This document shows, one piece after another, positions 1 to 64,000 of a stretch of DNA of 64,000 nucleotides. The first letter of the stretch is position 1; each line of letters starts with the position of its first letter. The DNA lies in the NCBI GenBank assembly GCA_937863685.1, contig CALMGM010000005.1, positions 434,001 through 498,000 of the forward strand. The letters run 5' to 3'. Source of the DNA: an uncultured bacterium. GTDB taxonomy: Bacteria; Edwardsbacteria; AC1; EtOH8. The position numbers and the translations under genes were made by a program. Below the pieces are notes generated by a model. That model was not told the DNA's origin. It searched no databases and was given only the letters and a program-made list of their open reading frames with translations.

Positions 1-1251
1 GTCGTAGGCTCCGCGGGGAAGCCTCTCCAGCCAGGGACGGAGCAGGGTGAACTGGGCCCGGTTGATCATTCTCTCCCTTTCCCGGCCGATCAATCGCACC
101 GCTTCCCGGGGCCGGTCAGCCGAAAGGTAATGCCCTATGGCCTTGGCCGGCTCTCCTTTCCTTTCGTGATGCTCCGCCGCCCTTACATGAAGAGCGCTCT
201 TCTCGGCCGGGTCGGTCAGCTGGTCGTAAAGGAATTCCCGGAACAGCCTGTGGTATCTGTATTCCCCGGTCCCGGCCGCAGTGACGAACAGATTGCTGTT
301 GACCAGCTCCTCCAGCTGGACCTCGGGGTTTTTGACCTTTAGTACATACCGGCAGGCCTCGGGCGTCATGATGTCCAGCACCGAACTGCGCCTCAAAAAA
401 TCCCGCAGCTCCCCTTTTTCCCGGTTAAATATCTCCCCGGCAAAATACCGGAACAGATCATCATGCTCATCCAGGTACGCTTTCAGTGTTTCCCCGATGC
501 TCTTGCCGCCCCGGCCGGCCGCCTGCAGGATCAGTTGGACCCCGGTGATCCAGCCTTCGGTCTTCTGGGCAATGTCTTTTATCTCTGTTTCCGACAGTGT
601 GACGCGGTAGAACTGCTCAAGCAGTGAGCCTATCTCTTCCTCGGTGAATTTCATGGCCTCCCGGCCCAGTTCGGCCACATCACGCTTGGCCCGCCATTTA
701 GGCAGGGATGGCAAAGGCGGCTCTTTCCGGGAGGCTATCACCATGTGAACGGACGCCGGCAGATGATTTATAAAATAATCCAGTGCCTGATGGACCATAC
801 TGTCGTCGGACAGGAAATGATAGTCGTCCAGGAAGATGAACAGCTCTTCGTTGCGTTTTTCCACCAATTCATTCAGCAATGTCCCCATGGCCAGCTGGTG
901 ATTTTTCCCGATATCGGTTCCCTTGTCAACCAGGCCTTTGCAGCGGACGGCCAGGCCGGGCTGCAGTTTCCCCAGTCCGTAGATCAAGCTGGAATAAAAT
1001 GTCACCAGATCGCTGTCCTCCGGCTCCAAGGAAATAAAAACCACCGGCAGGCGGGATTTTTCGTTGACCTGGGCCAGCAGGGTGGTTTTTCCGTAGCCCG
1101 CATCGCCGGTGATGATCAGCAGACGGCGGTCCAGATGATTGGTCAATGCGGTCACCAGCCGCACCCTTTTCAGGGTGTCAGCCCTGGACCGGGGGAATTG
1201 CAGTTTGGAGCGCAAAATCATTGGCTGGTTGATTGTTGTTGCCATTTTCAT
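1..1251 (-). CDS. MalT-like STAND NTPase transcriptional regulator, N-terminal part (runs off left edge)
   Basis: The 5' 417 codons of a gene cut by the window edge. The ATG at 1251 is preceded by an in-frame TAA. The protein opens with a short lead-in (ILRSKLQFPRSRADTLKR) typical of MalT/LAL regulators. It then shows a Walker A (ITGDAGYGKTT, about residue 50), a Walker B (FIFLDDYHFL, about 145) and a sensor-like stretch (HMVIASRKEPPLPSLPKWRA), followed by the winged-helix region with EGWITGVQLIL, characteristic of MalT-type ATPases. In this family the C-terminal half carries TPR-like repeats and a LuxR-type HTH or a BTAD domain; that half lies outside the window, so the DNA-binding type cannot be stated. 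Family assignment is good; the inducer and targets are unknown. The gene is separated from the next by a bidirectional-looking terminator. Confidence 0.8.
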   Translation of the reverse strand, partial: MKMATTINQPMILRSKLQFPRSRADTLKRVRLVTALTNHLDRRLLIITGDAGYGKTTLLAQVNEKSRLPVVFISLEPEDSDLVTFYSSLIYGLGKLQPGLAVRCKGLVDKGTDIGKNHQLAMGTLLNELVEKRNEELFIFLDDYHFLSDDSMVHQALDYFINHLPASVHMVIASRKEPPLPSLPKWRAKRDVAELGREAMKFTEEEIGSLLEQFYRVTLSETEIKDIAQKTEGWITGVQLILQAAGRGGKSIGETLKAYLDEHDDLFRYFAGEIFNREKGELRDFLRRSSVLDIMTPEACRYVLKVKNPEVQLEELVNSNLFVTAAGTGEYRYHRLFREFLYDQLTDPAEKSALHVRAAEHHERKGEPAKAIGHYLSADRPREAVRLIGRERERMINRAQFTLLRPWLERLPRGAYD

Positions 1252-1321
1252 ACTATACAAAAATATTTATCGGCTGTCAACAAGTAATTACGTGCACCAG
1301 GACAAGACGGCAGATAACAGG

Positions 1322-1347
1322 AAAGGGGCTGCTGGCACAGCCCCTTT
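1322..1347 (-). terminator. Rho-independent terminator, possibly bidirectional
   Basis: A perfect stem AAAGGGGCTG / CAGCCCCTTT with a short loop sits 20 bases past the stop of the repeat-protein gene ending at 1367. It is flanked by short A and T runs on both sides, so it could work in either direction. Confidence 0.6.
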
Positions 1348-1366
1348 TTATGGTCTTTGCTTTGAT

Positions 1367-4300
1367 TTACCTCAGTACCACCAGCTTCCTGGTGGCCGAA
1401 AAGCCCCCGGCCTGCAGGCGGTAGAAGTAGATGCCGTTGGGCAGGAGGTTGTCGTTCCAGTTGACCTGATGGTAACCGGCCGGCTTGGCGCCTATATCAA
1501 ACCGTTTGACCGCCTGGCCCACCACGTTGTAGACCGTCAGGCTGACCCTGCTCTCCTTCGGCAGCTGGTACTTGAAGGTGGTCTGCCCCCTTGATGGGTT
1601 GGGATAGGCATTCTGCAGGGCGAAGGCCCCGGGAATGGCCGCTGTCGGCTGTCCGGCCACCCCGGTCAGCTCCAGGGCCTTGAACCCATAGACGTTTGAG
1701 GCCGCCTTGTTCCCGCTGGAATCCCGGGCCTCGATCCAGTAATCTATGGACACCGTGTCGTAGGCCCCCAAAACCTGGGCCGGTATCGCGATCTCGAAGG
1801 TATCGGCCGCGGTGAAGGACATCTCCAGGGTATCCGCCGTCCCGCCGTTGATCTGATACAGCAGTTTGACCTGCGACAACAGCTGGTTGTCGCTTACCAC
1901 CGCCTTGATGGTGTAGGGGCCGTAGGGGGCCGCGGCATCGTCGCCCAACGAGTCAACATGGGAGATCACCGGAACTTCCCCCTCGATATGCGCTAGGTCC
2001 CAGTCGGTCAGCTTGGCGTAGATGTCGCCGCCCTTGAACCGCCGGTTGTCGTCCCAGCTAAAGAGTATCCGCTGGTCGGTGCAGGCTATCCGCTTGCCGC
2101 CCCAGAAATAACGGTTGGCCAAAGTTGTTCCGTTGACCACCAGGTTGCCGCCAACCGCAACCCCGTCCACATATTTCTGGGCCATTATCTCGGCCAGGTT
2201 GCCGTTGGGATCGTTGCGGTAGTCCTCCCAGGCGATCACCAGATTGTGCCCGTCCGGTGACAGGGCCACGCTGGGGTAATACTGTTCATTCCCGCTGGCA
2301 TCGTCGTTCACCAGGAAATTTCCGCCTATCGTATCGCCGTTGGCCTTGTATATCTGGGCGTAGATATCCCAATCGCTGCCGCTGCGGTAGTCGTACCAGG
2401 CGATCACAAAACCGCTGTCCCTGGCCGCCACGCTGACATCGTATTGATCGTAGCCACCGCCGTCATCGCTCACTATAAAGTTGCCGCCCAGGGTGTCGCC
2501 CGCGGCATTGTAACGCTGGGCATAGACATCCCAATTACCGTTTCGATAATCGTACCAGGCGATCACAAAGCTGCTGCTGCAGGACGCCACCATGGGGGAA
2601 TATTGGTAATTGGCCCCGTCGTCCACCAGGAAGTTCCCGCCGATGGTGTCGCCGTTGGTCTTATACAGCTGGGCATAGATGTCGGAATTGCCGTTGCGGA
2701 AGTCGTACCAGGTGATCACAAACCCGCTGTCGGTGGCCGCCACGTCGGAACAATATCCGCTGCTGGCGGCGACGTCTCTGACCACAAAATTGCCGCCCAC
2801 CGGCGTTCCGGCCGAGTCGAACAATTGGGCATAGATGTTGCCGTTCCAGCTAAAGTCGTAGTTGTACCAGGTCACCACGAAACCCCCGCCCGGCAGAAAG
2901 GCCGCCCGAGGGTCATAACCATAACGGTGGGCCGCCGACAGGGTATCGTTGATGATGAAGTTGGCCCCCACCGGTTTGCCGTCGGCATCGTAAAGCTGGC
3001 CGTACTGGTCCACCAGGTTCCAGCTGCCGTCGTCATGCCGCAGGTCGTACCACACCGCCAGTGACCGGCCGAATTTGTCCATGGCCACCGAGGCGTCCCA
3101 CTGGTCGGCGGTTCCGGTATCCCCGCTGTTGACCATGAAGTTGGGGCCCAGGGTGTCGCCGGCCAAGTCGTAGCGCTGGCAGAAGATGTCGTAGTACCCG
3201 TTGGTATTGTGGCGGTCATCGTACCAGGACACCACAAAGCCGCTGTTGTTGGCCGCCAGGCTGGGGCTGTAATGGTCGCAGGTGCCGGCCCCGTCGTCGT
3301 TGACCAGGAAGTTGCCGCCCAGGGCCGCCCCCGAAGCGTCGTATTGCTGGGCGTAGATGTCCCAGTAGCTGCCGCTGCGGTAGTCGTACCAGGTGACCAC
3401 GAAGCCGCTGTCGGAGGCCGCCACTATGGGGTCGTATTGGTCGTAGCCCCCGCCGTCGTCGCTTACCAGGAAGTTGCCCCCCAGGGTGTCGCCCGCGGCA
3501 TTAAAGCGCTGGGCGTAGATGTCCCAGTCGCCGTTGCGGTAGTCATACCAGGTGATCACAAACCCGCTGTCGGTTGACGCCACGCTGGGGTCGTACTGGT
3601 CGTCGCCCCCGCCGTCGTCGTTGACCAGGAAATTGCCGCCCAGGGTGTCCCCCGCGGCGTCAAGGCGCTGGGCGTAGATGTCCCAGTCGCTGTCGCTGCG
3701 GTAGTCGTACCAGGTGATCACGAATCCGCTGTCGCTTCCCGAGATGTTGTAACCGCCATACTGATAATGATCAGAGCTTCCGCCGTCGTCGTTGACCATG
3801 AAGTTGCCGCCCACCGCCGAGCCGGAGGCGTCATAACGCTGGGCATAGATGTCATAATAACTGCCGCTGCGGTAATCCTCCCAGGTGATCACGAACCCGC
3901 TGTCGTTGGCCGCCAGGCTGGGATAATAGCATTCGCCGTAAAAGTCGTTGACCATAAAGTTGACGCCTATCGGCGTACCGGCCGGGCCGAACCGCTGGGC
4001 ATAGATGTCGTCAAAATTGTTACGGTAATCGGTCCAGGCCACTATGAACCCGTTGCCGCTGGCGGTGACGGCCGGATATTCGGCCCCGGCGCCGGTGAAA
4101 TCGTTGATCAGGAAATCGTCCCCCACCGGGTTGCCGGCCGCATCATAGCAGCGGCCGAATATCTGGTAGTTCCAGCTGTTGCGCTCGTCGTACCACACCA
4201 CCATCATCTCCCCGCCGGGCAGCAGGGCCGCCTTGGGTTCGTACTGGTAGCCGGCATATTGGCCGATGCTGAGAATATCGTCGTTGATCAGAAAATCGTC

Positions 4301-4600
4301 CTTGACCAGGCCCTTGATGCCGGGGCGGGGCATGGCCTTTCCCGCCTGAACCGGCTTTGACTTTGGCTGTTTTGAGATCCCCGGCCTGCCGGGCATCTGG
4401 GGCCGGCCCGGGTGCTGCTTCAAATTGACCGGCTGCTGTTTCTGGGCCTGGGGTCCTTTGTGCCGCAGGTGCGGCGGCAGCGGCTTGTCCGACGAAGCCT
4501 TGGCGTAGTTGGGATTGCCGTCTGTTCCCAGTTGGGGTTTGGCCCAGGCCAGGCCTGAGGCCAGGATCAGTGTCAGGATCAACGTTGCTTTCCTGGTCAT
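1367..4600 (-). CDS. secreted protein with 14 WYDYR repeats (two predicted seven-blade propellers) and C-terminal sorting domain
   Basis: 1077 residues. The start has a clear Shine-Dalgarno (AAGGAG, 6 bases before the ATG) and a signal peptide (MTRKATLILTLILASGLAWA). A Pro/Gln/Lys-rich linker (about 25-95) follows. Then come 14 repeats of about 50-58 residues with the consensus GNFLVNDDGG..QYDPSVA..DSGFVITWYDYRSG..DIYAQRYDAAGDTLG. After that is an Ig-like module (YGPYTIKAVVSD...) and a final 80-residue FlgD-like / type IX-style sorting domain (LQNAYPNPSRG ... NGIYFYRLQAGG ... RKLVVLR). Fourteen blades fit two seven-bladed beta-propellers, which is inference. The protein is probably exported and anchored at or released from the surface; ligand unknown. 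It is a paralogue of the next gene, with shared architecture, terminator type and promoter. Confidence 0.8.
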   Translation of the reverse strand: MTRKATLILTLILASGLAWAKPQLGTDGNPNYAKASSDKPLPPHLRHKGPQAQKQQPVNLKQHPGRPQMPGRPGISKQPKSKPVQAGKAMPRPGIKGLVKDDFLINDDILSIGQYAGYQYEPKAALLPGGEMMVVWYDERNSWNYQIFGRCYDAAGNPVGDDFLINDFTGAGAEYPAVTASGNGFIVAWTDYRNNFDDIYAQRFGPAGTPIGVNFMVNDFYGECYYPSLAANDSGFVITWEDYRSGSYYDIYAQRYDASGSAVGGNFMVNDDGGSSDHYQYGGYNISGSDSGFVITWYDYRSDSDWDIYAQRLDAAGDTLGGNFLVNDDGGGDDQYDPSVASTDSGFVITWYDYRNGDWDIYAQRFNAAGDTLGGNFLVSDDGGGYDQYDPIVAASDSGFVVTWYDYRSGSYWDIYAQQYDASGAALGGNFLVNDDGAGTCDHYSPSLAANNSGFVVSWYDDRHNTNGYYDIFCQRYDLAGDTLGPNFMVNSGDTGTADQWDASVAMDKFGRSLAVWYDLRHDDGSWNLVDQYGQLYDADGKPVGANFIINDTLSAAHRYGYDPRAAFLPGGGFVVTWYNYDFSWNGNIYAQLFDSAGTPVGGNFVVRDVAASSGYCSDVAATDSGFVITWYDFRNGNSDIYAQLYKTNGDTIGGNFLVDDGANYQYSPMVASCSSSFVIAWYDYRNGNWDVYAQRYNAAGDTLGGNFIVSDDGGGYDQYDVSVAARDSGFVIAWYDYRSGSDWDIYAQIYKANGDTIGGNFLVNDDASGNEQYYPSVALSPDGHNLVIAWEDYRNDPNGNLAEIMAQKYVDGVAVGGNLVVNGTTLANRYFWGGKRIACTDQRILFSWDDNRRFKGGDIYAKLTDWDLAHIEGEVPVISHVDSLGDDAAAPYGPYTIKAVVSDNQLLSQVKLLYQINGGTADTLEMSFTAADTFEIAIPAQVLGAYDTVSIDYWIEARDSSGNKAASNVYGFKALELTGVAGQPTAAIPGAFALQNAYPNPSRGQTTFKYQLPKESRVSLTVYNVVGQAVKRFDIGAKPAGYHQVNWNDNLLPNGIYFYRLQAGGFSATRKLVVLR

Positions 4601-4648
4601 ACGACTCCTTATTTATGATTTTGGTTTTTATTATTTCCAAACCTGATG

Positions 4649-4677
4649 ATTTTACCTTACAAAAATACTTAAGTCAA
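4649..4677 (-). promoter_or_regulatory. sigma-70-like promoter of the 1367-4600 gene
   Basis: On the minus strand TTGACT (4677-4672), a 17-base spacer and TAAAAT (4654-4649), 49 bases before the start codon. The same motif and spacing precede the paralogue at 8645-8673, which supports it. Confidence 0.55.
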
Positions 4678-4724
4678 TAGTATCGGAAAAACCACCTGAT
4701 TTTATTGACCATTGCTGAAAACAA

Positions 4725-4750
4725 AAGGGCCGCCCTTTAGGGCGGCCCTT
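4725..4750 (-). terminator. terminator of the 4767-8570 gene
   Basis: Stem AAGGGCCGCCC, loop TAAA, GGGCGGCCCTT, followed on the minus strand by a T-rich tail (TTGTTTTC). It is 17 bases past the stop codon. The 50 bases 4726-4775 are identical to 8728-8777. Confidence 0.75.
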
Positions 4751-4766
4751 GGTGGACAAAAGATAT

Positions 4767-7700
4767 TTACCTGACCACCATCAGCTTCCTGGTGGAACTG
4801 AAGGCCCCGGCCTTGAGCTGATAGAAGTAGATGCCGTTGGGCAGGGTATTGGCGTTCCAGTTTACCTGATGATACCCGGCCGGTTTGGACCCGATATCAA
4901 AACGTTTGACCGCCTGGCCCACCACGTTGTATACCGTCAGGCTGACCTTCGATTCTTTGGGTAATTGGTACTTGAATATGGTCTGCCCCCTCGACGGATT
5001 CGGATAGGCATTCTGCAGGGCATAAACAGTCGGAAGAGATGCTGTTGGCCTCCCCGTCACCCCCGAAGGCCCAATGGCCTTGAAGCTATAGGTGGTGCTG
5101 ATGCTCTGATGATCCAGCATATCCGTGACCTTGAGGTAATAGCTTACCGATACTGTTTCATCGGTAGCGGGGGTAAACTCCGGTATGCTGTCCCTTAAGC
5201 TGTCTGACGCAGAGAACATGGCCGTGCTGTCCCAGCTTCCCCCGTTCACCTGTTGGAACAGCCAGGCAGTCTTTACGCCACTCAGGTCGTAGACTTTGCT
5301 GGTTACTTCGTAAGGCCCGTAAGGAGCAGAATCATCGTCGTCAAGGTCAAGCACATACTGGATGTCCGGAGCGGTGGTGTCTATCCCGAAGGTCCGGAAT
5401 GACGAATATGTGCCGTAGTTCCCGGCCGCATCGTAGGCCATCACCCGCCAGTAATACCGGCCTTCGGACAGGCTGAAACTATCCAGCAGGATAGTTGTGG
5501 TATCTTCGATGATCGGCGCGGCAAAGGTGTTGTTAGTGTCGAGCTGTATGATGTAAGACACCTCCGAGGCCTTGGCCGCAGGCGATGCCTTCTTGGCCAC
5601 CTCTCCCCAGCTGCAGACCACGGTGTCAGACAGCTGCCAGGAGTTGTCGGCCGGCAGCGCCAGCGACGGGATCGCCGGATTTGTGACGTCGATCTCCAGG
5701 TTCCAGGCCGTGGTTGCCGGCCCCTGATACCCGTAGATGTCCAACGCCCGCACCCGCCAGTAGTATATGGTGTCGGCCGACGGAAGAGCCGCGACAAAAG
5801 AGGTGTCGGCCACCAGGGTGTCCAGGCAATAGGTTGACAGCCCGCTGTCGGCCGAGACCTGCAGCTGGTAGCCGCCGATGGCATAGGTTCCGGCCGTGGC
5901 ATTGGTCCAGGTGAAGCTTACCGTGCTGTCGCCCAGCAGGGTATCATTGGGTGGAAAGATCTTAGCAATGGCAGTAGGCGGCTGGCTGGTGGCGTACCAG
6001 TCGGTGACCTTGCCGAAGACATCGGAGCCGGTGGTCCCGTTCTTCCCATAGAAGGTGAAGAACAGCCGGTCCCCGGTGGCCGCCAGATTGCTGGCGCCCC
6101 AGGTGTACAGCCAGCTCCAGTTCAAGCTGTCGATCACTACTTCGTTGCCCCCCTGCGGCAGGCCGCCCAGGTAACGCTGGCTGACCAGCCAGGATCGGTT
6201 GTTGCTGCTGTTGTAGCCGTACCAGGTCACCGCGTACCGGCTGCCGTCGGGTGAGACCGCCACCGATGGCTCTTCTTGATCGAAGGCCGGGTCGGTGCTG
6301 ATCATGAAATTGGTGTCAACCTTCTGTCCCGCCGCGTCAAGGTACTGCCCGAAGACGGCGTAGTTGCCGGCGCGGTAATCGTACCAGGCGGCCAGGAATC
6401 CGCCGTTGGTCCCGGCGATGGAGGGCTCGTACTGGTCGGCGTCCACGCTATCGCCGATCACGATCCGCCCCCCGGCCAGGCTGCCGTCCCATAACATCCT
6501 CCGGCCGTAAATATAATAATTATTGTTGCCCTCCAGGTATTCTTCCCAGACCACCACCAGCCCGCTGTCGGTGGCTGCTGCGCAGGGGTAGAAAGCATAG
6601 GGATAACTGGCGCTGGTGTCGGTTACAACGCAGGTTGAACCGATGCTATCGCCATTGGTCCTGAAAAGCCGGCCGTAGATGTTGGGATTACTCCAGCTGG
6701 GATCGTAGGCATACCAGAACACTCCGTATCCGCTGTCGTCGGAGGCAATGGACAGATTGTAATCATTATAGCCTGCCGCCGTACCGGATACCAGGTAATT
6801 CCCGCCCACCGGGTTGCCGGAGGCATCCAGGCGCTGCCCGTAGATGTCATAATCATTGTCGTTGCGGTAATCGTACCAGGCCACCAGATAGGAGCCGTCG
6901 GCCAGGCAGGCCGCCTTGGGATCGTAGGTGTAACGGTAGCCGGAGTTATAGGCGGTGTCGGAGAGCAGGAAGTCCGGGGTCAGGGCGTTGCCGTTTTGAT
7001 CGTAAAGCCGGCCGAAGACATCGCAGATGTTCCCGCTGCCGTCGTCGAAACGGTAATCGTACCATACCGCCAGGAAATTTCCGCCCTGGCCGGCCGCCAC
7101 CGAGGGATCGTACTGGTCGTGCAGGCCGAAGATGCTGTCGCAGGCAAAGAAGTTGGCGCCGATGGCCGACAGGGTGGTGTCGTAGCCCTGGCCGTATATT
7201 TCCCCATTGCCGAAGGAAATATTTCTTTGATCCATCCATACAAAGGCCCAGCCGCTGTCTCCGGCCACCGCTTTGGAGGAATACTGCCATTGTCCGGAGG
7301 CGTCATCGTTGAGCATCACCTGGCCGCCCAGGGTGTCGCCGTTGGGCTTGAACCACTGGGCGAAAACATCGCCGTCCCCGTTGCGGTCGTCATACCAGCT
7401 TACCACCGTCTGCCCTTGGCGGTGGGCGATGGAGGGGGTCTGGGCGTAGGCGATGGTGCTGGTCACCTGGAAATTCACCCCCAGGGCCGCGCCCAGGGTG
7501 TCGTATCTCTGCAGGTATATGTCGTAATAGCTGCCGCTTCGGTAATCATACCAGACCACGGTGAATCCGCTGTCGGTGCCGCAGACCCTGGGCTCGTATC
7601 GGTAGTAAGTGGAGCTATCGTTGACCATGAACTCCGGCCCGATGGTATCTCCATTGTCCGAGTAGATCCTGGCGTAGATGTCGTCTTTCCCGCTGCGCCG

Positions 7701-8570
7701 GTCGTACCAGGTGGCCACAAAGCCCTGCCCGGTCCGGCTGATGTCAACCTGAGACTTATCGTTGCTGGTGTTGCCGGTCATAAAGCTGGCGGTCCCCAGG
7801 GGGACCCCCAGGGTATCCAGCAATCTCAGGTGGACGTTGTAGTTCAGGCCGTTGCGCCACTCCTCCCAGTCCACCGCGAACCCGCTGTCGGTGGCGGTTA
7901 TGGCCGGCCGGTATTTGGCGCTGATCCCGTCGTAATCATCCACCCGGTAGCTGCCGCCCAGCGGATTGCCCCCGGCGTCAAACGAACGGCAATAGATCCG
8001 GGCATAGCCGTCATCCGCCCGGTAATCGTCCCAGACAATGGCAAAAGCGCCGTTATCCCCGACGGCCACCGCGGGGTATTCCTGGGATGTACCATAGGCG
8101 TCGGCCGCCTGGGCCGGACCCAGGGGAAGGCCCTGCCGGCTGAAATGCTGGAAATAAATATTGTCGTATCCGGTCCGCCCGTCCGCCCAGACGCTTATTA
8201 CGGTGCCGTCATCCTGCATGGCGGCCGCGCAGTAGTTGCGCCCGTAGTTGAACGGCAGGCTGTCGGTGTTGATCCGGAATTCCGGGGCCACCACGCCTTT
8301 TACCGCCGGGGCGGCATTGGCCGGGCTGCCATTGGCCGGGCGGGCCGGACGCTGGGGCCGTTCCGGCCTTTGGTGCCGGGCCGGAGGCACATTCTTTTTA
8401 CGGCTGTCCCTTTTACCGGGCTGCTGCTTTATGACCGGCGCCTGGTTTTGGTAAACGGGGATGTTGGGCAGGTTCGGGCCGGCCGGCTGTTTTGGCGGCA
8501 CCGGAACTGCTAGAGCTTGGGCGGCCAATGCCGCCAGTGTTAGAAAGATGGCCCACCGGAGATGTCTCAT
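4767..8570 (-). CDS. secreted 14-repeat protein with FN3-like domains and C-terminal sorting domain
   Basis: 1267 residues from the ATG at 8570. This start is chosen over an ATG 21 bases upstream because AAGGAG lies 7 bases before it and the signal peptide (MRHLRWAIFLTLAALAAQALA) then begins properly. A Pro/Arg-rich linker follows. Then come 14 repeats of about 52 residues of the same type as in the 1367-4600 protein (PEFMVNDSS..YEPRVCGTDSGFTVVWYDYRSG..DIYLQRYDTLGAALG), but more diverged. Next are two FN3-like modules (..YQLQVSADSG.. / ..YYWRVMAYDAAGNYG..), an Ig-like module (DSAPYGPYEVTSKVYD), and the FlgD-like sorting domain, nearly identical to that of the neighbour. Probably a surface protein made with its paralogue; binding partner unknown. 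Confidence 0.8.
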   Translation of the reverse strand: MRHLRWAIFLTLAALAAQALAVPVPPKQPAGPNLPNIPVYQNQAPVIKQQPGKRDSRKKNVPPARHQRPERPQRPARPANGSPANAAPAVKGVVAPEFRINTDSLPFNYGRNYCAAAMQDDGTVISVWADGRTGYDNIYFQHFSRQGLPLGPAQAADAYGTSQEYPAVAVGDNGAFAIVWDDYRADDGYARIYCRSFDAGGNPLGGSYRVDDYDGISAKYRPAITATDSGFAVDWEEWRNGLNYNVHLRLLDTLGVPLGTASFMTGNTSNDKSQVDISRTGQGFVATWYDRRSGKDDIYARIYSDNGDTIGPEFMVNDSSTYYRYEPRVCGTDSGFTVVWYDYRSGSYYDIYLQRYDTLGAALGVNFQVTSTIAYAQTPSIAHRQGQTVVSWYDDRNGDGDVFAQWFKPNGDTLGGQVMLNDDASGQWQYSSKAVAGDSGWAFVWMDQRNISFGNGEIYGQGYDTTLSAIGANFFACDSIFGLHDQYDPSVAAGQGGNFLAVWYDYRFDDGSGNICDVFGRLYDQNGNALTPDFLLSDTAYNSGYRYTYDPKAACLADGSYLVAWYDYRNDNDYDIYGQRLDASGNPVGGNYLVSGTAAGYNDYNLSIASDDSGYGVFWYAYDPSWSNPNIYGRLFRTNGDSIGSTCVVTDTSASYPYAFYPCAAATDSGLVVVWEEYLEGNNNYYIYGRRMLWDGSLAGGRIVIGDSVDADQYEPSIAGTNGGFLAAWYDYRAGNYAVFGQYLDAAGQKVDTNFMISTDPAFDQEEPSVAVSPDGSRYAVTWYGYNSSNNRSWLVSQRYLGGLPQGGNEVVIDSLNWSWLYTWGASNLAATGDRLFFTFYGKNGTTGSDVFGKVTDWYATSQPPTAIAKIFPPNDTLLGDSTVSFTWTNATAGTYAIGGYQLQVSADSGLSTYCLDTLVADTSFVAALPSADTIYYWRVRALDIYGYQGPATTAWNLEIDVTNPAIPSLALPADNSWQLSDTVVCSWGEVAKKASPAAKASEVSYIIQLDTNNTFAAPIIEDTTTILLDSFSLSEGRYYWRVMAYDAAGNYGTYSSFRTFGIDTTAPDIQYVLDLDDDDSAPYGPYEVTSKVYDLSGVKTAWLFQQVNGGSWDSTAMFSASDSLRDSIPEFTPATDETVSVSYYLKVTDMLDHQSISTTYSFKAIGPSGVTGRPTASLPTVYALQNAYPNPSRGQTIFKYQLPKESKVSLTVYNVVGQAVKRFDIGSKPAGYHQVNWNANTLPNGIYFYQLKAGAFSSTRKLMVVR

Positions 8571-8644
8571 TTGGTTGCTCCTTGGTTGCATTACGGGTTT
8601 GGTTTATTTTGGTTTTTCATTGTTTGCCGTATCGATTTCCGGTA

Positions 8645-8673
8645 ATTTTATCTTACAAAATGGTTTAAGTCAA
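8645..8673 (-). promoter_or_regulatory. sigma-70-like promoter of the 4767-8570 gene
   Basis: On the minus strand TTGACT (8673-8668), a 17-base spacer and TAAAAT (8650-8645), 75 bases before the start codon. It matches the paralogue's promoter motif and spacing. Confidence 0.55.
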
Positions 8674-8727
8674 GGGGGCGAAGCGTCCGTCCTAATGCAT
8701 CCTGTCGGCCCGGATTTAAAAGAAAAC

Positions 8728-8751
8728 AGGGCCGCCCTTTAGGGCGGCCCT
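8728..8751 (-). terminator. terminator of the YVTN protein gene
   Basis: Stem AGGGCCGCCC / GGGCGGCCCT with a 4-base loop, followed on the minus strand by GTTTTCTTTT. It is 17 bases past the stop at 8769 and is part of a 50-base stretch identical to 4726-4775. Confidence 0.75.
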
Positions 8752-8768
8752 TGGTGGACAAAAGATAT

Positions 8769-11492
8769 TTACCTGACTATCAGCAGTTTCTTTGTGGCGC
8801 TGTAGCTTCCGGCGGTCAGCCGGTAGAAATACACCCCGGAGGCCACTCCTTTAGCGTTCCACTGCACCGTATGATATCCAGCCGATTCTATTCCTTCAAC
8901 CAGGGTCTTCACCCTCTGTCCGGCTATGTTGTATATTTCCACCTTGACTGCCGCGGATCTGGAAAGCTGATACCTGATGGTGGTCCGATCCTTGATGGGA
9001 TTGGGCCAGTTCTGCTCCAGTCTGAATGCCAAAGGCTGTCCGATGTCCGCCGGCTTGCCTTCCACCCCGTAGGCGGTCGAGTCGATCCGGTAGATGGGAT
9101 AGACCAGCATATTGCCGGCGAACGGCGTGCCCAGCCCCAGGTTGTTGCTGGTGGCGGCCTGCATCTCCAGCGGCAGGAAGGTGGCGAAGTTCTCCCCCCA
9201 GGCCAGCGAGTCGCCCCAGTTGAACTCAAAGCCGATGGAGTCCGACGAGGTGCTGTCGTACGGCCCGGCCGACCATTGCCAGCTGTTGGTGCAGGGCAGG
9301 CAGTCGTTGATGGCCCCCATCATGTCGGTCCTGCCGCCCGCCCAGCGGTTGACCGCCCGGCCGTAAAGGTACGGCTGGGACAGGCCGGTGAAATGCGATA
9401 CCGCCGGGTCCATCACCGCCCGCACCCCCGTGTCGTGGAACGGCACCGGGTCGACCACCGTCACGCTGTTGCCGTAGTAGTTGGCCGCGTAGGCCCGGCC
9501 GGTGACCGGGTTGACCGCGATGTGGTAGGGATAATTTCCGGACGGCACCTGGATGGCCTGGTTGGACGGTCCGTCAATGATGGATATGTTATACCCGTTG
9601 GCATTGCAGACATATACCTTATCGGCCACCGGATCGACCGCCAGGGCCATGGGACTGACGCCGGCGGGCACGGTGGCCGCCACCGTGAAGGTGGCCCCGT
9701 CGACCACCGAGACCGTGTTGCTGGTCCAGTTGGCCACGTAGATCCGGTCGGTGACCGGATTGACCGCCACCGCCCGGGGATTGGTGCCCACCGCCAGGTT
9801 GGTCACCACGTTGGTGGCGCCGTCGATCCGGCTGAGGGTTCCGCCGCTGTAGTTGGGGACGTAGATCATATTGGTGGCCTGGTTGACCGCCGCCGCGATC
9901 GGCCCGCTGCCGGTGTAGACGTTGGTGACGGCATGGCTGGCTCCGTCGATGATGGTCACCCAGTTGTTGATGTAGCAGGCCGCGTAGATCTGGTTGGTGG
10001 CCTGGTTGACCGCCAGGTCGTAGGGGCTGTCGCCGGTCCCGATCACGCCCACGGTATCGCCGGTGTTCCCGTCGATGGCGATGACGCAGTCCCCGTTGTA
10101 GCTGGTGGCGTAGATGCGGTTGGTCACCGGGTTGACCGCCAGCGCCTCGATGGCGTATCCCACGGCGATGGAGCTGGTGTCGTGCGAGGGCTCCTGCACC
10201 ACCGCCACGGTGCCGTTGTCCATGGCCGCGTAGATGCGGTTGGTCACCGGATTGACCGCCACCGCCTTGGGCTCGACCGCCAGCCCGATGGTGGCGGTGT
10301 CAAGGGTGGCCCCGTCGATGGCGGTGATGCTGTTGGACCCGTCGTTGACGGTGTAAACCATGCCGGTCACCGGATTGGCGGTGATGGCGCAGGGCCCCGT
10401 CCCAACCGGCACGGTCAGGGTGCTGTCGCTCATGCCGTTCACCACGGTGATCACGGTGTCCGCCACGCAGACCACATAGACCTGGTTGGTGGCGGGATTG
10501 ACCGCCACCGCCCGCGGCCCGCGGCCCACCTCCACCGAATCGGCCGTGCCGGCGGTCCCGTCGATCACCGTCAGGCTGCTGCTGGTGGAGTTAGAATTGG
10601 CGACGTAGACCTTGTTGGTGACCGGATTGACCGCCAGGGCGTTGGGCTCGTTCCCGGCCCCGATGGTGGCGGTGCTGTAGTCCGAGCCGTCGATCACCGT
10701 AACGTTGTCGCTGGTGTAGTTCGCAACGAAGACGGTGTTGGCGACCGGGTTGACTGCCAGGGACACCGGCTGGTCGCCGACGGCGATGGGGGTGGCCGCC
10801 CAGGTCACGCCGTTGACCGCGGTGACGTTGTCGCTGCTGGCGCAGGCCACGAACACGGTGTTGGTGACCGGGTTCACCGCCACCGCCCGGGGATAGCTGC
10901 CCACCGCTACGCTGGAGGTGTCCAGGGTGGCCCCGTCGATGATCATCAGCTTGTTCCGGTACAGACTGGTAGCGAAGACGGTGTTGGTCACCGAATTGAC
11001 CGCCAGAGCCGAGGGCACCGAGTCCACCGCCACCGAGTCGGTGGCCAGGGAGGTTCCGTCTATGATGGTGATGTTGTTCCCCCAGTAGTTGGCGACATAG
11101 ATCTTATTGGTGACCGGGTTGACCGCCAGGGCATAGGGATAGTTCCCCACGCCCACGGTGGTGGTGGCGTTGGTAACCCCGTCGATCACCGTCACGCTGT
11201 TATCGTCGGCATTGGAGACATAGATGGCGTTGGTGGCCGGGTTCACCGCCACGGCATTGGGAGTGGCCCCCACCGCCACCAGGGCGGTGTCGTTGGCGGC
11301 CCCGTCGATCACCGTCAGGCTGTTGCTGCCGCGGTTGACCACGTAGATCCGGTTGGTGGCCGGGTTCACCGCCGCTGCCCAGGGCAGGATCCCGCTGGGG
11401 ATGGTGGCCGTGGCCAGGTCGGCCCGGGCTGGACCGGCCAGAACAAAAAAGGCCCCCAGGCCGGCCAGGACTGCGGACAAGGTTCTCTTCAT
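8769..11492 (-). CDS. secreted YVTN-type beta-propeller protein with C-terminal sorting domain
   Basis: 907 residues. The ATG at 11492 has GGGAG about 9 bases upstream and starts a signal peptide (MKRTLSAVLAGLGAFFVLAGPARA). The body holds 16 repeats of about 42 residues of the YVTN/YncE type (IYVANYWGNNITIIDGTSLATDSVAV...P.ALAVNPVTNK spread over each unit). This fits one or two propellers. A 120-residue non-repeat segment follows with two Cys (CLPC), then the sorting domain (LEQNWPNPIKDRTTIRYQL ... ASGVYFYRLTAG ... KKLLIVR). YVTN proteins of other organisms are cell-surface or periplasmic; no enzymatic motif is seen. The promoter, 5' leader and signal-peptide coding region are duplicated at the hydrolase gene 12002-13108. 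Confidence 0.8.
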   Translation of the reverse strand: MKRTLSAVLAGLGAFFVLAGPARADLATATIPSGILPWAAAVNPATNRIYVVNRGSNSLTVIDGAANDTALVAVGATPNAVAVNPATNAIYVSNADDNSVTVIDGVTNATTTVGVGNYPYALAVNPVTNKIYVANYWGNNITIIDGTSLATDSVAVDSVPSALAVNSVTNTVFATSLYRNKLMIIDGATLDTSSVAVGSYPRAVAVNPVTNTVFVACASSDNVTAVNGVTWAATPIAVGDQPVSLAVNPVANTVFVANYTSDNVTVIDGSDYSTATIGAGNEPNALAVNPVTNKVYVANSNSTSSSLTVIDGTAGTADSVEVGRGPRAVAVNPATNQVYVVCVADTVITVVNGMSDSTLTVPVGTGPCAITANPVTGMVYTVNDGSNSITAIDGATLDTATIGLAVEPKAVAVNPVTNRIYAAMDNGTVAVVQEPSHDTSSIAVGYAIEALAVNPVTNRIYATSYNGDCVIAIDGNTGDTVGVIGTGDSPYDLAVNQATNQIYAACYINNWVTIIDGASHAVTNVYTGSGPIAAAVNQATNMIYVPNYSGGTLSRIDGATNVVTNLAVGTNPRAVAVNPVTDRIYVANWTSNTVSVVDGATFTVAATVPAGVSPMALAVDPVADKVYVCNANGYNISIIDGPSNQAIQVPSGNYPYHIAVNPVTGRAYAANYYGNSVTVVDPVPFHDTGVRAVMDPAVSHFTGLSQPYLYGRAVNRWAGGRTDMMGAINDCLPCTNSWQWSAGPYDSTSSDSIGFEFNWGDSLAWGENFATFLPLEMQAATSNNLGLGTPFAGNMLVYPIYRIDSTAYGVEGKPADIGQPLAFRLEQNWPNPIKDRTTIRYQLSRSAAVKVEIYNIAGQRVKTLVEGIESAGYHTVQWNAKGVASGVYFYRLTAGSYSATKKLLIVR

Positions 11493-11505
11493 ATTGCTAT
11501 CTCCC

Positions 11506-11540
11506 ACAATATTATTGTAATGATATTGTTCAGGCACAAT
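11506..11540. promoter_or_regulatory. paired dyads in the leader, operator-like
   Basis: ACAATATTATTGT (11506-11518) is a perfect dyad around a central base. A second ATTGT...ACAAT dyad (11525-11540) follows. Both lie between the promoter and the start codon and are conserved in the other cassette (13122-13156). They could be a repressor site or an mRNA structure. Confidence 0.4.
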
Positions 11541-11557
11541 GATGATATGGTATAGAC

Positions 11558-11586
11558 ATTCTACTATTAATCGCCCCCGGTGTCAA
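11558..11586 (-). promoter_or_regulatory. sigma-70-like promoter of the YVTN gene
   Basis: On the minus strand TTGACA (11586-11581), a 17-base spacer and TAGAAT (11563-11558). The -35 matches consensus. The same boxes and spacing recur in the second cassette at 13174-13202. Confidence 0.65.
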
Positions 11587-11896
11587 ACAAAAAAACCTGG
11601 CGTCGGGTTTACCGGACACGGCCCGCCTTGTCCCTACAGTATACCCCGGCGCAAACAAAAAAACGGGTACCTCCCCCACGCTTGTCCGCTCGTGCCAAAG
11701 GCAGACCCGCCTATATGAACTTACCTGCGGTGGCGGGCTTTATATGCCCACCTGCTAATGGCGGAAAATTGCACGAAACATCTTTTTAGATCATTTAGTG
11801 TTTTTTCGTGGGCAGGGTCCTGGTACCCACGATAAACAAAAATCCCGCGTCGGGTTTACCGGACACGGCCCGCCGTGTCCCTACGGTATTGGGCAA

Positions 11897-11924
11897 ATAA
11901 AAGGGCGGGGTTAAAACCCGCCCC
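11897..11924 (-). terminator. terminator of the hydrolase gene
   Basis: GGGCGGG, short loop, CCCGCCC-type stem followed on the minus strand by TTTTATTT, 78 bases past the stop at 12002. It is part of a portable 3' cassette also found past the lipoprotein gene at 23304. Confidence 0.6.
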
Positions 11925-12001
11925 TGCTGTCTACTGACTACTGTATACCCATGCTGTCTTCTTATGGTTGGTGGTTTGGTAGGCAAAACGCCGGGGGACT
12001 G

Positions 12002-13108
12002 CTAGCGGGCCGGCCCGAAATCCCTGACGGCCGACACCATTCGGGACTTCATCAGCGGCTTGAACATCAGGTTGCCCAGGAATCCGGCGTCGATGCCGTC
12101 CCACATCTTGGCGACGTATTCCTTCTGAATTTCATCGCTGAACGGGGTGAACCTTTGGGCGACGTCGCCCTCGAGCTGGCGGTTGATGTCCAGCACCATG
12201 GCCGGCGCCTCGGGCCCCAGGTCGAAGGCGGCCAGGTCGACCGCCCTGACCCTGCGCCAGCGGTCGGTGTTGAACCGCACCGTGCGGCGCTTGAGGTCGA
12301 ACACCAGGGACCACCTGTTGTTGCCCCAGTCCAGCCGCCGCAGGATGGCAAAGGCATAGTCCGCGGCGGCCAGTTTGCGGTCCTGGTTCCGGAGCATTTC
12401 GGCCGCCCGCACGAACCGCCGGTCATCGCTGGTGTCGGCAAAATCTACCTGGCGCCGGCCCCCGAAGCCCTGGTACAGCCTCAGGGTGTCCATCTCCCGG
12501 GCGTAGCGCCGGTTGCACAGCGCCTTGACCGGCAGGGAATCCCCGGTGTTGACCACCGCCCGGCCCTGGAAGAAGGTGATGGTCGCGGCGTTCCCTCCGG
12601 CATCGGCCACCAGGAACTGCCAGCGGTTGTGGCCGTCCGGCGCCACCCGCGACAGGTCGGCCAGCACTTGGTCCACGGTGGCAAAGTTGTCCAGCAGGTA
12701 CTGGATCCACTGGTTATGGTAGATCCGCACCAGCCTTTTATCCTTGAGCCATTCGGTGAAGTAATAGCTCATCTCGCCGACGTACAGGCCGGCCTCGTTG
12801 ATACCGCCGTCCGGGAACTCCTTGCCCATGGGGTTATACGTCAGGGAGCCGTATTTGCTGACCCAGACGAACCTGGGTTTCACCCTGCCCAGCGGGTTGA
12901 ACATCGAACCGCCGAGGCCATGCTTGGCGATGCCGCGGGGATTGACAATGATAAGCCCCGGCACCGGCATATACTCGTCCAGGTTGTGCCCCACCAGCAG
13001 GGTATCGCCCCGCTCCAGCAGGAAGCTGGAGCAGGCCAAGGCCGGGGGAACGGCCAAAATAAAAAAGGCCCCCAGCGCCAGCAGGGCTGCGGACTTGGTT
13101 CTCTTCAT
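12002..13108 (-). CDS. exported choloylglycine hydrolase / linear amide C-N hydrolase family enzyme
   Basis: 368 residues from the ATG at 13108. The signal peptide (MKRTKSAALLALGAFFILAV..ALA) ends right before Cys26, followed by SSFLLERGDTLLVGHNLDEY. This is the N-terminal-nucleophile pattern of the penicillin V acylase / bile salt hydrolase family, where removal of the leader exposes the catalytic Cys. Other family-like stretches are KYGSLTYNPMGKEFPDGGINEAGL and VADAGGNAATI. The family cuts linear amide bonds such as acyl-homoserine lactones, penicillin V, bile salts or N-acyl amides; the substrate here is unknown. Oddity: ALAC also reads as a lipobox, so Cys26 could instead be lipidated. 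The promoter, leader and signal peptide region is a duplicate of that of the YVTN gene. Confidence 0.75.
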   Translation of the reverse strand: MKRTKSAALLALGAFFILAVPPALACSSFLLERGDTLLVGHNLDEYMPVPGLIIVNPRGIAKHGLGGSMFNPLGRVKPRFVWVSKYGSLTYNPMGKEFPDGGINEAGLYVGEMSYYFTEWLKDKRLVRIYHNQWIQYLLDNFATVDQVLADLSRVAPDGHNRWQFLVADAGGNAATITFFQGRAVVNTGDSLPVKALCNRRYAREMDTLRLYQGFGGRRQVDFADTSDDRRFVRAAEMLRNQDRKLAAADYAFAILRRLDWGNNRWSLVFDLKRRTVRFNTDRWRRVRAVDLAAFDLGPEAPAMVLDINRQLEGDVAQRFTPFSDEIQKEYVAKMWDGIDAGFLGNLMFKPLMKSRMVSAVRDFGPAR

Positions 13109-13121
13109 TTTACTAACCCCC

Positions 13122-13156
13122 ACAATATTATTGTGATGATATTGTTTCAGCACAAT
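13122..13156. promoter_or_regulatory. paired dyads in the leader, operator-like
   Basis: ACAATATTATTGT (13122-13134) and ATTGT...ACAAT (13141-13156), conserved with the YVTN leader although bases between them differ. Confidence 0.4.
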
Positions 13157-13173
13157 GATGATATGGTATGGAT

Positions 13174-13202
13174 ATTCTACTATTTATCGTCTCCGGTGTC
13201 AA
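13174..13202 (-). promoter_or_regulatory. sigma-70-like promoter of the hydrolase gene
   Basis: On the minus strand TTGACA (13202-13197), a 17-base spacer and TAGAAT (13179-13174). Confidence 0.65.
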
Positions 13203-13271
13203 ACAAAAAAACCCGGCGTCGGGTTTACCGGACACGGCTCGCCGTGTCCCTACGGTATACACATTCGCAAA

Positions 13272-13300
13272 TAAAAAATCCCCCTCCTACCGGGAGGGGG
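13272..13300 (-). terminator. strong terminator of the CPBP protease gene
   Basis: On the minus strand CCCCCTCC, short loop, GGAGGGGG, then ATTTTTT. It is about 43 bases past the stop at 13343. Confidence 0.75.
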
Positions 13301-13342
13301 TATGGGGGCGGTCAACCGGCCAGGGCCCGAGGCGATGCCCGG

Positions 13343-14056
13343 TTATTTTACCAGCCCCAGGGCCACCGCCACGAACACCGGGCCGTTGAACAGACCGTGG
13401 ATGAAGATCCCGGTCAGGGTATTTTGGGTCTTATGGAACACGTAGGGAATTATCAGCAGAACCGGAAACATCATCAGCAGCAGGTCCGGGCCGAAGGGCA
13501 GGTGGAATATCATCCATAAAAAGGCGCATAACAGCCAGGCATGTTTGCCCGACAGCCGATTCTGGATGTACCCCCGCCACAAAAGCTCCTCCCCCACTAT
13601 ATTGAAGAAGAACATCGGCAGCCAGGCCAAAAGATACAGTTTCTCCGCCCCGCGAAAGGGTTCCATCTGCATGAACCAGGGGGTGGTGGACAGCATACGT
13701 GTCCCGAACCATTTTTGGGACAGGAAGAACCCGCCGAAGATGATCCCGGTGGCAACAAAGGACAGCAACAACCCGGCGATGGAATATCTCCAATCCCGGG
13801 GATCGAAGGGCCTCAGGTTAAGGGCCGTAAGCAACTGCCCGGCGCCGGAGTTGCCCTCGCGTTTGGCCAGGGCCAGGGCGCAGAGAAACAGGGGGATGAA
13901 CAGGAAGTATCCGGTGATGAACCAGTACAGGGCCGGGTTGAGGGAAATGTTGGCCTTTAGGAACGGCAGCAGGGTGAACAGCAGCAGGTAGAAATAGGCC
14001 GTGAAGGCGAGGAAGATAAGGGCGGCCCTTAACGGGGTGATGGTTTGTTTGGTCAT
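13343..14056 (-). CDS. CPBP-family intramembrane glutamic protease (CAAX-protease-like)
   Basis: 237 residues from the ATG at 14056. About seven or eight hydrophobic segments. The family motifs are present in order: EELLWRGYIQNRL (EExxxR), FLWMIFHLP (FxxxH) and GIFIHGLFNGPVF (the third motif with His and Asn). Members cleave prenylated proteins in eukaryotes, and in bacteria process or confer immunity to peptides; the substrate is not predictable here. No strong Shine-Dalgarno is seen, and an upstream in-frame extension exists but adds an implausible N-terminus. Single gene with its own terminator. Confidence 0.8.
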   Translation of the reverse strand: MTKQTITPLRAALIFLAFTAYFYLLLFTLLPFLKANISLNPALYWFITGYFLFIPLFLCALALAKREGNSGAGQLLTALNLRPFDPRDWRYSIAGLLLSFVATGIIFGGFFLSQKWFGTRMLSTTPWFMQMEPFRGAEKLYLLAWLPMFFFNIVGEELLWRGYIQNRLSGKHAWLLCAFLWMIFHLPFGPDLLLMMFPVLLIIPYVFHKTQNTLTGIFIHGLFNGPVFVAVALGLVK

Positions 14057-14083
14057 GGCGTTAAAATTTGGGTTGGGGTTGGT

Positions 14084-14133
14084 GGCTGTCAAAACCCCGG
14101 TAGAATAGGGGCGGAAAATGCAAGGGCGTAATG
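14084..14133. repeat. 50-base direct repeat, left copy (flanks methyltransferase module)
   Basis: Matches 16811-16860 at about 42 of 50 positions (shared core GTCAAAACCCCGGTAG, then ATGCAAGGG). The two copies bracket the methyltransferase plus membrane-protein pair. On the minus strand each carries a possible -10 (TATTCT here, TATACT in the other), so a duplicated promoter is an alternative reading. Confidence 0.6.
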
Positions 14134-14213
14134 AAGCAGCCCCTCCCAAAAGGTAGGGCCAGGGCGGTATAATAGTTTCGTTTGGCTTTGTGGTAACTAT
14201 ATACCCTTACATT

Positions 14214-14828
14214 TCATTTTTTAAAAGAATATAAACCCAAAGTATCAGGTAGCAGTAATTGCTTTTCTGGCATTTTATAGCCCATATATTTTGTACATAC
14301 TTTTTTTATCGCAGGTATTGCATTATTTGTTTCTATAATAAAAACTACCCAACCACCATTTTCCATTATTTGGTTTCCCCTCCAGTGAAAACTTTTTCTA
14401 TCATTACTAAGGCCCAAACCACCTGTCATATTTGCTGTTGATCTTTTATAGTCATAACTAATACCTTTTATGGGGTTTTCAAAATACAGAACAAAAGTAA
14501 AATTTGTAAGTGGCGTTTGTGTGATATTTTTAAATCCCAATTCATAATAGTTATTTGCCCCCATTTTATTCGGGGGTGTTTTCATAGTTTCATAATGTAA
14601 TTCATATTTCGGGGTTTTTCTATCAAGTTCTTCTACACTATAAACGACATTTATCTGGTTATGTGACCCGGTATTGGTAATGGCTGGTGAGTTATTACCA
14701 GAACTCGTCGTAATAATAGTAGATTTATGTGGCAGTAATAAAGCTAAAAATATACCCAATAAACCGATTATTATAGATATTTTAGTAGGTAATGTCCAAG
14801 ATTTAAAGCGTTTATATATTTTTCCCAT
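14214..14828 (-). CDS. small membrane-anchored protein of unknown function
   Basis: 204 residues. Short basic N-terminus (MGKIYKRFKSW), one transmembrane helix (ISIIIGLLGIFLALLL), then a Ser/Thr/Asn-rich linker and a soluble, probably beta-rich domain (YYELGFKNITQTPLTNFTFVLYFENPI). The inside-positive N-terminus predicts an exported C-terminal domain. No family is recognised. It starts 10 bases after the methyltransferase stop with AAAGGT before the ATG, so the two are probably co-transcribed, and it shares the AT-rich composition of the island. It could be an accessory or effector of the restriction module, or cargo. Confidence 0.65.
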   Translation of the reverse strand: MGKIYKRFKSWTLPTKISIIIGLLGIFLALLLPHKSTIITTSSGNNSPAITNTGSHNQINVVYSVEELDRKTPKYELHYETMKTPPNKMGANNYYELGFKNITQTPLTNFTFVLYFENPIKGISYDYKRSTANMTGGLGLSNDRKSFHWRGNQIMENGGWVVFIIETNNAIPAIKKVCTKYMGYKMPEKQLLLPDTLGLYSFKK

Positions 14829-14838
14829 AATTTACCTT

Positions 14839-16557
14839 TTACTCCCCCTCCATCTTCAACTGTTTGCCCTTTCCCCCCTTCACCTTCACTGCTTTCTTGA
14901 AGGTCGCCTCCACCTGTTTTATCGGCGGCATCTCAATTTTCTTCCCGGCCAGCAGTTCCTCAATAGTAAGCAGTTGAAGCTTGGGGTATTTCTGTCCCCA
15001 TGTTTTGGACTCATAAAACCCCGCCGTTACCGCCTCGGTCTGCATGGGCTTGGTGAACTCCTCCATGGCTATCAGCACACCAATGGCCGACTTCTCCCGC
15101 TCCACCACGCCCCGCAGGTCCCGTATATGGTTGGCGTTCAAATGTCCGGCCTTTACCGAGATCACCACGTTCTCGAACACCCCCGGCGCATCACCTTGAA
15201 ATACTATCTTGCCGTCAATGCCCTTGTCTGCCCCTTTCTTCTGCTCTACCGGGCGGGCGTCCACCAGGCCCAAGGCCCACCACTGGAACTGGTACTGGTC
15301 ACTCTCGGCCAAAGCCGCCGCATCCGGTAGGCTGGTCGGCTCGCCCAATACCTTGAACTTTGCTTCTCCGCCAAAGGTATCCAGCAGGCGTTTCTTCATC
15401 AGGGTAATGGCCATATGGGTTATGTCTATGCCTATCCAACTGCGGTTTAACTTCTGAGACGCCGCTATGGTTGTGCCGCAACCGCAGAAGGGATCCAAAA
15501 CCAAACCATTAATTGGGCAAGATGTTTTAATTATTCTCTCCAGTACACCGACAGGTTTTTGTGTATCATAACCTAATTTTTCTTCCTCACTTTCAAGATA
15601 TTTAACATCTTCATCTATGCACTCTTCGCTATTATACAAGACGCCTTTTGTATTTGGTTGATAAGCCCAAATATCTTGGTATAAAACACCTGGGCCTATA
15701 TACTGTTTATACATTGGTTGTCCACCATCTTTTTTGGGGAATAGAACCAAACCTGCGTTGTACAAAGCCTCAAGTTGTTCTTGTGAAGTCATATCATTCC
15801 CATTGTTTGGTATATACTCCCTCAAAGAAGCTGGTATAGCCCAATGGCGTCCAACAGCTGTTGGGTTAAACCCCCTCCATTCTTTTCCGCTGGCACCATC
15901 TCTTTTACCAGGGCCTGTTAAATAATTTGTTTGGTATTTACCTCTTTCGTCTTCATGTTTAAATCTATCAGTAATATAGGCTTTTGTATATGGTCGTGTT
16001 TCTGGTTTAAAAACAAAATCGTCAGTTTTGCTGTAAAATAATATCACATCATGTATAGGTCCATATTGACTTGTCAATTTGTTATGTGCATTTGTCCTAC
16101 GCCATATTATCTCATTATGGAAATTAACAGGGCCATAAATTGAGTCCATGAGCATTTTCAAATAATGTGACGCCGCCGGGTCACAGTGTAAATAAATGCT
16201 GGCCGTGCTTTTCATCACCCTTCTCAACTCCACCAGCCTGGGGGCCATCATCACCAAATAGGCCAGCATGTCGCACGGCCCCATGAAGGTTCTAAAGGCC
16301 TGCAAACAATCGGCCACCTTGCCGCCCTTGGTTACTATCTCGGCAAAAACCTGCTCGTCTTCATTGTCCCAGGTCCAAGTGTCCACAAAGGCGTGTATCT
16401 GCGAGGCCGCCTGGCTGCCGTCCTTCTCCTTAAAAAGCACGTTGTAATTGGCATTACTGTTGAACGGCGGGTCAAGATAAACAAGATCCACGCTTTCATC
16501 GGCTATATGCCGTTGTAAAATAACTAGATTGTCGCCATAGTAAAGCCTGTTTTCCAT
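14839..16557 (-). CDS. beta-class DNA methyltransferase fused to an Mrr-like restriction endonuclease domain
   Basis: 572 residues. The ATG at 16557 is chosen because GGAG sits 7 bases upstream and homologues begin near MENRLYYGDNLVIL. Methyltransferase motif IV (LVYLDPPFNSN, DPPF at 29-32) precedes motif I (LVLDPFCGCGTTIAAS, about 353-367), the order of beta-class N6-adenine/N4-cytosine enzymes. A target-recognition region lies between. The C-terminal part (about 430-530) resembles the Mrr catalytic domain: KGADKGIDGKIVF (D448) followed by VVISVKAG (K469). The usual Glu or Gln two residues before the Lys is Ser467, a variant that could lower or abolish cleavage. Probably a one-polypeptide restriction-modification enzyme. 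GC content is higher at both ends than in the middle, suggesting a mosaic. Confidence 0.8.
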   Translation of the reverse strand: MENRLYYGDNLVILQRHIADESVDLVYLDPPFNSNANYNVLFKEKDGSQAASQIHAFVDTWTWDNEDEQVFAEIVTKGGKVADCLQAFRTFMGPCDMLAYLVMMAPRLVELRRVMKSTASIYLHCDPAASHYLKMLMDSIYGPVNFHNEIIWRRTNAHNKLTSQYGPIHDVILFYSKTDDFVFKPETRPYTKAYITDRFKHEDERGKYQTNYLTGPGKRDGASGKEWRGFNPTAVGRHWAIPASLREYIPNNGNDMTSQEQLEALYNAGLVLFPKKDGGQPMYKQYIGPGVLYQDIWAYQPNTKGVLYNSEECIDEDVKYLESEEEKLGYDTQKPVGVLERIIKTSCPINGLVLDPFCGCGTTIAASQKLNRSWIGIDITHMAITLMKKRLLDTFGGEAKFKVLGEPTSLPDAAALAESDQYQFQWWALGLVDARPVEQKKGADKGIDGKIVFQGDAPGVFENVVISVKAGHLNANHIRDLRGVVEREKSAIGVLIAMEEFTKPMQTEAVTAGFYESKTWGQKYPKLQLLTIEELLAGKKIEMPPIKQVEATFKKAVKVKGGKGKQLKMEGE

Positions 16558-16583
16558 AATATCTCCGCAAACAAAGTTAATAT

Positions 16584-16613
16584 ATGATATATCCAAACCC
16601 CTAAAAAAGTCAA
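16584..16613 (-). promoter_or_regulatory. putative promoter of the methyltransferase gene
   Basis: On the minus strand TTGACT (16613-16608), an 18-base spacer and TATCAT (16589-16584), 26 bases before the start codon. Confidence 0.45.
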
Positions 16614-16810
16614 CGGGGAAACTTAGTTTTGTTGCTATTTTATTTTGGGCCGGTTTCCGTCGGGCTGGCCACACCCTACCACTTCGAAAGCATAATAACA
16701 TGACAACATCAGTGCAGGCTCTCAACACTGTGGTTTGGGATATTTAAACCCCCTCCGCAATGGAGGGGGTGGGCTTGCCCGCCACTATAGGCCCTTTGCT
16801 AATGGCGGGG

Positions 16811-16860
16811 GGCGGTCAAAACCCCGGTAGTATAGCGCAGGTAAATGCAAGGGGTTAATA
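16811..16860. repeat. 50-base direct repeat, right copy
   Basis: Counterpart of 14084-14133. It starts only 18 bases past the stop of the Shedu gene. Confidence 0.6.
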
Positions 16861-16878
16861 TAACGAACTTTTATGATA

Positions 16879-18231
16879 CTATAAATATTTTTGCATAGCC
16901 AACCGTTTCATTTTCTCAAATAACTTGTCATAGGTAATTACTTTAACATATGGGGGTATGGTATCATTTATTTGAATCAATTTTTCATCATTTATGCCTT
17001 TAGGTTTCCTACCAATTACAAGAGATATAGTTGGTCTATATGCAGTAAGTCCGTATTTCTGTAAAATGCTTGCTCTATATTCTTGTTTTTCAAAATAATC
17101 GCGATATTCTCTAACTTGTGCGATTGCACTGTGTATATGTGCACTATAACCAATTCGATTACCCTTCCCTGATATTATGTTAATGTTAGGTAGTTTCAAC
17201 TCTAAAATATCAGCATATTTTTCACCAAGTAATTGTAAAAAATAATCAGGGATTAGTGCACCTTCTTTGTCGATTCTATCAAGGATAGGGTGCGGCACTA
17301 CTTTTTCATAATCAACACCTTTTATAAAGTGTGGGTATTTTTCGAAATATCTTTGGTAATCAGCTTCCTTTTTATTTGTTTCATTGATAAGCTCCTCAAA
17401 TTCATTTAATTGTAAACGCCAAAAAGAACTTAAACAATTCCTAATAATATAAGGGCCCACTGGTATACTTATGCTAGGCTGCAATGACAATAGTTCAGCA
17501 CCAACCCTTGAAGTTGGGTATACTTTTAATTTATCTTTATCTACAGTAACTAATAAACCATTATATCCCTTAGAAAGGGTATTTTCCATACGTTGGATTG
17601 TTAAATCAACATCCTTATTTTCGTTAAACTGATGTACAAAATAATTTAATAATCTTGGATTTTTTAAATCAATATTATTTTTTTCTATTTGATATATAAT
17701 TTTATTAAAATTATCAGTTTCAATTTTATCTGATAAATATTTAACAATCGAATCCATTTTAAGATCACCGAGTGAAATAATATTATAGATCGTGTCACTG
17801 TTTAGCCAAGAACGGCTTCCAAGAACTGCTGGTCTAGTTGTTATTAACAAATGCATATTATTCTTAACAGACAAATGGCGAAAAACTGTTTCTATTTTAT
17901 CATTTGAATTAATTTCATCCAAACCATCTATTATTAATAATGTTTTTGAACTATTGGCAATGTTTTTTTGCAGCATTTCATTAACTTCTTTTATATGCAA
18001 ACTATTTAATGCCCTACCCTGCATGTAAATAACATTTGAAAATAAATGTTTTGCAATTTCCTTAAAATGCAAAACAAGTGCCGTTTTGCCAGTACCAACT
18101 TGCCCAACAAGAAAAGTAATTTTAGTATTTGGTTCATTACTGTACCAATCTATTAAATATTGGATTTCTTCATCCCTTCCAATAAAATTGGTTACGTTAT
18201 TACCAGTATAAAAGGTATTTCGTATCTTCAT
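16879..18231 (-). CDS. STAND-type NTPase fused to a Shedu-like (DUF4263) PD-(D/E)xK nuclease domain
   Basis: 450 residues. The N-terminal NTPase has a lead-in FIGRDEEIQYLIDWY, Walker A GQVGTGKT (43-50), Walker B LLIIDGLDEI (about 98-107) and a sensor-like LLITTRPAV. After a linker the C-terminal 165 residues match the Shedu nuclease pattern: YFEKYPHFI (about 295), IPDYFLQLL (D329), ADILELKLP (E344, K346), HSAIAQVREYRDYF (Q372) and RPTISLVIGRK. Shedu proteins are single-gene anti-phage nucleases with variable N-terminal sensors; here the sensor is an ATPase, implying NTP-controlled activation (inference). A perfect TATAAT -10 box (18262-18257) lies upstream, with no good -35. Composition is AT-rich like the neighbouring helicase. 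The alternative, a general P-loop ATPase with an unrelated nuclease fold, seems less likely. Confidence 0.8.
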   Translation of the reverse strand: MKIRNTFYTGNNVTNFIGRDEEIQYLIDWYSNEPNTKITFLVGQVGTGKTALVLHFKEIAKHLFSNVIYMQGRALNSLHIKEVNEMLQKNIANSSKTLLIIDGLDEINSNDKIETVFRHLSVKNNMHLLITTRPAVLGSRSWLNSDTIYNIISLGDLKMDSIVKYLSDKIETDNFNKIIYQIEKNNIDLKNPRLLNYFVHQFNENKDVDLTIQRMENTLSKGYNGLLVTVDKDKLKVYPTSRVGAELLSLQPSISIPVGPYIIRNCLSSFWRLQLNEFEELINETNKKEADYQRYFEKYPHFIKGVDYEKVVPHPILDRIDKEGALIPDYFLQLLGEKYADILELKLPNINIISGKGNRIGYSAHIHSAIAQVREYRDYFEKQEYRASILQKYGLTAYRPTISLVIGRKPKGINDEKLIQINDTIPPYVKVITYDKLFEKMKRLAMQKYL

Positions 18232-18427
18232 TTATTACTTATAGTAAAACATTAAATATTATAATGGGATGCTGGTCATATTTTGCCCAACATCTCTTTA
18301 AGGTGTTTTATCCCGACCTTCTTCTACGGCCACCTTGCGAATTTTATAAACCAAGCCAGCTATTCGGCCAGGGCCTTTTATTTTGAACGAAGTTTAATTT
18401 GGTTCCTTCTTGGTATCTATCTATAAT

Positions 18428-19975
18428 CTAAATAATTTCCTCTATAAACTTAGATGTCTTTGCGTTATATTTCCTTCTTTTATAATTAAAACGGAATTCT
18501 TTAAAATCAACCTTGTGTGCATCTTTCGCTTCCCATTCCACGGTTGATATTAGATTCAATTCCTTTTTTGCCCTAGTAATACCAACGAATAATAATCTGC
18601 GTTGTGCTTCTATTGTGTCTATTCCTTTTGTCTTGTTTGGAATAATTCCCGTAATTAAACCATTTATAATAACATAATCTGCTTCTAACCCTTTTGACTT
18701 ATGAATAGACATAATATTTACTTTATTGTCAATAAATTCTATGGGTTTACGAATTCTTTTAGTTATGCTTTTTACAGAATTATTTAAGTCGTTTAAATTG
18801 AGATGTTCACGAAATTGCTCAAAAGCAGGATATTCTTTTGTCAAAGCATCAAAATCAGGTGGTGCATCTATATGCATAGCTAAATTGCTGGGCAATTCCT
18901 TGAATATTTTTGTTTCGGTTAAAATAGCATCCGCATTAAACCCAGTCTCCATCTTGCCTTTAAAATAAGCGAGGTGTTTATCTTTCTTAAAAGTTCCGTA
19001 ATATTTTAGCAACAATATTAAGAACAATATTTTTTTATCACCATAAAATATGTTAAGCCACCAGATATTTACCAATTTTTCTTCACTAAGCTCGTTATGC
19101 CAAAAATCGACAAAATCAATACCGTTATCTTTCAATTTATTTTTAACGGCATCAACTGAAAAACCAACGGCGCTTAATAACAAAATACTCGCATTCGGAT
19201 CGCTTTGGCGTATTGTTATTATTTTGTCTAAAATATAGCAATCCGATTCTTCTTGCGTTATATGTTGTTTAATATTTACATAACCGCTCTTGCTTGTTTT
19301 TTCCCATTCCTTAGGTATTCTGTTTTTATTTATATTTATTAACTTTTTAGCATATTCAACAACACTATCTGGACAGCGATAACATAAATTCTCATGCTGA
19401 ATTTTTCCAACGGTTGCATTTTTATATAAAGAAATAATTCCATCCGGGTCAGCATCCTTGAAGCCATATATTGATTGGTCGTCATCACCTAATATGATAG
19501 TTTCGGCAGCAATTTTTGATAGTTGCAGTACAAAGTCCTGTTCGATGGGGTTAAAATCTTGGAATTCATCTACGACCAAAAGGTCAAGTTTGCCTAATTT
19601 ATCAACAAAATAAGCCGGGTTACTTTTTATAAAAGCCAAGCATGCGAGTATCATTTTGTTAAAAGTGATACAATGAAGAATTTCACAAACAGTATCGAAA
19701 GCTATACCCAGTTTTTCAGTTAACCATTTTAATACGTCCTCTTCTTCTTTGATTAGAATATGCAACACGGGTAGATGATTATATTTTAAAGCAAAGCTAT
19801 GAAGTGTCATGCACGTAACATTTTCACATTTTGAGAATTTAGTGTTTAAATCCTTCACGGTAGCATTGGTAAAAGATAGCACCACAATATTTTTACAACC
19901 ATCATATTGTTCGTCTATGATGCTTTTTATTTTTGTTGTTTTCCCAGTACCTGGACCAGCCAATAGGATCTTCAT
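18428..19975 (-). CDS. UvrD/PcrA-like superfamily 1 DNA helicase
   Basis: 515 residues, shorter than typical UvrD (about 720). All main SF1A motifs are visible: I AGPGTGKTT (6-14), Ia VVLSFTNAT, II LLVVDEFQDF (about 135), III ILGDDDQSIYGF, IV CYRCPDSVVEYA, V VNIMSIHKSKGLEADYVI and VI RRLLFVGITRAKKEL. Such short UvrD-like helicases accompany nucleases in defence systems (for example GajB of Gabija). No OLD-family GajA is present here, so this is not a canonical Gabija. It lies between the HNH gene (214 bases upstream) and the STAND-Shedu gene (196 bases downstream), all in one orientation. There is no Shine-Dalgarno before the ATG. Possibly works with the Shedu protein; alternatively an independent repair helicase. 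Confidence 0.85.
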   Translation of the reverse strand: MKILLAGPGTGKTTKIKSIIDEQYDGCKNIVVLSFTNATVKDLNTKFSKCENVTCMTLHSFALKYNHLPVLHILIKEEEDVLKWLTEKLGIAFDTVCEILHCITFNKMILACLAFIKSNPAYFVDKLGKLDLLVVDEFQDFNPIEQDFVLQLSKIAAETIILGDDDQSIYGFKDADPDGIISLYKNATVGKIQHENLCYRCPDSVVEYAKKLININKNRIPKEWEKTSKSGYVNIKQHITQEESDCYILDKIITIRQSDPNASILLLSAVGFSVDAVKNKLKDNGIDFVDFWHNELSEEKLVNIWWLNIFYGDKKILFLILLLKYYGTFKKDKHLAYFKGKMETGFNADAILTETKIFKELPSNLAMHIDAPPDFDALTKEYPAFEQFREHLNLNDLNNSVKSITKRIRKPIEFIDNKVNIMSIHKSKGLEADYVIINGLITGIIPNKTKGIDTIEAQRRLLFVGITRAKKELNLISTVEWEAKDAHKVDFKEFRFNYKRRKYNAKTSKFIEEII

Positions 19976-20086
19976 ATATTTATGCTAAAATAATTGATTT
20001 ACTGTATTGCCACCGTATCGCTTTGCACATGGATCACGGCCATGCGGTGGTTTTTATTTTCTTTAGCTTGGGCTACCAATTTATGG

Positions 20087-20113
20087 TGTTATGTTTTTAA
20101 TAAAAACATAACA
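20087..20113. promoter_or_regulatory. perfect 27-base palindrome upstream of the helicase gene
   Basis: TGTTATGTTTTTA, one central base, then its exact reverse complement. Located 112 bases before the helicase start and not followed by a T run on the minus strand, so an operator fits better than a terminator. Confidence 0.45.
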
Positions 20114-20117
20114 TTTC

Positions 20118-20159
20118 AAAAAACGGTATATTATTACTTATTTAGTATTAAATATACCG
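20118..20159 (-). terminator. probable terminator of the HNH gene
   Basis: CGGTATATT (20124-20132) and AATATACCG (20151-20159) form a perfect 9-base stem over 18 bases, followed on the minus strand by TTTTTT. It begins 30 bases past the HNH stop. The stem is AT-rich and the loop long, so efficiency is uncertain. Confidence 0.45.
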
Positions 20160-20189
20160 CTTTTAGTTTTAAGTTGTCAATTAAAAAGA

Positions 20190-20477
20190 TCAATGCTTTT
20201 TATTATTATTGCCATCTGATGTTACATTGCATTTCAATCGTCCATTACTTTTATCCACATTATTTTCCCACTGTAAGGGCCTCAAATTTGAAAGAGTATC
20301 AGAGCCGCCTGGTGAAATATGGTCTATTTCCCAACCATACTGGGAATTTCTAACCCCATATTTTTCACGTGATATCCATGCATTACATTCATCTTTACGC
20401 CATTTTTTAGAATCATTGCCCTCTACGGTTTTACCCTTAGCCCAAACACTTTCAATCATTTCTTCAGACCATGCCAT
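20190..20477 (-). CDS. small HNH endonuclease
   Basis: 95 residues. AGGGGG lies about 8 bases before the ATG. The HNH core is clear: WEIDHISPGGSD (His53) and LSNLRPLQWENNVDKSNGR (Asn64, Asn72/73). Small free-standing HNH proteins of this kind occur in phages, mobile elements and defence loci. It opens the AT-rich island in the direction of transcription. A dyad next to its promoter and an eleven-unit 21-bp repeat array directly upstream suggest special regulation or a cognate recognition site (inference). Nothing indicates a homing intron. Confidence 0.75.
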   Translation of the reverse strand: MAWSEEMIESVWAKGKTVEGNDSKKWRKDECNAWISREKYGVRNSQYGWEIDHISPGGSDTLSNLRPLQWENNVDKSNGRLKCNVTSDGNNNKKH

Positions 20478-20527
20478 TTTTATACCCCCTTTTATTAATT
20501 TTTTCTGTTTTTTATGTAACCCATTGC

Positions 20528-20548
20528 TGTATAATTGCTAACTGCAAT
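20528..20548 (-). promoter_or_regulatory. putative HNH promoter -10 with adjacent dyad
   Basis: On the minus strand TATACA (20533-20528) abuts a perfect inverted repeat ATTGC-5-GCAAT (20534-20548) that fills the spacer region, as an operator would. Confidence 0.35.
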
Positions 20549-20562
20549 AAATAACCCAAAAA

Positions 20563-20793
20563 CGGTCCCTTTCGGCCTTAAATCGGGACCTTTCTACCCC
20601 CGATCGGTCCCGTTCTACCCCCAATCGGTCCCGTTCTACCCCCGATCGGTCCCGATAGACCAAAGAACAGTCCCGTTCAACCTGTGAACGGGACCGTTCC
20701 AACCCAAAACGGGATCGTTCCGCCCGGCAACGGGACCGATCTCACCGGCAACGGTCCTGTTAATGCCCTCATCGGTCCCGATCTGCCTGCCGG
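20563..20793. repeat. array of eleven 21-bp units with a quasi-palindromic core
   Basis: Eleven units of exactly 21 bases, each starting with a core of the form CGG(TC or GA)CCG. Units 2, 7, 8 and 9 carry the GA form (CGGGACC type) and the rest the TC form (CGGTCCC). The two forms are reverse complements of each other, so each core is an inverted repeat whose central two bases are flipped. Units 2-4 share the tail TACCCCC; others differ outside the core. The spacing of 21 equals two helical turns, placing all cores on one face. The array lies 85 bases upstream of the HNH start. Read as codons on the minus strand it gives heptads but has in-frame TAG in units 2-4. Confidence 0.85.
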
Positions 20794-20869
20794 CGGAACA
20801 GTGTTTTAGTCTGGTCATCCTGCTGTCCCCTCTAAAAAGAGGGGGTAGGGGGTGTGTCATGGCCCCCCG

Positions 20870-21223
20870 CTAAACCTTCTTCACCCTTGGCCCCTTCCGG
20901 GGGTGAAAACTGCGCGGTGCGATCCCGAACTCCTGCAGTTTCTCCCCGGTCTTGCCGTAATTCCCCTCCAGGGTGCTTACCCAGCGGGCCATCTCGGTCT
21001 TAAGGGCCTTCTGGGTATCCTGCCAGTCAATGGTGCTCTGCTGCAGGGCGGCCTTGGCCCGTTCCTGTTCCGAATTGGCGGCCTGGTAGCCGTCCAGCAG
21101 TTTCTGCAGTTCGGCGGGAATCAGCCCCCACTTGGCTATCTCGGCCTTGTTGGCCTCGCCTCCCTTTACCAGCAGTTTGGCCCCCTCGGAAAAGTCGGCG
21201 GTGGATGATGGGTACCGGCGCAT
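20870..21223 (-). CDS. small charged helical protein of unknown function
   Basis: 117 residues. A near-perfect Shine-Dalgarno (AAGGAGGAG) precedes the ATG, so translation is well supported. The sequence is hydrophilic and helix-rich (KALKTEMARWVSTLEGNYGKTGEKLQEFG split over the C-terminal half), rich in Ala, Glu, Lys and Gln, with a basic end (HPRKGPRVKKV). No signal peptide, no membrane segment, no known catalytic motif. A coiled-coil or nucleic-acid-associated role is possible but not shown. GC-rich, unlike the adjacent AT-rich island. Confidence 0.65.
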   Translation of the reverse strand: MRRYPSSTADFSEGAKLLVKGGEANKAEIAKWGLIPAELQKLLDGYQAANSEQERAKAALQQSTIDWQDTQKALKTEMARWVSTLEGNYGKTGEKLQEFGIAPRSFHPRKGPRVKKV

Positions 21224-21622
21224 GGCTCCTCCTTACAAAAGTTAAAAGTTGAAAGTTAAAAGTGGAAAGGGGAAAGCATGGAAGTCTGTATGCGTATATT
21301 GTAGACAGTATTTGGTATCGCAGAACCAAACCCAAGCCGGGCATTTCGGCCTGTCCGAAATGATCGGCCGGGACGGGGGGCGGTCGGCGGCTTCGGACAT
21401 CGGATAAAATGAGCTGTGTAAAATAAAAGTTAATGGTATTACTTTTTCAAACTGTTAAGCTTTAGCTGGACAGCCCCCGGAACTTCTCTTTGTTACTTTC
21501 TCTTTGATCAGCAGTGCTGATGCGACCGGACGTTCCCGGTTCCCCGCCTGCGGCAATTTTGCAATCATTTTGCGTTTACCAAACCAGTAGAACTATACCT
21601 ACAGCCAGCAATTATTATTTAA
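21224..21622. other. 399-base gene-free region
   Basis: Begins with short AAAGTTAAAAGTTG-type tandem stutters (21238-21275) and then holds the first copy of a 180-base direct repeat. No gene is seen. Confidence 0.55.
21326..21504. repeat. 180-base direct repeat, copy A
   Basis: Pairs with 22501-22679. The first 75 bases (21326-21400) are identical in both copies, as are 49 bases at the other end (21456-21504). The middle differs. The copies flank the small secreted-protein gene. Confidence 0.85.
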
Positions 21623-21970
21623 TTAATCGTTCGGGATCCCCGGCGGTGATATTTGCAAAGTTACCGTACCAAAATTGTAAGCCGTCTGGTTATAATAGAA
21701 AACAGGGGAATACAGGGTGCGGCTGCCGGTTTTTGTGAATTTCAAATAATGGTAGCCGATATCCGGAATAGGCGATCCGGTTACTTCAAAATAACTGTTC
21801 GCGTCGGTCACCCCGTAGCAGGTGGAATGTCCGTAAACAGTTGCTGTCCAGCCGGCACCCAATGAAACGCCGAATTGATTTAAAGCAGTTCCGTAGCAAA
21901 TTCCAGGTAGCGCCATGGCCATACTGGCGACAAATGATAGCAGTAGCATGGTGATAATTACCTTTTTCAT
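21623..21970 (-). CDS. small secreted protein of unknown function
   Basis: 115 residues. AAAGGAAGGAA precedes the ATG. Clear signal peptide (MKKVIITMLLLSFVASMAMA). The mature part is about 95 residues, rich in Tyr, Thr and Gly with two Cys (GICYGT, STCYGVTD) that could form a disulfide, and looks beta-rich. No sorting domain. No family recognised. It stands alone in a repeat-rich stretch between the two copies of a 180-base repeat. Confidence 0.6.
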   Translation of the reverse strand: MKKVIITMLLLSFVASMAMALPGICYGTALNQFGVSLGAGWTATVYGHSTCYGVTDANSYFEVTGSPIPDIGYHYLKFTKTGSRTLYSPVFYYNQTAYNFGTVTLQISPPGIPND

Positions 21971-22500
21971 TTCCTTCCTTTCATTAAATTTGTTACCTGC
22001 TGGCTGTAGGTCTTTTAATTTAAAATTCTAATATCAAAATAACCAAACAATAAACGCCCCCCGGTTCCCCGCCTGCGGCAATTTTGCAGTACCAAGCCCA
22101 AGCTTGGCCGGGGAAGCATGAACCGGTCAAGAGGGGTGTTAGGGGACCGGCTACGGTCAGCGTTGCTGGTGCATATCATTTTAAACAGAATATCTATGCG
22201 GGTTGAAAATTGTTTTTTGCTGCATTACGTTAGTTTGCCGTCCCCTAAAACTTCTCTTTGTTACTTTCTCTTGGTTACAAGAGAAAGTAAGGCAAGGTGC
22301 TGGTGTACCAAAACGGCTTTTCCCCACTTTCTCTTTGAAGAGAAAGTTGCAAAGAGAACTGTCGCTGCACCTCTGCCCGGTGGCCTTAAGACCTGCGGCC
22401 TAAATTTGACAAACTCGCTGCGCTTCAGACACTGCCAAATTCTTAACGGCCTTCTTTGTTCAGCAGCAGAGCTGATGCGACCTGGGGCACGTTAGCCAGT

Positions 22501-22679
22501 CCAAACCCAAGCCGGGCATTTCGGCCTGTCCGAAATGATCGGCCGGGACGGGGGGCGGTCGGCGGCTTCGGACATCTGATAAAATGAGCTGGGTAAAATA
22601 ACAGATACTGATATTACATATTCAAATTGGTAAGCTTTAGCTGGACAGCCCCCGGAACTTCTCTTTGTTACTTTCTCTT
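22501..22679. repeat. 180-base direct repeat, copy B
   Basis: Counterpart of 21326-21504. Confidence 0.85.
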
Positions 22680-22843
22680 GGTTACAAGAGAAAGTAAGGT
22701 GGGGGTACCAAAGCCAGATTAGTATGTCAAAGATTTATGTTTATCCTTTTTACAAACGCAAATCCTGTGCCGCCTGCGGCCTGATACCGTCAAACCCTTG
22801 TCATCCCTGCAACTGCAAGATACCCCCCTTCCCCATCCCCAAC

Positions 22844-22873
22844 AAAAAAGCGGGACATAATGTCCCGCTTTTT
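22844..22873. terminator. isolated strong bidirectional hairpin
   Basis: AAAAAAGCGGGACAT and ATGTCCCGCTTTTT are exact complements, giving an A-flanked, T-flanked stem. No gene lies within 800 bases on the left or 400 on the right. Confidence 0.6.
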
Positions 22874-22953
22874 CCGGCCGTTTATATAACCCCTTGATAT
22901 TTTTAAATTTCCCCAACCGTGACAAATGTCACACAAATTCCAAAATGACACAT

Positions 22954-22982
22954 AAAAAAAGGGCGGGTTTTAAACCCGCCCC
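22954..22982 (-). terminator. GGGCGGG-type terminator, orphan copy
   Basis: Stem GGGCGGG/CCCGCCC followed on the minus strand by seven T. Same element as 11897-11924 and 23232-23258, but not next to a gene end. Confidence 0.5.
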
Positions 22983-23158
22983 AAAATAAATGTTCGGTGC
23001 CGGACATGGCCCGCCATGTCCCTACGATGATTTGCCATACCTGTGGGTTCGGGCGATTGACCAATCGCCCCTACAAAACCCCTCTCCCACCGGGGGAGGG
23101 GCAGGGCCTGCCCGCCTATAAGTGCTGCCTGCTAATGGCGGGGTGGGGTCACTCCGCC

Positions 23159-23289
23159 CCCACGATAAACAAAAATCCCGCGTCTGGTTTACCGGACACG
23201 GCCCGCCATGTCCCTACGTTATTGGGAATACAAAAAGGGCGGGTTTAAAACCCGCCCCTACTAACTACTATCTCCTATCTACCCATGTT
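23159..23289. repeat. 3' hairpin cassette past the lipoprotein gene
   Basis: About 125 bases closely similar to 11827-11953: shared start CACGATAAACAAAAATCCCG, the GGACACGGC...TGTCC hairpin (23194-23213), the GGGCGGG terminator and CTACTA-type tail ending in ACCCATG. Confidence 0.75.
23232..23258 (-). terminator. terminator of the binding-lipoprotein gene
   Basis: On the minus strand GGGCGGG, TTTTAAA loop, CCCGCCC, TTTTTG, 45 bases past the stop at 23304. Confidence 0.7.
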
Positions 23290-23303
23290 GCCTTTATAAA
23301 AGA

Positions 23304-24416
23304 TCATTCCGTCACCACGAATTTCCCATCCCTGACCACCCACATCACATAGGGGCTGCTGCTCAGGTCGCCGTTGGCGTCGAACGAGAGCGCCCCCCGG
23401 GCCACATTGAAGGTGTTGTTGTGAATGACCTCCGCCAGCTTGGCGCCGTCGGTGCTCTTGGCCAGCTCGATGCCCTTGAGGATGATGTTGGCGGCGTCGT
23501 AGGCGTACAGCGAATAGGGCCCCACCGGGCCGTACTTGGCCTGGTAGTCCCGCATGAAATTCCTGGCGCTGGCCAGCTTCTCGAAATCCGGCCCGTAGGA
23601 CAGGTAGGTGCCCTCGGCGTTCCTGCCGGCCAGGTTGAGATATTCCTGGTCGATGGTGGCGTCGCCCGACACGAATATTGCCTTGATCCCCAGCCGCCGC
23701 ATCTGGGTGACCAGCAGTCCGGCCTCGGGGTAGTACCCGCCGAAGAAGATAACTTCCGGATTGAGCGGCTTGAACTTGGTCAGCACCGCCGAGAAATCCT
23801 TGTCGCCCTGGGTGATGTGCTCGTAGGCGACAACATTGACCTCCGGCCCCAGGTTCTTGACGAAGTCCCGGGCCAGCCCCTGGCCGTAGGTGGTCTTGTC
23901 ATCCAGCACCGCCACCCGCTTCTTCTTGAGAACGTCGCGCACGAAGTGGGCGTCATACTCCGCCTGCTGGTCATCCCGGCCGCAGGCCCTAAAAACCGTG
24001 GCCCGTTTTTCCTTGAGGGTCAGATCTCCGTTGGTGGACGACGGCGTGATCTGGACCACCCCGGATTCGTAATAGACCGCCGAGGCCGGAATGGTGCAGG
24101 ACGATCCATAGTGCCCCACCACCGCCGCCACGTTCTGGTTGACCAGCTTGTTGGCCACCGCCACCGCGTCCTTGGGATCGCCCCGGTCGTCCTCGTAGAC
24201 CACCTCGATCTGCTTGCCCAGCACCCCGCCCCGCGCGTTCCATTCCTCCGCCGCCAGGCGGACCCCGTTCAGAAAGTCCATCCCCTGCTTGGCCTGCGGC
24301 CCGGTCATCGGCCCGGCCACCCCGATCTTGACGGTGCGCGGCCCCAGATTGCAGGAAGACAGTATCAGCAGGGAGGCGCCCAGCAACGCAATAAATGCGA
24401 TCAGTGTTCTTTTCAT
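23304..24416 (-). CDS. ABC transporter substrate-binding lipoprotein, Leu/Ile/Val-type (LivK family)
   Basis: 370 residues from the ATG at 24416 (AGGAGGG 4 bases before). Lipoprotein signal peptide with lipobox (MKRTLIAFIALLGASLLILSSC). Then the periplasmic-binding-protein fold of type I: VKIGVAGPMTGPQAKQG, ARGGVLGKQIEVVYEDD, AAVVGHYGSSCTIPAS (ligand loop), ITPSSTNGDLT, FRACGRDDQQAE, VLDDKTTYGQGLA. These are hallmarks of branched-chain amino acid / amide binding proteins. No LivH, LivM, LivG or LivF gene is adjacent, so the permease is elsewhere or the protein is a sensor-type binder. It has its own terminator. Confidence 0.85.
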   Translation of the reverse strand: MKRTLIAFIALLGASLLILSSCNLGPRTVKIGVAGPMTGPQAKQGMDFLNGVRLAAEEWNARGGVLGKQIEVVYEDDRGDPKDAVAVANKLVNQNVAAVVGHYGSSCTIPASAVYYESGVVQITPSSTNGDLTLKEKRATVFRACGRDDQQAEYDAHFVRDVLKKKRVAVLDDKTTYGQGLARDFVKNLGPEVNVVAYEHITQGDKDFSAVLTKFKPLNPEVIFFGGYYPEAGLLVTQMRRLGIKAIFVSGDATIDQEYLNLAGRNAEGTYLSYGPDFEKLASARNFMRDYQAKYGPVGPYSLYAYDAANIILKGIELAKSTDGAKLAEVIHNNTFNVARGALSFDANGDLSSSPYVMWVVRDGKFVVTE

Positions 24417-25084
24417 GGTCCCTCCTATTTTATTGTTTATTGCTACAATCATAGACTGCTGTCAAATTGGCCATGTCATTCTCGCGCAGGCGGGAATCCA
24501 GCCAAGAATATAGATCACCGCCGAGGTTTATCCCGCACCGTGATAAAGCCTGTCACACTGAGAAGGCTGGCCTGCCTGACAAATTGAATGTGTGAGTATT
24601 ATGGTGACAAAATATGGGATTGCTTCATCTGCACGGCAGGGTGTGTTTTCGCAATGACTGTAACGATCCAATTATCTTTGCGTCACTTCGATAAACACAG
24701 TGCATCGCTTGGCGGTGAAAGGCCGCGAGCCATGGCACACACTTGCCCGCCTATATGGACCACTTGCTAATGGCGGGGATTAACACGGATCGGGCAGCTT
24801 GCCCGCTCGTGCCACAGGCAGATCCGCCTATATGGATTTACTTGTTGTGGCGGACTATATGGACTACTTGCTAATGGCGGGGATCCACACGGATCTTTTC
24901 TGAATAACCAGCAACCAATAACTATTTACTAAAAATCCTTGGTGCCTTTGTGTCTTAGTGGTTCAAAAGCATGGATTCCTGTCTTCACAGGAATGACAAG
25001 TTTGCCCGGCATCAAGCAAAAAACCTGTGTCTTGTGTCTCTTTGCGTTCTTTGCGGTTCAAAAGCCTCCGCGGCAAATAAACCC
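24417..25084. other. 668-base gene-free region with dispersed repeats
   Basis: Contains the lipoprotein leader with a TTGACA (24465-24460) but no convincing -10, and the repeat block 24740-24895. The rest shows no coding signal. Confidence 0.55.
24740..24895. repeat. dispersed GCCCGCC...GGCGGG repeats, tandem pair
   Basis: Two copies of CTATATGGA...TTGCTAATGGCGGGGAT followed by ACACGGATC (about 24749-24790 and 24855-24895). The longer stretch 24810-24885 resembles 11686-11765. Shorter relatives occur at 16768-16806 and 23107-23140. Confidence 0.65.
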
Positions 25085-25204
25085 TCACTGCCCGCCGTTG
25101 TTGTCCCCCGGCTTCTCCGAAAATATCTTCCCGAAGGTATAGACCACCAAAAAAAGAATGGTGGCCCAGGATAGGGCCATGAATATCGCGCCCCAGACGC
25201 TCAT
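25085..25204 (-). CDS. 39-residue small subunit of the NSS transporter (MetS-like)
   Basis: MSVWGAIFMALSWATILFLV begins the protein; it continues with VYTFGKIFSEKPGD and ends NNGGQ. One transmembrane helix and a short polar tail. AGGAGG lies 6 bases before the ATG. It follows the transporter gene by 113 bases on the same strand. Bacterial methionine/alanine transporters of the NSS family (MetP) are commonly encoded with such a tiny membrane protein (MetS), which this resembles in length, position and layout. Confidence 0.7.
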   Translation of the reverse strand: MSVWGAIFMALSWATILFLVVYTFGKIFSEKPGDNNGGQ

Positions 25205-25317
25205 CGCACGCCTCCTTGTAATAATTGATACCCTTGCTTAATCGTGATCCCCGAAGATGAGAACTTGTGAAGTTGAGATGACAGGATATCATCTGAACTT
25301 CTGTACCTCTTATCTTC

Positions 25318-26898
25318 TCATCCTCTGATTTTCTCACCTTCACCGGAGCTACCGTTCTTTCTCTTGCCCCAGGCCCTGGCCACCATGGCCGCCAGCGCCG
25401 CCCCCAAGAGCAGGATCAATATCCGGGCCCCCCACATGTAGGGCCGGTCGGCCGCGGCAATGCCCTTCAGGGCGATGAACGGCCAGAACTGCTGGTAGGA
25501 CCACACCCCCAGCAGGATCAGCAGATAGGCCGGGGTGACGTATTTGATGATGGGCTGGTAGATCGCGGGGATCTTCATCCGGGCCCCCTGGTGCATCTCC
25601 CGCCAGCCCTTGTCCATGCCGAACACCCAGGCGAACAGGATGATCTCGATGGCGGCGAACACCACCAGGAACAATGTGCCGCCCCAGAAATCCAGCTCAT
25701 CCACGAAGCCATGGGCCAAAAAGAAAATGGCGGGCAGGCAGGCCAGCAGAGAGACTGCACCCAGTGCCAGCACCGATTTCCTTCGGTTCCACCCCAGTTC
25801 GTCTTCAAGGAATGACACCGCCGGCTGGATCAGGGACACCGAGGAGGTGATGCCGGCGATGAACAGCAGCAAGAACCACAGGCCGGAGAACAGCGTCCCC
25901 ATCGGGATCTTCCCGAAGATCATGGGCATGGTCACGAATCCCAGGTTGAAGGTCCCGCTTTGGGCGGCGCTTAAGGCGCCGGCAGAACCGCCTAGGAAGA
26001 TGAAAGCCGCCGGGATGACGATGGACCCGCCCAGGATCACCTCGCAGAACTCGTTGGTGGCCGAGGCGGTCAGGCCGGACAGGGCCACGTCGTCGTTCTT
26101 CCGCAGGTAGCTGGCGTAGGTGAGGATCACCCCGATGCCAACCGACAGGGTGAAGAAGATCTGACCGGCGGCTTCGATCCATACCTTGGCGCTGGTCAAC
26201 TGCGAGAAGTCGGGATTCCAGACGAAGCCCAATGCGTTCTTTACCGACAGTTCAGGCAGGGAAGCATCCGGCGTGCCCAGGGACAGCACCCGAATGGCCA
26301 GAATGACGCCCAACACCAGAAGGACCGGCATGCCGTATTTGGAAAGCTTTTCGATTCCGCCCTGCAGGCCTTTATAGATGAAAAAGAAATTGATCAGAAA
26401 GGTCAAGCCGAAGAACAGCAGGGCCGGACCCAGCCCGGAGAAATAATTATTATGCACCAGGCCCTGGTATCCGGAAAGGAAGGCCTTCATCTCCTCCTGT
26501 CCCGATCCGAACGGCAGGTGTCCGGTAAAGGAATACCAGGCGTAGGCCAGGGTCCAGGATTCGATGTACATGTAATAGATCAGGATCACGAAGGGCCCCA
26601 GGATGCCGATGATGCCCAGATATTTGGCCCAGCGTCCGGTCCCGTCCAGCTTGTCAAATATGCCCGGCGCGGTGCCGTGGCCCAGTTGCCCGCCCATCCG
26701 GCCCAGGGTCCACTCCACCCACATCAGGGGAATGCCCAAAAGCAGGAAGGCAACAAAATAGGGGATCATAAAGGCTCCGCCGCCGTTGAGCACCGCCTTG
26801 GCCGGGAAACGTAAAAAATTTCCCAGCCCCACCGCGCTGCCGGCCACCGCCAGTATCACCCCCAGTTTTGAACCCCAGTGTTCTCTTTTATCAGGCAT
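25318..26898 (-). CDS. sodium-dependent amino acid transporter, NSS (SLC6/LeuT) family
   Basis: 526 residues, about 12 transmembrane helices. AAGGAG lies 6 bases before the ATG. The N-terminus KREHWGSKLGVILAVAGSAV and the first-helix motif AVGLGNFLRFP (usual form AVGLGNxWRFP) mark the NSS family. The unwound-helix and Na+ site regions lie here and in ITSSVSLIQPAVSFLEDELG. Imports an amino acid with Na+ across the inner membrane; methionine or alanine-type substrates are suggested by the small subunit that follows, not by residues. Trp to Leu in the first motif is a minor variant. Confidence 0.9.
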   Translation of the reverse strand: MPDKREHWGSKLGVILAVAGSAVGLGNFLRFPAKAVLNGGGAFMIPYFVAFLLLGIPLMWVEWTLGRMGGQLGHGTAPGIFDKLDGTGRWAKYLGIIGILGPFVILIYYMYIESWTLAYAWYSFTGHLPFGSGQEEMKAFLSGYQGLVHNNYFSGLGPALLFFGLTFLINFFFIYKGLQGGIEKLSKYGMPVLLVLGVILAIRVLSLGTPDASLPELSVKNALGFVWNPDFSQLTSAKVWIEAAGQIFFTLSVGIGVILTYASYLRKNDDVALSGLTASATNEFCEVILGGSIVIPAAFIFLGGSAGALSAAQSGTFNLGFVTMPMIFGKIPMGTLFSGLWFLLLFIAGITSSVSLIQPAVSFLEDELGWNRRKSVLALGAVSLLACLPAIFFLAHGFVDELDFWGGTLFLVVFAAIEIILFAWVFGMDKGWREMHQGARMKIPAIYQPIIKYVTPAYLLILLGVWSYQQFWPFIALKGIAAADRPYMWGARILILLLGAALAAMVARAWGKRKNGSSGEGEKIRG

Positions 26899-26965
26899 GA
26901 CTGCTCCTTACTATTTCATGTGTAATAAGTGCAATGCGAACAAAACGAGAAAAGGGATTTAAGGA

Positions 26966-27328
26966 TCACTTTTTATTTTTTACCTTGGCGATCATCCTGC
27001 TTATCATTGCGGATAAACCAAAAGCCCTCTGGGAAAGACCTTGATACAAATGGTCATCGAATATTTTTTGATCATGGGCTATCACCAGATGACTCCTCAG
27101 CTCACCGCAGGAGCCTTTGGCTATGAACAAAAATCTGGCAAATTCAGCCTGGCTGGACCTCTCATAGCCCTCGGCAATGTTGGCCATTACCGAGACAGCC
27201 GCTCTTTGCATCTGGTCGTTAAGGGACCTGTATTTTGAAAAAGATTGCCTGCCGGTCAGTGCGAAAATCTGATTGGCCAGCTCTCTGGCCTTTTGCCATA
27301 TTATCAATTCTTCGAAGGTCTTGCCCAT
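26966..27328 (-). CDS. four-helix-bundle protein (23S rRNA intervening-sequence protein family)
   Basis: 120 residues from the ATG at 27328 (an upstream GTG at 27376 is possible). Family pattern: FEELIIWQKARELANQIF, SLNDQMQRAAVSVMANIAEG, FARFLFIAKGSCGELRSHL. These proteins were first seen in rRNA intervening sequences but are common as free genes in many phyla. They fold as a helical bundle and their role is unknown. No rRNA is nearby. Confidence 0.85.
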   Translation of the reverse strand: MGKTFEELIIWQKARELANQIFALTGRQSFSKYRSLNDQMQRAAVSVMANIAEGYERSSQAEFARFLFIAKGSCGELRSHLVIAHDQKIFDDHLYQGLSQRAFGLSAMISRMIAKVKNKK

Positions 27329-27394
27329 ATCGTTTTCACCGTATTGATCTTTTTGAACATTTTCCCTCTCTGCCACACATTTTAACAGACCATT

Positions 27395-28153
27395 TCAATC
27401 AAATAGATATTTTCCGTTATTGTCGATGGTGACCTTGGGAACCCGGCCCGATGATTGGAACCGGTCATAGCCGATTTTAAGGTTCTCCCAAAACCTTATC
27501 AGGCCGGCATCCCCGGCATATTCCCTTTTGAGGGACGCAAAGTTCAGGCTGTCCAATCTGGCCGGAAAGACATGCACCGGGATCCTGGCCTGCCCGGCGG
27601 CCCGGGCCTCCACCGCCTGAACGTACAGTTCCTTGATCCTGTCGTCGGTGATGGGGACACAGCCGATGGTCACGCAGTCGCCGTGGATGTAGATGGCGCC
27701 CCCGGGATCGCTCCCCTTTTTGAGGATCCGGTCGGAGCGGTTGGGATAGCTGATGCCCAGCGACAGATGGAAATTGCTGGCCGGGTTGAAATGGCCGATG
27801 TGATAAAAGCCCTCCGGCACCTGCAGGTCGCCCCGGGCCCGCTTGGGTCCCAATTCCCCGGACGAGGAACAGATGTCATAGGTTTCGGCCAGCCGGTATC
27901 CGTTCTGCCCCGGTCCGGTCCAGACCTCCAGCTGCTTCTCCCTTTTGAATATCCGGATGAAGATGTTGGCTGGCGGGTAGGACAGCCTCCTCTCTGAATA
28001 TACTGTCTTGAGCCGCGGCTCTTTTTCGATGAAGGCCGCCCGCACCCGGGAATGCTCCAGCTGGCGCTGCTTGAAGGCCGGCTGGGCCATGGCTTCCCCG
28101 CACAGCCATAGCCACAGGCTGATGGCCAGAATTATTATGTGCCGCTTGGCCAT
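27395..28153 (-). CDS. exported L,D-transpeptidase (YkuD domain, YafK-like)
   Basis: 252 residues. GGAGGTGA precedes the ATG by 5 bases. Signal peptide to about residue 23 (..LWLWLCGEAMA). The catalytic segment GGAIYIHGDCVTIGCVPITD carries the HxxxxxxGC-type signature of YkuD L,D-transpeptidases (nucleophile Cys in IGC). The YafK-like subfamily acts in the periplasm on peptidoglycan or on protein-peptidoglycan links. The C-terminal segment after the catalytic domain (about 200-252) is typical of this subfamily. Confidence 0.85.
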   Translation of the reverse strand: MAKRHIIILAISLWLWLCGEAMAQPAFKQRQLEHSRVRAAFIEKEPRLKTVYSERRLSYPPANIFIRIFKREKQLEVWTGPGQNGYRLAETYDICSSSGELGPKRARGDLQVPEGFYHIGHFNPASNFHLSLGISYPNRSDRILKKGSDPGGAIYIHGDCVTIGCVPITDDRIKELYVQAVEARAAGQARIPVHVFPARLDSLNFASLKREYAGDAGLIRFWENLKIGYDRFQSSGRVPKVTIDNNGKYLFD

Positions 28154-28217
28154 GTTGTCACCTCCACCGGGTGCTGTCTGCCGTATACTGAATACCCCTT
28201 CTGCCCACAGGTCCGGA

Positions 28218-29423
28218 TCACATATTCTTCTTGATCATCGTCGCCAGCCGCCTGATACCCTCCTCGATCTGTTCCTCCGAGGCGTAGGAGAAATTGAGTC
28301 GCATGGTGTTCTGGCCCTTGCCGTCGCAGTGGAAGGCCGAGCCTATCACGTAGGCCACGTTCTCCTCGATGGCCTTGGGAAACAGCTCATTGGCGCTCAT
28401 CTTCTTTGGCAGTTTGACCCACAGGAACAATCCCCCCTCCGGCTTGGTCCACTTGACGCCCTTGGGCATGTTCTTCTTCAGGGCCTTCAGCATCACCTCG
28501 CGCTTTTTACCGTACAGTTTTTTGATGCTCTCTATCTGCTGCAGCAGCAGCCCCCGTTTCATATACTCGGCCACTATCAGCTGATTGAAGGTGGGACAGG
28601 CCAGATCCATGCTCTGCTTGGAGACTATCATCCGGTCGGTCCAGGCGGCCGGAGCCATCAGCCAGGCCAGCCGGAGACCCGGGCACAATATCTTGGAGAA
28701 GGTGCCCAGCACTATCACCTGGTTCTGGGTGTCCAGGCTGTAGATGGGCGGCACGTCATCCCCGGTGAACCGCAGGTCGCGGTAGGGGCTGTCCTCGATG
28801 ATCGGCACTTCGTACTTATAAGCCAGCTCCAGCAGTTTCTTCCGGCGCTCCAGCGGCATGGTCACCCCCGAGGGGTTCTGGAAGTCCGGCACCACGTAGA
28901 TGAATTTGGGCTTCTTTTTCCTCTTGGCCATCCTGGCCAGAACCTTTTCCAGCTTGTCCACCTTCATCCCGTCGTTGTCCTGGGGAATGCCGATCATCTT
29001 GGCCCGGTAGGCCTGAAAGGCCTGCAGTCCGCCGATGTAACTGGGCAGCTCCACGATGATGGGATCGCCCGGATCGATGAACACCTTGGCGATGATGTCC
29101 AGCCCCTGCTGGGAACCGGAGGTGATCATGATGTTCTCGGGATTGATTCCGGCCTTGTGCTGGGACATCCAGTTGGCTATCTCCTGGCGCAGCGGCAGTT
29201 CGCCCTCGGTGGTGCCGTACTGCAAAGCCACGTTCCCTTTTTCCCTCAGCACCTGGCAGGCGATCTCCTCGATGTCCTTTAGCGGGAAGGTCTGGGGGGC
29301 GGGCAGCCCGCCGGCAAAGGAGATCATCTCCGGCTTGCGGGTATGCTTCAACAGCTCGCGGATCTCCGAACGTTTCATGTTCAGGGCGTTCTTGGAATAG
29401 AAAGCGGAAATATCCTTGATCAT
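28218..29423 (-). CDS. PLP-dependent aminotransferase (LysN/2-aminoadipate type, class I/II)
   Basis: 401 residues. GGAGG precedes the ATG. Typical fold-type I features: ISFAGGLPAPQTFPLKDI at the N-terminus, ITSGSQQGLDIIAKVFIDPG, YVVPDFQNPSGVTMPLERR, and the Schiff-base Lys in VLGTFSKILCPGLRLAW. Most similar in layout to 2-aminoadipate / aromatic aminotransferases of the MocR-like branch without the HTH domain. Exact substrate is not resolvable. A single gene; the next one starts 64 bases on. Confidence 0.85.
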   Translation of the reverse strand: MIKDISAFYSKNALNMKRSEIRELLKHTRKPEMISFAGGLPAPQTFPLKDIEEIACQVLREKGNVALQYGTTEGELPLRQEIANWMSQHKAGINPENIMITSGSQQGLDIIAKVFIDPGDPIIVELPSYIGGLQAFQAYRAKMIGIPQDNDGMKVDKLEKVLARMAKRKKKPKFIYVVPDFQNPSGVTMPLERRKKLLELAYKYEVPIIEDSPYRDLRFTGDDVPPIYSLDTQNQVIVLGTFSKILCPGLRLAWLMAPAAWTDRMIVSKQSMDLACPTFNQLIVAEYMKRGLLLQQIESIKKLYGKKREVMLKALKKNMPKGVKWTKPEGGLFLWVKLPKKMSANELFPKAIEENVAYVIGSAFHCDGKGQNTMRLNFSYASEEQIEEGIRRLATMIKKNM

Positions 29424-29445
29424 CGCAGTGCCTCCGTATTTTTAT

Positions 29446-30825
29446 TTATTTTATCATTACTATTTTTTTCGTTGTTCTTTCATTAGCTGCCCCTAGACTA
29501 CAGAAATACAAACCGCAAGCCACTTTTTGCCCAAAATCATTTTTTCCATCCCAAACAATGGAATATTTCCCCGTGTTTTGATTTGAATTAACCAGATTTC
29601 TAATTTTGTTACCTAAGCAGTTGTATATATTTAGTTTTACAAATGTATTCTTTTTTATTTGGTAATCGATTATTGTTTTGTTATTAAAAGGATTGGGATA
29701 ATTATTATTTAAAACCAATAACAATCCATTAATAGGCTTATCCTTCTCGTTTTCTACACCTGACACCCAAGGGTTTATAATAACATAACCCTTTGTAGAA
29801 TCAAGAAAATGATCGAATATTCTTGTCCGCATTGAGACTGTATCTTCAAGTCCCCAATAATTGTAGGTGGCAATAATGTCATTTGCCGTATTGTTAAGAA
29901 TATTCCAATTGTGATTATGATTCAGTACACTATTGTTATCGCATATCCGGTTTGAATAAAGGCTATCACCTCCAATTATTGCAGTCGCACCACTATCAAG
30001 GACAATCCCATTTCCTGTTCCGCTAAAACCATAGTCAACATTATAGCCGCCATTATTCGAATCTATTGTACAGTTAGCAAAAAAGATGCCCTTTGCCTTT
30101 AAAACATATACTCCATAGCCACATCCAGGGTCGTCAAATGCACCCCCAATATCACCTCCCGAGTTATTACGTATTGTATCGGCGATAAATTTGTTGCTGT
30201 CTGCGTTAGATGCTATAAACACGCCATAGCCGTTAAATCCAGAACCATAATGCCAGGAACCGCAATTAGAATAAATATGATTACCAAGAAAAATATTGTT
30301 TGTTGAATAATTATCTACCATCACTCCGCAATTATTGCCCAGACCTAGGGTAGTTTTGTTCTTTGAGTTTTTGATTAAATACATACCATTAAAGCATATC
30401 TGATTGCAATCCAAAGTGCATGTTCGGGCATAATACAAATGAACCCCAAAATATGAATTGCCTCCAATTACACAGTTTCTTATTACGACACCGTTGCTAT
30501 TTGTAATTTTGATCCCATCTCCATTACCAGAAATAAGCAATCTGCTAATAAAGCATCTTCCGACATCATTAATAGTGATCGTATTAGTAATCCCCCTGAC
30601 AATCGTGCTTTCGGGATTTTCACCTATAATAGATAATGAATCATTAAAGAAATCAATATTAACATCTTCATTGTATGTTCCATTAGCAATAAATATTGTA
30701 TCATTATTGCTTGATATACCTATAGCTTCCTGAATTGTAGAATAATCTTGTGGCACTTGAATGATAGTGCCATGGCACACTTGGCAAATTGCAAATAAAA
30801 TAATGATCCCACATATATTTTTCAT
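29446..30825 (-). CDS. secreted right-handed beta-helix protein with C-terminal sorting domain
   Basis: 459 residues. GGAGG lies 7 bases before the ATG. Signal peptide (MKNICGIIILFAICQVCHG). The N-terminal part IIQVPQDYSTIQEAIGISSN opens a NosD/pectate-lyase-like parallel beta-helix (repeated VIRNCVIGGNSYFGVHLYYA-type rungs with many Asn). The last 75 residues are a FlgD-like sorting domain (NNNYPNPFNNKTIIDYQI ... VACGLYFCSLG ... TKKIVMIK). AT-rich compared with its neighbours, so possibly acquired. Probably a surface polysaccharide-binding or lyase-like protein; no catalytic residues identified. Confidence 0.8.
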   Translation of the reverse strand: MKNICGIIILFAICQVCHGTIIQVPQDYSTIQEAIGISSNNDTIFIANGTYNEDVNIDFFNDSLSIIGENPESTIVRGITNTITINDVGRCFISRLLISGNGDGIKITNSNGVVIRNCVIGGNSYFGVHLYYARTCTLDCNQICFNGMYLIKNSKNKTTLGLGNNCGVMVDNYSTNNIFLGNHIYSNCGSWHYGSGFNGYGVFIASNADSNKFIADTIRNNSGGDIGGAFDDPGCGYGVYVLKAKGIFFANCTIDSNNGGYNVDYGFSGTGNGIVLDSGATAIIGGDSLYSNRICDNNSVLNHNHNWNILNNTANDIIATYNYWGLEDTVSMRTRIFDHFLDSTKGYVIINPWVSGVENEKDKPINGLLLVLNNNYPNPFNNKTIIDYQIKKNTFVKLNIYNCLGNKIRNLVNSNQNTGKYSIVWDGKNDFGQKVACGLYFCSLGAANERTTKKIVMIK

Positions 30826-30848
30826 TACTTTACCTCCATCTTTTATTT

Positions 30849-31586
30849 TTACAGCGTAAATTTATCCCCCAGAAACTTCTCCCGGGCCCCGGCATGGGCC
30901 ACGATCTCCTGAGGGGTGCCCGAGGCGAACACCCGGCCCTCGTAGACCACATAGGCTCGGTCGGTGATCTCCAGGGTCTCCCGGACGTTGTGGTCTGTCA
31001 GCAGGACCCCGATGCCGCGCTCCTTGAGCTTGACCACCACCTGCTGGATATCGGTCCGGGCGATGGGGTCTATCCCGGTGAACGGCTCGTCCAAAAGCAG
31101 AAAGGCAGGATTGGTGACCAGGGCCCTGGTCACCTCAACCCGGCGCCGCTCCCCCCCGGATATGGAATGGGCCTTCTTGTCGACCAGATGGGAGATGCTC
31201 AGCTCCTGGAGCAGGTTCTTCAGCCGGTCCTGCCGCTGCTGCTGGCTCAGGGGCATCATCTCCAGGATGGCCATGATGTTCTCGGCCACCGTCAGTTTGC
31301 GGAACACCGAGGACTCCTGGGTCAGGTATCCCAGGCCGTGCCGGGCCCGCTGGTACATCGGCATGTCCGTGATCTCGATGTCATCTAAAAATACCGAACC
31401 TTCGTCGGGCTTGATCAGCCCGGTGATGACGTTGAAGGTGGTGGTCTTGCCGGCCCCGTTGGGCCCCAGCAGCCCCACTATCTCCCCCTGGTTGATCTCG
31501 ATGGAGATGCCGTTCACCGCCCGGTGCTTGCGGTAGCTTTTGTAGATGTCCTTGACCTTGAGAGACCGGTTGTTCATTTCGGCCAT
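30849..31586 (-). CDS. lptB: LPS export ABC transporter ATPase LptB
   Basis: 245 residues. Walker A GLLGPNGAGKTTTFNVITG, the LptB-typical GLGYLTQESSVFRKLTVAEN, signature SISGGERRRVEV, Walker B FLLLDEPFTGIDP and switch His in LTDHNVRET. Powers transport of lipopolysaccharide from the inner membrane to the cell surface with LptFG/LptC, which are not in the window. Start at 31586 is supported by AAGGA 9 bases upstream; the internal ATG at 31577 would give a 4-base overlap with lolD. Translationally coupled to lolD. Confidence 0.9.
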   Translation of the reverse strand: MAEMNNRSLKVKDIYKSYRKHRAVNGISIEINQGEIVGLLGPNGAGKTTTFNVITGLIKPDEGSVFLDDIEITDMPMYQRARHGLGYLTQESSVFRKLTVAENIMAILEMMPLSQQQRQDRLKNLLQELSISHLVDKKAHSISGGERRRVEVTRALVTNPAFLLLDEPFTGIDPIARTDIQQVVVKLKERGIGVLLTDHNVRETLEITDRAYVVYEGRVFASGTPQEIVAHAGAREKFLGDKFTL

Positions 31587-32251
31587 AGCTTCCCATCCTT
31601 CAATTCCATTATCCGTTCGGCCCGCTTGGCCAGTTCGTTGTTATGGGTCACCAGCACCAGGGCGATGTTCCTTTCCCGGTTCATTCGCCACAGCAGGTCG
31701 GCCACCGCTCCCCCCGACCGGCTGTCCAGGTTCCCGGTGGGCTCGTCGGCCAGGATGACCTCCGGCGAATTGGCCAGGGCCCGGGCCACCGCCACCCGCT
31801 GCTGTTCACCACCCGAAAGCTCCGAGGGCCGGTGCAGACATCTCTCCTTGAGGCCCACCTGGTCCATCAGCTCTTCGGCCCGGGACATGGCCTCGGGTCT
31901 TCCCATTCCGCCGACCAGCAGGGGCAGGGCCACGTTCTCGACAGCCGTGAACTCCGGCAGCAGATGGTGGAACTGGAAGACGAAACCGATGTTTTTATTC
32001 CTGGCCCCGGCCAGGTCGTGGTCGGCCAACTGCGAGGTGTCCTGGCCGCCCAGCAGGATCTTTCCCTCGGTGGGCCGATCCAGGCATCCCAGGATGTGCA
32101 GTAAAGTGGATTTCCCTGATCCGGAGGCTCCCGCAATGGCTGCGGTCTGTCCTTTTCCGATGGAGAAGGACAGACCGGCCAGCACTTTAAGATCGCCTTT
32201 GGGGGCCTGGAATATCCGGCTTACATTCATGGCATCTATCACTGCGGCCAT
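31574..32251 (-). CDS. lolD: lipoprotein-releasing-type ABC transporter ATPase (LolD/MacB-like)
   Basis: 225 residues. Walker A AIAGASGSGKSTLLHILGCL, Q-loop GFVFQFHHLLPEFTAVENV (typical LolD), signature LSGGEQQRVAVARAL, Walker B VILADEPTGNLD, switch LVTHN. LolCDE extracts lipoproteins from the inner membrane. No LolC/LolE permease is adjacent; the upstream gene is an MFS transporter whose stop directly abuts this start. Function as LolD is likely from sequence, but MacB-type ATPases are close relatives. Confidence 0.75.
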   Translation of the reverse strand: MAAVIDAMNVSRIFQAPKGDLKVLAGLSFSIGKGQTAAIAGASGSGKSTLLHILGCLDRPTEGKILLGGQDTSQLADHDLAGARNKNIGFVFQFHHLLPEFTAVENVALPLLVGGMGRPEAMSRAEELMDQVGLKERCLHRPSELSGGEQQRVAVARALANSPEVILADEPTGNLDSRSGGAVADLLWRMNRERNIALVLVTHNNELAKRAERIMELKDGKLWPK

Positions 32252-33451
32252 CTATCTCTTCCCCTTTACCAGAAACAGGAACATGGTCACCGCCAGCAGG
32301 GCGGCAGCAGCCCCGTAGATGAAGGTGGCCCGGAATCCCAGGATCTGCCACAGCAGTCCGGCGATGGTGCTGGCGGCAAAACTGGCCAGACCGGTGGACA
32401 TGTGATACACCCCCATCCCGGTGGCCCGCAATTCCTCCTGCACCAGCTTGGAGGCGTAAGCCTTGCCCACCCCGTCGGTGAGGGCGGTGTAGAACCCGTA
32501 GACCGCGAACAGCACCCACAGCATATGCGGGCTGTGGTTGAAAGCGAATCCCAGGTACACCAGGCCGAAGATCATCAGGCCCAGGGAAAAGACCTTGCGC
32601 GAGCCTATCCGGTCGGCCAGCATCCCGGCCGGGTAGGAGCCCAGAGAATAGGTCAGGTTGTACAGCATGTAGGCCAGCAGCGCCATCACCACCGGATTGG
32701 CGGAGAACAGTTCCTTGGCCCGCACTATCAGGAAGACATCCGACGAGTTGCCGACGGCGAAGATCAAATTTATGAAGATGAATATTTTGAAATCCCGGTT
32801 GAAGGCCCTCCACTGGAATTTGGGTTTTTTATAGCGGCCGACAAACGGCCTCTCCCTGACGGTGAAAAGCAGGAACACCCCCAGAATGGCCGGAACAAAG
32901 GCCCATAAGAAGACCGTTTTGTAGGCCGAAGTATCCTGGCCCAGGCGGCTCATGAATAACAACGCCGCCAGAGGGCCCAGCACCGCCCCCAGGGAATCCA
33001 TGGCCCGGTGCAGGCCGTAGGCCCGTCCTCGCAATGAGTCGGGGGTGTAGTCCGCTATCAGGGCGTCGCGGGCCGATGTCCGCAGGCCCTTTCCGGTGCG
33101 GTCCATGATCCGCAGCAGCAGGACCAGCGGCCAGCCGATGAGCAGGGAGAACACCAGCAGGGGCTTGGAGAATGCTGACAGGGAATACCCCCCGATCACG
33201 AACGGTTTGCGCTTGCCGACCAGGTCGGACCACCACCCCGAAAATATCTTGAGGAGGTTGGAGACGCTTTCGGCCAGGCCCTCGATCAAACCCAGGGCCG
33301 CCATCGGAGCGCCTAGCACCGTGGTCAGAAAGATGGGGATCAGCGGGTACAGCATCTCCGAGGAGACGTCGGTCAGCAGGCTGACCCAGCCCAGCCGCAC
33401 CACGTTGGAGGATACCTTTTGATTATCGGTATTTTCCATCTGTCGATCCAT
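32252..33451 (-). CDS. major facilitator superfamily transporter
   Basis: 399 residues, about 12 membrane helices. The loop 2-3 motif is present as GWWSDLVGKRKPFVIGGY, and a second at MLADRIGSRKVF. LGWVSLLTDVSSEMLYPLIP and RIMDRTGKGLRTSARDALIA resemble the bacterial MFS group often annotated only as MFS transporter. Substrate unknown. First gene of a three-gene run MFS-lolD-lptB with no gap to lolD. An ATG 12 bases inside is an alternative start. Confidence 0.85.
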   Translation of the reverse strand: MDRQMENTDNQKVSSNVVRLGWVSLLTDVSSEMLYPLIPIFLTTVLGAPMAALGLIEGLAESVSNLLKIFSGWWSDLVGKRKPFVIGGYSLSAFSKPLLVFSLLIGWPLVLLLRIMDRTGKGLRTSARDALIADYTPDSLRGRAYGLHRAMDSLGAVLGPLAALLFMSRLGQDTSAYKTVFLWAFVPAILGVFLLFTVRERPFVGRYKKPKFQWRAFNRDFKIFIFINLIFAVGNSSDVFLIVRAKELFSANPVVMALLAYMLYNLTYSLGSYPAGMLADRIGSRKVFSLGLMIFGLVYLGFAFNHSPHMLWVLFAVYGFYTALTDGVGKAYASKLVQEELRATGMGVYHMSTGLASFAASTIAGLLWQILGFRATFIYGAAAALLAVTMFLFLVKGKR

Positions 33452-33481
33452 TATAATCTGTTATCCGCCGGAATTGATCGC

Positions 33482-34891
33482 TTAATAGGCCCCTTTGGCG
33501 GTTATCACCGCCGGAATGGTCTTGATGAGTATCTCCAAATCCATCATGGGCGACCAATGCTCCAGATAGTAAATGTCCAGCAGCACCATTTCTTCGAATG
33601 AGAGTTCGCTCCGGCCGGAAACCTGCCATAGCCCGGTCATCCCTTGCTGTCCCTGCAGTCTATATTTATGCCAATCCTGATATTTCTCCACCTCCGAAGG
33701 AAGCGGAGGCCTGGGCCCCACCAGGCTCATTTCGCCCCGGAAAACGTTGATCAGCTGGGGGACCTCGTCCAGGCTCAGGCGCCTCAGCCAGCGGCCGACC
33801 CGGGTGATCCTGGGATCCTCCTTGATCTTGAATATCGGCCCGTCGGCCTCGTTGTGCAGGTGCAGGTTGATCTTTACCTTTTCGGCATCCTTGTGCATGG
33901 TGCGAAATTTTAACAATTGGTAGAGAACGCCATCCTTGCCGACCCTGGTTTGCCTGAAGAATACCGGCCCGGGGGAGTTGAGCTTGATCAGCAGGGCTAT
34001 TGCCAGCATTGCCGGGCTGAATGCGGCCAAGACCAGGACTGATAAACAAACATCCATAGCCCTTTTTATATGATGATATATCCGATGGTAAAAGGCCCCG
34101 TGCCTGGTCACGATGGCCACTCCGGCCACATCGTAGATGCCGGCTACCTTGGCCAGCAGATCATAGCGGTGGGATATTATGCTGACCTCCATTTTATGGT
34201 TGCGGCAGAGCTCTATCAGGTCGCTGTAATCCGCCAGCTTGGTGGTCAGGTCCGGAATAAATATCTCTTTAACGTGCCTTTTTTTGATGGCCAGGGCACA
34301 ATCCCGGTGGAGACCTATGGCCTTGACCCCGTCATAGGTGAACTGAAGATCCTTCTCGCTCTCCACTAGAAAACCTATGATCTTGTACCCGTAGGCCCGG
34401 TTGGTCACCAGATGGTCAAAAATGGCCTTGGCGGTCTTGCCGCTGCCCACGATGATCGCGTTTTTTATGCCCCAGCCTCGCTTCATCAGTTCCTCATTGC
34501 AGATGAACAGGGCCGCCCGTCCCATCGAGAGGAACAGGGGGGCCACGGTAAAATACAGTACGGCAAACCCTCGCGAGATCTTATATCCCTTGACCAGGAA
34601 TATTATTATGACGATGAACAGCAGGCCGCTGAGGGATGAGTTATAGATATTCGATATCTGCTCCAGCCGGTTCATTTTGTAGGTGTTCCGATATCCACCG
34701 TGCAGCAGGATCGATATCATCATGAAGCCTGTCCAGGCCAGTTTCTGCTGCATCTCCCAGATCTGCTGGCCCTGCCAGTAATTCCATACTTCAAACCATA
34801 GATGCCACAAAAAATTGGCGGCCAGCCAGCTTAACAGCAGGTCGCTGATCACCGCTATCCACGAATATATCGCAGACCAGTTCTTTTTCAT
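33482..34891 (-). CDS. undecaprenyl-phosphate sugar phosphotransferase (polyisoprenyl-phosphate hexose-1-phosphate transferase, WbaP/WcaJ type)
   Basis: 469 residues from the ATG at 34891, chosen because GGAGG lies 5 bases upstream. Several N-terminal membrane helices, a nucleotide-fold middle domain (IVGSGKTAKAIFDHLV), then the catalytic domain: KRAMDVCLSVLVLAAFSPAM, VFFRQTRVG, LLKFRTM, RLSLDEVPQL, MSLVGPRPP, GMTGLWQVSGRSELSFEE. It transfers a sugar-1-phosphate to undecaprenyl phosphate and so starts the glycan unit made by the locus. The last gene of the polysaccharide block in the direction of transcription. Confidence 0.9.
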   Translation of the reverse strand: MKKNWSAIYSWIAVISDLLLSWLAANFLWHLWFEVWNYWQGQQIWEMQQKLAWTGFMMISILLHGGYRNTYKMNRLEQISNIYNSSLSGLLFIVIIIFLVKGYKISRGFAVLYFTVAPLFLSMGRAALFICNEELMKRGWGIKNAIIVGSGKTAKAIFDHLVTNRAYGYKIIGFLVESEKDLQFTYDGVKAIGLHRDCALAIKKRHVKEIFIPDLTTKLADYSDLIELCRNHKMEVSIISHRYDLLAKVAGIYDVAGVAIVTRHGAFYHRIYHHIKRAMDVCLSVLVLAAFSPAMLAIALLIKLNSPGPVFFRQTRVGKDGVLYQLLKFRTMHKDAEKVKINLHLHNEADGPIFKIKEDPRITRVGRWLRRLSLDEVPQLINVFRGEMSLVGPRPPLPSEVEKYQDWHKYRLQGQQGMTGLWQVSGRSELSFEEMVLLDIYYLEHWSPMMDLEILIKTIPAVITAKGAY

Positions 34892-35052
34892 GGCCGCCTC
34901 CATCACCTTTCGGCAATCAAATCATTTGATTGACATGTTTTGGTTTCCCGAACACCATCTCCGGGGGCCGGTTGATATATTTTTACCGCCATCTTGTTAA
35001 GCCGGCAATCCTGGTCGAAAAGGTTTATTTGCGTAAAATGAAATATCCCGGA

Positions 35053-36570
35053 TTAATTCTCCGGGTCCAGATCGATTATTTTAGAGGAGAAATACAGGCT
35101 CAGCCCCAGCTTGACAAACCACTGCTCCCGCCTTAGGCCGCTGTTATTGGCGTAATTGCTGATATTTTCATACCGTCCCAGGCAGAAGACGGTCAACGGT
35201 ATATCGCCCAGGAACTGGGACAGCGGCGGACGCCATTCCAGGCCCAGCTGGTACCCGGCGGTTCTTTCCACTATCCCGCCGGGGAATTTCTCCCGCCAGG
35301 TTGAGTCCGTCATCCAAGGGCTGGTCCAGGGATCATCTATCCTTCCCTGGCCCTTTCTTATGTGATAGACCTCCCCGCAGCCGAACCAGGATGCCGCTCG
35401 GGCCGTGATCTTCCACGAGAGTATGTCAAAATCGTTGCCGTACTCCGCCCCGATGGGCTGTTTCTCGAACAGGAAGCGGTTCCAATCCTTATTCTGGTTG
35501 AAGGTCCAGTTGGTGACCAGCCGGTATGAGGCCGCGGTGGTCACCATCCAGGGCTTGGTCAGCACCGCCCATTCCGCCTGAAGGCCCAATCCGGCCTCGG
35601 TGGGCTCTTTATCCCCGGCCGTTTTATCCTCTATCTGGATATCGTCGATCATTATCTCTCCGGTGATAATGACCGGCGGGGTGGTTATCTTGAAATCCGC
35701 ATCCCAGATGATGTTGTCATCGATCTGCCGGTTGTCCTGCTCCCCCAGGAAAAAATACAGCGGCAGCAGATAGTACAATTCCACCGTTCTGCCCGGTCCG
35801 CCGTATATGGCGAACTCGTTAAGGCCCAGCTGCAGCCAGCCGTATTCAAATTCAGCTCGGTGCCCGGCCAGATAACGGTTAACGAATATGCTGTCCTTCA
35901 GCCAGCCATCCAGCTTTCCCAGGAATGAATACAATCCTAAATGTCGGCCCAGACGGACCCCGGCCTGGATCTTTTCGAAAGGCTGGCGTCCGGAGAGGCC
36001 CAGGCCCATTCCGTATTTTAGATAATCCTTGCCGACTTGAAAAAAGGCCCGGGGGCCGGTCCAGCGTAGATACACTTGGTCGGTCTTGGCTTTTACCCCT
36101 CGCCACTGATAGCCGTAATAATCTTCAGTAAAATCCTTTCCCGAAACACCGTCATAGGTGCCCACCAGGGACCAGGAGCCCGATCCGGCCAGCAGTCCTC
36201 CCCGGAAATGTCCCACCCCGGTCGCCAGGGAATCGCTTCCCCCGGCCCAGCCCTCCACCAAGCCGAAGATCCGCACTTGATCATCCACGGCCAGCGGCAG
36301 ACAGATAAGCCCTGGCTTGAAAAGATTCCGGCTTTTTACGGAGTCCTTCAGCTGTAAATATTGTTGGCAGGTCAAAGGCAGAACGAAACTGGACGCTGCA
36401 GCCAGATCTCTTGCCTCAAGTTCGTTGTAAAAATATTCACAATTTTTATCATTAACCGATATGTCGGCAGCTCCTGCCTCGAAACAGAAAAGCAGCATGC
36501 CCGCCAGCACCAGCAGTCTCTTTGGGATTGTCTTTCGGCCTTCCCATCCATTTCTACTATCGGTCAGCAT
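35053..36570 (-). CDS. Wzi-like outer-membrane beta-barrel protein (capsule surface assembly)
   Basis: 505 residues from the ATG at 36570; a GTG at 36597 is the alternative. Signal peptide region RLLVLAGMLLFCFEAGAA. The rest alternates aromatic/hydrophobic and polar residues in strand-like stretches (GYQLGLEWRPP, RREQWFVKLGLSLYFSSK at the end), as in Wzi-type barrels; GMGLGLSGRQPF and YYLLPLYFF are family-like. Such proteins anchor or organise capsule at the surface. Located between the priming enzyme and a double glycosyltransferase. Assignment rests on pattern and context. Confidence 0.6.
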   Translation of the reverse strand: MLTDSRNGWEGRKTIPKRLLVLAGMLLFCFEAGAADISVNDKNCEYFYNELEARDLAAASSFVLPLTCQQYLQLKDSVKSRNLFKPGLICLPLAVDDQVRIFGLVEGWAGGSDSLATGVGHFRGGLLAGSGSWSLVGTYDGVSGKDFTEDYYGYQWRGVKAKTDQVYLRWTGPRAFFQVGKDYLKYGMGLGLSGRQPFEKIQAGVRLGRHLGLYSFLGKLDGWLKDSIFVNRYLAGHRAEFEYGWLQLGLNEFAIYGGPGRTVELYYLLPLYFFLGEQDNRQIDDNIIWDADFKITTPPVIITGEIMIDDIQIEDKTAGDKEPTEAGLGLQAEWAVLTKPWMVTTAASYRLVTNWTFNQNKDWNRFLFEKQPIGAEYGNDFDILSWKITARAASWFGCGEVYHIRKGQGRIDDPWTSPWMTDSTWREKFPGGIVERTAGYQLGLEWRPPLSQFLGDIPLTVFCLGRYENISNYANNSGLRREQWFVKLGLSLYFSSKIIDLDPEN

Positions 36571-36613
36571 CTCCGTATAAAATCTCCTCTGGTTCACGGG
36601 GACAGCTTCTTTT

Positions 36614-38578
36614 CTAGCTAAATTTATGTCTTCCCTGGTTCTCCAGGAATAGGGCGTATTCCTTTTCTACTATGCTTTTGAAACTGGCGGTGAACGAATC
36701 CTGGTCAAAGGCCAGGGCATGTTCCCGGATTTCGCGGAAGGCGAAACTCAGTTTCTCGAAACGATTGATCGCATCGATCAATGATTCCGCCGTCTGCTCC
36801 TTGAAAAAGATCCCCGTCCGTCCTTCGATCACCGTCTCCAGGGCTCCGCCTTGTCCATAGGCTATAACCGGTTTCCCGCAGCTTTGGGCCTCCACCAGGG
36901 TCAGGCCGAAATCCTCCAGGGTGGGAAATATCAGGGCCCGGCAGTTCTGGTAATAGTCCAGCAGCTGGCGGTCGGATATTTTGCCGGTAAATATTACGTT
37001 GGAGCCGGCCATTCTTTTCAAGCGGGCCATCTCCGAACCGTCACCGGCCACCACCAGTGGTTTCCCGGTCAGGCTGAAGGCCCTGACCGCCAGGTCCACC
37101 CTTTTATAGGGCTTCAGCCGGGAGACCACCAGATAATAGTCCTGCCGCCCTCCGCCTTTTCCCGGCACAAAGAATTTGGTATCGACCGCCGGATGCAATA
37201 CTAGTGATCCTCTTCGATAGTATTTATCGATGCGCTTCTGGACCTCTGACGAATTGGCTATCACCAGATCGGGTCGCTGGGCGCTTAATACATCCCATCG
37301 ACGGATATGGCTCAGCAGGTATTTCAGCAAAAAATTCACCGGCCAGCAATATTCATTCAGGGTCTGGTGATACCAGTCCCATACAAAGCGCATCGGGCTG
37401 TGGAGGTAGCAGACGTGGAAGGTCCGGACATTGGTGATGGCCCCCTTGGCCCAGGCGCTGGAGCTGGATATCAATATGTCATAGTCCGAAAAATCAAAGC
37501 TCTCCACCGCCGCCGGCAGAAAGCCCAGGTACTCCTTGAACTGGCCCCAAGGGGTCCCGGGAAGCCGCTGGATGAAAGAGGTCCTGGCCCGGTTCAGGTC
37601 GATGTGCTGCTCCAACAGGCCGTCCCCCCGATGGCGCACCAGGGTATACAGGTCGGCCTCCGGATATATCCTCTGCAGCAGTTCCAGCACCCGCTCCGCC
37701 CCCCCGAATTGGGTCAGATAGTCATGGACGATGGCCACCCTCGGGCCTGTCGGACCGGCGGTTTCCGGGGCCGGGGGATCCGGCTCCTCCGGCCAGATCT
37801 TCCAGCCGTATTTGTTGAAATAATTGAACATGCTGGCCAGGTGCACCCGGAACAGTCGGTTCAGGGGGTTGGCGCTTTGGCGATGGAAACGGTGATGGGC
37901 AACAGCCCGGCCGTTGAAAAGGACCTCCCAGCCGGCCATGTGAATGCGCCGGCAGATATCAACGTCATCGAAATATAAAAAGAAACTTTCGTCAAATCCG
38001 CCGATCTGCTCCAGGGCTTCCCGCCGAAATAACATGAACGAGCCCTGAAACCATTCCGTCTCGAAGCTTTGGTGATAATCCTTATGCAGCATCTCGTGGC
38101 GGTCGGCTATGGCATGCAACCTTCTGCTCTTGAGAGGGAACCTCCGGGCCCAGATATCAACCAGAGTGGGAAAGGTGCGGCAGTTGTGCTGTATCTGGCT
38201 GTCGTCCCAATTCAGCAAACGGCAGGTGCTGACTCCGCAATGGGGGTTTTCTTCCATGAACTTCAGCAGGCCGCTAAGCGTTTCTTTTTCAAACTTCAGG
38301 TCGGCGTTAAGCACCAGCACATATTGCCCCAAGGCCCGGATGATATTTTGATTGTGGTTGGCGCCGTATCCCAGGGGTCGGGAGTTTATGGATATTTTGA
38401 TCTGGGGATAATTCCGGCTTATGTAATCAATGGTATTGTCCCGGGAACAGTTATCCACTAGCAGGATCTCGTGTTCTATCCCCTGAAGCGATTCCAGCAG
38501 CGAAGGCAGCAGTATTTTCAAATGCGCCATTTCACCGTGCGAGATCAGTGAAATTGATATTATAGGGTTGGTGGTCAT
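36614..38578 (-). CDS. fused glycosyltransferase: GT2 domain plus GT4 domain
   Basis: 654 residues from the ATG at 38578 (MTTNPIISISLISHG). The first 270 residues are a GT2 of the rhamnosyltransferase type: ILLVDNCSRDNT, LNADLKF (metal-binding NAD), FFLYFDDVDICRR. After a Pro-rich linker (WPEEPDPPAPETAGP) a full GT4 follows: VAIVHDYLTQFGGAERVLEL, CYLHSPMRFVWDWYH, YYLVVSRLKPYKRVDLAV, EDFGLTLVEAQSCGKPVIA (ExxxxxxxE). These are usually separate proteins; the fusion couples two transfer steps. It starts 8 bases after the previous gene ends. Confidence 0.85.
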   Translation of the reverse strand: MTTNPIISISLISHGEMAHLKILLPSLLESLQGIEHEILLVDNCSRDNTIDYISRNYPQIKISINSRPLGYGANHNQNIIRALGQYVLVLNADLKFEKETLSGLLKFMEENPHCGVSTCRLLNWDDSQIQHNCRTFPTLVDIWARRFPLKSRRLHAIADRHEMLHKDYHQSFETEWFQGSFMLFRREALEQIGGFDESFFLYFDDVDICRRIHMAGWEVLFNGRAVAHHRFHRQSANPLNRLFRVHLASMFNYFNKYGWKIWPEEPDPPAPETAGPTGPRVAIVHDYLTQFGGAERVLELLQRIYPEADLYTLVRHRGDGLLEQHIDLNRARTSFIQRLPGTPWGQFKEYLGFLPAAVESFDFSDYDILISSSSAWAKGAITNVRTFHVCYLHSPMRFVWDWYHQTLNEYCWPVNFLLKYLLSHIRRWDVLSAQRPDLVIANSSEVQKRIDKYYRRGSLVLHPAVDTKFFVPGKGGGRQDYYLVVSRLKPYKRVDLAVRAFSLTGKPLVVAGDGSEMARLKRMAGSNVIFTGKISDRQLLDYYQNCRALIFPTLEDFGLTLVEAQSCGKPVIAYGQGGALETVIEGRTGIFFKEQTAESLIDAINRFEKLSFAFREIREHALAFDQDSFTASFKSIVEKEYALFLENQGRHKFS

Positions 38579-38586
38579 AATATTGA

Positions 38587-39987
38587 CTAAAGGGTTAACA
38601 GATAATAAACACCAGTTCCGGCCCGGCGCAGGTCGGCACACCATTTAAGTTCCCGGCCCTCCGGAGCCGTGCTTTCATCTGGAATTCCGTTTTGGCTGGC
38701 GATCCGGCGGCGGAACATCATGCAGTTCTCCATAAATAAACGCTTTTCAGAATATTTTCGATTTACGTCGGCTCCCTGTTGATTAACTGCGGCCACCAGC
38801 CCGGCCATGCCCGCCCGGGGCCTTAGTTCCAGAAAATCGTACAGTTTTTGGAACTGCCCGAAAACCGATCCTGGACGCAGTGGCACCAGGGCCAGATATT
38901 CGGACTCGGTCATCCGCAAAACTTGGTTTACGGCAAACCAATACCCCTTAGGGTTTTGGTTGGTGATCCACAATACCTGGGGATATTTTTCCTTAAGCAT
39001 CTCCAGACTGCCGTCTTGGCTGGTTTCATCCACCACCACCACTTTATAGGACACCGTTGGCGGATCGGCATGGATGACCCTCAGGCATTCTTCCAACGGC
39101 TGTTTTTTGTTTTGGTTTACCAGAGCCAGTATCAGGCTACTGGTTCCGAATGGGCGATTGAAATTGGCTTGATAACGTTCGTCCAGCCGCCAATTATATT
39201 TGTGAAACAATTTCAAATAGCTGACCACGTGCCGCAAATAGGACCTAACTTTGATCTGGTTGGTTCCCTGCTGGCCGTAATGGAATATCCGGGCGTCCGG
39301 AACAAAGTAGCGCTTCCAGCCATATTCCTGCATCCTATAGCCGATGTCTACGTCTTCGCAGTAAATAAAGAATCTTTCGTCAAAAAGACCCACCCGTTCC
39401 AAGGCCTCTCTTCTAAAAATTATGTTCCCTCCATAGACCCAGTCCACCTCTGTTTCCGAAGCCAGCACTACATCCGACATCTCATAATGGCGCACTTGGG
39501 CTGAGGGCGGCAGAATCTTCTTTAAAAAAGATCCCCGGTATATCACCGGCCAAATGGATGGCGGAAAGCGGCGCCGGGAATATTGCCTCACTCCCTGGGG
39601 TGAAAGCAGCCTGGCTCCGGCTGCTCCGGCTTCGGGATACTGGTCCATGAACCTGACCATGGAACTGAAGGTGTCCTCTGTGATATAAGTGTCGCTGTCC
39701 AGGGAGAACAGGTAACGTCCCTGGCCCATTCCCAAACCTTTGTTCTGGGCTGCGGCAAAACCAAGATTGTTGCGGTTAGGGATGATCCTGACCCAGGGAA
39801 ACTTTTCGGCCAGCATGGCCGCGGTGCCGTCCCGGGAGCCGTTGTCCACCACGATCACCTGATAACTGATCCCCCGGGTATGGGTTTTGATCGACTCCAG
39901 ACACAATCCTAAAAGACGCTTGACATTGTAGCTGACGATGGAGATGCTCAAATCTATGTTCTTATCTTCTGGGAAAAGCATACTCAA
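38587..39987 (-). CDS. GT2 family glycosyltransferase with a second, degenerate GT2-like half
   Basis: 466 residues. N-terminal half: SISIVSYNVKRLLGLCLESI, VVDNGSRDGTAAML, FSLDSDTYI (DSD metal site), FFIYCEDVDIGYRM. The C-terminal half (about 255-466) repeats the GT2 layout (YKVVVVDETSQDGSLEMLKE, NPKGYWFAVNQ), but the acidic metal motif is replaced by LALVPLRPGS, so it may be non-catalytic. The start overlaps the stop of the deacetylase gene by 4 bases. Confidence 0.85.
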   Translation of the reverse strand: MSMLFPEDKNIDLSISIVSYNVKRLLGLCLESIKTHTRGISYQVIVVDNGSRDGTAAMLAEKFPWVRIIPNRNNLGFAAAQNKGLGMGQGRYLFSLDSDTYITEDTFSSMVRFMDQYPEAGAAGARLLSPQGVRQYSRRRFPPSIWPVIYRGSFLKKILPPSAQVRHYEMSDVVLASETEVDWVYGGNIIFRREALERVGLFDERFFIYCEDVDIGYRMQEYGWKRYFVPDARIFHYGQQGTNQIKVRSYLRHVVSYLKLFHKYNWRLDERYQANFNRPFGTSSLILALVNQNKKQPLEECLRVIHADPPTVSYKVVVVDETSQDGSLEMLKEKYPQVLWITNQNPKGYWFAVNQVLRMTESEYLALVPLRPGSVFGQFQKLYDFLELRPRAGMAGLVAAVNQQGADVNRKYSEKRLFMENCMMFRRRIASQNGIPDESTAPEGRELKWCADLRRAGTGVYYLLTL

Positions 39988-40787
39988 ACAAGTCCCCTAG
40001 AGGTTGTTATCTTATAATTTTCTGCCAGCATAATTGCGATTATCCTGTCAAGGGCTTCCAGGCGGTTGCCGCTGGATATCAACCAGTCGTGGATATTCAA
40101 GCTGAAGAAGCCGGGCGACCTCTTCATCTGCCGCTGCCAGGCGTCGACGGCAAAATCGATGGTTTCCGGCGGTGAAGGTTGCAGGGGGGAGATCAGTCCC
40201 AGCAGTTCCCCGTCCATGGAGGAGGTCAGGGGGAACTCGGTAAGGTCATATGATATCCTGCCGGGGATTTTCACGAAGCGCCTCTCCTGCCAACGACTCC
40301 AAAGCCCGGCCAGCCTTTGTCCGGACCTTATCTCGGGGCGGGCCGCCGGCGATTTGAAACGTTCCCGGTAGAACTGGTGGCGGTGGCTTACCCACCGGTA
40401 GCCTTTCTGGCTCAGCCATGATAATAACCTCCGATCATATTCCAGCCAGGGGGCCCTGAAGCCCTGCGGGGAGTGCCCCAGAGCCTGCTGGTAGGCCCGA
40501 TGGCTGCGCGACAGCACCCTCTCCAGCCACTGATCGTCCAGCAGTCTTAAATTCTCGTGCTTCCAGCCGTGGAGGGCAATTTCCTGCCCGGAACTTTCCA
40601 GGACCCTGAAATATTCCGGATGGAGCTCCAGTAATTTGCCGCAAACGTTGAACACCGCCGGAACCTGGTGGCGCGCCAGGACCCCGGTGATCTGCTCCAG
40701 TCCCTCCCCGAGGTCGTAGTACTCCCGCCAGGGTCCCTCCAGTCCGGATTCGGTGTCGATGAATATTATGGCATTTTTTCCGGTCAC
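39984..40787 (-). CDS. polysaccharide deacetylase family protein (NodB fold)
   Basis: 267 residues. First motif is FIDTESG (Asp/Thr/Glu in place of the common FDDG). The zinc motif is ALHGWKHENL (HxxxH) and the third is GFRAPW. These match the NodB-homology group that removes N- or O-acetyl groups from glycans; the DTE variant occurs in its longer-chain members. It overlaps genes on both sides by 4 bases, so it belongs to the locus operon. No signal peptide, so it probably acts in the cytoplasm. Confidence 0.75.
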   Translation of the reverse strand: MTGKNAIIFIDTESGLEGPWREYYDLGEGLEQITGVLARHQVPAVFNVCGKLLELHPEYFRVLESSGQEIALHGWKHENLRLLDDQWLERVLSRSHRAYQQALGHSPQGFRAPWLEYDRRLLSWLSQKGYRWVSHRHQFYRERFKSPAARPEIRSGQRLAGLWSRWQERRFVKIPGRISYDLTEFPLTSSMDGELLGLISPLQPSPPETIDFAVDAWQRQMKRSPGFFSLNIHDWLISSGNRLEALDRIIAIMLAENYKITTSRGLV

Positions 40788-42253
40788 GGCTTCTCCCGCC
40801 AGGCAGTTATCAAATTATGGGCTAACTTGCCCAGCTTTTTTGCGAAATATCCTATATCCTTTAGACCAATATCTCCGGAACGAAGCATCACCCTGGCCCT
40901 CAGCCATGAACCTTTGGCCTTCATATCGGCCATCTCCTTGTGGCTTATCCCGGGAAGGTTCATCAGGAAGGAGGTGTCTTTAAGCCAGGCATCCCAGTCC
41001 GTTAAAAGTTCGCGAGAAACCAGCTGATGCCTGGTGGCGATATCGTAAAGCGGGCTGCCGGGATAGGGTGTGGTTATTGACCAGCCGATGTAATCCAATA
41101 ATTTTTTATCAACCAGTTTTTTGGCAAAATCCAGGGTCTTTTGGGTCATGGCCATGTCTTCAAACCGCAGCTGCCCGTCCTCCTCCCAAACATTGAAAAG
41201 CATGAACAGTCCGTGGATCTTTAAATTATATTTTTTCAACAGCCGGCAGGCCGCCTCCACCTGCTCCAGGTTAATGTTCTTTTTAATTCCTTTCAGGGCC
41301 TCGGGGTTCCCGCTCTCTATGCCCAGGTGAATATACCAGCAGCCGGCTTCAGCCATGGCTTTTACCAGCTCTTCCGGAAGGGGATGGGCCCTTAATTGCG
41401 TCTTCCAGGCCACCGGAAGTTTGCGCGCCTTGATCTCGGCACAGATGGCCATTGCATTTTCCAGGTTGTTGTTGAACTCATCTGCATTGTCGAAGGCCTC
41501 CCGCACCCCGAAAGTCTTATAGAGGTGCTCTATCTCGTCGGCGATGTTCTTGGCCGAGCGGATGCGGACCCGGGGAGTGGAGGTATTCCAGACGCAGTTG
41601 GAACAAAAAGTGCAGCGGTAGGGGCAGCCCCGGGACATGATGATATTGGTCTCGGGGGTGTATTTGTAAAGATAAAAGCCGGTGTAATCCTTTAAATTCA
41701 AAAGATCCCGGGCCGGAAACGGGATATCGTCTAAATTGGGGATGAACTTGCGGGGCGGGGTGAGCACCGGCTTGCCCTCCTGCCTCAGACAAAGTCCGTC
41801 AACTTTTTCCCATTCAATTTTTTCAAAGGATCCTTTTTGTTCCAATAGTCGGACGATTTCTGCCAAGGTGGCTTCGCCCTCTCCGTAAACCACCAGGTCG
41901 GCCGCCGAGCGGAGGATCCCTTCCTGGGGCAGGGCGGTGGCATGAGGCCCTCCCAGGATCACCACCTTGCCGGGATGCTCCTTTTTTATGCGGTCGGCCA
42001 GCCGCAGGGCGCTGGCCGCCACCGGGGTGTAATAGGAAAGGCCGATGATATCGGCGTCAAATGTCTTTATCTGCTCAATGGTCTTTTGGTATCCGTGCCT
42101 CACTCCGTCAAAAACATCTATCGATACATGGGGCATCTTTTGCCGCAGATATCCGGCCAGATACAAAATACCCAGGGGCGGGGATATCTGTTCCCCCAGT
42201 TCTCCCAGCTTTGGCGGATTTTCCGGCGGGACGAAAATGAGCTGTACTTTCAT
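40784..42253 (-). CDS. B12-binding radical SAM enzyme
   Basis: 489 residues. N-terminal cobalamin-binding fold (about 1-150: PPLGILYLAGYL, ADIIGLSYYTP, VILGGPHATALP, VVYGEGEATL). Then the 4Fe-4S site IIMSRGCPYRCTFCSNCVW (CxxxCxxC) and radical SAM body (HLGIESGNPEALKGIKK). Such proteins often methylate unactivated carbons or rearrange carbon skeletons. Its position between the deacetylase and glycosyltransferases, with a 4-base overlap, suggests it modifies a sugar or a lipid of the glycan; the actual substrate is unknown. Confidence 0.85.
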   Translation of the reverse strand: MKVQLIFVPPENPPKLGELGEQISPPLGILYLAGYLRQKMPHVSIDVFDGVRHGYQKTIEQIKTFDADIIGLSYYTPVAASALRLADRIKKEHPGKVVILGGPHATALPQEGILRSAADLVVYGEGEATLAEIVRLLEQKGSFEKIEWEKVDGLCLRQEGKPVLTPPRKFIPNLDDIPFPARDLLNLKDYTGFYLYKYTPETNIIMSRGCPYRCTFCSNCVWNTSTPRVRIRSAKNIADEIEHLYKTFGVREAFDNADEFNNNLENAMAICAEIKARKLPVAWKTQLRAHPLPEELVKAMAEAGCWYIHLGIESGNPEALKGIKKNINLEQVEAACRLLKKYNLKIHGLFMLFNVWEEDGQLRFEDMAMTQKTLDFAKKLVDKKLLDYIGWSITTPYPGSPLYDIATRHQLVSRELLTDWDAWLKDTSFLMNLPGISHKEMADMKAKGSWLRARVMLRSGDIGLKDIGYFAKKLGKLAHNLITAWREKP

Positions 42254-42270
42254 TGATCTGCCTTCATGTT

Positions 42271-43443
42271 TTATTTACTTTCCGTTAATTTTTGGTAGGC
42301 CAGGCCTACCCGCTCCGAAACCAGGGCGGCATCATAATTTTGACGGACGGTAAGCAAGGCCCGGGCTCCCATGGCCTCCCGCAATTCTTTGTGGTTTATC
42401 AGTTCCTCTATCTTCAGAGCCAGGTCATCGCTGTCACCGGGTATGGCAAAAAGCCCGTTTTGTTGAGGTTTTATCAGATCCAACGGCCCGCCCAGAGGAG
42501 TGGCTATCACCGGTTTCCCCAAAGCCATTGCCTCCAATGCAGTCAGGCCAAAACCTTCGGGCTCTATGGAAGGCTGTATCACTATATCGGACGGCGACAG
42601 GTATTTGGCCACTTCTTTTACTTCCAGTAATGTGGTGAAATGCTGTTTTAACCTGCCGCCGGTCAGCATTTGCTCGATCTCCAGAGCCTGGTCCCGGTAT
42701 TTGGGGACTATGACTCCTATTATAAGCAAATGCAGATTATACCCCTTATCCAGCAGTTTTTCCACAGATTTTATGAGGATCGCCACCCCCTTGCGCCTGA
42801 TAAGCCGGCCACAATATCCTATTACCACCCTGTCTTTCGGTATCCCCATTTCTAATTTTATCGCTGGAATATCTCCCCGGGGGTAAAAGACCTTTAAATC
42901 GACTCCGTCGTTAACCACTGTGATCTTTTTTTCGATCGCCGCCCGGGGAAACAGTTTGGCTGCCTGGCTGGAAACACATATGATCCTGTTCGCCAAAAGG
43001 GGCATGAAAAATCTCAAGAACCTTCTGATCCACCAAGGCCTCTCGATTATCTCCCGCACCTGCCACACGTGGGGGATCCGGCAAATGAATGCGGCCAATC
43101 CAGGTGAAAGCAGGGCGCTGGAGTTTGTGTGAACCAGCTCTATTCCTTCTTCTTTGATGAGCCTGATGAAAAAGGACGTTGACTTGACCAGCCGGCCCAG
43201 AAACTTGAATATGTATAATTTCCCCAAGCCCCGGGCCATTATATCCAGGTCATCGAAATAATGCACCTTGAATCCCTTTTGCTCGAGATCCAGGGAAATA
43301 GGCCCGGGATGCGGGTAGACCATGATCATCCGCCATTTCACGGGATCCATGTTTACAGCCAGGTTCCGCAGGGCAATATCCCCGCCGCCCAGTTCCGAGC
43401 CGTTGGTGGCCAAAATCACCGGTTTAGACTTTGATGTTTTCAT
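42271..43443 (-). CDS. GT4 family glycosyltransferase
   Basis: 390 residues. GT-B fold with an N-terminal acceptor domain (ATNGSELGGGDIALRNLA, ELVHTNSSALLSPGLAAF) and C-terminal donor domain (VVIGYCGRLIRRKGVAILI, SIEPEGFGLTALEAMALGKP with the ExxxxxxxE pair). Transfers a sugar with retention. Overlaps the end of the upstream GT4 gene by 20 bases. Sugar unknown. Confidence 0.85.
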   Translation of the reverse strand: MKTSKSKPVILATNGSELGGGDIALRNLAVNMDPVKWRMIMVYPHPGPISLDLEQKGFKVHYFDDLDIMARGLGKLYIFKFLGRLVKSTSFFIRLIKEEGIELVHTNSSALLSPGLAAFICRIPHVWQVREIIERPWWIRRFLRFFMPLLANRIICVSSQAAKLFPRAAIEKKITVVNDGVDLKVFYPRGDIPAIKLEMGIPKDRVVIGYCGRLIRRKGVAILIKSVEKLLDKGYNLHLLIIGVIVPKYRDQALEIEQMLTGGRLKQHFTTLLEVKEVAKYLSPSDIVIQPSIEPEGFGLTALEAMALGKPVIATPLGGPLDLIKPQQNGLFAIPGDSDDLALKIEELINHKELREAMGARALLTVRQNYDAALVSERVGLAYQKLTESK

Positions 43444-44560
43444 AGACCTGTTGAGTTCTTAAGGCGGTATTGTGCCAGGTGAATGTCTTGGCCCTCTCCC
43501 GGCCGCTCTGCCTGAGTCTTTGTCCTAGCCCGGGGTCATCCAGCAACGAAGATATTTTAAAGGCCCAATCATCAGGATTGTCGGGATGGGCCAGCAGTCC
43601 GGCCTGGCCCACCACTTCCGGCAGCGCCGAAGAGTCGGCGGCAATCACCGGAACCCCGGCGGCCATGGCCTCCAGTACCGGAAGGCCAAACCCTTCATAT
43701 CGGGAGGGAGCCAAAGAGCATGCGGCATTTGCCACCAGCACTTCCAGGTCGGCCTGCGGCACCGGCCCGGTGAATATCACACGAGATCCCAATCCCAGCA
43801 TCAGACAGTGTTTTTTTATCTCACCTGCCCCGAAACCGTCGCGGCCGGCAATGCACAGGGTTATTCCCGAACCCTTCAGTTGTTTTAGTTTTGTCACGGC
43901 CTGCAGCAGCATTTTTAAATTTTTCCGGGCGGTGACCGTAGAGACAGTGATCAGGTATGGTTTTTTAATTCCGTATCTGATTATAACATCATCCCGGCTA
44001 TCTTCAGAAATCTGGGGGTTATTTGAAACTCCCAAAGGTATTGCAAATATTTTTTGGGGGTCAAGCCCCAATAAAGACACCATTTCCTTTTTTGAAAACT
44101 CTGAAATTGTTATTATGGCACTGGCCGTCTTTGCCGACCGGCTGATGATCCAGCGTAAATATAAATTTTCCTTTAAGCTGTAAAACCCGGGATGCCGCAA
44201 AAAAGCCAGGTCGAAAAAAGTGACCGCGGCCGGCATGTCCAAGTTCCGTGGCAAGGTAAAAGCAGTTCCGTGAAAGACATCCACCTTATGCCGGTCCGCC
44301 ATTTTCCCCACCGCCTGCAGGTCCCAGACAAAACGGCCCACTTGATTATCCTGACAGCAAGAAGGAGGCTTGGTCACCAGAGTAGATCGTCCCAAGGCCG
44401 GCCGCATTTTTTGCTCCAGCACGCTTTTGTTCATCCCGAACAAGATCTTGTCCGGGCCATCGGCCAAACTTTCTAATCCCTGCAGGAGGTTATAAAGATA
44501 CTGCTCAGTTCCGGTCCAAACCGGACGTTCCAGATACCGGCAGTTATATCCTACCTTCAT
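43424..44560 (-). CDS. GT4 family glycosyltransferase
   Basis: 378 residues. MKVGYNCRYLERPVWTGTEQ at the N-terminus, VDVFHGTAFTLP, YLITVSTVTARKNLKMLLQA, APSRYEGFGLPVLEAMAAGV. Mannosyltransferase-like GT-B protein, related to the WbaD/MtfB group in pattern. Starts inside the stop of the upstream gene (4-base overlap). Confidence 0.85.
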   Translation of the reverse strand: MKVGYNCRYLERPVWTGTEQYLYNLLQGLESLADGPDKILFGMNKSVLEQKMRPALGRSTLVTKPPSCCQDNQVGRFVWDLQAVGKMADRHKVDVFHGTAFTLPRNLDMPAAVTFFDLAFLRHPGFYSLKENLYLRWIISRSAKTASAIITISEFSKKEMVSLLGLDPQKIFAIPLGVSNNPQISEDSRDDVIIRYGIKKPYLITVSTVTARKNLKMLLQAVTKLKQLKGSGITLCIAGRDGFGAGEIKKHCLMLGLGSRVIFTGPVPQADLEVLVANAACSLAPSRYEGFGLPVLEAMAAGVPVIAADSSALPEVVGQAGLLAHPDNPDDWAFKISSLLDDPGLGQRLRQSGRERAKTFTWHNTALRTQQVYENIKV

Positions 44561-45795
44561 AAATTCGATCCCCGCATAAGATCGCCGGCTATTTTCTCGA
44601 TCTCAGCCGCTGCGGTATCCCAGCTGTATTGCTGTTGGGCCAGCGATGCTGACCGTCCTTTTAACCGCTCCCGCAAACCTTCATTTCTGGCAAACGCAAT
44701 TATCCCATTTGCCATATCTAATGGTTCTATACCTTTAAAGACCATCCCGGGACCCTGGCGGCTCAGTATCTCCGGAATGGAGCCCACCGGAGTTCCCAGC
44801 ACCGGGGTGTCACAGGCCAATGATTCGGCTATTGACAACCCGAATCCCTCCAGCGAAATGGTTGGTATCACAGAAAAATCGGCGGCCTGGTAAAGACGCA
44901 CTTTCTCAGTTTCGCTGATGTATCCCAGGAATTTTACCCGGTCTTTCAATCCCAGAGCAAGGGATCTTTTCTCCAATTCATCCTTTATGGCACCCTGCCC
45001 GGCGATCAACAACAAGGTTCCGGGAAGTTCTTTTGTCACATATTGCATGGCTTCGATCAGCAGGTCCACTCCGGTGCGGGGGATCAAACGCCGAACCGCT
45101 AAAATCAACGGCTGCGCTTGATCATAACCCAGTTGTTTTTTAAGGGCAGCCCTGTCTTCCGAAGGGCGGTAAAGATTGCTGTCGGCCCCGCCGGGGATCA
45201 CCGACATTTTTTGGGGGAAGAGCCCTAAATGATCTTTTATCACCTCCTGGCTGTGGAGGCTCAAGGTGGCAACCGCCCCGGCGGCGGCAATATGCCCGGC
45301 CTGTTGCTGTTTCATCCACCATCCCAACGGCATCAATCCCAAACCAGCTGCCGATCGGATAAAGATATTTTTATGCCGGGCCAGTCCTTGTATCTCGGTC
45401 GTATACTCCAGATCCGCTGGGCCGTAAAAAAATACGATGCCCGGTAATTTGTTTTTCCGAATCCATTTAAAGGCCGACCTGTCAGAGTAAAGCGAACCGC
45501 ACAAAACTGCATCATAATCTTCAGGAATTATATTCTTCAAGAGTTTGTAACATTTATTACCTGCCCCTATTCCCCTCCATGGATTTTCAAACCGGCCCTC
45601 ATATCTCATAACCCTTACGCCGTCTGGCCAAATTTCTTCTGCCGAAGTTTCTTGCTTGGCCCCGGCGGCAACCACCGTTACCCGGTGGCCCCTTTTTTGT
45701 AAAGATTTTACGCAATTATATACATGCACTCCGCTACCCCCGCCTGATTCAGGGTAGAATACGCTGGTGATCCACAATAAACGTAAACTCTTCAT
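44557..45795 (-). CDS. GT4 family glycosyltransferase
   Basis: 412 residues. SVFYPESGGGSGVHVYNCVK, GIVFFYGPADLEYTTEIQG, LILAVRRLIPRTGVDLLIEA, ISLEGFGLSIAESLACDTP. Retaining GT-B enzyme of the locus; donor and acceptor not predictable. Overlaps neighbours on both sides by 4 bases. Confidence 0.85.
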   Translation of the reverse strand: MKSLRLLWITSVFYPESGGGSGVHVYNCVKSLQKRGHRVTVVAAGAKQETSAEEIWPDGVRVMRYEGRFENPWRGIGAGNKCYKLLKNIIPEDYDAVLCGSLYSDRSAFKWIRKNKLPGIVFFYGPADLEYTTEIQGLARHKNIFIRSAAGLGLMPLGWWMKQQQAGHIAAAGAVATLSLHSQEVIKDHLGLFPQKMSVIPGGADSNLYRPSEDRAALKKQLGYDQAQPLILAVRRLIPRTGVDLLIEAMQYVTKELPGTLLLIAGQGAIKDELEKRSLALGLKDRVKFLGYISETEKVRLYQAADFSVIPTISLEGFGLSIAESLACDTPVLGTPVGSIPEILSRQGPGMVFKGIEPLDMANGIIAFARNEGLRERLKGRSASLAQQQYSWDTAAAEIEKIAGDLMRGSNL

Positions 45796-46556
45796 GCTTT
45801 AAGCCAGCCTTTTTGCAATTCCCAAGCTTTGAAATACGACACTATGGGATATAGCATGGAAAAGATGGCGACGAACAACCCCAAGGCTCCGTCTAAAAAA
45901 CCCACCCTGAAAAAATAAAACTTGAAAAATACTGTCCACCCCTCCAGCACAGCCGTAAAGCCCGAAGCCACTCTGCTTGCTAGTATCTTTTGGGGGTGGA
46001 TTTTCTTCGCCTCCAGATCAGTATAATAATTGAATTTGGAAACATACTCGGCATAATCTTTAAACCCCAAATGCACTATTCTACCTTTTAGGGTTGAGGC
46101 TGTGCCCTCCAATTTCACTGTCTCGTCCGTCAGCAACTCGTCGTATTTCCCGCGGTTCTTGCGGAAGAGCCTTACCAAAGATAGCCCTTCGAAACAACGG
46201 ATGCGGCGCCCCCCCAGATAAGTGCTTATTCTCAAGAAAAATCCGACCGGGGCATCCGACCCACCAATCGCCGATCTGATCTCCCGGGCCAGATCGTCCG
46301 GGATCATCTCGTCGGCATCCAGGGAAAGGATCCATTCGTTTCGACAATGCTCTATTCCCCAGTTTTTCTGAGGGCCAAACCCCGCCCAGGGACGATAAAA
46401 CACCCTGGCCCCATGCTGGCGGGCAATTTCCACAGTACCATCGGTGCTGCCGGAATCGACCACCACTATCTCATCGGCCCAGTTCAGGCTTCGCAAGCAT
46501 TCTGCAAAATGCCTCTTTTCTTCGTTATAGGTGATCACCAACGCCGAAATGCCCAT
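45792..46556 (-). CDS. GT2 family glycosyltransferase, WaaE/KdtX-like
   Basis: 254 residues. ISALVITYNEEKRHFAECL, EIVVVDSGSTDGTVEIA, GFGPQKNWGIEHC, WILSLDADEMIP (DAD metal site), then a hydrophobic C-terminal segment. This layout is that of lipopolysaccharide core beta-1,4-glucosyltransferases. It is a close paralogue of the next gene, from a tandem duplication. Confidence 0.85.
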   Translation of the reverse strand: MGISALVITYNEEKRHFAECLRSLNWADEIVVVDSGSTDGTVEIARQHGARVFYRPWAGFGPQKNWGIEHCRNEWILSLDADEMIPDDLAREIRSAIGGSDAPVGFFLRISTYLGGRRIRCFEGLSLVRLFRKNRGKYDELLTDETVKLEGTASTLKGRIVHLGFKDYAEYVSKFNYYTDLEAKKIHPQKILASRVASGFTAVLEGWTVFFKFYFFRVGFLDGALGLFVAIFSMLYPIVSYFKAWELQKGWLKA

Positions 46557-46558
46557 AT

Positions 46559-47326
46559 TTAGCGGTCCTCCGCCGGCGTTTTTCCGGAAGGCAAAGATTT
46601 GACGGCGGCAACAAACCGGTAGATGGCGGAAAATAATGAAACATAAAAACCTGGCAAACCGTCCCTGAACCCCTGGCGCAAAATATAAAAATCAAAAAAT
46701 GTTTTTGCCGGGCGAGCCAGCCCCTGCATTATAAAACCGTTCCTCCAGAAGTTTTGCTGACGGAGGTCGTTAAGAATGACGGCCTCGGCATCGGTATACC
46801 GATTGAACTTTGCCAAATACTCGTTAAGGTTAGCCACGGCTCTATGGTTAAAATTTTGAGATAGTTTTCCCACGGATCCGTTTACCAACAGCTTTTCGTG
46901 CACCGGCGTCGTTTCGAACCAAGCCTGGCCCTTTTTGAACAAGCGCTGCTGCCAGTCGGGCCACCAGCAATGCATGAACCTGTCGCCGTAATAATTGCGG
47001 CGCAGCATTTGGTAGGCCGCATGTTTTGGATCTTGGCTCAAGATGCTTTTGATCTTCTCCGCTAACCCGGGCGTCACTTCTTCGTCGGCATCCAGAGATA
47101 ATATCCATTCTCCCCGGCAGCGCTCAAAAGCCCAGTTCTTTTGAGGGCCGAAGCCCTGCCACGGATGATGCAGCACTTTCGCCCCCATGCCAATGGCTAT
47201 TTCCGACGTGCGGTCGGTGCTGTCGGAATCCACCACCAGAATCTCATCAGCCCAGGTTACGCTGGCAATGCATCGCTGAATAAACCCTTCCTCATTCTTG
47301 GCAATTATGACTACCGATAAATGCAA
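46559..47326 (-). CDS. GT2 family glycosyltransferase, WaaE-like (TTG start)
   Basis: 255 residues. The start is placed at TTG (47326): an excellent Shine-Dalgarno AAGGAGGT lies 8 bases before it, overlapping the stop of the ligase gene, and the protein then opens LHLSVVIIAKNEEGFIQ like its paralogue. Longer in-frame ATG readings would run back into the ligase gene. Motifs: ILVVDSDSTDRTSEIA, GFGPQKNWAFERC, WILSLDADEEVT. Inverting GT2 of core/O-chain synthesis. Confidence 0.85.
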   Translation of the reverse strand: MHLSVVIIAKNEEGFIQRCIASVTWADEILVVDSDSTDRTSEIAIGMGAKVLHHPWQGFGPQKNWAFERCRGEWILSLDADEEVTPGLAEKIKSILSQDPKHAAYQMLRRNYYGDRFMHCWWPDWQQRLFKKGQAWFETTPVHEKLLVNGSVGKLSQNFNHRAVANLNEYLAKFNRYTDAEAVILNDLRQQNFWRNGFIMQGLARPAKTFFDFYILRQGFRDGLPGFYVSLFSAIYRFVAAVKSLPSGKTPAEDR

Positions 47327-47340
47327 GCTCCAGCACCTCC

Positions 47341-48792
47341 TTATGCCAATCGGCTGTTCCATTGGGCCAAAAGCCCTACAAAAAACCAAAAATAAATGCT
47401 TACCGGTATCGTTTCTATCCCGCCGGAAAAAGTAAGCACTATTACCGCAGCCATTAGTGCGCAAAGCGAAGCAGCCAGGGAGTGATGGGGGAAATCTTCC
47501 CGGCAGGATATTCTGTATGCGATGACTGCCGATGCGACAAAGACCGAAAGCAACAAAAACAAGCCGGGCCAGCCGTAGTTGGTGGCAATTGTAGCATAGT
47601 AATTATCGGTAATATAAACCGAACGGCTGTCGTTCTGCCCCAAAGCGTTCTGGGCCTGCCCCCGGCTGCCACCCACCGCCCCGGACCCTAATCCCAAGGG
47701 GTGCCCCATTACGGTAGGGATCCAGGTAGCGGCCAGTGACCCTAATCGACCCTGGACCGTTGTGGTTTCTTTGGGGTTTTTTAAAGTGCTTACCATGATC
47801 AAAAACGGGTCATCGGTAGTGTCCTTGGCTGCAATATCAAAAAGAATGAATATAGAAGCGACGGCCACCGAAAAAGCCAGGAACCGGTAGACCCTACTGC
47901 CTTTTTTAAACAGCAGATAAAACATCAAGCCGGCAGAGAAGCCCACCCAAATGCCGCGGACCTGGCAGGCAAAAATGCAAAAGACGCAAAGCAAGCAAGT
48001 GATCAGGTAAAATAAATTTTTGGGAAACCCTTGACTCAGTTTGAACCAGGATAGTGAGATGAAGAACATGAACAGCATAAACGTGCCGAAAACACCGGCG
48101 CTGATCATGGTGGAGAAATAGCGGATACCTCCGGTGGAAGATAATGGCGTTTCTCTGATCCACCATATTTCGGCCGCCGTGAAACCAAAGATCATTTGTT
48201 TTATGGCATACAGCCCACACAGCCAAATAAGCACCAAAAAGAATATCTTCAGGAGTGGAAGATGGCGATCCTCTATCAAAAAAAGGGCCAGGAAAAAGGT
48301 TATGGCCGGAAAAACATCGCCCCGGTAGCCGAACAAAGCGACTCCCAAAGAAGGATTCTGGGGGTTGATCACCTCTACTATGCCCCACAGCAAATAAGTT
48401 AAGGTCAACACCACCAAGGCCTGTCTGTATTGCCCTAATTCGGGAAGCATCTTTTTCTTAAAGACAAAGCCGCCCAGGCAGGCCATCATTATGATATCGG
48501 TGGCCGCTCCCACATTGGGAATTATTTCCAGCCTCATGACAAAACCCATCAAAGGAGTGACCAGAAGCAATCCTAGGAGACCGTAAAGTGGATAGTTCAT
48601 TCCGGCAAAGACAATGCCGCTGCCAAAAACAAGCAGCAGTATCATGCTCAAGAAGCCGTTATTTATTCCCCAACCCATGAACCATCCGACCGTCACCAGC
48701 GTCAGGGCGCCCAATATCTGCAAAAGCCGCAGCCAGGGACTCAAACCCTGCCGATGATTTTTATTGTGCCAAAAGTTTTCGGTAAACAACAA
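47341..48792 (-). CDS. O-antigen ligase / polymerase family membrane protein (WaaL/Wzy)
   Basis: 483 residues, about 11-12 membrane helices and one large periplasmic loop with FTAAEIWWIRETPLSSTGGI and a later GLGSGAVGGSRGQAQNALG region, as in the Wzy_C family. Either polymerises repeat units or ligates glycan to a lipid or protein; sequence alone does not separate these. The start is uncertain: TTG at 48792 (overlapping the upstream gene by 32 bases) or TTG at 48744. Confidence 0.8.
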   Translation of the reverse strand: MLFTENFWHNKNHRQGLSPWLRLLQILGALTLVTVGWFMGWGINNGFLSMILLLVFGSGIVFAGMNYPLYGLLGLLLVTPLMGFVMRLEIIPNVGAATDIIMMACLGGFVFKKKMLPELGQYRQALVVLTLTYLLWGIVEVINPQNPSLGVALFGYRGDVFPAITFFLALFLIEDRHLPLLKIFFLVLIWLCGLYAIKQMIFGFTAAEIWWIRETPLSSTGGIRYFSTMISAGVFGTFMLFMFFISLSWFKLSQGFPKNLFYLITCLLCVFCIFACQVRGIWVGFSAGLMFYLLFKKGSRVYRFLAFSVAVASIFILFDIAAKDTTDDPFLIMVSTLKNPKETTTVQGRLGSLAATWIPTVMGHPLGLGSGAVGGSRGQAQNALGQNDSRSVYITDNYYATIATNYGWPGLFLLLSVFVASAVIAYRISCREDFPHHSLAASLCALMAAVIVLTFSGGIETIPVSIYFWFFVGLLAQWNSRLA

Positions 48793-49918
48793 CTGTTTTT
48801 TCTCCTATAGCCTGCGGCGAGTAATGTTTTTTATACGCCTCCAATGCTTTGGCGGCCAGATTGTCTTTTAAGGATTGGTCTTCGTTCAAACGCTTGATGG
48901 CCCTGGCCAATTCCCCACCATCCCCGGAGGGAACCGCCAACCATGGCATATTCTCCTCCCCGTTTTGCTCGGTTGTCACAATCAAAGGCTTTCCCAGTTG
49001 CAGCATTAACGGCAAGGTGGAATGGCGCCCCAGATCCCGATCCCGGGTGAATATCGCAAGTCCGATATCAGCAGCGCCCAGGACCCGGCTGGTCTCCTCG
49101 GTCCCCAGCTCTCCAGTAAAAACGATTTCGTGATCAAGATCCAGCTTCTTGGCCATCTTCTTAAGTTCTGACAGGTATGTTTTTTCGTCCCCCTCGGCAC
49201 CAACGTGAATATAATTTACTTTAATATCTGCTCTCTTAAGCTCTAGGAGGGATTTGAAGACCAGCGGAAAATCCTTATCGCGGTAAATGAAGCCAAAAGA
49301 AGCTAATAACAAATTCTTCGGATCTAGGCCGTATCTTTTGCAAACCGTTTCTTTTCCGCCTTGGCAGGGAGGGTCCAATTCCATACCCGGCCCGATAGGA
49401 ATCTTGTATATTTTCCCGGCAACGGCTGGACAGATGTCTGTGATCTCTTCTGCTCCCGATTGATAACCGATCACTATGGCATCGGCATATTCCCACATTT
49501 TTTTCAAAATAGCCGGTTTGCGGAGTCCCAAACGTCCGGCACCCCTGAACAGATAAGGATAGTTCAGATCATGCTGGGTTATTACGATCCTGGTTTTGGG
49601 TAACCAGCGATGGATCTGCCCCGGCAGGGCAAGGCCCAGCCAGCCCGGGTGAAACAATGCCTGCTGGTATTGGATATGTACGATATCGGGATTTTCCGAC
49701 TGTAGGATTTTTTTTATGCGGGTTTTTTGGCTTATCTTCCAATTGGAAACGATATGAACCCGGCTCAGACCATATCGTGCTGCATCAACCCGGCCGGTCT
49801 CGGTCAAAAGTGATACCTCCAGTCCCGCGGCTGTTAAGGCGTTGATCAGAAGGGCAGCATAGCTCCCCACCCCGCATACTTTGGGAGGAAAGGCAGGGCA
49901 AACAACAAGCACTTTCAT
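48761..49918 (-). CDS. GT4 family glycosyltransferase
   Basis: 385 residues. VCPAFPPKVCGVGSYAALL, DIVHIQYQQALFHPGWLGL, LLASFGFIYRDKDFPLVFKS, DIGLAIFTRDRDLGRHSTLP. GT-B fold; the E-x7-E region is altered compared with its neighbours. Starts within the stop of the upstream GT4 (4-base overlap). Confidence 0.8.
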   Translation of the reverse strand: MKVLVVCPAFPPKVCGVGSYAALLINALTAAGLEVSLLTETGRVDAARYGLSRVHIVSNWKISQKTRIKKILQSENPDIVHIQYQQALFHPGWLGLALPGQIHRWLPKTRIVITQHDLNYPYLFRGAGRLGLRKPAILKKMWEYADAIVIGYQSGAEEITDICPAVAGKIYKIPIGPGMELDPPCQGGKETVCKRYGLDPKNLLLASFGFIYRDKDFPLVFKSLLELKRADIKVNYIHVGAEGDEKTYLSELKKMAKKLDLDHEIVFTGELGTEETSRVLGAADIGLAIFTRDRDLGRHSTLPLMLQLGKPLIVTTEQNGEENMPWLAVPSGDGGELARAIKRLNEDQSLKDNLAAKALEAYKKHYSPQAIGEKTVVVYRKLLAQ

Positions 49919-51033
49919 GACCCGACCAATATCTTATACTGTTGTAATATTTTAAAAGCATTCTCTTTGATGGTGAAACGGCTTTGGTAAACAAATCGTC
50001 CGGCCCGGCCCATTTTATCCCTTCGTTCCTTATCGTTGGCCAATTGTCTAACCTTGCTGGCCAGGCACTCGGGGGTATTTTCCTCCAAAACAAGCCCTGA
50101 TGTTCCCTCCGCAACGGTTTCGGGCAGGCCTCCTTGGCCGGAAACGATCACCGGACGTCCCTGGGCCTGGGCTTCAACCGAGATCAATCCCAACGGTTCG
50201 TCCTGTGAAGGAACTGTAATTAAATCCAAGGATTTTAAAAAAACGGACATATCTGAGATAAAACCGGTAAAGCATAACCGGGAACCCAGCCCGTGTTCTT
50301 TTATCAAAGCATCCAGCTCTCCCAGATAACGACCATCTGCTATTGCCCGGTCCCCGGCTATGAACCATTTTATGGAAGTCTCTTTTTTAAGGATAGCCGC
50401 CGCCTTAATGAATATATGCTGGCCCTTGCGGGGATGGATGCGTCCGCAGATACCTACGGCAATCTCGCCTGGGTCCAGTCCCAAACCTTTCCGCATGACC
50501 CGAACCTGTTCGGGGGAGGATTCGCACAAGGGCTCTATGCTCTGCCGGATAGTCAGACACTTGTCCGCATTTACTTTGAAAGCTTCGGTCACATGTTTTC
50601 TGAGGGCATCCGAGGTGGCAAAACTTATTGGTATCTTGCGCAAAGTCCAAAGGGAAAACCTGTTCAACACTTCATAATCCTGCTGTTGGCAGCCGATGGG
50701 AATGTCCGTCAAGAAAGCAAAAGGCATCAGCCAATGCAGCGAATTGACGCCTTGGCCGTGTATCAGATCGGGTTTGAACTTTTTAATTTCGTTATATACC
50801 GAAACCACCGAAGATAGATACGGCAGCGGGTTGCTCTTTTCAAAATAGTCCAAGCTGATCTCCGATACTTCTATTCCCGCTTCGGAGGCCCTTTGCGCCA
50901 AGGGGCTTTTATTGGGGCAAAGCAGCCGGGGTTCAACTCCCAAAAATTTCATTTCTTTGATCAGGGCCAGCAGGTGTTTTTCACCCCCGGCATATTCCAC
51001 CCGGCTCCAATTTAAGAATAGTATCTTCATCAA
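49915..51033 (-). CDS. GT4 family glycosyltransferase
   Basis: 372 residues. LFLNWSRVEYAGGEKHLLAL, PDLIHGQGVNSLHWLMP, VGICGRIHPRKGQHIFIKAA, PSQDEPLGLISVEAQAQGRP, then SGLVLEENTPECLA. Retaining GT-B enzyme. Overlaps the flippase gene and the next GT4 by 4 bases each. Confidence 0.85.
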   Translation of the reverse strand: MMKILFLNWSRVEYAGGEKHLLALIKEMKFLGVEPRLLCPNKSPLAQRASEAGIEVSEISLDYFEKSNPLPYLSSVVSVYNEIKKFKPDLIHGQGVNSLHWLMPFAFLTDIPIGCQQQDYEVLNRFSLWTLRKIPISFATSDALRKHVTEAFKVNADKCLTIRQSIEPLCESSPEQVRVMRKGLGLDPGEIAVGICGRIHPRKGQHIFIKAAAILKKETSIKWFIAGDRAIADGRYLGELDALIKEHGLGSRLCFTGFISDMSVFLKSLDLITVPSQDEPLGLISVEAQAQGRPVIVSGQGGLPETVAEGTSGLVLEENTPECLASKVRQLANDKERRDKMGRAGRFVYQSRFTIKENAFKILQQYKILVGS

Positions 51034-52487
51034 ACCTTCAACTCCCCGTCCTTGGCAGGTCTTATATATTTATGCCATAGGTCCATCCATTCATTTTTTT
51101 CCAAAAGCCAGATCATGAGCAGATAACCGAGAGACAAGAGGCCGGCCTTTAATATAAGCAGCACCAGTAAAGAGTCTGTCCGGGGCAGATAGGCCAGCAT
51201 CGAAAGGGCCAGTCCGGCTCCGGCGGCCAGGGCCGGGTTAAGCAGTATTTTTTTGATATTCAGATCCACTTCCTTCACCACCTGGCGGTAAACCACTATT
51301 ATCCCCACGGCCGAGGACACCGCCACGCACATGGCCACGCCCTCTTTTCCCCAAAGATAAACAAAGGGAAAGCAGGTCAGCACCATCCAGCCGCCCTGCC
51401 AGATCAGGGCATCCATGGCGGCCTTGGGCCGGCCCACTGCGGCCAGCAACCCGCCGGCCAGGTCGTAGAACGGCCGGAGCAGCATCATCAAAGCCAGCCA
51501 GCGCAGAATGTTCACTATGGGCAGCCATCTCTCTCCGATCAGGACGATGGTGCCTTCCCGGGCGCAAAAAACCATCCCCAGCCCGATCCACAGTGAGATC
51601 CTGAAAACCGCCGAAAGCACTTTCTGATAGGCCTGGGATAAAGCCTGCCTGTTGTTCTGCAGACGGGAATAGGTGGGGAAAGCCGTGGAGGCGATCACAT
51701 GGGCCACCTGGGTGGTAGGCAGATTAGCCCAGTTGAGGGCCTTGCTGTAAAACCCCAGCTCGGTGTTACCCCTGACGGTGCCCACGGTAAAGCTGTCGAA
51801 CTGCTGGGACAGGGATTGGGCGCTCATTCCCAGGAACCAGCGCCAATAGGGGCCGTAGCTGAAGAACCAGTCCTTGATCTTTTTGTCATATTCCCAGCCT
51901 ATGGAAAAAGGACAGACCAGCAGATTGCCGACCAGCCCCACCAGTATCCCCGAGGATGTGCCCGCCACCAAGGCCCAGGGTCCCCAACCCAACCAGGCGG
52001 TAAAGACCATCAGGCCGGACGAGACCAGGCAGGAAGCCAGGGCGATCAGGGCGATCTCCCGATACATCAGCATCTTTTGCAATATAACGCTGGGGGTCAG
52101 GGAAAAAATGGCCGATCCGCTGGCAGCCATCAAGGCAATGAATATCAATCCTACGGTCCGGCCGTAGAATTTTGCCACCAGCCAGGCCCCGGGAATAGCC
52201 AGTAAAAATATGGCTGAATATATGCCCAAGTTCAAAAGCCGGTGGGTGGAGTAATGGGCAGGAGCAGGGTTGGGCTGATGGACCAGGGCTTCGTCAAATC
52301 CCAGCATCTGAAACCGGGCCGCCAAAAACACAAACACCCCGGCCATGGCATACTGACCAAAGGCTTCGGGCGCAACCAGCCTGGCGGTAATAATGGAGGC
52401 CACCGCCGTCACGGCAAAGCGGATATAGTTGGCGCCGGCCACCCATAAGGTGCCGCTTACGGCTTTTTGGGCTATCGCTCTGCTCAT
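51030..52487 (-). CDS. wzx: lipid-linked oligosaccharide flippase (Wzx, polysaccharide_synt family)
   Basis: 485 residues with about 12-14 helices. The N-terminus GTLWVAGANYIRFAVTAVAS and ARLVAPEAFGQYAM is typical of the MATE-like Wzx family (lipopolysaccharide biosynthesis type). It moves undecaprenyl-linked repeat units across the inner membrane and so couples the cytoplasmic glycosyltransferases with the ligase/polymerase. Confidence 0.85.
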   Translation of the reverse strand: MSRAIAQKAVSGTLWVAGANYIRFAVTAVASIITARLVAPEAFGQYAMAGVFVFLAARFQMLGFDEALVHQPNPAPAHYSTHRLLNLGIYSAIFLLAIPGAWLVAKFYGRTVGLIFIALMAASGSAIFSLTPSVILQKMLMYREIALIALASCLVSSGLMVFTAWLGWGPWALVAGTSSGILVGLVGNLLVCPFSIGWEYDKKIKDWFFSYGPYWRWFLGMSAQSLSQQFDSFTVGTVRGNTELGFYSKALNWANLPTTQVAHVIASTAFPTYSRLQNNRQALSQAYQKVLSAVFRISLWIGLGMVFCAREGTIVLIGERWLPIVNILRWLALMMLLRPFYDLAGGLLAAVGRPKAAMDALIWQGGWMVLTCFPFVYLWGKEGVAMCVAVSSAVGIIVVYRQVVKEVDLNIKKILLNPALAAGAGLALSMLAYLPRTDSLLVLLILKAGLLSLGYLLMIWLLEKNEWMDLWHKYIRPAKDGELKV

Positions 52488-52530
52488 CGGGCGCGGTCAT
52501 TTTTTCCGGTTTTCAGCATCAAAATATTTT

Positions 52531-53442
52531 TCATTTGATTTTTATGTATACTGCCAGCAAGCTGTGGCCCGGCAAATAAACCGACAGATCACACAGCCCC
52601 CGTTCGATCAACGGTCTGGCGGCGCGATAATATATTTTATTGATCATGGAAACGGGCGCCGTGGATGCTTTGTAAAAGTATTCATTTAACATGGGAGTTC
52701 CACCCAGGGAAAGGGGATCCCACTGCAATGCTTCCAGCCTCAAAGGAAAGTATTTTTGCAATGAGATCAGCGAGGCGCTATCCCAAAGGCCCATATGATG
52801 GGGCGGCAGATTGAGCCCGGCATCGAAATGGTTTTTGTAAATCAGTGACTCATTGTTGGGCACAGAAAGAATTAATAATCCGCCTGTTTTAAGTAAGCTT
52901 AGGGCTTCTTTTATAAAAGAGGCCGGTTTGGTCAAATGCTCCAACACCTGAAAAGCACAGACGACATCATAAACCTTATCGTCTTTCTGGCCATGCTCCT
53001 CTATGGTCTGAAGACAAACGTTCAAACCTTTTTTTTGGCAGGCCTGAACTGCACCCGGATTGAACTCTATCCCCAATGGAATTGCGCCCTTGTTTTGGGC
53101 TAATTCCAGGAATTCACCGGAGCCGCAGCCGATCTCCAACACTGCCTGTTTCTGGCCGATATAGCTTGACGCCTGATGGTGTTCCCATTTGTCTCTTTGG
53201 TAATACCATGGCAGTTGTTGTAGCTGCTGGTAAAGGCTTTCATCCCCCGCGGTTGTTAAAGGCATGAAAAACCGGTACCCGGTGTCGCAGCATCGGAATA
53301 ATTCTATTTTCCCAAGCCCGGAGAAATAACTGCTGACATCCAACCCATAATTATTCTTATAATCGCTTATTATCCGTCCGGTGTCAAAGTCTTGGATCTT
53401 TTCGGTATTGTCCGATCCCGTTATGGGGCTGACTATTCTCAT
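52531..53442 (-). CDS. class I SAM-dependent methyltransferase
   Basis: 303 residues. N-terminal segment (CCDTGYRFFMPLTTAGDESL) followed by SAM-binding motif I VLEIGCGSGEFLELAQNKGA, then VVCAFQVLEHLTKPASFIK and LLILSVPNNESLI. Rossmann-fold methyltransferase with an accessory N-terminal part of the kind seen in sugar methyltransferases of polysaccharide loci. Target unknown. Confidence 0.8.
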   Translation of the reverse strand: MRIVSPITGSDNTEKIQDFDTGRIISDYKNNYGLDVSSYFSGLGKIELFRCCDTGYRFFMPLTTAGDESLYQQLQQLPWYYQRDKWEHHQASSYIGQKQAVLEIGCGSGEFLELAQNKGAIPLGIEFNPGAVQACQKKGLNVCLQTIEEHGQKDDKVYDVVCAFQVLEHLTKPASFIKEALSLLKTGGLLILSVPNNESLIYKNHFDAGLNLPPHHMGLWDSASLISLQKYFPLRLEALQWDPLSLGGTPMLNEYFYKASTAPVSMINKIYYRAARPLIERGLCDLSVYLPGHSLLAVYIKIK

Positions 53443-53629
53443 GGTTTACCTGTTAGTTGGTAAGATGCGGTAGTAAAAACTCTACCGCTTTTTTGCTGAA
53501 ATTCTGCCGGGAATGACCGGTCCCCCGAGTCGTGCTATTTAGAATTTAAGTTCTGCCAGTAAGAACTAATTTCATTTTTCATGGCCGGCATCGGCCGAGT
53601 ACAGGACTCCGGTCAAGTAAGGTTTTTTA

Positions 53630-54331
53630 TCAAAAGGCCAAAATGTCGCTCTGGGTTTTCAACAGTTTATAACCGCGGGATTTCAGCAAAGCCTCGCAAG
53701 CAACAAGGTCTGTTTTGTTCAAATGCTTATATTCAAATAAAATCAGGTCGGGCCGGACATCTTTAATATCTATCATTTTTATTATTTGATAATCATATCC
53801 TTCGGTATCGATATGCAACAAATCTACTTTCTTAACTCCATGCTTGCATAACAGCCCATGGTAAGAAAGACACGGAACAATATCGGTTATTAAACGGTTT
53901 TTGAAGTTTGGTATCTGATGCTCGTGTTTTAGCACCACTTCGGGGAGGAACGACCCTATTTGGTCATACCAGGACGGATTTCCTGGGTCATTGGATTCTT
54001 TTATACGATAAAATAATTTCGTCTCTTCAGTTTCCGAAATCGCCAGATTTTCAAAGATCAAATTATTTTGTCCGGCATAATTCTCCTTCAATCTCGAAAA
54101 CAACCCAATCACAGGTTCAACCAATATGCCTGACCAGTTATATTTGATGATGAATTTATGTATGGGATCTCCGCTGATCCCATCATTGGCGCCAATTTGT
54201 ATGAAAAAAAATCCCTGGTTTCGGTTGTAGCGATGGAGAATAATCCGATCTATTAGTTTTAAGAGCAAGGCCTCTTTTAATTGTATGGAATTTTTAAGGT
54301 AAAAGAGATATTTTATTACATCAGTCCGCAT
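53630..54331 (-). CDS. FkbM family methyltransferase
   Basis: 233 residues. FFFIQIGANDGISGDPIHKF (motif I, GANDG), ILVEPVIGLFSRLKENY, NLIFENLAISETEETKLFY, VDLLHIDTEGYDYQIIKMI (IDTEGYD, FkbM signature). FkbM proteins O-methylate sugars or polyketides. A second, more distant FkbM gene is at 57958-58779. Confidence 0.85.
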   Translation of the reverse strand: MRTDVIKYLFYLKNSIQLKEALLLKLIDRIILHRYNRNQGFFFIQIGANDGISGDPIHKFIIKYNWSGILVEPVIGLFSRLKENYAGQNNLIFENLAISETEETKLFYRIKESNDPGNPSWYDQIGSFLPEVVLKHEHQIPNFKNRLITDIVPCLSYHGLLCKHGVKKVDLLHIDTEGYDYQIIKMIDIKDVRPDLILFEYKHLNKTDLVACEALLKSRGYKLLKTQSDILAF

Positions 54332-54356
54332 TTAATAAAACCTTTTGACTATTGTT

Positions 54357-55505
54357 TTAAAAAGCCCCCAATAAAGATAACGCCTTTTCTTGGAAACGGT
54401 CCCAAGAGTAATTCATCGCTTCCGTCCTGGCCCGGCAACCCATTTCCCTGGTGGTATCGGAATTTGAAAAGGCTTTTTCAATTGTTTTTGCTAAAATTTC
54501 GACGTTTGACGGCGACACTATCCAGCCATTTTTGCCGTCATCAATTGCCATCTTCACCCCGCAGTTATCGGTAACCACGGCGGGAAGTCCGGCCGCCATC
54601 CCTTCCATAACAGCCATTCCAAAACCGTCGGCCAGCGAGGGAAGCACGGTAAAAAGGGCTTGCGCAAAGAATGGCCTCAGGTCCGTTTGAATGCCAAAAA
54701 ACTCAATGCTTTCATCCAGCAATTCGGAATTTTGTTTGAGCCATTGCCTCAAACACGGCTGCATGTTCCCGATCAGCCAAAGTTTACGGTCCCGGCCTTT
54801 TACTTTTTTCCAGGCGGATATCAGGTGGTGCACGCCTTTGGCCAATTCCAAGCGGCCGACATACAAAAGTGCAGATTTTCTTTTTGCCGAACTTGCAGAT
54901 GGCTTAAAGAACTGACAATCAACTCCGGGGGGGAGCACTATTGAATTCTCCGGCTTGAACCCCTGTTTTATAAAAGTATCTGCCGCCAACTGCGAAGGGC
55001 TCACAATGAGATCAGCCAAGGATAGTTCATAAAGGCTGTCCGTCAACCATCTTTCGGTCATATGCCAGGGGGATGAAGAGATGTTGTTTTTATTTAACTC
55101 TCTGGAAACAATTTGCTGATAAGTGGCGGGATATATGGAACCGCATTCCACCGCAGACTTAACACCCTGTTGTTTACATTTTTCCAATGGTTTCCGGGAT
55201 TGCAGCATCCACCCGTAAAAAAGTCCGACATCAGGGGTAATGACCCCGGCGGTCTTATTTTGGTAATAGACTTCCCGGTATTGCAACACCAGTTTCCGCC
55301 CCCAGTCAAAGCGGCTGATAAAAGGGATCCGCAGCGGATAAACTTTCAAGGCTCTTGGGAAACTTTTCTCCAACGGGTGACCCTGGGTGTAAACCAGGCT
55401 TTTCAGCAATCCTTCGCTGGCCAAGGCTTCAGACAGATATAACGCCACCTTGCCGATGGCTTCTTCCCCTAACGGGCTGGAGGTGGCCACTACAATTTTA
55501 GACAT
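54357..55505 (-). CDS. GT4 family glycosyltransferase
   Basis: 382 residues. VVATSSPLGEEAIGKVALYL, ESGYSIYPATYQQI-like acceptor region (VECGSIYPATYQQIVSREL), SALLYVGRLELAKGVHHLI, PSLADGFGMAVMEGMAAGLP. GT-B fold, retaining. Confidence 0.85.
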   Translation of the reverse strand: MSKIVVATSSPLGEEAIGKVALYLSEALASEGLLKSLVYTQGHPLEKSFPRALKVYPLRIPFISRFDWGRKLVLQYREVYYQNKTAGVITPDVGLFYGWMLQSRKPLEKCKQQGVKSAVECGSIYPATYQQIVSRELNKNNISSSPWHMTERWLTDSLYELSLADLIVSPSQLAADTFIKQGFKPENSIVLPPGVDCQFFKPSASSAKRKSALLYVGRLELAKGVHHLISAWKKVKGRDRKLWLIGNMQPCLRQWLKQNSELLDESIEFFGIQTDLRPFFAQALFTVLPSLADGFGMAVMEGMAAGLPAVVTDNCGVKMAIDDGKNGWIVSPSNVEILAKTIEKAFSNSDTTREMGCRARTEAMNYSWDRFQEKALSLLGAF

Positions 55506-55526
55506 TGAAACTCCGGGGCATCTTAT

Positions 55527-56150
55527 CTATGATCTTATGCCCAGTTTACATTTTATTTCATTTTGCAGCCTGGCCGCCGGTAGCAGTTTGAATCCGGGTT
55601 TTACCCATACCGCCAGGGCATAAAGCGATCCCTGGGGCAGATAGTACTTTTTCACCAGCCTGGCCCCGAGTTTTTTTAGATCGCCTTCGCTCCAGGTCGA
55701 CCTGTGCCTTTCGTGAGGGTTCTCGAGGATCTCGCCCTGTTCCCAGTCCGCGCCCAGCGGAATAGCAACCAACAGGGCCTTGTTGGCCTTGGCGAAAAGC
55801 TCGCCTATGACCTTCCGGGCCGGATCTTTATCCAGATGCTCCAGAACATCGCCGGCGAATATGATATCGTAACCGGGAAGTTCCGGAAGTTTTTCCTCTA
55901 TCTTCCCAAGATATATCTTATTGTAAACATACTCATGCTGGGGGCATAGGTAATCCCGGTGTACCTCCACCCCGTCTATCCTGACCACCCATTTTTCTTT
56001 TTGATAGCGCCCGTGATAAATGTCACCGAATTCGCGGGCCAAAAAACCCCAGCGGCCAAAGCCGCACCCCACGTCCAAAAAACTTTGATAACCCAGTTGG
56101 GTAATAATGGACACCACATCCGAGATATGCTCATATCGGCTTGAAGGCAT
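55527..56150 (-). CDS. class I SAM-dependent methyltransferase
   Basis: 207 residues. FLDVGCGFGRWGFLAREFG (motif I), VHRDYLCPQHEYVYNKIYLG, YDIIFAGDVLEHLDKDPA, LLVAIPLGADWEQGEILENP. Small Rossmann-type methyltransferase of the locus; probable sugar target by context only. Confidence 0.8.
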   Translation of the reverse strand: MPSSRYEHISDVVSIITQLGYQSFLDVGCGFGRWGFLAREFGDIYHGRYQKEKWVVRIDGVEVHRDYLCPQHEYVYNKIYLGKIEEKLPELPGYDIIFAGDVLEHLDKDPARKVIGELFAKANKALLVAIPLGADWEQGEILENPHERHRSTWSEGDLKKLGARLVKKYYLPQGSLYALAVWVKPGFKLLPAARLQNEIKCKLGIRS

Positions 56151-56166
56151 GATATCTTTTATCCTT

Positions 56167-57180
56167 TTATATTTTTTTTGCCGCCACGGTCCAGTAAAAC
56201 GGGTACCTTTGGATCCCCGGTATCAGCCCGATCATAAAATCCATCCGGGTCAACATCTCCACTTCCCACTGCCGGGTGCCGAGGCGGTCCCTGTGATTTT
56301 TGTGAAGCAGCCGGTAAAAAGCTTCGGTGCTTTGATACAACAATCCGGTCAAAAAGAACTTGGGCTGGATGTACACCGGCTTAAGCCCAGCCCGCTGACA
56401 AAACAGGATGATATCCTTGTAGCTCACCCCCCGGTTGGCCTCATCGCCCACCGACTGGCCCCATAATTGCTTGGAGCGGATCCCCAGGAACTGGGCCAGC
56501 GGTCTCAGGATTTTGTAAAACCAGGCATTGGGTTCGGCCGCCAAAATAAGCGTACCGCCTTTTTTCAAAACCCGGCCAACCTGCTCCGCCACCTTATACC
56601 GCCCCGGCATCTGATGCAGGGCGGCGCAAATGTATATGGCATCAAAGGTCTCCGCTTCGAACACTATTTGTTCAGCATCAATAGCCGCCACCGCCCAGGA
56701 GTGCCTGCCGCCAGCCTCCCGGAACTTTCCGGCTGCCGCCAAACCGGCCTTGGGAGCTAAATCCGTTTCCAGCACATCATGCCCCATTTGGCACAGCGAC
56801 ACTCCGTGCCGGCCGTCCCCACCGCCCAGGGTCAGTATCAGACTATGTGGCTTTAAGAAAGAGAGTGATCTCTCCTTGATCTTCCGTTCGTAATTCGTAA
56901 AATGGTAGTAATTTCGGAATACGCTGGACTGGCTGGGAGCCAAGGCCTCACGGCCGTAGTATTCGGATTCCATGTTTTTAAATTCATCGGAGGAGGCCCA
57001 AAATACCGGCACGCCGTCTTGTATTTTATATTTTTGCCCGCATGCCCGGCACTCGAACCCGGCCAAATTGGCTTGAAGGTTGCCCTGACAGCCGGTGCAC
57101 ATCAACCGGCCGGATAGGCATTGGGGCAGATTTTGGCCCAGCCACTTATGTTGAGGTTTGCCTTTGTTGTGATAACTCAT
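56167..57180 (-). CDS. SAM-dependent methyltransferase with N-terminal Trm112-like zinc ribbon
   Basis: 337 residues. A zinc-ribbon-like start CTGCQGNLQANLAGFECRAC with four Cys in CxxC pairs and YKIQDGVPVFW resembles the Trm112p-like domain. Then ILTLGGGDGRHGVSLCQMG (motif I), FDAIYICAALHQMPGRYKVA and LILAAEPNAWFYKI. Such two-domain proteins are common in polysaccharide clusters. It overlaps the next upstream gene by 4 bases. Confidence 0.8.
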   Translation of the reverse strand: MSYHNKGKPQHKWLGQNLPQCLSGRLMCTGCQGNLQANLAGFECRACGQKYKIQDGVPVFWASSDEFKNMESEYYGREALAPSQSSVFRNYYHFTNYERKIKERSLSFLKPHSLILTLGGGDGRHGVSLCQMGHDVLETDLAPKAGLAAAGKFREAGGRHSWAVAAIDAEQIVFEAETFDAIYICAALHQMPGRYKVAEQVGRVLKKGGTLILAAEPNAWFYKILRPLAQFLGIRSKQLWGQSVGDEANRGVSYKDIILFCQRAGLKPVYIQPKFFLTGLLYQSTEAFYRLLHKNHRDRLGTRQWEVEMLTRMDFMIGLIPGIQRYPFYWTVAAKKI

Positions 57181-57923
57181 TTTTTACTCAGGGTCAGGGA
57201 TGTATTGCCGTCAAAAAATAAATCGCCGGGCCACCAGGGTATAGGAGCTATCAGGTCTTCCAGTGGGAAAAACATCCGCCGGATCAACGGGTTCATTACT
57301 TTGATCATCCACGGCCTTTGCCAGAGTAGTTTTTTGTCGCCAAGCAACTTCATCTGAACCCTGTTAACATACACAAAAAGCGGCAACAGCAGATGATGAT
57401 ATGCCCACAATACCCTGCCGGGGTTTTGAGCGCTGCAAACCGTTAACTGTTTTTGAGCCGCTGAAATTAACGAGCCTCGGTTATACGCCCTGACATGGCC
57501 GTGCCTTTCGGTTTCACCGGGTTTTAGTTTTCCCAGGTAAGAGGTGGGACAGGCCAGCCAAAGTAAACCTTTCTCTTTAAGAACCCTTTTGGCTTCCCGC
57601 AAGGCCGACTCTTCGTCGGGGATATGCTCCAGCACATGGTTCATTAATACTACGTCAAAAGAATCGTCCTTGAAAGGAATGGCGGTGGCGGTGGCGGTGG
57701 CAAACATCACCGATCTCTTGCGTTTACTGGCTTCGCGGATGAACTCTATGTCAAATCCGAATAAATCATATTGCCGGAAAGGTTCCAAATTGTCTGCGGT
57801 TTGGGAGCCAATGTCCAACACCCGACCTCCACAAGGGGTTGCCAGTTTTAAAAGCTGGTGGCGGGTATATTGAGAACCCAGATTATTCTCAACTTCGTAG
57901 CGTTGTTCTTCAAAAGTCAGCAT
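57177..57923 (-). CDS. class I SAM-dependent methyltransferase (Methyltransf_11 type)
   Basis: 248 residues. VLDIGSQTADNLEPFRQYD (motif I variant with GS instead of GCG), FDVVLMNHVLEHIPDEESAL, VLKEKGLLWLACPTSYLG. It contains ATATATA encoded by a three-fold GGCGGT hexamer repeat (57681-57701). C-terminal region with hydrophobic segments (WAYHHLLLPLFVYVNRV) suggests membrane contact. Confidence 0.75.
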   Translation of the reverse strand: MLTFEEQRYEVENNLGSQYTRHQLLKLATPCGGRVLDIGSQTADNLEPFRQYDLFGFDIEFIREASKRKRSVMFATATATAIPFKDDSFDVVLMNHVLEHIPDEESALREAKRVLKEKGLLWLACPTSYLGKLKPGETERHGHVRAYNRGSLISAAQKQLTVCSAQNPGRVLWAYHHLLLPLFVYVNRVQMKLLGDKKLLWQRPWMIKVMNPLIRRMFFPLEDLIAPIPWWPGDLFFDGNTSLTLSKK

Positions 57924-57957
57924 GTTAACAACCTAACAGATATTGAGTGGTGGCCGG

Positions 57958-58779
57958 TTAACGGGCTTGCTTTTCCCCTTGCTCTTCCGGCACTGCAGAC
58001 CATTCGACCAAATCGTCTGACACATCGCCGTGTGAAAACGGTAAATATCCCACGGATTGCAGAAATTCCTGGCAGGTATTCGCCGGAATACCGAGGGATT
58101 GCATCCGTGGTTTGTTTTGTTCGAACCAAATCTCCTGCACCATCTTGGCTAGAAATAACTGCTCGCAACCCATTATGGCCCAGGCATCCGCCCCTTCAAT
58201 ATCCACTTTAAGCATAGCGATCGGGGCGTCAGCAGGGACAACTTGATCTATCCTCACCACATCAACCTCGATCGTCCCCGGCGCTTCCCTGTCCGCAAAC
58301 CCTCCCCACCCGGTCTGCTCCACGGGACCGGGATCGAACCTGAGCCTGCCGGAAGCCCGACCGGCCGCGGCCGTGATTACATCGATCTGTGACTCGAATC
58401 CGTTCCGGCTGACGTTCCGTCGCAGGATGTCTATGTTCCGGGGCGAAGGTTCGAATGCTATGCATTTGTTCCCTGGTTTGGCGGCAGCCCATAAAAGGGA
58501 AAAGTACCCCAGGTTGGCTCCGACATCAATAAAGGTACCCCCTTTCCGGCCCAGTTCGGTCACCCTCCGGGTCAACGGCAGTTCGTAGACGCCAGTGCAA
58601 GCTATGCATTTGGAAATTATATCTCCCGGCAAAAGTTCCATTTTCACTCCAGGGGCGTACCTTAGCTTGGCCTGCCGGTAAAGCAACGGATCAGGAAAGC
58701 GCTTCCCGCCATATAATCGATCGTAAGCCGCCATGCGAAGGTCGTCAAGATACAATTCTATTTTAAGGGGAAGTTGCAT
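57958..58779 (-). CDS. FkbM family methyltransferase
   Basis: 273 residues. FIDVGANLGYFSLLWAAAKP (motif I), IAFEPSPRNIDILRRNV, IAMLKVDIEGADAWAIMGCE (KVDIEGAD signature), EIWFEQNKPRMQSLGI. FkbM O-methyltransferase. Its N-terminal DDLRMAAYDRLYGGKRF is not related to the other FkbM protein. Confidence 0.85.
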   Translation of the reverse strand: MQLPLKIELYLDDLRMAAYDRLYGGKRFPDPLLYRQAKLRYAPGVKMELLPGDIISKCIACTGVYELPLTRRVTELGRKGGTFIDVGANLGYFSLLWAAAKPGNKCIAFEPSPRNIDILRRNVSRNGFESQIDVITAAAGRASGRLRFDPGPVEQTGWGGFADREAPGTIEVDVVRIDQVVPADAPIAMLKVDIEGADAWAIMGCEQLFLAKMVQEIWFEQNKPRMQSLGIPANTCQEFLQSVGYLPFSHGDVSDDLVEWSAVPEEQGEKQAR

Positions 58780-58881
58780 TATCTCCCTTCGATCAAATAA
58801 TTTCGGATTTCTGTTTCACCCAAAGAAGCCACAGTATCAAGCAGGTGTTTTCCCAGATTCATTTTCTAAGAAATTGCGCTA

Positions 58882-59985
58882 CTATAAGATTGAGGTCATT
58901 ATTCCCTCTTCCAAGGTCTGGGAAAGTTTTTCGTAAGAAAAGTATTTTTCTGCCAATCTCCGTCCGCCATCCCGCAAAAGCAGTCTCTGCCGGTCATTAT
59001 GCAATTCCAATATTTTCTGAGCCAGCCTGGGTGGATAATCTGCATCCACCAGCCCCCGGTATGGTACCAGCATTTCTTTAGGTAAAACATAATGAGCCTC
59101 ACCCACGTCGCTGGTCAGAATATAGCGGTTGGCCGCCAGGTACAGCGGCAGTTTTCCGGTGGTGCGCACCCAAAAGGCGTCATCGTTGGGCTGGGTGTTA
59201 AGTGCAATATCAAACAGGGATACCCATTCCGAAGTTTTTTCTCTGGGCATCCGGCCCAAAAAAATAACTTTTTCTTTAAGCCCATATTCCTCAATCTTGC
59301 GGGAAAACTCTGCTTCGCCCGGTCCAAAGCCAGCCATGGCGAACTTTATGGGCATATCCTTTAAAAGACGGGCCGCTTCCAGCAGATCCCACCCGTACCA
59401 TACCACGCCGAATTTATTGGGCCAAGATATATATCCAACCAGCCCCACCACAAAGGAATTGGGACCGAACAGCTTTTCCTTAAGGTCGCTGGGATCGGTT
59501 TCCTGCACTTCGCTGAGATCTACCCCGTCAGGGATCAGCAGAATATTCCTTATGCCCTTTCTCTTCAAATAATCAACGTGCCAGCGCCCCCGGACCACTA
59601 CTAGGTGACTCAGCCGAAGGATGAATCGTTCGTAGATGCCAATCAGTAAAGTGTCGGCCGGGGCCCCTGCGAAAACTCTTTTCAGCCGATAGGCCAGATC
59701 GCCAACATCCACTACAAATCGGATATTGCGCCAGCGCAGCCTACAACACAGGGCCAGCAATAAAATGAAATGATCGTAATTAAAACAATAAATAACCGCC
59801 GGCTTCTCTTCTCTGATCGATAACCAGATGTCTCTTAGACTCGGGCCTCCCAGCCGCCAGAAGATAAAGACCGGTTTCAGCTGCTGCCATTTGCCCGCCA
59901 GGTTCTTTGCCCGCTGGGCATCGGACGAATTCTCATCGTCCATTATTATGAACCAGATTTCCTTTTTCGCAGGGTCGGGCATCAT
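58882..59985 (-). CDS. GT4-like glycosyltransferase
   Basis: 367 residues. N-terminal domain KPAVIYCFNYDHFILLLALC, RFVVDVGDLAYRLKRVF; C-terminal domain FVVGLVGYISWPNKFGVVWY, KFAMAGFGPGEAEFSR, FDIALNTQPNDDAFWVRTTG. GT-B fold without a clear ExxxxxxxE pair, so the donor site may be modified. Overlaps the methyltransferase upstream by 4 bases. Confidence 0.75.
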   Translation of the reverse strand: MMPDPAKKEIWFIIMDDENSSDAQRAKNLAGKWQQLKPVFIFWRLGGPSLRDIWLSIREEKPAVIYCFNYDHFILLLALCCRLRWRNIRFVVDVGDLAYRLKRVFAGAPADTLLIGIYERFILRLSHLVVVRGRWHVDYLKRKGIRNILLIPDGVDLSEVQETDPSDLKEKLFGPNSFVVGLVGYISWPNKFGVVWYGWDLLEAARLLKDMPIKFAMAGFGPGEAEFSRKIEEYGLKEKVIFLGRMPREKTSEWVSLFDIALNTQPNDDAFWVRTTGKLPLYLAANRYILTSDVGEAHYVLPKEMLVPYRGLVDADYPPRLAQKILELHNDRQRLLLRDGGRRLAEKYFSYEKLSQTLEEGIMTSIL

Positions 59986-60803
59986 TGTTCTTTTACAACA
60001 ACGGGTTTTCTGGCATACAGCACCAGCGCATAGCTTACATAGTCATCCAAGAAAGTAGCCTGCTCCGGCTTGAGGGCAGAAACATCGAACCTGGTTGGAG
60101 TTTCAGCCATTTTGCGCTTCAGCAGGAACTTATTGGTCAGCCGCCAAGGATTTAAAAGATCCAGGAAATAATTCGACTGTTTTAAAGATTCCCCAAATAC
60201 CTGATTTTCTGCAATATTCAGCTTCCGGCATATGACAAACAATTCGCTCCGGGAATAAGGATATTCTTCTCCCACCAGCCATTTGCCGGTAAGTTGGGCC
60301 ACGAATTTATACAAACGGTACGGAGGGTTGTATTTGTTGGGAACCGAAATAAACGTCAAACCGCCTGGTTTTAAAACATCAAAATGGGCCCGGTTGATGG
60401 CCAGCCTCTGTTCTCCCAAAAAATGCTCGGTAAGGCCGAAGGACATGGATACATCGAACGTCCCCAGCAACTCGGAAGGAAGATTCAGGGCGTCCTGTAA
60501 AATAAAATTGGCCTTGACCTGGTTTCTCTCGAAAAATATTTTGGCTTTATCCAACGCCCTTTCAGAATAATCCAGTATGGTGACCTCGGCTCCCTGTCTG
60601 GCCATCAAGGCGGCATAGGTGCCGGTCCCGGCCCCTATCTCTATCACTTTAAGGCCGGGAAACGACCCGTAATTACACTCTATCCGGTCCTTGATCTTTC
60701 TCCACCGAACCGAATATTCCTCCTGGGCCAGACGATAAAGGTCCTCTTCTGGAGTATTTATCTTCCAAAGATGGTCCCATAATTGAGGGGTGTTTTGGCT
60801 CAT
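59982..60803 (-). CDS. class I SAM-dependent methyltransferase
   Basis: 273 residues. VIEIGAGTGTYAALMARQGA (motif I), EVTILDYSERALDKAKIFFE, TFDVSMSFGLTEHFLGEQR, LKPGGLTFISVPNKYNPPY. Sugar or lipid methyltransferase by context. It lies inside a four-gene run (61951 to 58882) joined by 4-base overlaps. Confidence 0.8.
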   Translation of the reverse strand: MSQNTPQLWDHLWKINTPEEDLYRLAQEEYSVRWRKIKDRIECNYGSFPGLKVIEIGAGTGTYAALMARQGAEVTILDYSERALDKAKIFFERNQVKANFILQDALNLPSELLGTFDVSMSFGLTEHFLGEQRLAINRAHFDVLKPGGLTFISVPNKYNPPYRLYKFVAQLTGKWLVGEEYPYSRSELFVICRKLNIAENQVFGESLKQSNYFLDLLNPWRLTNKFLLKRKMAETPTRFDVSALKPEQATFLDDYVSYALVLYARKPVVVKEQ

Positions 60804-61954
60804 GTTTTTAAGATCTCCCGATACATCTCCGTGATCCGGAACACCATTTTTTGGATGGTAAAGCTTTCCTCAACCCTTTTCCGCCCGGCCAGACCCATAT
60901 CCGCTGCTTTCTGCGGATTGTTCAAAAGTTCCAGCATGGCCCGGGACAGTTCTTCCGGATCGTTGGTTATCAGCTTACCCGTCACATCGGGCAGTATTAT
61001 CTCCGCGGTTCCGCCTGCCCTGATGCCTATCACCGGGCGTCCGGCGGCCATAGCCTCTATGGTCACCCGGCCAAAGGTTTCTATGGGACAGGCCATTACC
61101 ACCAGGTCCACTTGGGCCAGCAGTTCCCATATGTCGAGGGCAAAGCCGGTGAATTGAAGGTTTTCCTTTAATCCCAGATCCCGGGCCATCCTCTGTAAAA
61201 AACCGGCATAATCGGGATCACCCAAATGGGTGTCGCCGACGACCAGGTACTTTACCCGATCCATTTTTTGCGATACCAAAGCCGCTGCCTGTAAAAAAAG
61301 CTCCTGGCCTTTATCGGGAGATAACCGGCCGATGATGGCCGCGGTGTAAGGTTTCCCTCCAAATGGCGGTTTTACTGGAGGCGGGACATGAATCCCTTCG
61401 TAGATCACCCAAACCTTTGTCTGATGTCCGCCAATAGCTCTTTTTTGCTCCAAGGGCGCCAACGGAACGGCTGCGGCCTCGGACACAGCCATTACGGCAG
61501 TACTCCGGTAATAGAGAAATCTGTACAGGGGTCTCATGGTGAACAGATTCCTTATTGTCCATATCAGGGGCACACCGGCCGCCAAACAGGGCAGGCACAA
61601 AAATGCGGCTTCCAGAGCTTCGTTGGCGTGGGCAATGTCTATCTTTTCGTTTTTTAATATACGAAACAAACGCCACAAGGAAGGTAATGCGCCGAGAACA
61701 TATATGATTTTCCGGAAAACACTCTTCGGTTTTATGCTCAACAGACCCGCCGGAACCGGACCGCAAAATCTTACCCTTACCCCAAGCTTTTTAACTTCCT
61801 GGGCCAACGGCCCATCCTCAATAGCTGCAAATATCGGAATTCCCCGGGTTTTATCAAGTCCTTGCAGAATGGCCAACAGGCTTGTTTCCCCTCCGCCGAT
61901 CTTCGGCACCCGGGAAAAGAAAAGTATTTTTATGGGCTTTAAAGGGGGCATCAA
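60800..61954 (-). CDS. GT4 family glycosyltransferase
   Basis: 384 residues. LFFSRVPKIGGGETSLLAIL, IDIAHANEALEAAFLCLPCL, YTAAIIGRLSPDKGQELFLQ, MACPIETFGRVTIEAMAAGR (ExxxxxxxE). Retaining GT-B enzyme. Overlaps both neighbours by 4 bases. Confidence 0.85.
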   Translation of the reverse strand: MMPPLKPIKILFFSRVPKIGGGETSLLAILQGLDKTRGIPIFAAIEDGPLAQEVKKLGVRVRFCGPVPAGLLSIKPKSVFRKIIYVLGALPSLWRLFRILKNEKIDIAHANEALEAAFLCLPCLAAGVPLIWTIRNLFTMRPLYRFLYYRSTAVMAVSEAAAVPLAPLEQKRAIGGHQTKVWVIYEGIHVPPPVKPPFGGKPYTAAIIGRLSPDKGQELFLQAAALVSQKMDRVKYLVVGDTHLGDPDYAGFLQRMARDLGLKENLQFTGFALDIWELLAQVDLVVMACPIETFGRVTIEAMAAGRPVIGIRAGGTAEIILPDVTGKLITNDPEELSRAMLELLNNPQKAADMGLAGRKRVEESFTIQKMVFRITEMYREILKT

Positions 61955-62670
61955 ATTCTGGGCAGCATTAATTTACCCAAACCTCTGATCCAGCCAGGAA
62001 CCTGGTGAGTGCGACCGTAATCGTAAAAATACTTCAGGAATAATTTCCACTTTTTTCCCAGCATTTGCATCTGACCGCAGTCCTTTATCTTTTTTGCGTA
62101 GGTGATCGAGCCGACCACGCCCGCCTCGGCATACCCGGATTTCAGGAATATTTCATCGCGGACCAGCTGCTTTGGCCCGGGCCAGTCTACGGAATCATGA
62201 AAGGCGATGATGCCGCCTTCGATCAAATGCGGACTCCAAAGTTCGAAATCCTGCTTTACCAGTTCATACTCGTGGGCCCCGTCTATGAATAAAAACTCTA
62301 TGGGCCCCTGCCATTCCTCAGCCGCCAGTTCGGAGGTCTTCACCAGCGGGATCACTTTGTGTCCCACTCCGGCCTTTTTAATATTGTCCTGGAACTCACC
62401 CAGGGTGTCTATCCTGCCCATTTGCTGTTTATGCTCGCTGGAGCCGGAGTGCGGATCTATGGCGTATATCTTGATGCCATCCCGGGCCCCGGCAGCCAGG
62501 CAGACGGTGGAACGTCCCTTCCACGATCCTATCTCCACTATGGCACCCATCCCCTTACAGGTCCCGGCCATTCGGAATAAAAATCCCCCTTCCTCCGGCG
62601 AAAGGAATCCTTCGATAGCCGAGAATAAAGGTTCCGTATTTTTCCAAGTTTTATTTTCTATCATTTGCAA
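61951..62670 (-). CDS. class I SAM methyltransferase, Methyltransf_24 / TylF-like
   Basis: 239 residues. IVEIGSWKGRSTVCLAAGAR (motif I), IYAIDPHSGSSEH, IEFLFIDGAHEYELVKQDFE, LIEGGIIAFHDSVDWPGPKQ. This is the layout of O-methyltransferases acting on sugars, macrolides or small molecules. First of a coupled run of four genes. Confidence 0.8.
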   Translation of the reverse strand: MQMIENKTWKNTEPLFSAIEGFLSPEEGGFLFRMAGTCKGMGAIVEIGSWKGRSTVCLAAGARDGIKIYAIDPHSGSSEHKQQMGRIDTLGEFQDNIKKAGVGHKVIPLVKTSELAAEEWQGPIEFLFIDGAHEYELVKQDFELWSPHLIEGGIIAFHDSVDWPGPKQLVRDEIFLKSGYAEAGVVGSITYAKKIKDCGQMQMLGKKWKLFLKYFYDYGRTHQVPGWIRGLGKLMLPRI

Positions 62671-62713
62671 CTCTATCTTTTTGGCCGGAATGTTTCATTT
62701 CAAGACATTTCCG

Positions 62714-63730
62714 TCAGATCAATTCCTCGTGGTTTGTGTTGCCGGTCCAGCCCTCTTTTTCCAGCATTTCAAAGATCTGGTCTTTTGTCATTCTTTGAGC
62801 CAGGGCGGAACTGTATTCGAATATTTCGACTTTTTTGTGCTTGAGGTAATGGCCTCCGGGATCTGCGTCCGTCAAATGCGAAAGAATTATATAATGGCTC
62901 CCGGCGTCGACCGTCCGCATCGATTCCTCTTCGGAGATCAGCGTTTCATGAATCTTTTCCCCGGGGCGCATCCCGATATTCTTAACGGAGATTTTTTTGC
63001 CTCCGTCCTGGGCCATCACTTCGGCTAGGTCCTTGACCAGCAGCGCCGGCAGCTTTTTCACGAAGATCTCGCCCCCCTTGGCCTTTACGGACGCCCAAAA
63101 TACCAGGTCGATGGCCTGGCCCAGGGTCAATACAAACCTGGTCATCCGGGGATGGGTGATGGTCAACGGCCCGCCGTGCTCCAGCTGCTTCCGGAAAAGT
63201 GGAATGACGCTGCCCCGGGAGCCGATCACGTTCCCGTAACGGACGCAGGCATAGACCGGGAAGTTCTTCCGGGTTTTAAAATTGGCGGAAATAAACAACC
63301 GTTCCTGAAGGGCCTTGGTCATGCCCATTGTATTGACCGGCTTTACCGCCTTGTCGGTGGAAATGGATATGACCCGGGACACTCCTTCCTCCCGGCAGGC
63401 GGTGATGATGTTGTGGGCGCCGATCACGTTGGTCAGGACCGCTTCCCGGACATTATATTCGCAGGATGGCACCTGTTTTAAAGCCGCCGCATGAAAGACC
63501 ACGTCCACGCCCCTCAAGGCGACCTTGACTGCAGAATAATCACGGACGTTGCCGATGATGAATTTGATCTGGGGATCGTTCCGGAACTCGTAGCGCATGT
63601 CATCCTGTTTTTTCTCGTCCCGGCTGAATACTATGATCTTTTTGGGGCGCTTCTTCAAAAGCTTTTTGGCTATATAATGTCCGAAGGAACCGGTGCCGCC
63701 GGTGATCAAAACATTCTTATTCAAAAACAT
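62714..63730 (-). CDS. UDP-N-acetylglucosamine dehydratase, CapE/WbjB/FnlA-like SDR
   Basis: 338 residues. AAGGAG precedes the ATG. NAD-binding VLITGGTGSFGHYIAKKLL, FSRDEKKQDDMRYEFRND, VVFHAAALKQVPSCEYNV, ISISTDKAVKPVNTMGMTKA, RYGNVIGSRGSVIPLF, GMRPGEKIHETLISEEE. The usual Tyr of the SDR triad is Met (MGMTK), the known variant in this C6-dehydratase family. CapE/WbjB makes UDP-4-keto-6-deoxy sugars on the way to UDP-N-acetyl-L-fucosamine, which would make FucNAc-type sugars part of the glycan. CapF and CapG partners are not seen within the window. Confidence 0.85.
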   Translation of the reverse strand: MFLNKNVLITGGTGSFGHYIAKKLLKKRPKKIIVFSRDEKKQDDMRYEFRNDPQIKFIIGNVRDYSAVKVALRGVDVVFHAAALKQVPSCEYNVREAVLTNVIGAHNIITACREEGVSRVISISTDKAVKPVNTMGMTKALQERLFISANFKTRKNFPVYACVRYGNVIGSRGSVIPLFRKQLEHGGPLTITHPRMTRFVLTLGQAIDLVFWASVKAKGGEIFVKKLPALLVKDLAEVMAQDGGKKISVKNIGMRPGEKIHETLISEEESMRTVDAGSHYIILSHLTDADPGGHYLKHKKVEIFEYSSALAQRMTKDQIFEMLEKEGWTGNTNHEELI

Positions 63731-63775
63731 GCTTCGCTCCTTATGACCTTTTCAAATGATGCCGTTCCAAGTTCG

Positions 63776-64000
63776 TCAGATGTCTAATTTATAGGGGTGG
63801 GTGTCGCCATCCTGGGGGTTGAAGGGTTCGTCGGTGTAAGCCAGCAGGTACATCATTTCTTCGCCGGTATTCCTGATGGCGTGGGCCGACCTTAAAGGAA
63901 GTTCCACCGTTATCATGTTGTCCTCGCCCATAATGATCTCGGTCCGCTGTTTGGTGTCTATGTCCTCCAACACCAGCAGTGCCTTGCCTTTGATGACGCA
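63776..64000 (-). CDS. cupin-domain sugar-modifying protein, C-terminal part (runs off right edge)
   Basis: The last 74 codons of a gene cut by the window edge; stop TGA at 63778-63776. The end shows VIKGKALLVLEDIDT, ITVELPLRSAHAIRNTGEE, LLAYTDEPFNPQDGDTH. The PL..AHAIRN and DEPFNP features resemble the C-terminal cupin of CapF-like reductases and other sugar-isomerase cupins. The gene lies 45 bases upstream of the CapE-like gene on the same strand, so a nucleotide-sugar role fits. With only the end visible, a WxcM/FdtA-type cupin is also possible. Confidence 0.65.
   Translation of the reverse strand, partial: CVIKGKALLVLEDIDTKQRTEIIMGEDNMITVELPLRSAHAIRNTGEEMMYLLAYTDEPFNPQDGDTHPYKLDI

Follow-up and report, generated by a model that had tools for sequence, protein, structure and literature searches.

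We identified an intact open reading frame of 450 amino acids (16879..18231, minus strand, ATG start) that joins a NACHT-type NTPase to a Shedu nuclease, within a window that comprises the whole 64,000-nucleotide stretch of DNA analysed. The frame is open exactly where a previous sequence-only reading of this DNA had placed it, and matches to both PF14082 and PF05729 lie above the curated cut-offs. Profile searches and motif inspection found both domains to be present and intact, with their catalytic motifs retained. Membership of the Shedu family is well supported by these sequence comparisons, and the most fitting classification of the protein is a Shedu nuclease that has a NACHT/AAA+ module in the position of the sensor. 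Functionally, it is probably a single-protein anti-phage Shedu nuclease in which a NACHT-type AAA+ NTPase fills the variable N-terminal slot for the sensor.

Domains of the fusion protein

The Shedu (SduA_C/DUF4263) nuclease domain, of the PD-(D/E)xK type, covers residues 269-450 (16882..17427, minus strand) and was recognised by Pfam, PADLOC, alignment, a PDB profile search and Foldseek. The sequence-only reading had staked the identity of the C-terminal part on a DUF4263 match, and SduA_C (PF14082) does match residues 287-437 above its cut-off (E 7.4e-12, 46.1 bits against 27). Fifteen PADLOC SduA models also match at E < 0.01, the best of them (E 4.6e-21) over the C-terminal part; none of these models reaches the NTPase half, the one extending furthest towards the N-terminus starting at residue 231. 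The ordered Shedu residues that had been picked out beforehand are all present, namely the catalytic residues D329 (17245..17247), E344 (17200..17202) and K346 (17194..17196), together with Q372 (17116..17118, all on the minus strand), which alignment and model place in the helix after the core. In an alignment of residues 269-450 with seven relatives, these four are invariant in all eight sequences, as are P348, Y376, P400, G407 and R408.

A search of the PDB with the profile of this eight-sequence alignment returned Shedu entries only, with E-values of 1.8e-8 for 8ps4/8ps5, 1.1e-7 for 8ti8 and 3.6e-7 for 8ti9/8tia. The Glu aligned to E344 is replaced by Ala in the solved construct 8ti9, which we read as a catalytic mutant. 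In addition, a Shedu profile from which the window sequence had been left out scored the window protein at 150.9 bits, against 8.6 bits for the best of 500 versions in which the C-terminal part had been shuffled.

Structure models were built on a five-sequence alignment, and their modest confidence makes them supporting evidence only. In the full-length AlphaFold model the pLDDT is about 80 over most of the nuclease; D329 opens one strand, E344 lies on the next one and Q372 falls in the following helix. Foldseek placed a Shedu structure at the top for this model (8ps5, E 1.5e-7), and 8ti9 reached a TM-score by target of 0.67. A model of the C-terminal part alone has a mean pLDDT of 56, below the approximately 80 of the same region in the full-length model, and its Foldseek ranks 1-5 are all Shedu structures. 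The predicted fold is a PD-(D/E)xK core like that of the solved Shedu proteins, as the earlier reading had expected around these residues. We infer that the Shedu core of the window protein would cleave DNA and act against phage.

The N-terminal half includes a NACHT/AAA+ nucleotide-binding domain and a probable first helical domain at residues 15-205 (17617..18189, minus strand), defined by matches to PF05729, AAA, ATPase_2 and AAA_16. NACHT (PF05729) matches residues 40-168 above its cut-off (E 1.4e-7, 32 bits against 26.7), which bears out the STAND/NACHT identity put forward for this half. Motif inspection located the Walker A motif GQVGTGKT at residues 43-50 (18082..18105), as already noted from the sequence, and a Walker B motif, LLIIDGLDE, of the STAND-type DGxDE form, at residues 98-106 (17914..17940); that reading had also claimed a Walker B. 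A sensor-1-like TTRP lies at residues 131-134 (17830..17841, all three on the minus strand) and NPRLL, an NPxLL motif, at residues 191-195. The double-acidic Walker B pattern is typical of NACHT and STAND proteins. Weaker matches to AAA, ATPase_2, AAA_16 and DnaA/Hda-like profiles are expected, since these belong to the same superfamily as NACHT. The NTPase half of the AlphaFold model is mostly below a pLDDT of 60, and at this low confidence it has the alternating strand/helix order of a P-loop domain.

The two domains are separated by a linker (residues 206-268; 17428..17616, minus strand) that has no Pfam match above cut-off and in alignments weakly resembles the short pre-nuclease segment of Shedu relatives bearing a cold-shock domain (CSD), receivers or a minimal N-terminus. 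Residues 170-285, where the model is poor, gave no winged-helix, TPR, LRR, WD40 or HEAT match above the Pfam cut-off, and a winged-helix domain is likely to be absent from the protein. The description of the N-terminal part as a complete P-loop NTPase therefore holds for the nucleotide-binding domain, and probably for the first helical domain, but not for a winged-helix or repeat sensor. Nothing follows the nuclease in the 450-residue protein that could serve as a C-terminal sensor. The NTPase is N-terminal and the effector C-terminal, whereas a canonical bacterial NACHT protein has its effector at the N-terminus, NACHT in the centre and the sensor at the C-terminus (PMC12169576). With this inverted order, and with neither a winged-helix nor a repeat sensor detected, the label "complete STAND" claims too much; judged from sequence, STAND membership holds for the NTPase domain and not for the tripartite architecture. 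The proposed fusion of a STAND ATPase to Shedu thus survives in its two domains, for which curated profiles, homologues of solved structure and the invariance of the catalytic residues all speak, but not in the canonical STAND order and sensor.

Genomic island and neighbouring genes

The fusion gene lies within a low-GC variable island (14083..20564), a 6.5-kb stretch of roughly 32-43% GC compared with about 54-62% on either side. Synteny with G001, a genome of the same genus, stops at 14082 and resumes at 20565. The flanks are common to the window and G001, with a CAAX protease 91% identical and a 117-aa protein 97% identical, and between them G001 carries a complete type I-C locus, cas3-cas5-cas8c/csd1-cas7-cas4-cas1-cas2 (L024 1267-10123). 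Since the island and a type I-C CRISPR-Cas system stand between the same flanks, the site between the CAAX protease and 117-aa protein genes is a hotspot for the exchange of defence systems. Neighbours of the fusion gene on the island include an N6/N4 DNA methyltransferase with a C-terminal Mrr/NA-iREase1 domain identified by Pfam (14839..16728, minus strand), a small protein that weakly matches HNH and a short one whose N-terminus is hydrophobic. The AT-rich composition and defence setting had been remarked on from the window alone; with restriction-like genes alongside and CRISPR-Cas at the same site in a congener, that setting is stronger than could then be known.

These data also bear on whether the gene serves defence at all. 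The single occurrence of the fusion might raise the suspicion of a housekeeping nuclease, a DNA-repair nuclease or a decayed relic, but this is very improbable given that the gene is missing from all nine other genomes of the family and resides on a low-GC variable island that also carries restriction-like genes and is swapped for CRISPR-Cas in G001. The open frame and the retention of all catalytic residues also argue against it.

Several smaller features of the island were also observed. In the methyltransferase (14839-16728), the usual QxK of the Mrr domain apparently reads VISVK, and this domain is a putative nuclease. A 52-bp direct repeat (14081-14132 and 16808-16859, 83% identical) brackets the module of methyltransferase-Mrr and small-protein genes, and one copy begins at the left synteny breakpoint; the placement of these repeats suggests stepwise acquisition of the island. 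At the right edge (20560-20700) there are short repeated units, each roughly 20 bp long and resembling GGTCCCGTTCTACCCCCGATC, and a similar repetitive reading frame is present in G001 (L024 990-1280).

Upstream of the NACHT-Shedu gene, on the same strand and 196 bp away, is a gene for a UvrD/Rep-like SF1 helicase of 515 aa (18428..19975, minus strand; Pfam and PADLOC), whose best PADLOC matches are GajB models (E 2.4e-45). This arrangement is what a two-gene system would look like in which helicase and NACHT-Shedu cooperate, in the manner of GajA-GajB or HamA-HamB. We consider such cooperation unlikely. A helicase of 84% identity occurs by itself in the congener G002 (L023 10001-11569), among unrelated flanking genes and in a genome with no relative of the window Shedu protein, no such helicase was seen in the inspected flanks of the Shedu genes at L015-L018, and the 196-bp gap speaks against tight coupling. 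The helicase is mobile on its own and, since the G002 copy is solitary, an obligate partnership was rejected. By inspection, that solitary copy sits between oligopeptidase-like and metallophosphoesterase-like genes. A Gabija (GajAB) assignment was likewise rejected: no GajA-like gene (OLD-type ATPase/TOPRIM nuclease) was found among the open reading frames of 14-20.5 kb, and the helicase alone matches GajB.

Relatives and exchange of the sensor slot

No relative with both halves was found in genome contigs, viral contigs, plasmids, phages or 386 broad-sample genomes, all matches being to the nuclease domain. Relatives of the NTPase half sought through the IIDGLDE motif were not found either; an NTPase-half query against 20 genomes was empty and says little. 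A trimmed nuclease alignment used as query recovered L015-L018, and the closest nuclease domains, 37-40% identical, each have a different N-terminus: a CSD in a protein from Zixibacteria (L016, 386-1324), two response-regulator receivers in one from Flavobacteriaceae (L018, 6035-7507) and almost none in a minimal Shedu from Cloacimonadota (L017). By sequence comparison, one nuclease subfamily is thus joined elsewhere to quite different N-terminal modules, in keeping with the earlier remark that Shedu N-termini are diverse.

Shedu proteins are rare in the sampled genomes (7/386, 4/82, 9/392 and 5/168, in sets that overlap). A GxxxxGK[S/T] P-loop occurs in none of the 21 other Shedu-domain proteins collected, a modest sample, and the NACHT-Shedu pairing appears in the sequence of no other Shedu protein examined, which at this sample size does not imply uniqueness. 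We also observed a reversed layout at L027 (418-2049), where an N-terminal Shedu nuclease is followed by a TIR domain and an Lcl_C domain, and on a viral contig (L015, 1-2684) a SIR2-like gene directly upstream of the Shedu gene, with an integrase-like gene adjoining.

Proposed function and comparison with known systems

The most likely function of the protein is NTP-gated DNA cleavage in anti-phage defence. The NACHT module would bind or hydrolyse NTP, and an invader cue or DNA would trigger a change in its state or oligomerisation; the oligomeric change would then license the Shedu core to cut the invading DNA. As there is no C-terminal repeat sensor, sensing of the cue would probably fall to the NTPase itself, to the linker (residues 206-268) or to DNA contacts of the nuclease assembly. 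The more specific proposal that the C-terminal Shedu nuclease is under direct gating by a minimal NACHT/AAA+ module lacking a sensor, which would make the protein an inverted STAND, with its NTPase in the place of the sensor, and an uncharacterised Shedu subtype, is tentative, with chances a little short of even.

Known Shedu senses DNA ends, according to the citation of Loeff 2025 in PMC12407980, and DNA may for this reason be the cue, with NACHT as a loader or timer. A Shedu that senses DNA ends or structure, in which NACHT/AAA+ is an oligomerisation or DNA-loading motor and not an invader-triggered switch, would also fit the additional AAA, ATPase_2 and DnaA/Hda-like profile matches, the low-confidence model matches that include AAA+ motors and clamp loaders, and the failure to detect a STAND-type sensor repeat. 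Nevertheless, NACHT is a specific family matched above its cut-off, accompanied by the STAND-type DGxDE and TTRP, and we regard the motor as somewhat unlikely. Distinctly less likely still is a canonical abortive STAND sensor of the Avs/bNACHT-like kind that kills the infected cell. The protein does unite a NACHT domain with a nuclease effector, and bNACHT25/32 degrade host DNA upon infection (PMC12169576), but its order is reversed, C-terminal repeats and a winged-helix were not detected, it has only 450 residues, and VcSduA, the nearest tested analogue, protects at all tested multiplicities (PMC12137116). Abortive killing is possible for the window protein; NTP-gated cleavage of invading DNA would be its more likely mode of action.

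Shedu proteins have a common nuclease core under interchangeable sensors, and the NACHT switch is the core of animal NLRs and of bacterial bNACHT and Avs proteins. The presence of NACHT among the swapped-in Shedu regulators would link two immune families, and the inverted STAND, if true, would show that the Shedu core can be controlled by an NLR-type switch. At 450 residues, the protein is compact enough for a direct test of NTP-state control over Shedu and of NACHT without a repeat sensor, and the relatives that carry receivers or a CSD on this nuclease would allow the swap to be tested through domain exchange.

Like the solved "type I" Shedu proteins (SduA; 8ps4/8ps5, 8ti8/8ti9), the window protein has a C-terminal PD-(D/E)xK core with ordered D, E, K and Q, a single-gene layout and a variable N-terminal regulatory or sensor domain. 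It differs from them in having a NACHT/AAA+ NTPase in the N-terminal slot, and its nuclease is remote (profile E about 1e-8). The closest nucleases, those of CSD-Shedu L016, double receiver-Shedu L018 and minimal Shedu L017, have N-terminal modules that are unrelated or missing. The coupling of NACHT to a PD-(D/E)xK DNase has been described for bNACHT25 (PMC12169576). As in the window protein, bNACHT25/32 (clade 6) combine the two in one chain, but with the nuclease N-terminal and the helical NCH1 C-terminal, whereas the window protein has the opposite order and a nuclease of the Shedu type, and no sensor was found in it.

VcSduA (paraMORC3, "type I-D") shares with the window protein an N-terminal ATPase and a C-terminal Shedu nuclease in one chain. 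However, its ATPase is of the GHKL type, unrelated to the P-loop NACHT fold, and it is a longer protein (its nuclease Lys is residue 557) that has a clamp-like domain in the middle. Its ATPase mutant E27A and nuclease mutant K557A both lose phage protection, so that it offers the best precedent for the proposed gating, and it is read as acting by direct phage restriction with host viability preserved (PMC12137116). According to the second-hand definition in the same paper, Shedu type I-D bears various enzymatic domains, N-terminal to the nuclease, and in the window protein NACHT (residues 40-168) holds that position. An ATPase on Shedu is already precedented by the GHKL-type VcSduA, to which a NACHT variant is added here, and NACHT N-termini on Shedu may already be listed in Gu et al. 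2025.

Follow-up and report, generated by a model that had tools for sequence, protein, structure and literature searches.

Described systems with arrays of short repeats

Iteron arrays are tandem direct repeats of 17–22 bp that keep helical phase, lie near the gene of the protein that binds them and have a replicon-specific sequence. The ParR-parC and TubR-tubC centromeres consist of a small protein and, next to it, a repeat array that occupies one face of the DNA, and a phase of 21–22 bp with a partner gene is typical of both iterons and parC-type sites. CRISPR arrays have repeats of about 25–36 nt and unique spacers of similar size. In TIGR-Tas systems, the array stands beside one gene, either upstream or downstream of it, and consists of locus-specific repeats of 8–12 nt with 9-nt spacers (PMC12045711).

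The array described here, and others like it, resemble plasmid iterons in being phased tandem repeats of locus-specific sequence near a partner gene. They differ in being chromosomal, in occurring as many different copies per genome and in their position after the gene and ahead of varied operons. Their partner is not a Rep protein either: no initiator gene is conserved beside the arrays and no Rep family appeared in Pfam scans. With ParR-parC and TubR-tubC they share a small protein gene beside a repeat array, but no ribbon-helix-helix or winged-helix domain was detected, and no motor NTPase gene lies next to the family gene in the neighbourhoods examined. Short repeats with 9-nt spacers, locus-specific repeats and an array on either side of the gene recall TIGR-Tas; here, in contrast, the spacers of most arrays seem not to be diverse, and none of the Pfam matches listed for 15 members of the family (E up to 10) is a Nop model. 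A CRISPR array was considered and rejected, as the unit here is 21 bp with a strict period.

Structure and position of the array

The window (the whole 64-kb stretch of DNA analysed, from a genome of 2.72 Mb, G000) carries the array on the minus strand at 20562–20792. It consists of eleven units, each exactly 21 bp, with no indels. In gene orientation, each unit comprises a core of about 12 nt, AACGGG(A/T)CCG(A/T)T, and a spacer of about 9 nt; the core is flipped in some units, both orientations being present (CGGTCCCG and CGGGACCG, with TC or GA at the centre). Self-identity of the array is 0.67 at lag 21 and 0.65 at lag 42, against about 0.25, within a range of roughly 0.19–0.35, at lags that are not multiples of 21; elsewhere in the window, the highest value of any 210-bp stretch at lag 21 is 0.44. 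The consensus dyad is significant (p=0.001). TRF detects the array as two pieces, and a comparison with Rfam gave no match. The exact period of 21 bases (two helical turns) proposed in the earlier note is thereby borne out, as is its description of a core kept in both orientations amid free variation: the dyadic core is conserved and the spacer is free.

The array coincides with the edge of an AT-rich island (GC 0.33 to 0.55), where it had been placed before. An AT-rich gap of 84 bp (20478–20561, minus strand) separates it from the first co-directional gene on its 3' side, a 95-aa HNH-like ORF (20190–20477, minus strand; PHROG endonuclease VII, E=7e-7), to which it is therefore 5'. The promoter dyad that had been suggested near the array is not supported, as a scan gives no promoter-like site between the array and the HNH-like ORF.

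An orthologous array is found beside the same 117-aa ORF (described below) in one congener, G002, and is lacking in two others. Between G000 and G002 there is no gap in the 231-bp array, whereas the 88 bp next to it (array to ORF) contain 33 gap columns. Substitutions number 11/132 in the core and 28/99 in the spacer (12-nt core, 9-nt spacer; Fisher P=8e-5). The 21-bp phase, whose survival in related genomes the earlier note had put forward as a check, is thus kept with zero indels, and the core changes more slowly than the spacer. Three window units bearing TAG have TCG in the sister species, and neighbouring units are homogenised. The island side of the array differs between the two genomes, with a Shedu-like island in G000 and a type I-C Cas operon in G002. 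The same chromosomal site is a defence hotspot, occupied by Shedu, GajB-like and methyltransferase genes in the window (14083–20547) and by type I-C CRISPR-Cas in the sister species (L041 10328–19124).

A family of small proteins linked to 21-bp arrays

The 117-aa gene (20870–21223, minus strand), which was absent from the earlier note, directly adjoins the array on the side opposite the HNH-like ORF. It is preceded by an AAGGAGG-like ribosome site, and its product has a basic C-terminal tail and belongs to no Pfam or NCBIfam family; it is the founder of an array-linked family. Twenty homologues are known, all from the same taxonomic family, and in 17 of them a 21-bp array follows on the 3' side. 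The three that lack one are in G002 (C9), near a contig end in G009 (C93) and, as a truncated copy, in G006 (C8). Homologues found after this rule was set (G001 C53, G003 C13, G009 C9 and the second ORF of G006 C8) all obeyed it. At stringent cut-offs, homologues were restricted to one taxonomic family among 386 genomes. Core sequences vary by locus and are common to close relatives; examples from 3' arrays are AAGGCA-nn-TGCCTT, TATTCC-nn-GGAATA and TTCCCC-nn-GGGGAA.

Domain searches detected no known DNA-binding domain in the 117-aa protein, and a PDB sequence search returned only weak coiled-coil or three-helix matches. Judging from its sequence character and its weak matches to coiled-coil families, the protein is probably helical. 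A search of viral contigs for the protein families found nothing. Small secreted-protein ORFs were seen by eye upstream of the 117-aa gene in four loci: in the window (21623–21970, minus strand) and, similar to it, at L041 9185–9544, L154 12493–12903 and L123 5032–5379. In G009 (C84), an ORF with a sigma-70 region 4-like motif and cysteine pairs (L155 5283–5885) lies between the family gene and the array.

Distant relatives of the family, 248 aa long and located beside 5' arrays, match the NCBIfam family PQLLE (NF052641), a family of unknown function, at 145–149 bits (curated cut-off 80 bits); the 117-aa protein of the window itself does not match NF052641. Arrays of 21 bp lie on the 5' side of PQLLE genes in G008, G002 and G009 and of a PQLLE remnant in G000. 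Several members have no array: the one in G114 and a single set of orthologues from G006, G008 and G009. Beside the remnant in G000, a 253-aa, probably helical protein with a basic tail is encoded 5' of the array (L225 19008–19769) and is possibly another relative.

In G012, weak PQLLE matches whose kinship is confined to the domain level pointed to a second lineage (G012, G299, G388 and G394) with its own family of probably helical proteins. There, 21-bp arrays occur at about 18 of 25 loci, mostly directly 5' of the gene and often as 42-bp dimers. Some of these proteins carry an extra C-terminal domain that looks fibronectin III-like by eye and has no Pfam match.

Frequency of the arrays and orphan copies

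An unbiased scan for periods of 14–30 covered 864 kb of the first lineage (800 kb of two genomes plus the window). Four arrays were found, every one of period 21, which gives a background for that lineage of approximately one array per 216 kb; over 210 bp, only 21 and 42 exceed 0.49 among the lags printed between 12 and 60. Besides the window array, these comprise two that adjoin family or PQLLE genes and an orphan of 27 units in G006 C8 (L212 13599–14160), located between a TPR-protein gene and uvrB with no adjacent family gene.

G000 and G002 each contain one further array that has the window core and no family gene beside it. Both are co-oriented and 5' of a gene: that of G000 (L042) lies between yajQ and a GNAT/DUF262-HNH/TIR-like island, and that of G002 (L043) lies 5' of a geranylgeranyl-reductase-like gene, inside a 656-bp insertion that is missing in three congeners. 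Ahead of each of these two orphan arrays lies a conserved 31-bp element rich in GC (CCTACCTGCATGCCCGGC...; L042 9722–9752, L043 9569–9599). Plasmids and phages gave no match to the arrays; the 21-bp pattern was also scanned in 386 genomes and in viral contigs, the latter without a match.

Phase, coding capacity and dyads

Across 26 arrays, the 259 successive unit pairs differ on average by 40% with zero phase slips, a count that carries a mild bias against slips as array limits were set by lag-21 identity. Measured against column-shuffled arrays, stop codons show no depletion in the sense frames (P=0.21) or in the antisense frames (P=0.05), and in several arrays every one of the six frames contains stops. 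The arrays are therefore non-coding, and a reading frame does not account for their phase.

Of 22 independent arrays, 14 have a consensus dyad (p<0.05), mainly those on the 3' side (combined P=3e-18), and no pair compensation occurs at the level of single units (P=0.93). Together these results favour half-sites in duplex DNA over RNA hairpins. RNA folding predicts strong structures on both strands of the arrays; palindromic arrays must give such folds, and the unit-level compensation test, with its negative outcome, was used instead. Among the 5' arrays of the wider group, significant dyads are mostly lacking, and as only 3 of the 18 second-lineage 5' arrays have them, the universal feature is the phase and not the dyad. 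Identity within the 9-nt block ranges from 0.27 to 0.62 against a random value of 0.26, being near random in several arrays. Some arrays are 42-bp dimers, and identity at lag 42 reaches up to 0.95 in some.

Genes downstream of the arrays

In the window, the HNH-like ORF is followed on the minus strand by genes for a UvrD-like helicase resembling GajB (18428–19975), a NACHT-like ATPase with a Shedu SduA C-terminal domain (16879–18231) and, closing the variable defence island, a DNA methyltransferase that carries an Mrr-like domain (14839–16728). Compared with the sister species, the island has its borders at about 14083 and 20547.

In all 16 cases in which the gene after a 3' array could be identified, it is co-directional. 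Bacterial operons often show co-direction anyway (about 0.7), so 16 of 16 corresponds only to a P of about 0.003. A defence system follows 8 of these 16 arrays: the Shedu-like island (G000), type I-C Cas (G002), type I restriction-modification (G004), Hachiman (G006 C1), type IIG enzymes (G009 C84 and G003 C13), an Eco57I-type methylase with HNH (G001 C53) and, the weakest of the eight cases, a DNA methyltransferase with ATPase (G006 C8). HicA follows the array in G009 C9, and the remaining 3' arrays have secreted, chemotaxis or recombinase genes next to them, one being followed by a tyrosine recombinase. No conserved neighbour other than the helical family was found beside the arrays.

As to the HNH gene, the earlier note had correctly placed the array 5' of it, but a special link between the two is not supported: the same array precedes a CRISPR-Cas operon in the sister species and arrays elsewhere precede type I restriction-modification, Hachiman or type IIG genes. 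The partner that stays constant is the 117-aa gene flanking the array opposite the HNH gene, and the window array is no stand-alone operator for the latter.

Proposed function and alternative explanations

We give an even chance to the reading that the array is a locus-private, phased, protein-binding site acting on the downstream operon and paired with the adjacent 117-aa gene. The array and this gene would form one module, in which the small protein, or a partner produced alongside it, would bind its own array with one oligomer per 21-bp unit. Bound oligomers would then all lie on one face of the helix and could build a cooperative nucleoprotein filament. Placed just 5' of the next co-directional operon, such a filament would control that operon, by silencing or timing the expression of newly acquired genes, often defence genes. 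Since every locus has its own core sequence, each protein-array pair would be private. This reading builds on the observed tie of gene to array, the strict phase, the non-coding character, the consensus dyads, the conserved core and the place of the array 5' of a co-directional gene; the protein as binder, DNA as its target and an effect on transcription are the inferred part. Points against it are that no known DNA-binding domain was detected in the protein, that 5' arrays of the wider group mostly lack significant dyads, that defence genes follow only 8 of the 16 3' arrays, that co-direction is common in operons at large, and that the strong 27-unit array of G006 C8 has no adjacent family gene.

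Unlikely, in our estimate, are non-functional minisatellites, which would arise where variable intergenic DNA undergoes slippage or recombination and would merely hitchhike with a fast-evolving gene. The homogenised neighbouring units (TAG in the window, TCG in the sister species), the decay of array edges and the existence of orphan arrays speak for this view. It accords poorly with a strict phase, with 21 as the only period found, with a core that evolves more slowly than its spacer, with dyads in independently evolved sequences and with arrays tied to one protein group in two lineages.

The arrays could also be those of a replication initiator or partition protein, left behind by an integrated element, which we regard as improbable. 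The 21–22 bp phase and the partner gene fit iterons and parC-type sites, and one array is followed by a tyrosine recombinase. A parallel is seen in the O-like replication genes of xanthomonad prophages (L074, L075, L076–L081), in which AACGGGACTGTT repeats occur in both orientations at 22-bp spacing, encode NGTVP/NSPVF and are probably origin iterons inside the gene. Against such an origin, the arrays have no conserved neighbour of the Rep, ParA/ParM or relaxase type, plasmids and phages give no match, and a genome may hold up to about 11 different copies.

Still less likely is a recombination hot spot at which the array serves as landing site for defence islands. The same array does border a different island in each of the two sister species, and arrays at other loci have a variety of defence systems on their 3' side; however, ordinary genes border half of the arrays, and a non-exhaustive look at the other island border revealed no second copy.

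Very unlikely is a guide-like RNA array, in which 12-nt repeats and 9-nt spacers would be transcribed with the gene and processed, as in TIGR or CRISPR systems. The 12+9 geometry or the 42-bp dimers resemble TIGR arrays (PMC12045711), repeats are locus-specific, the 9-nt block approaches randomness in several arrays, and defence systems are nearby. In most arrays, however, the spacers are semi-conserved (identity 0.31–0.62), the high lag-42 identity of some speaks against spacer diversity there, and the partner protein has no Nop or nuclease domain. The decayed heptad-repeat protein gene that the earlier note held as its main alternative is scarcely credible: the period equals seven codons and one frame is open in some arrays, but stops are not depleted, several arrays are closed in all six frames and no peptide is common to the arrays.

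Significance

Taken more broadly, and with confidence a little short of even, we propose that the arrays and their genes represent a class of gene-array module that has not been described before and occurs in several bacterial lineages. In it, a small, probably helical protein would be paired with a locus-specific array that has the exact 21-bp phase as its only universal feature, and such modules would act through private nucleoprotein filaments (guide-type RNAs being less likely) that control adjacent, often defence, operons. No account of the pairing turned up in the open-access literature on 21-bp arrays, PQLLE and iteron phase that was searched, and it may have been noticed earlier elsewhere.

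A fixed 21-bp phase that combines with a freely changing sequence and goes with one group of function-unassigned proteins in distant lineages is not explained by the repeat classes considered here, namely iterons, centromeres, CRISPR, TIGR and coding repeats. The link between gene and array offers a testable lead for families labelled only 'PQLLE' or hypothetical, and it has a simple search signature, lag-21 autocorrelation beside a gene. If this is a private DNA-binding system, it would provide many natural, mutually distinct pairs of protein and site, and it might reveal how genomes keep defence islands under control after acquiring them.
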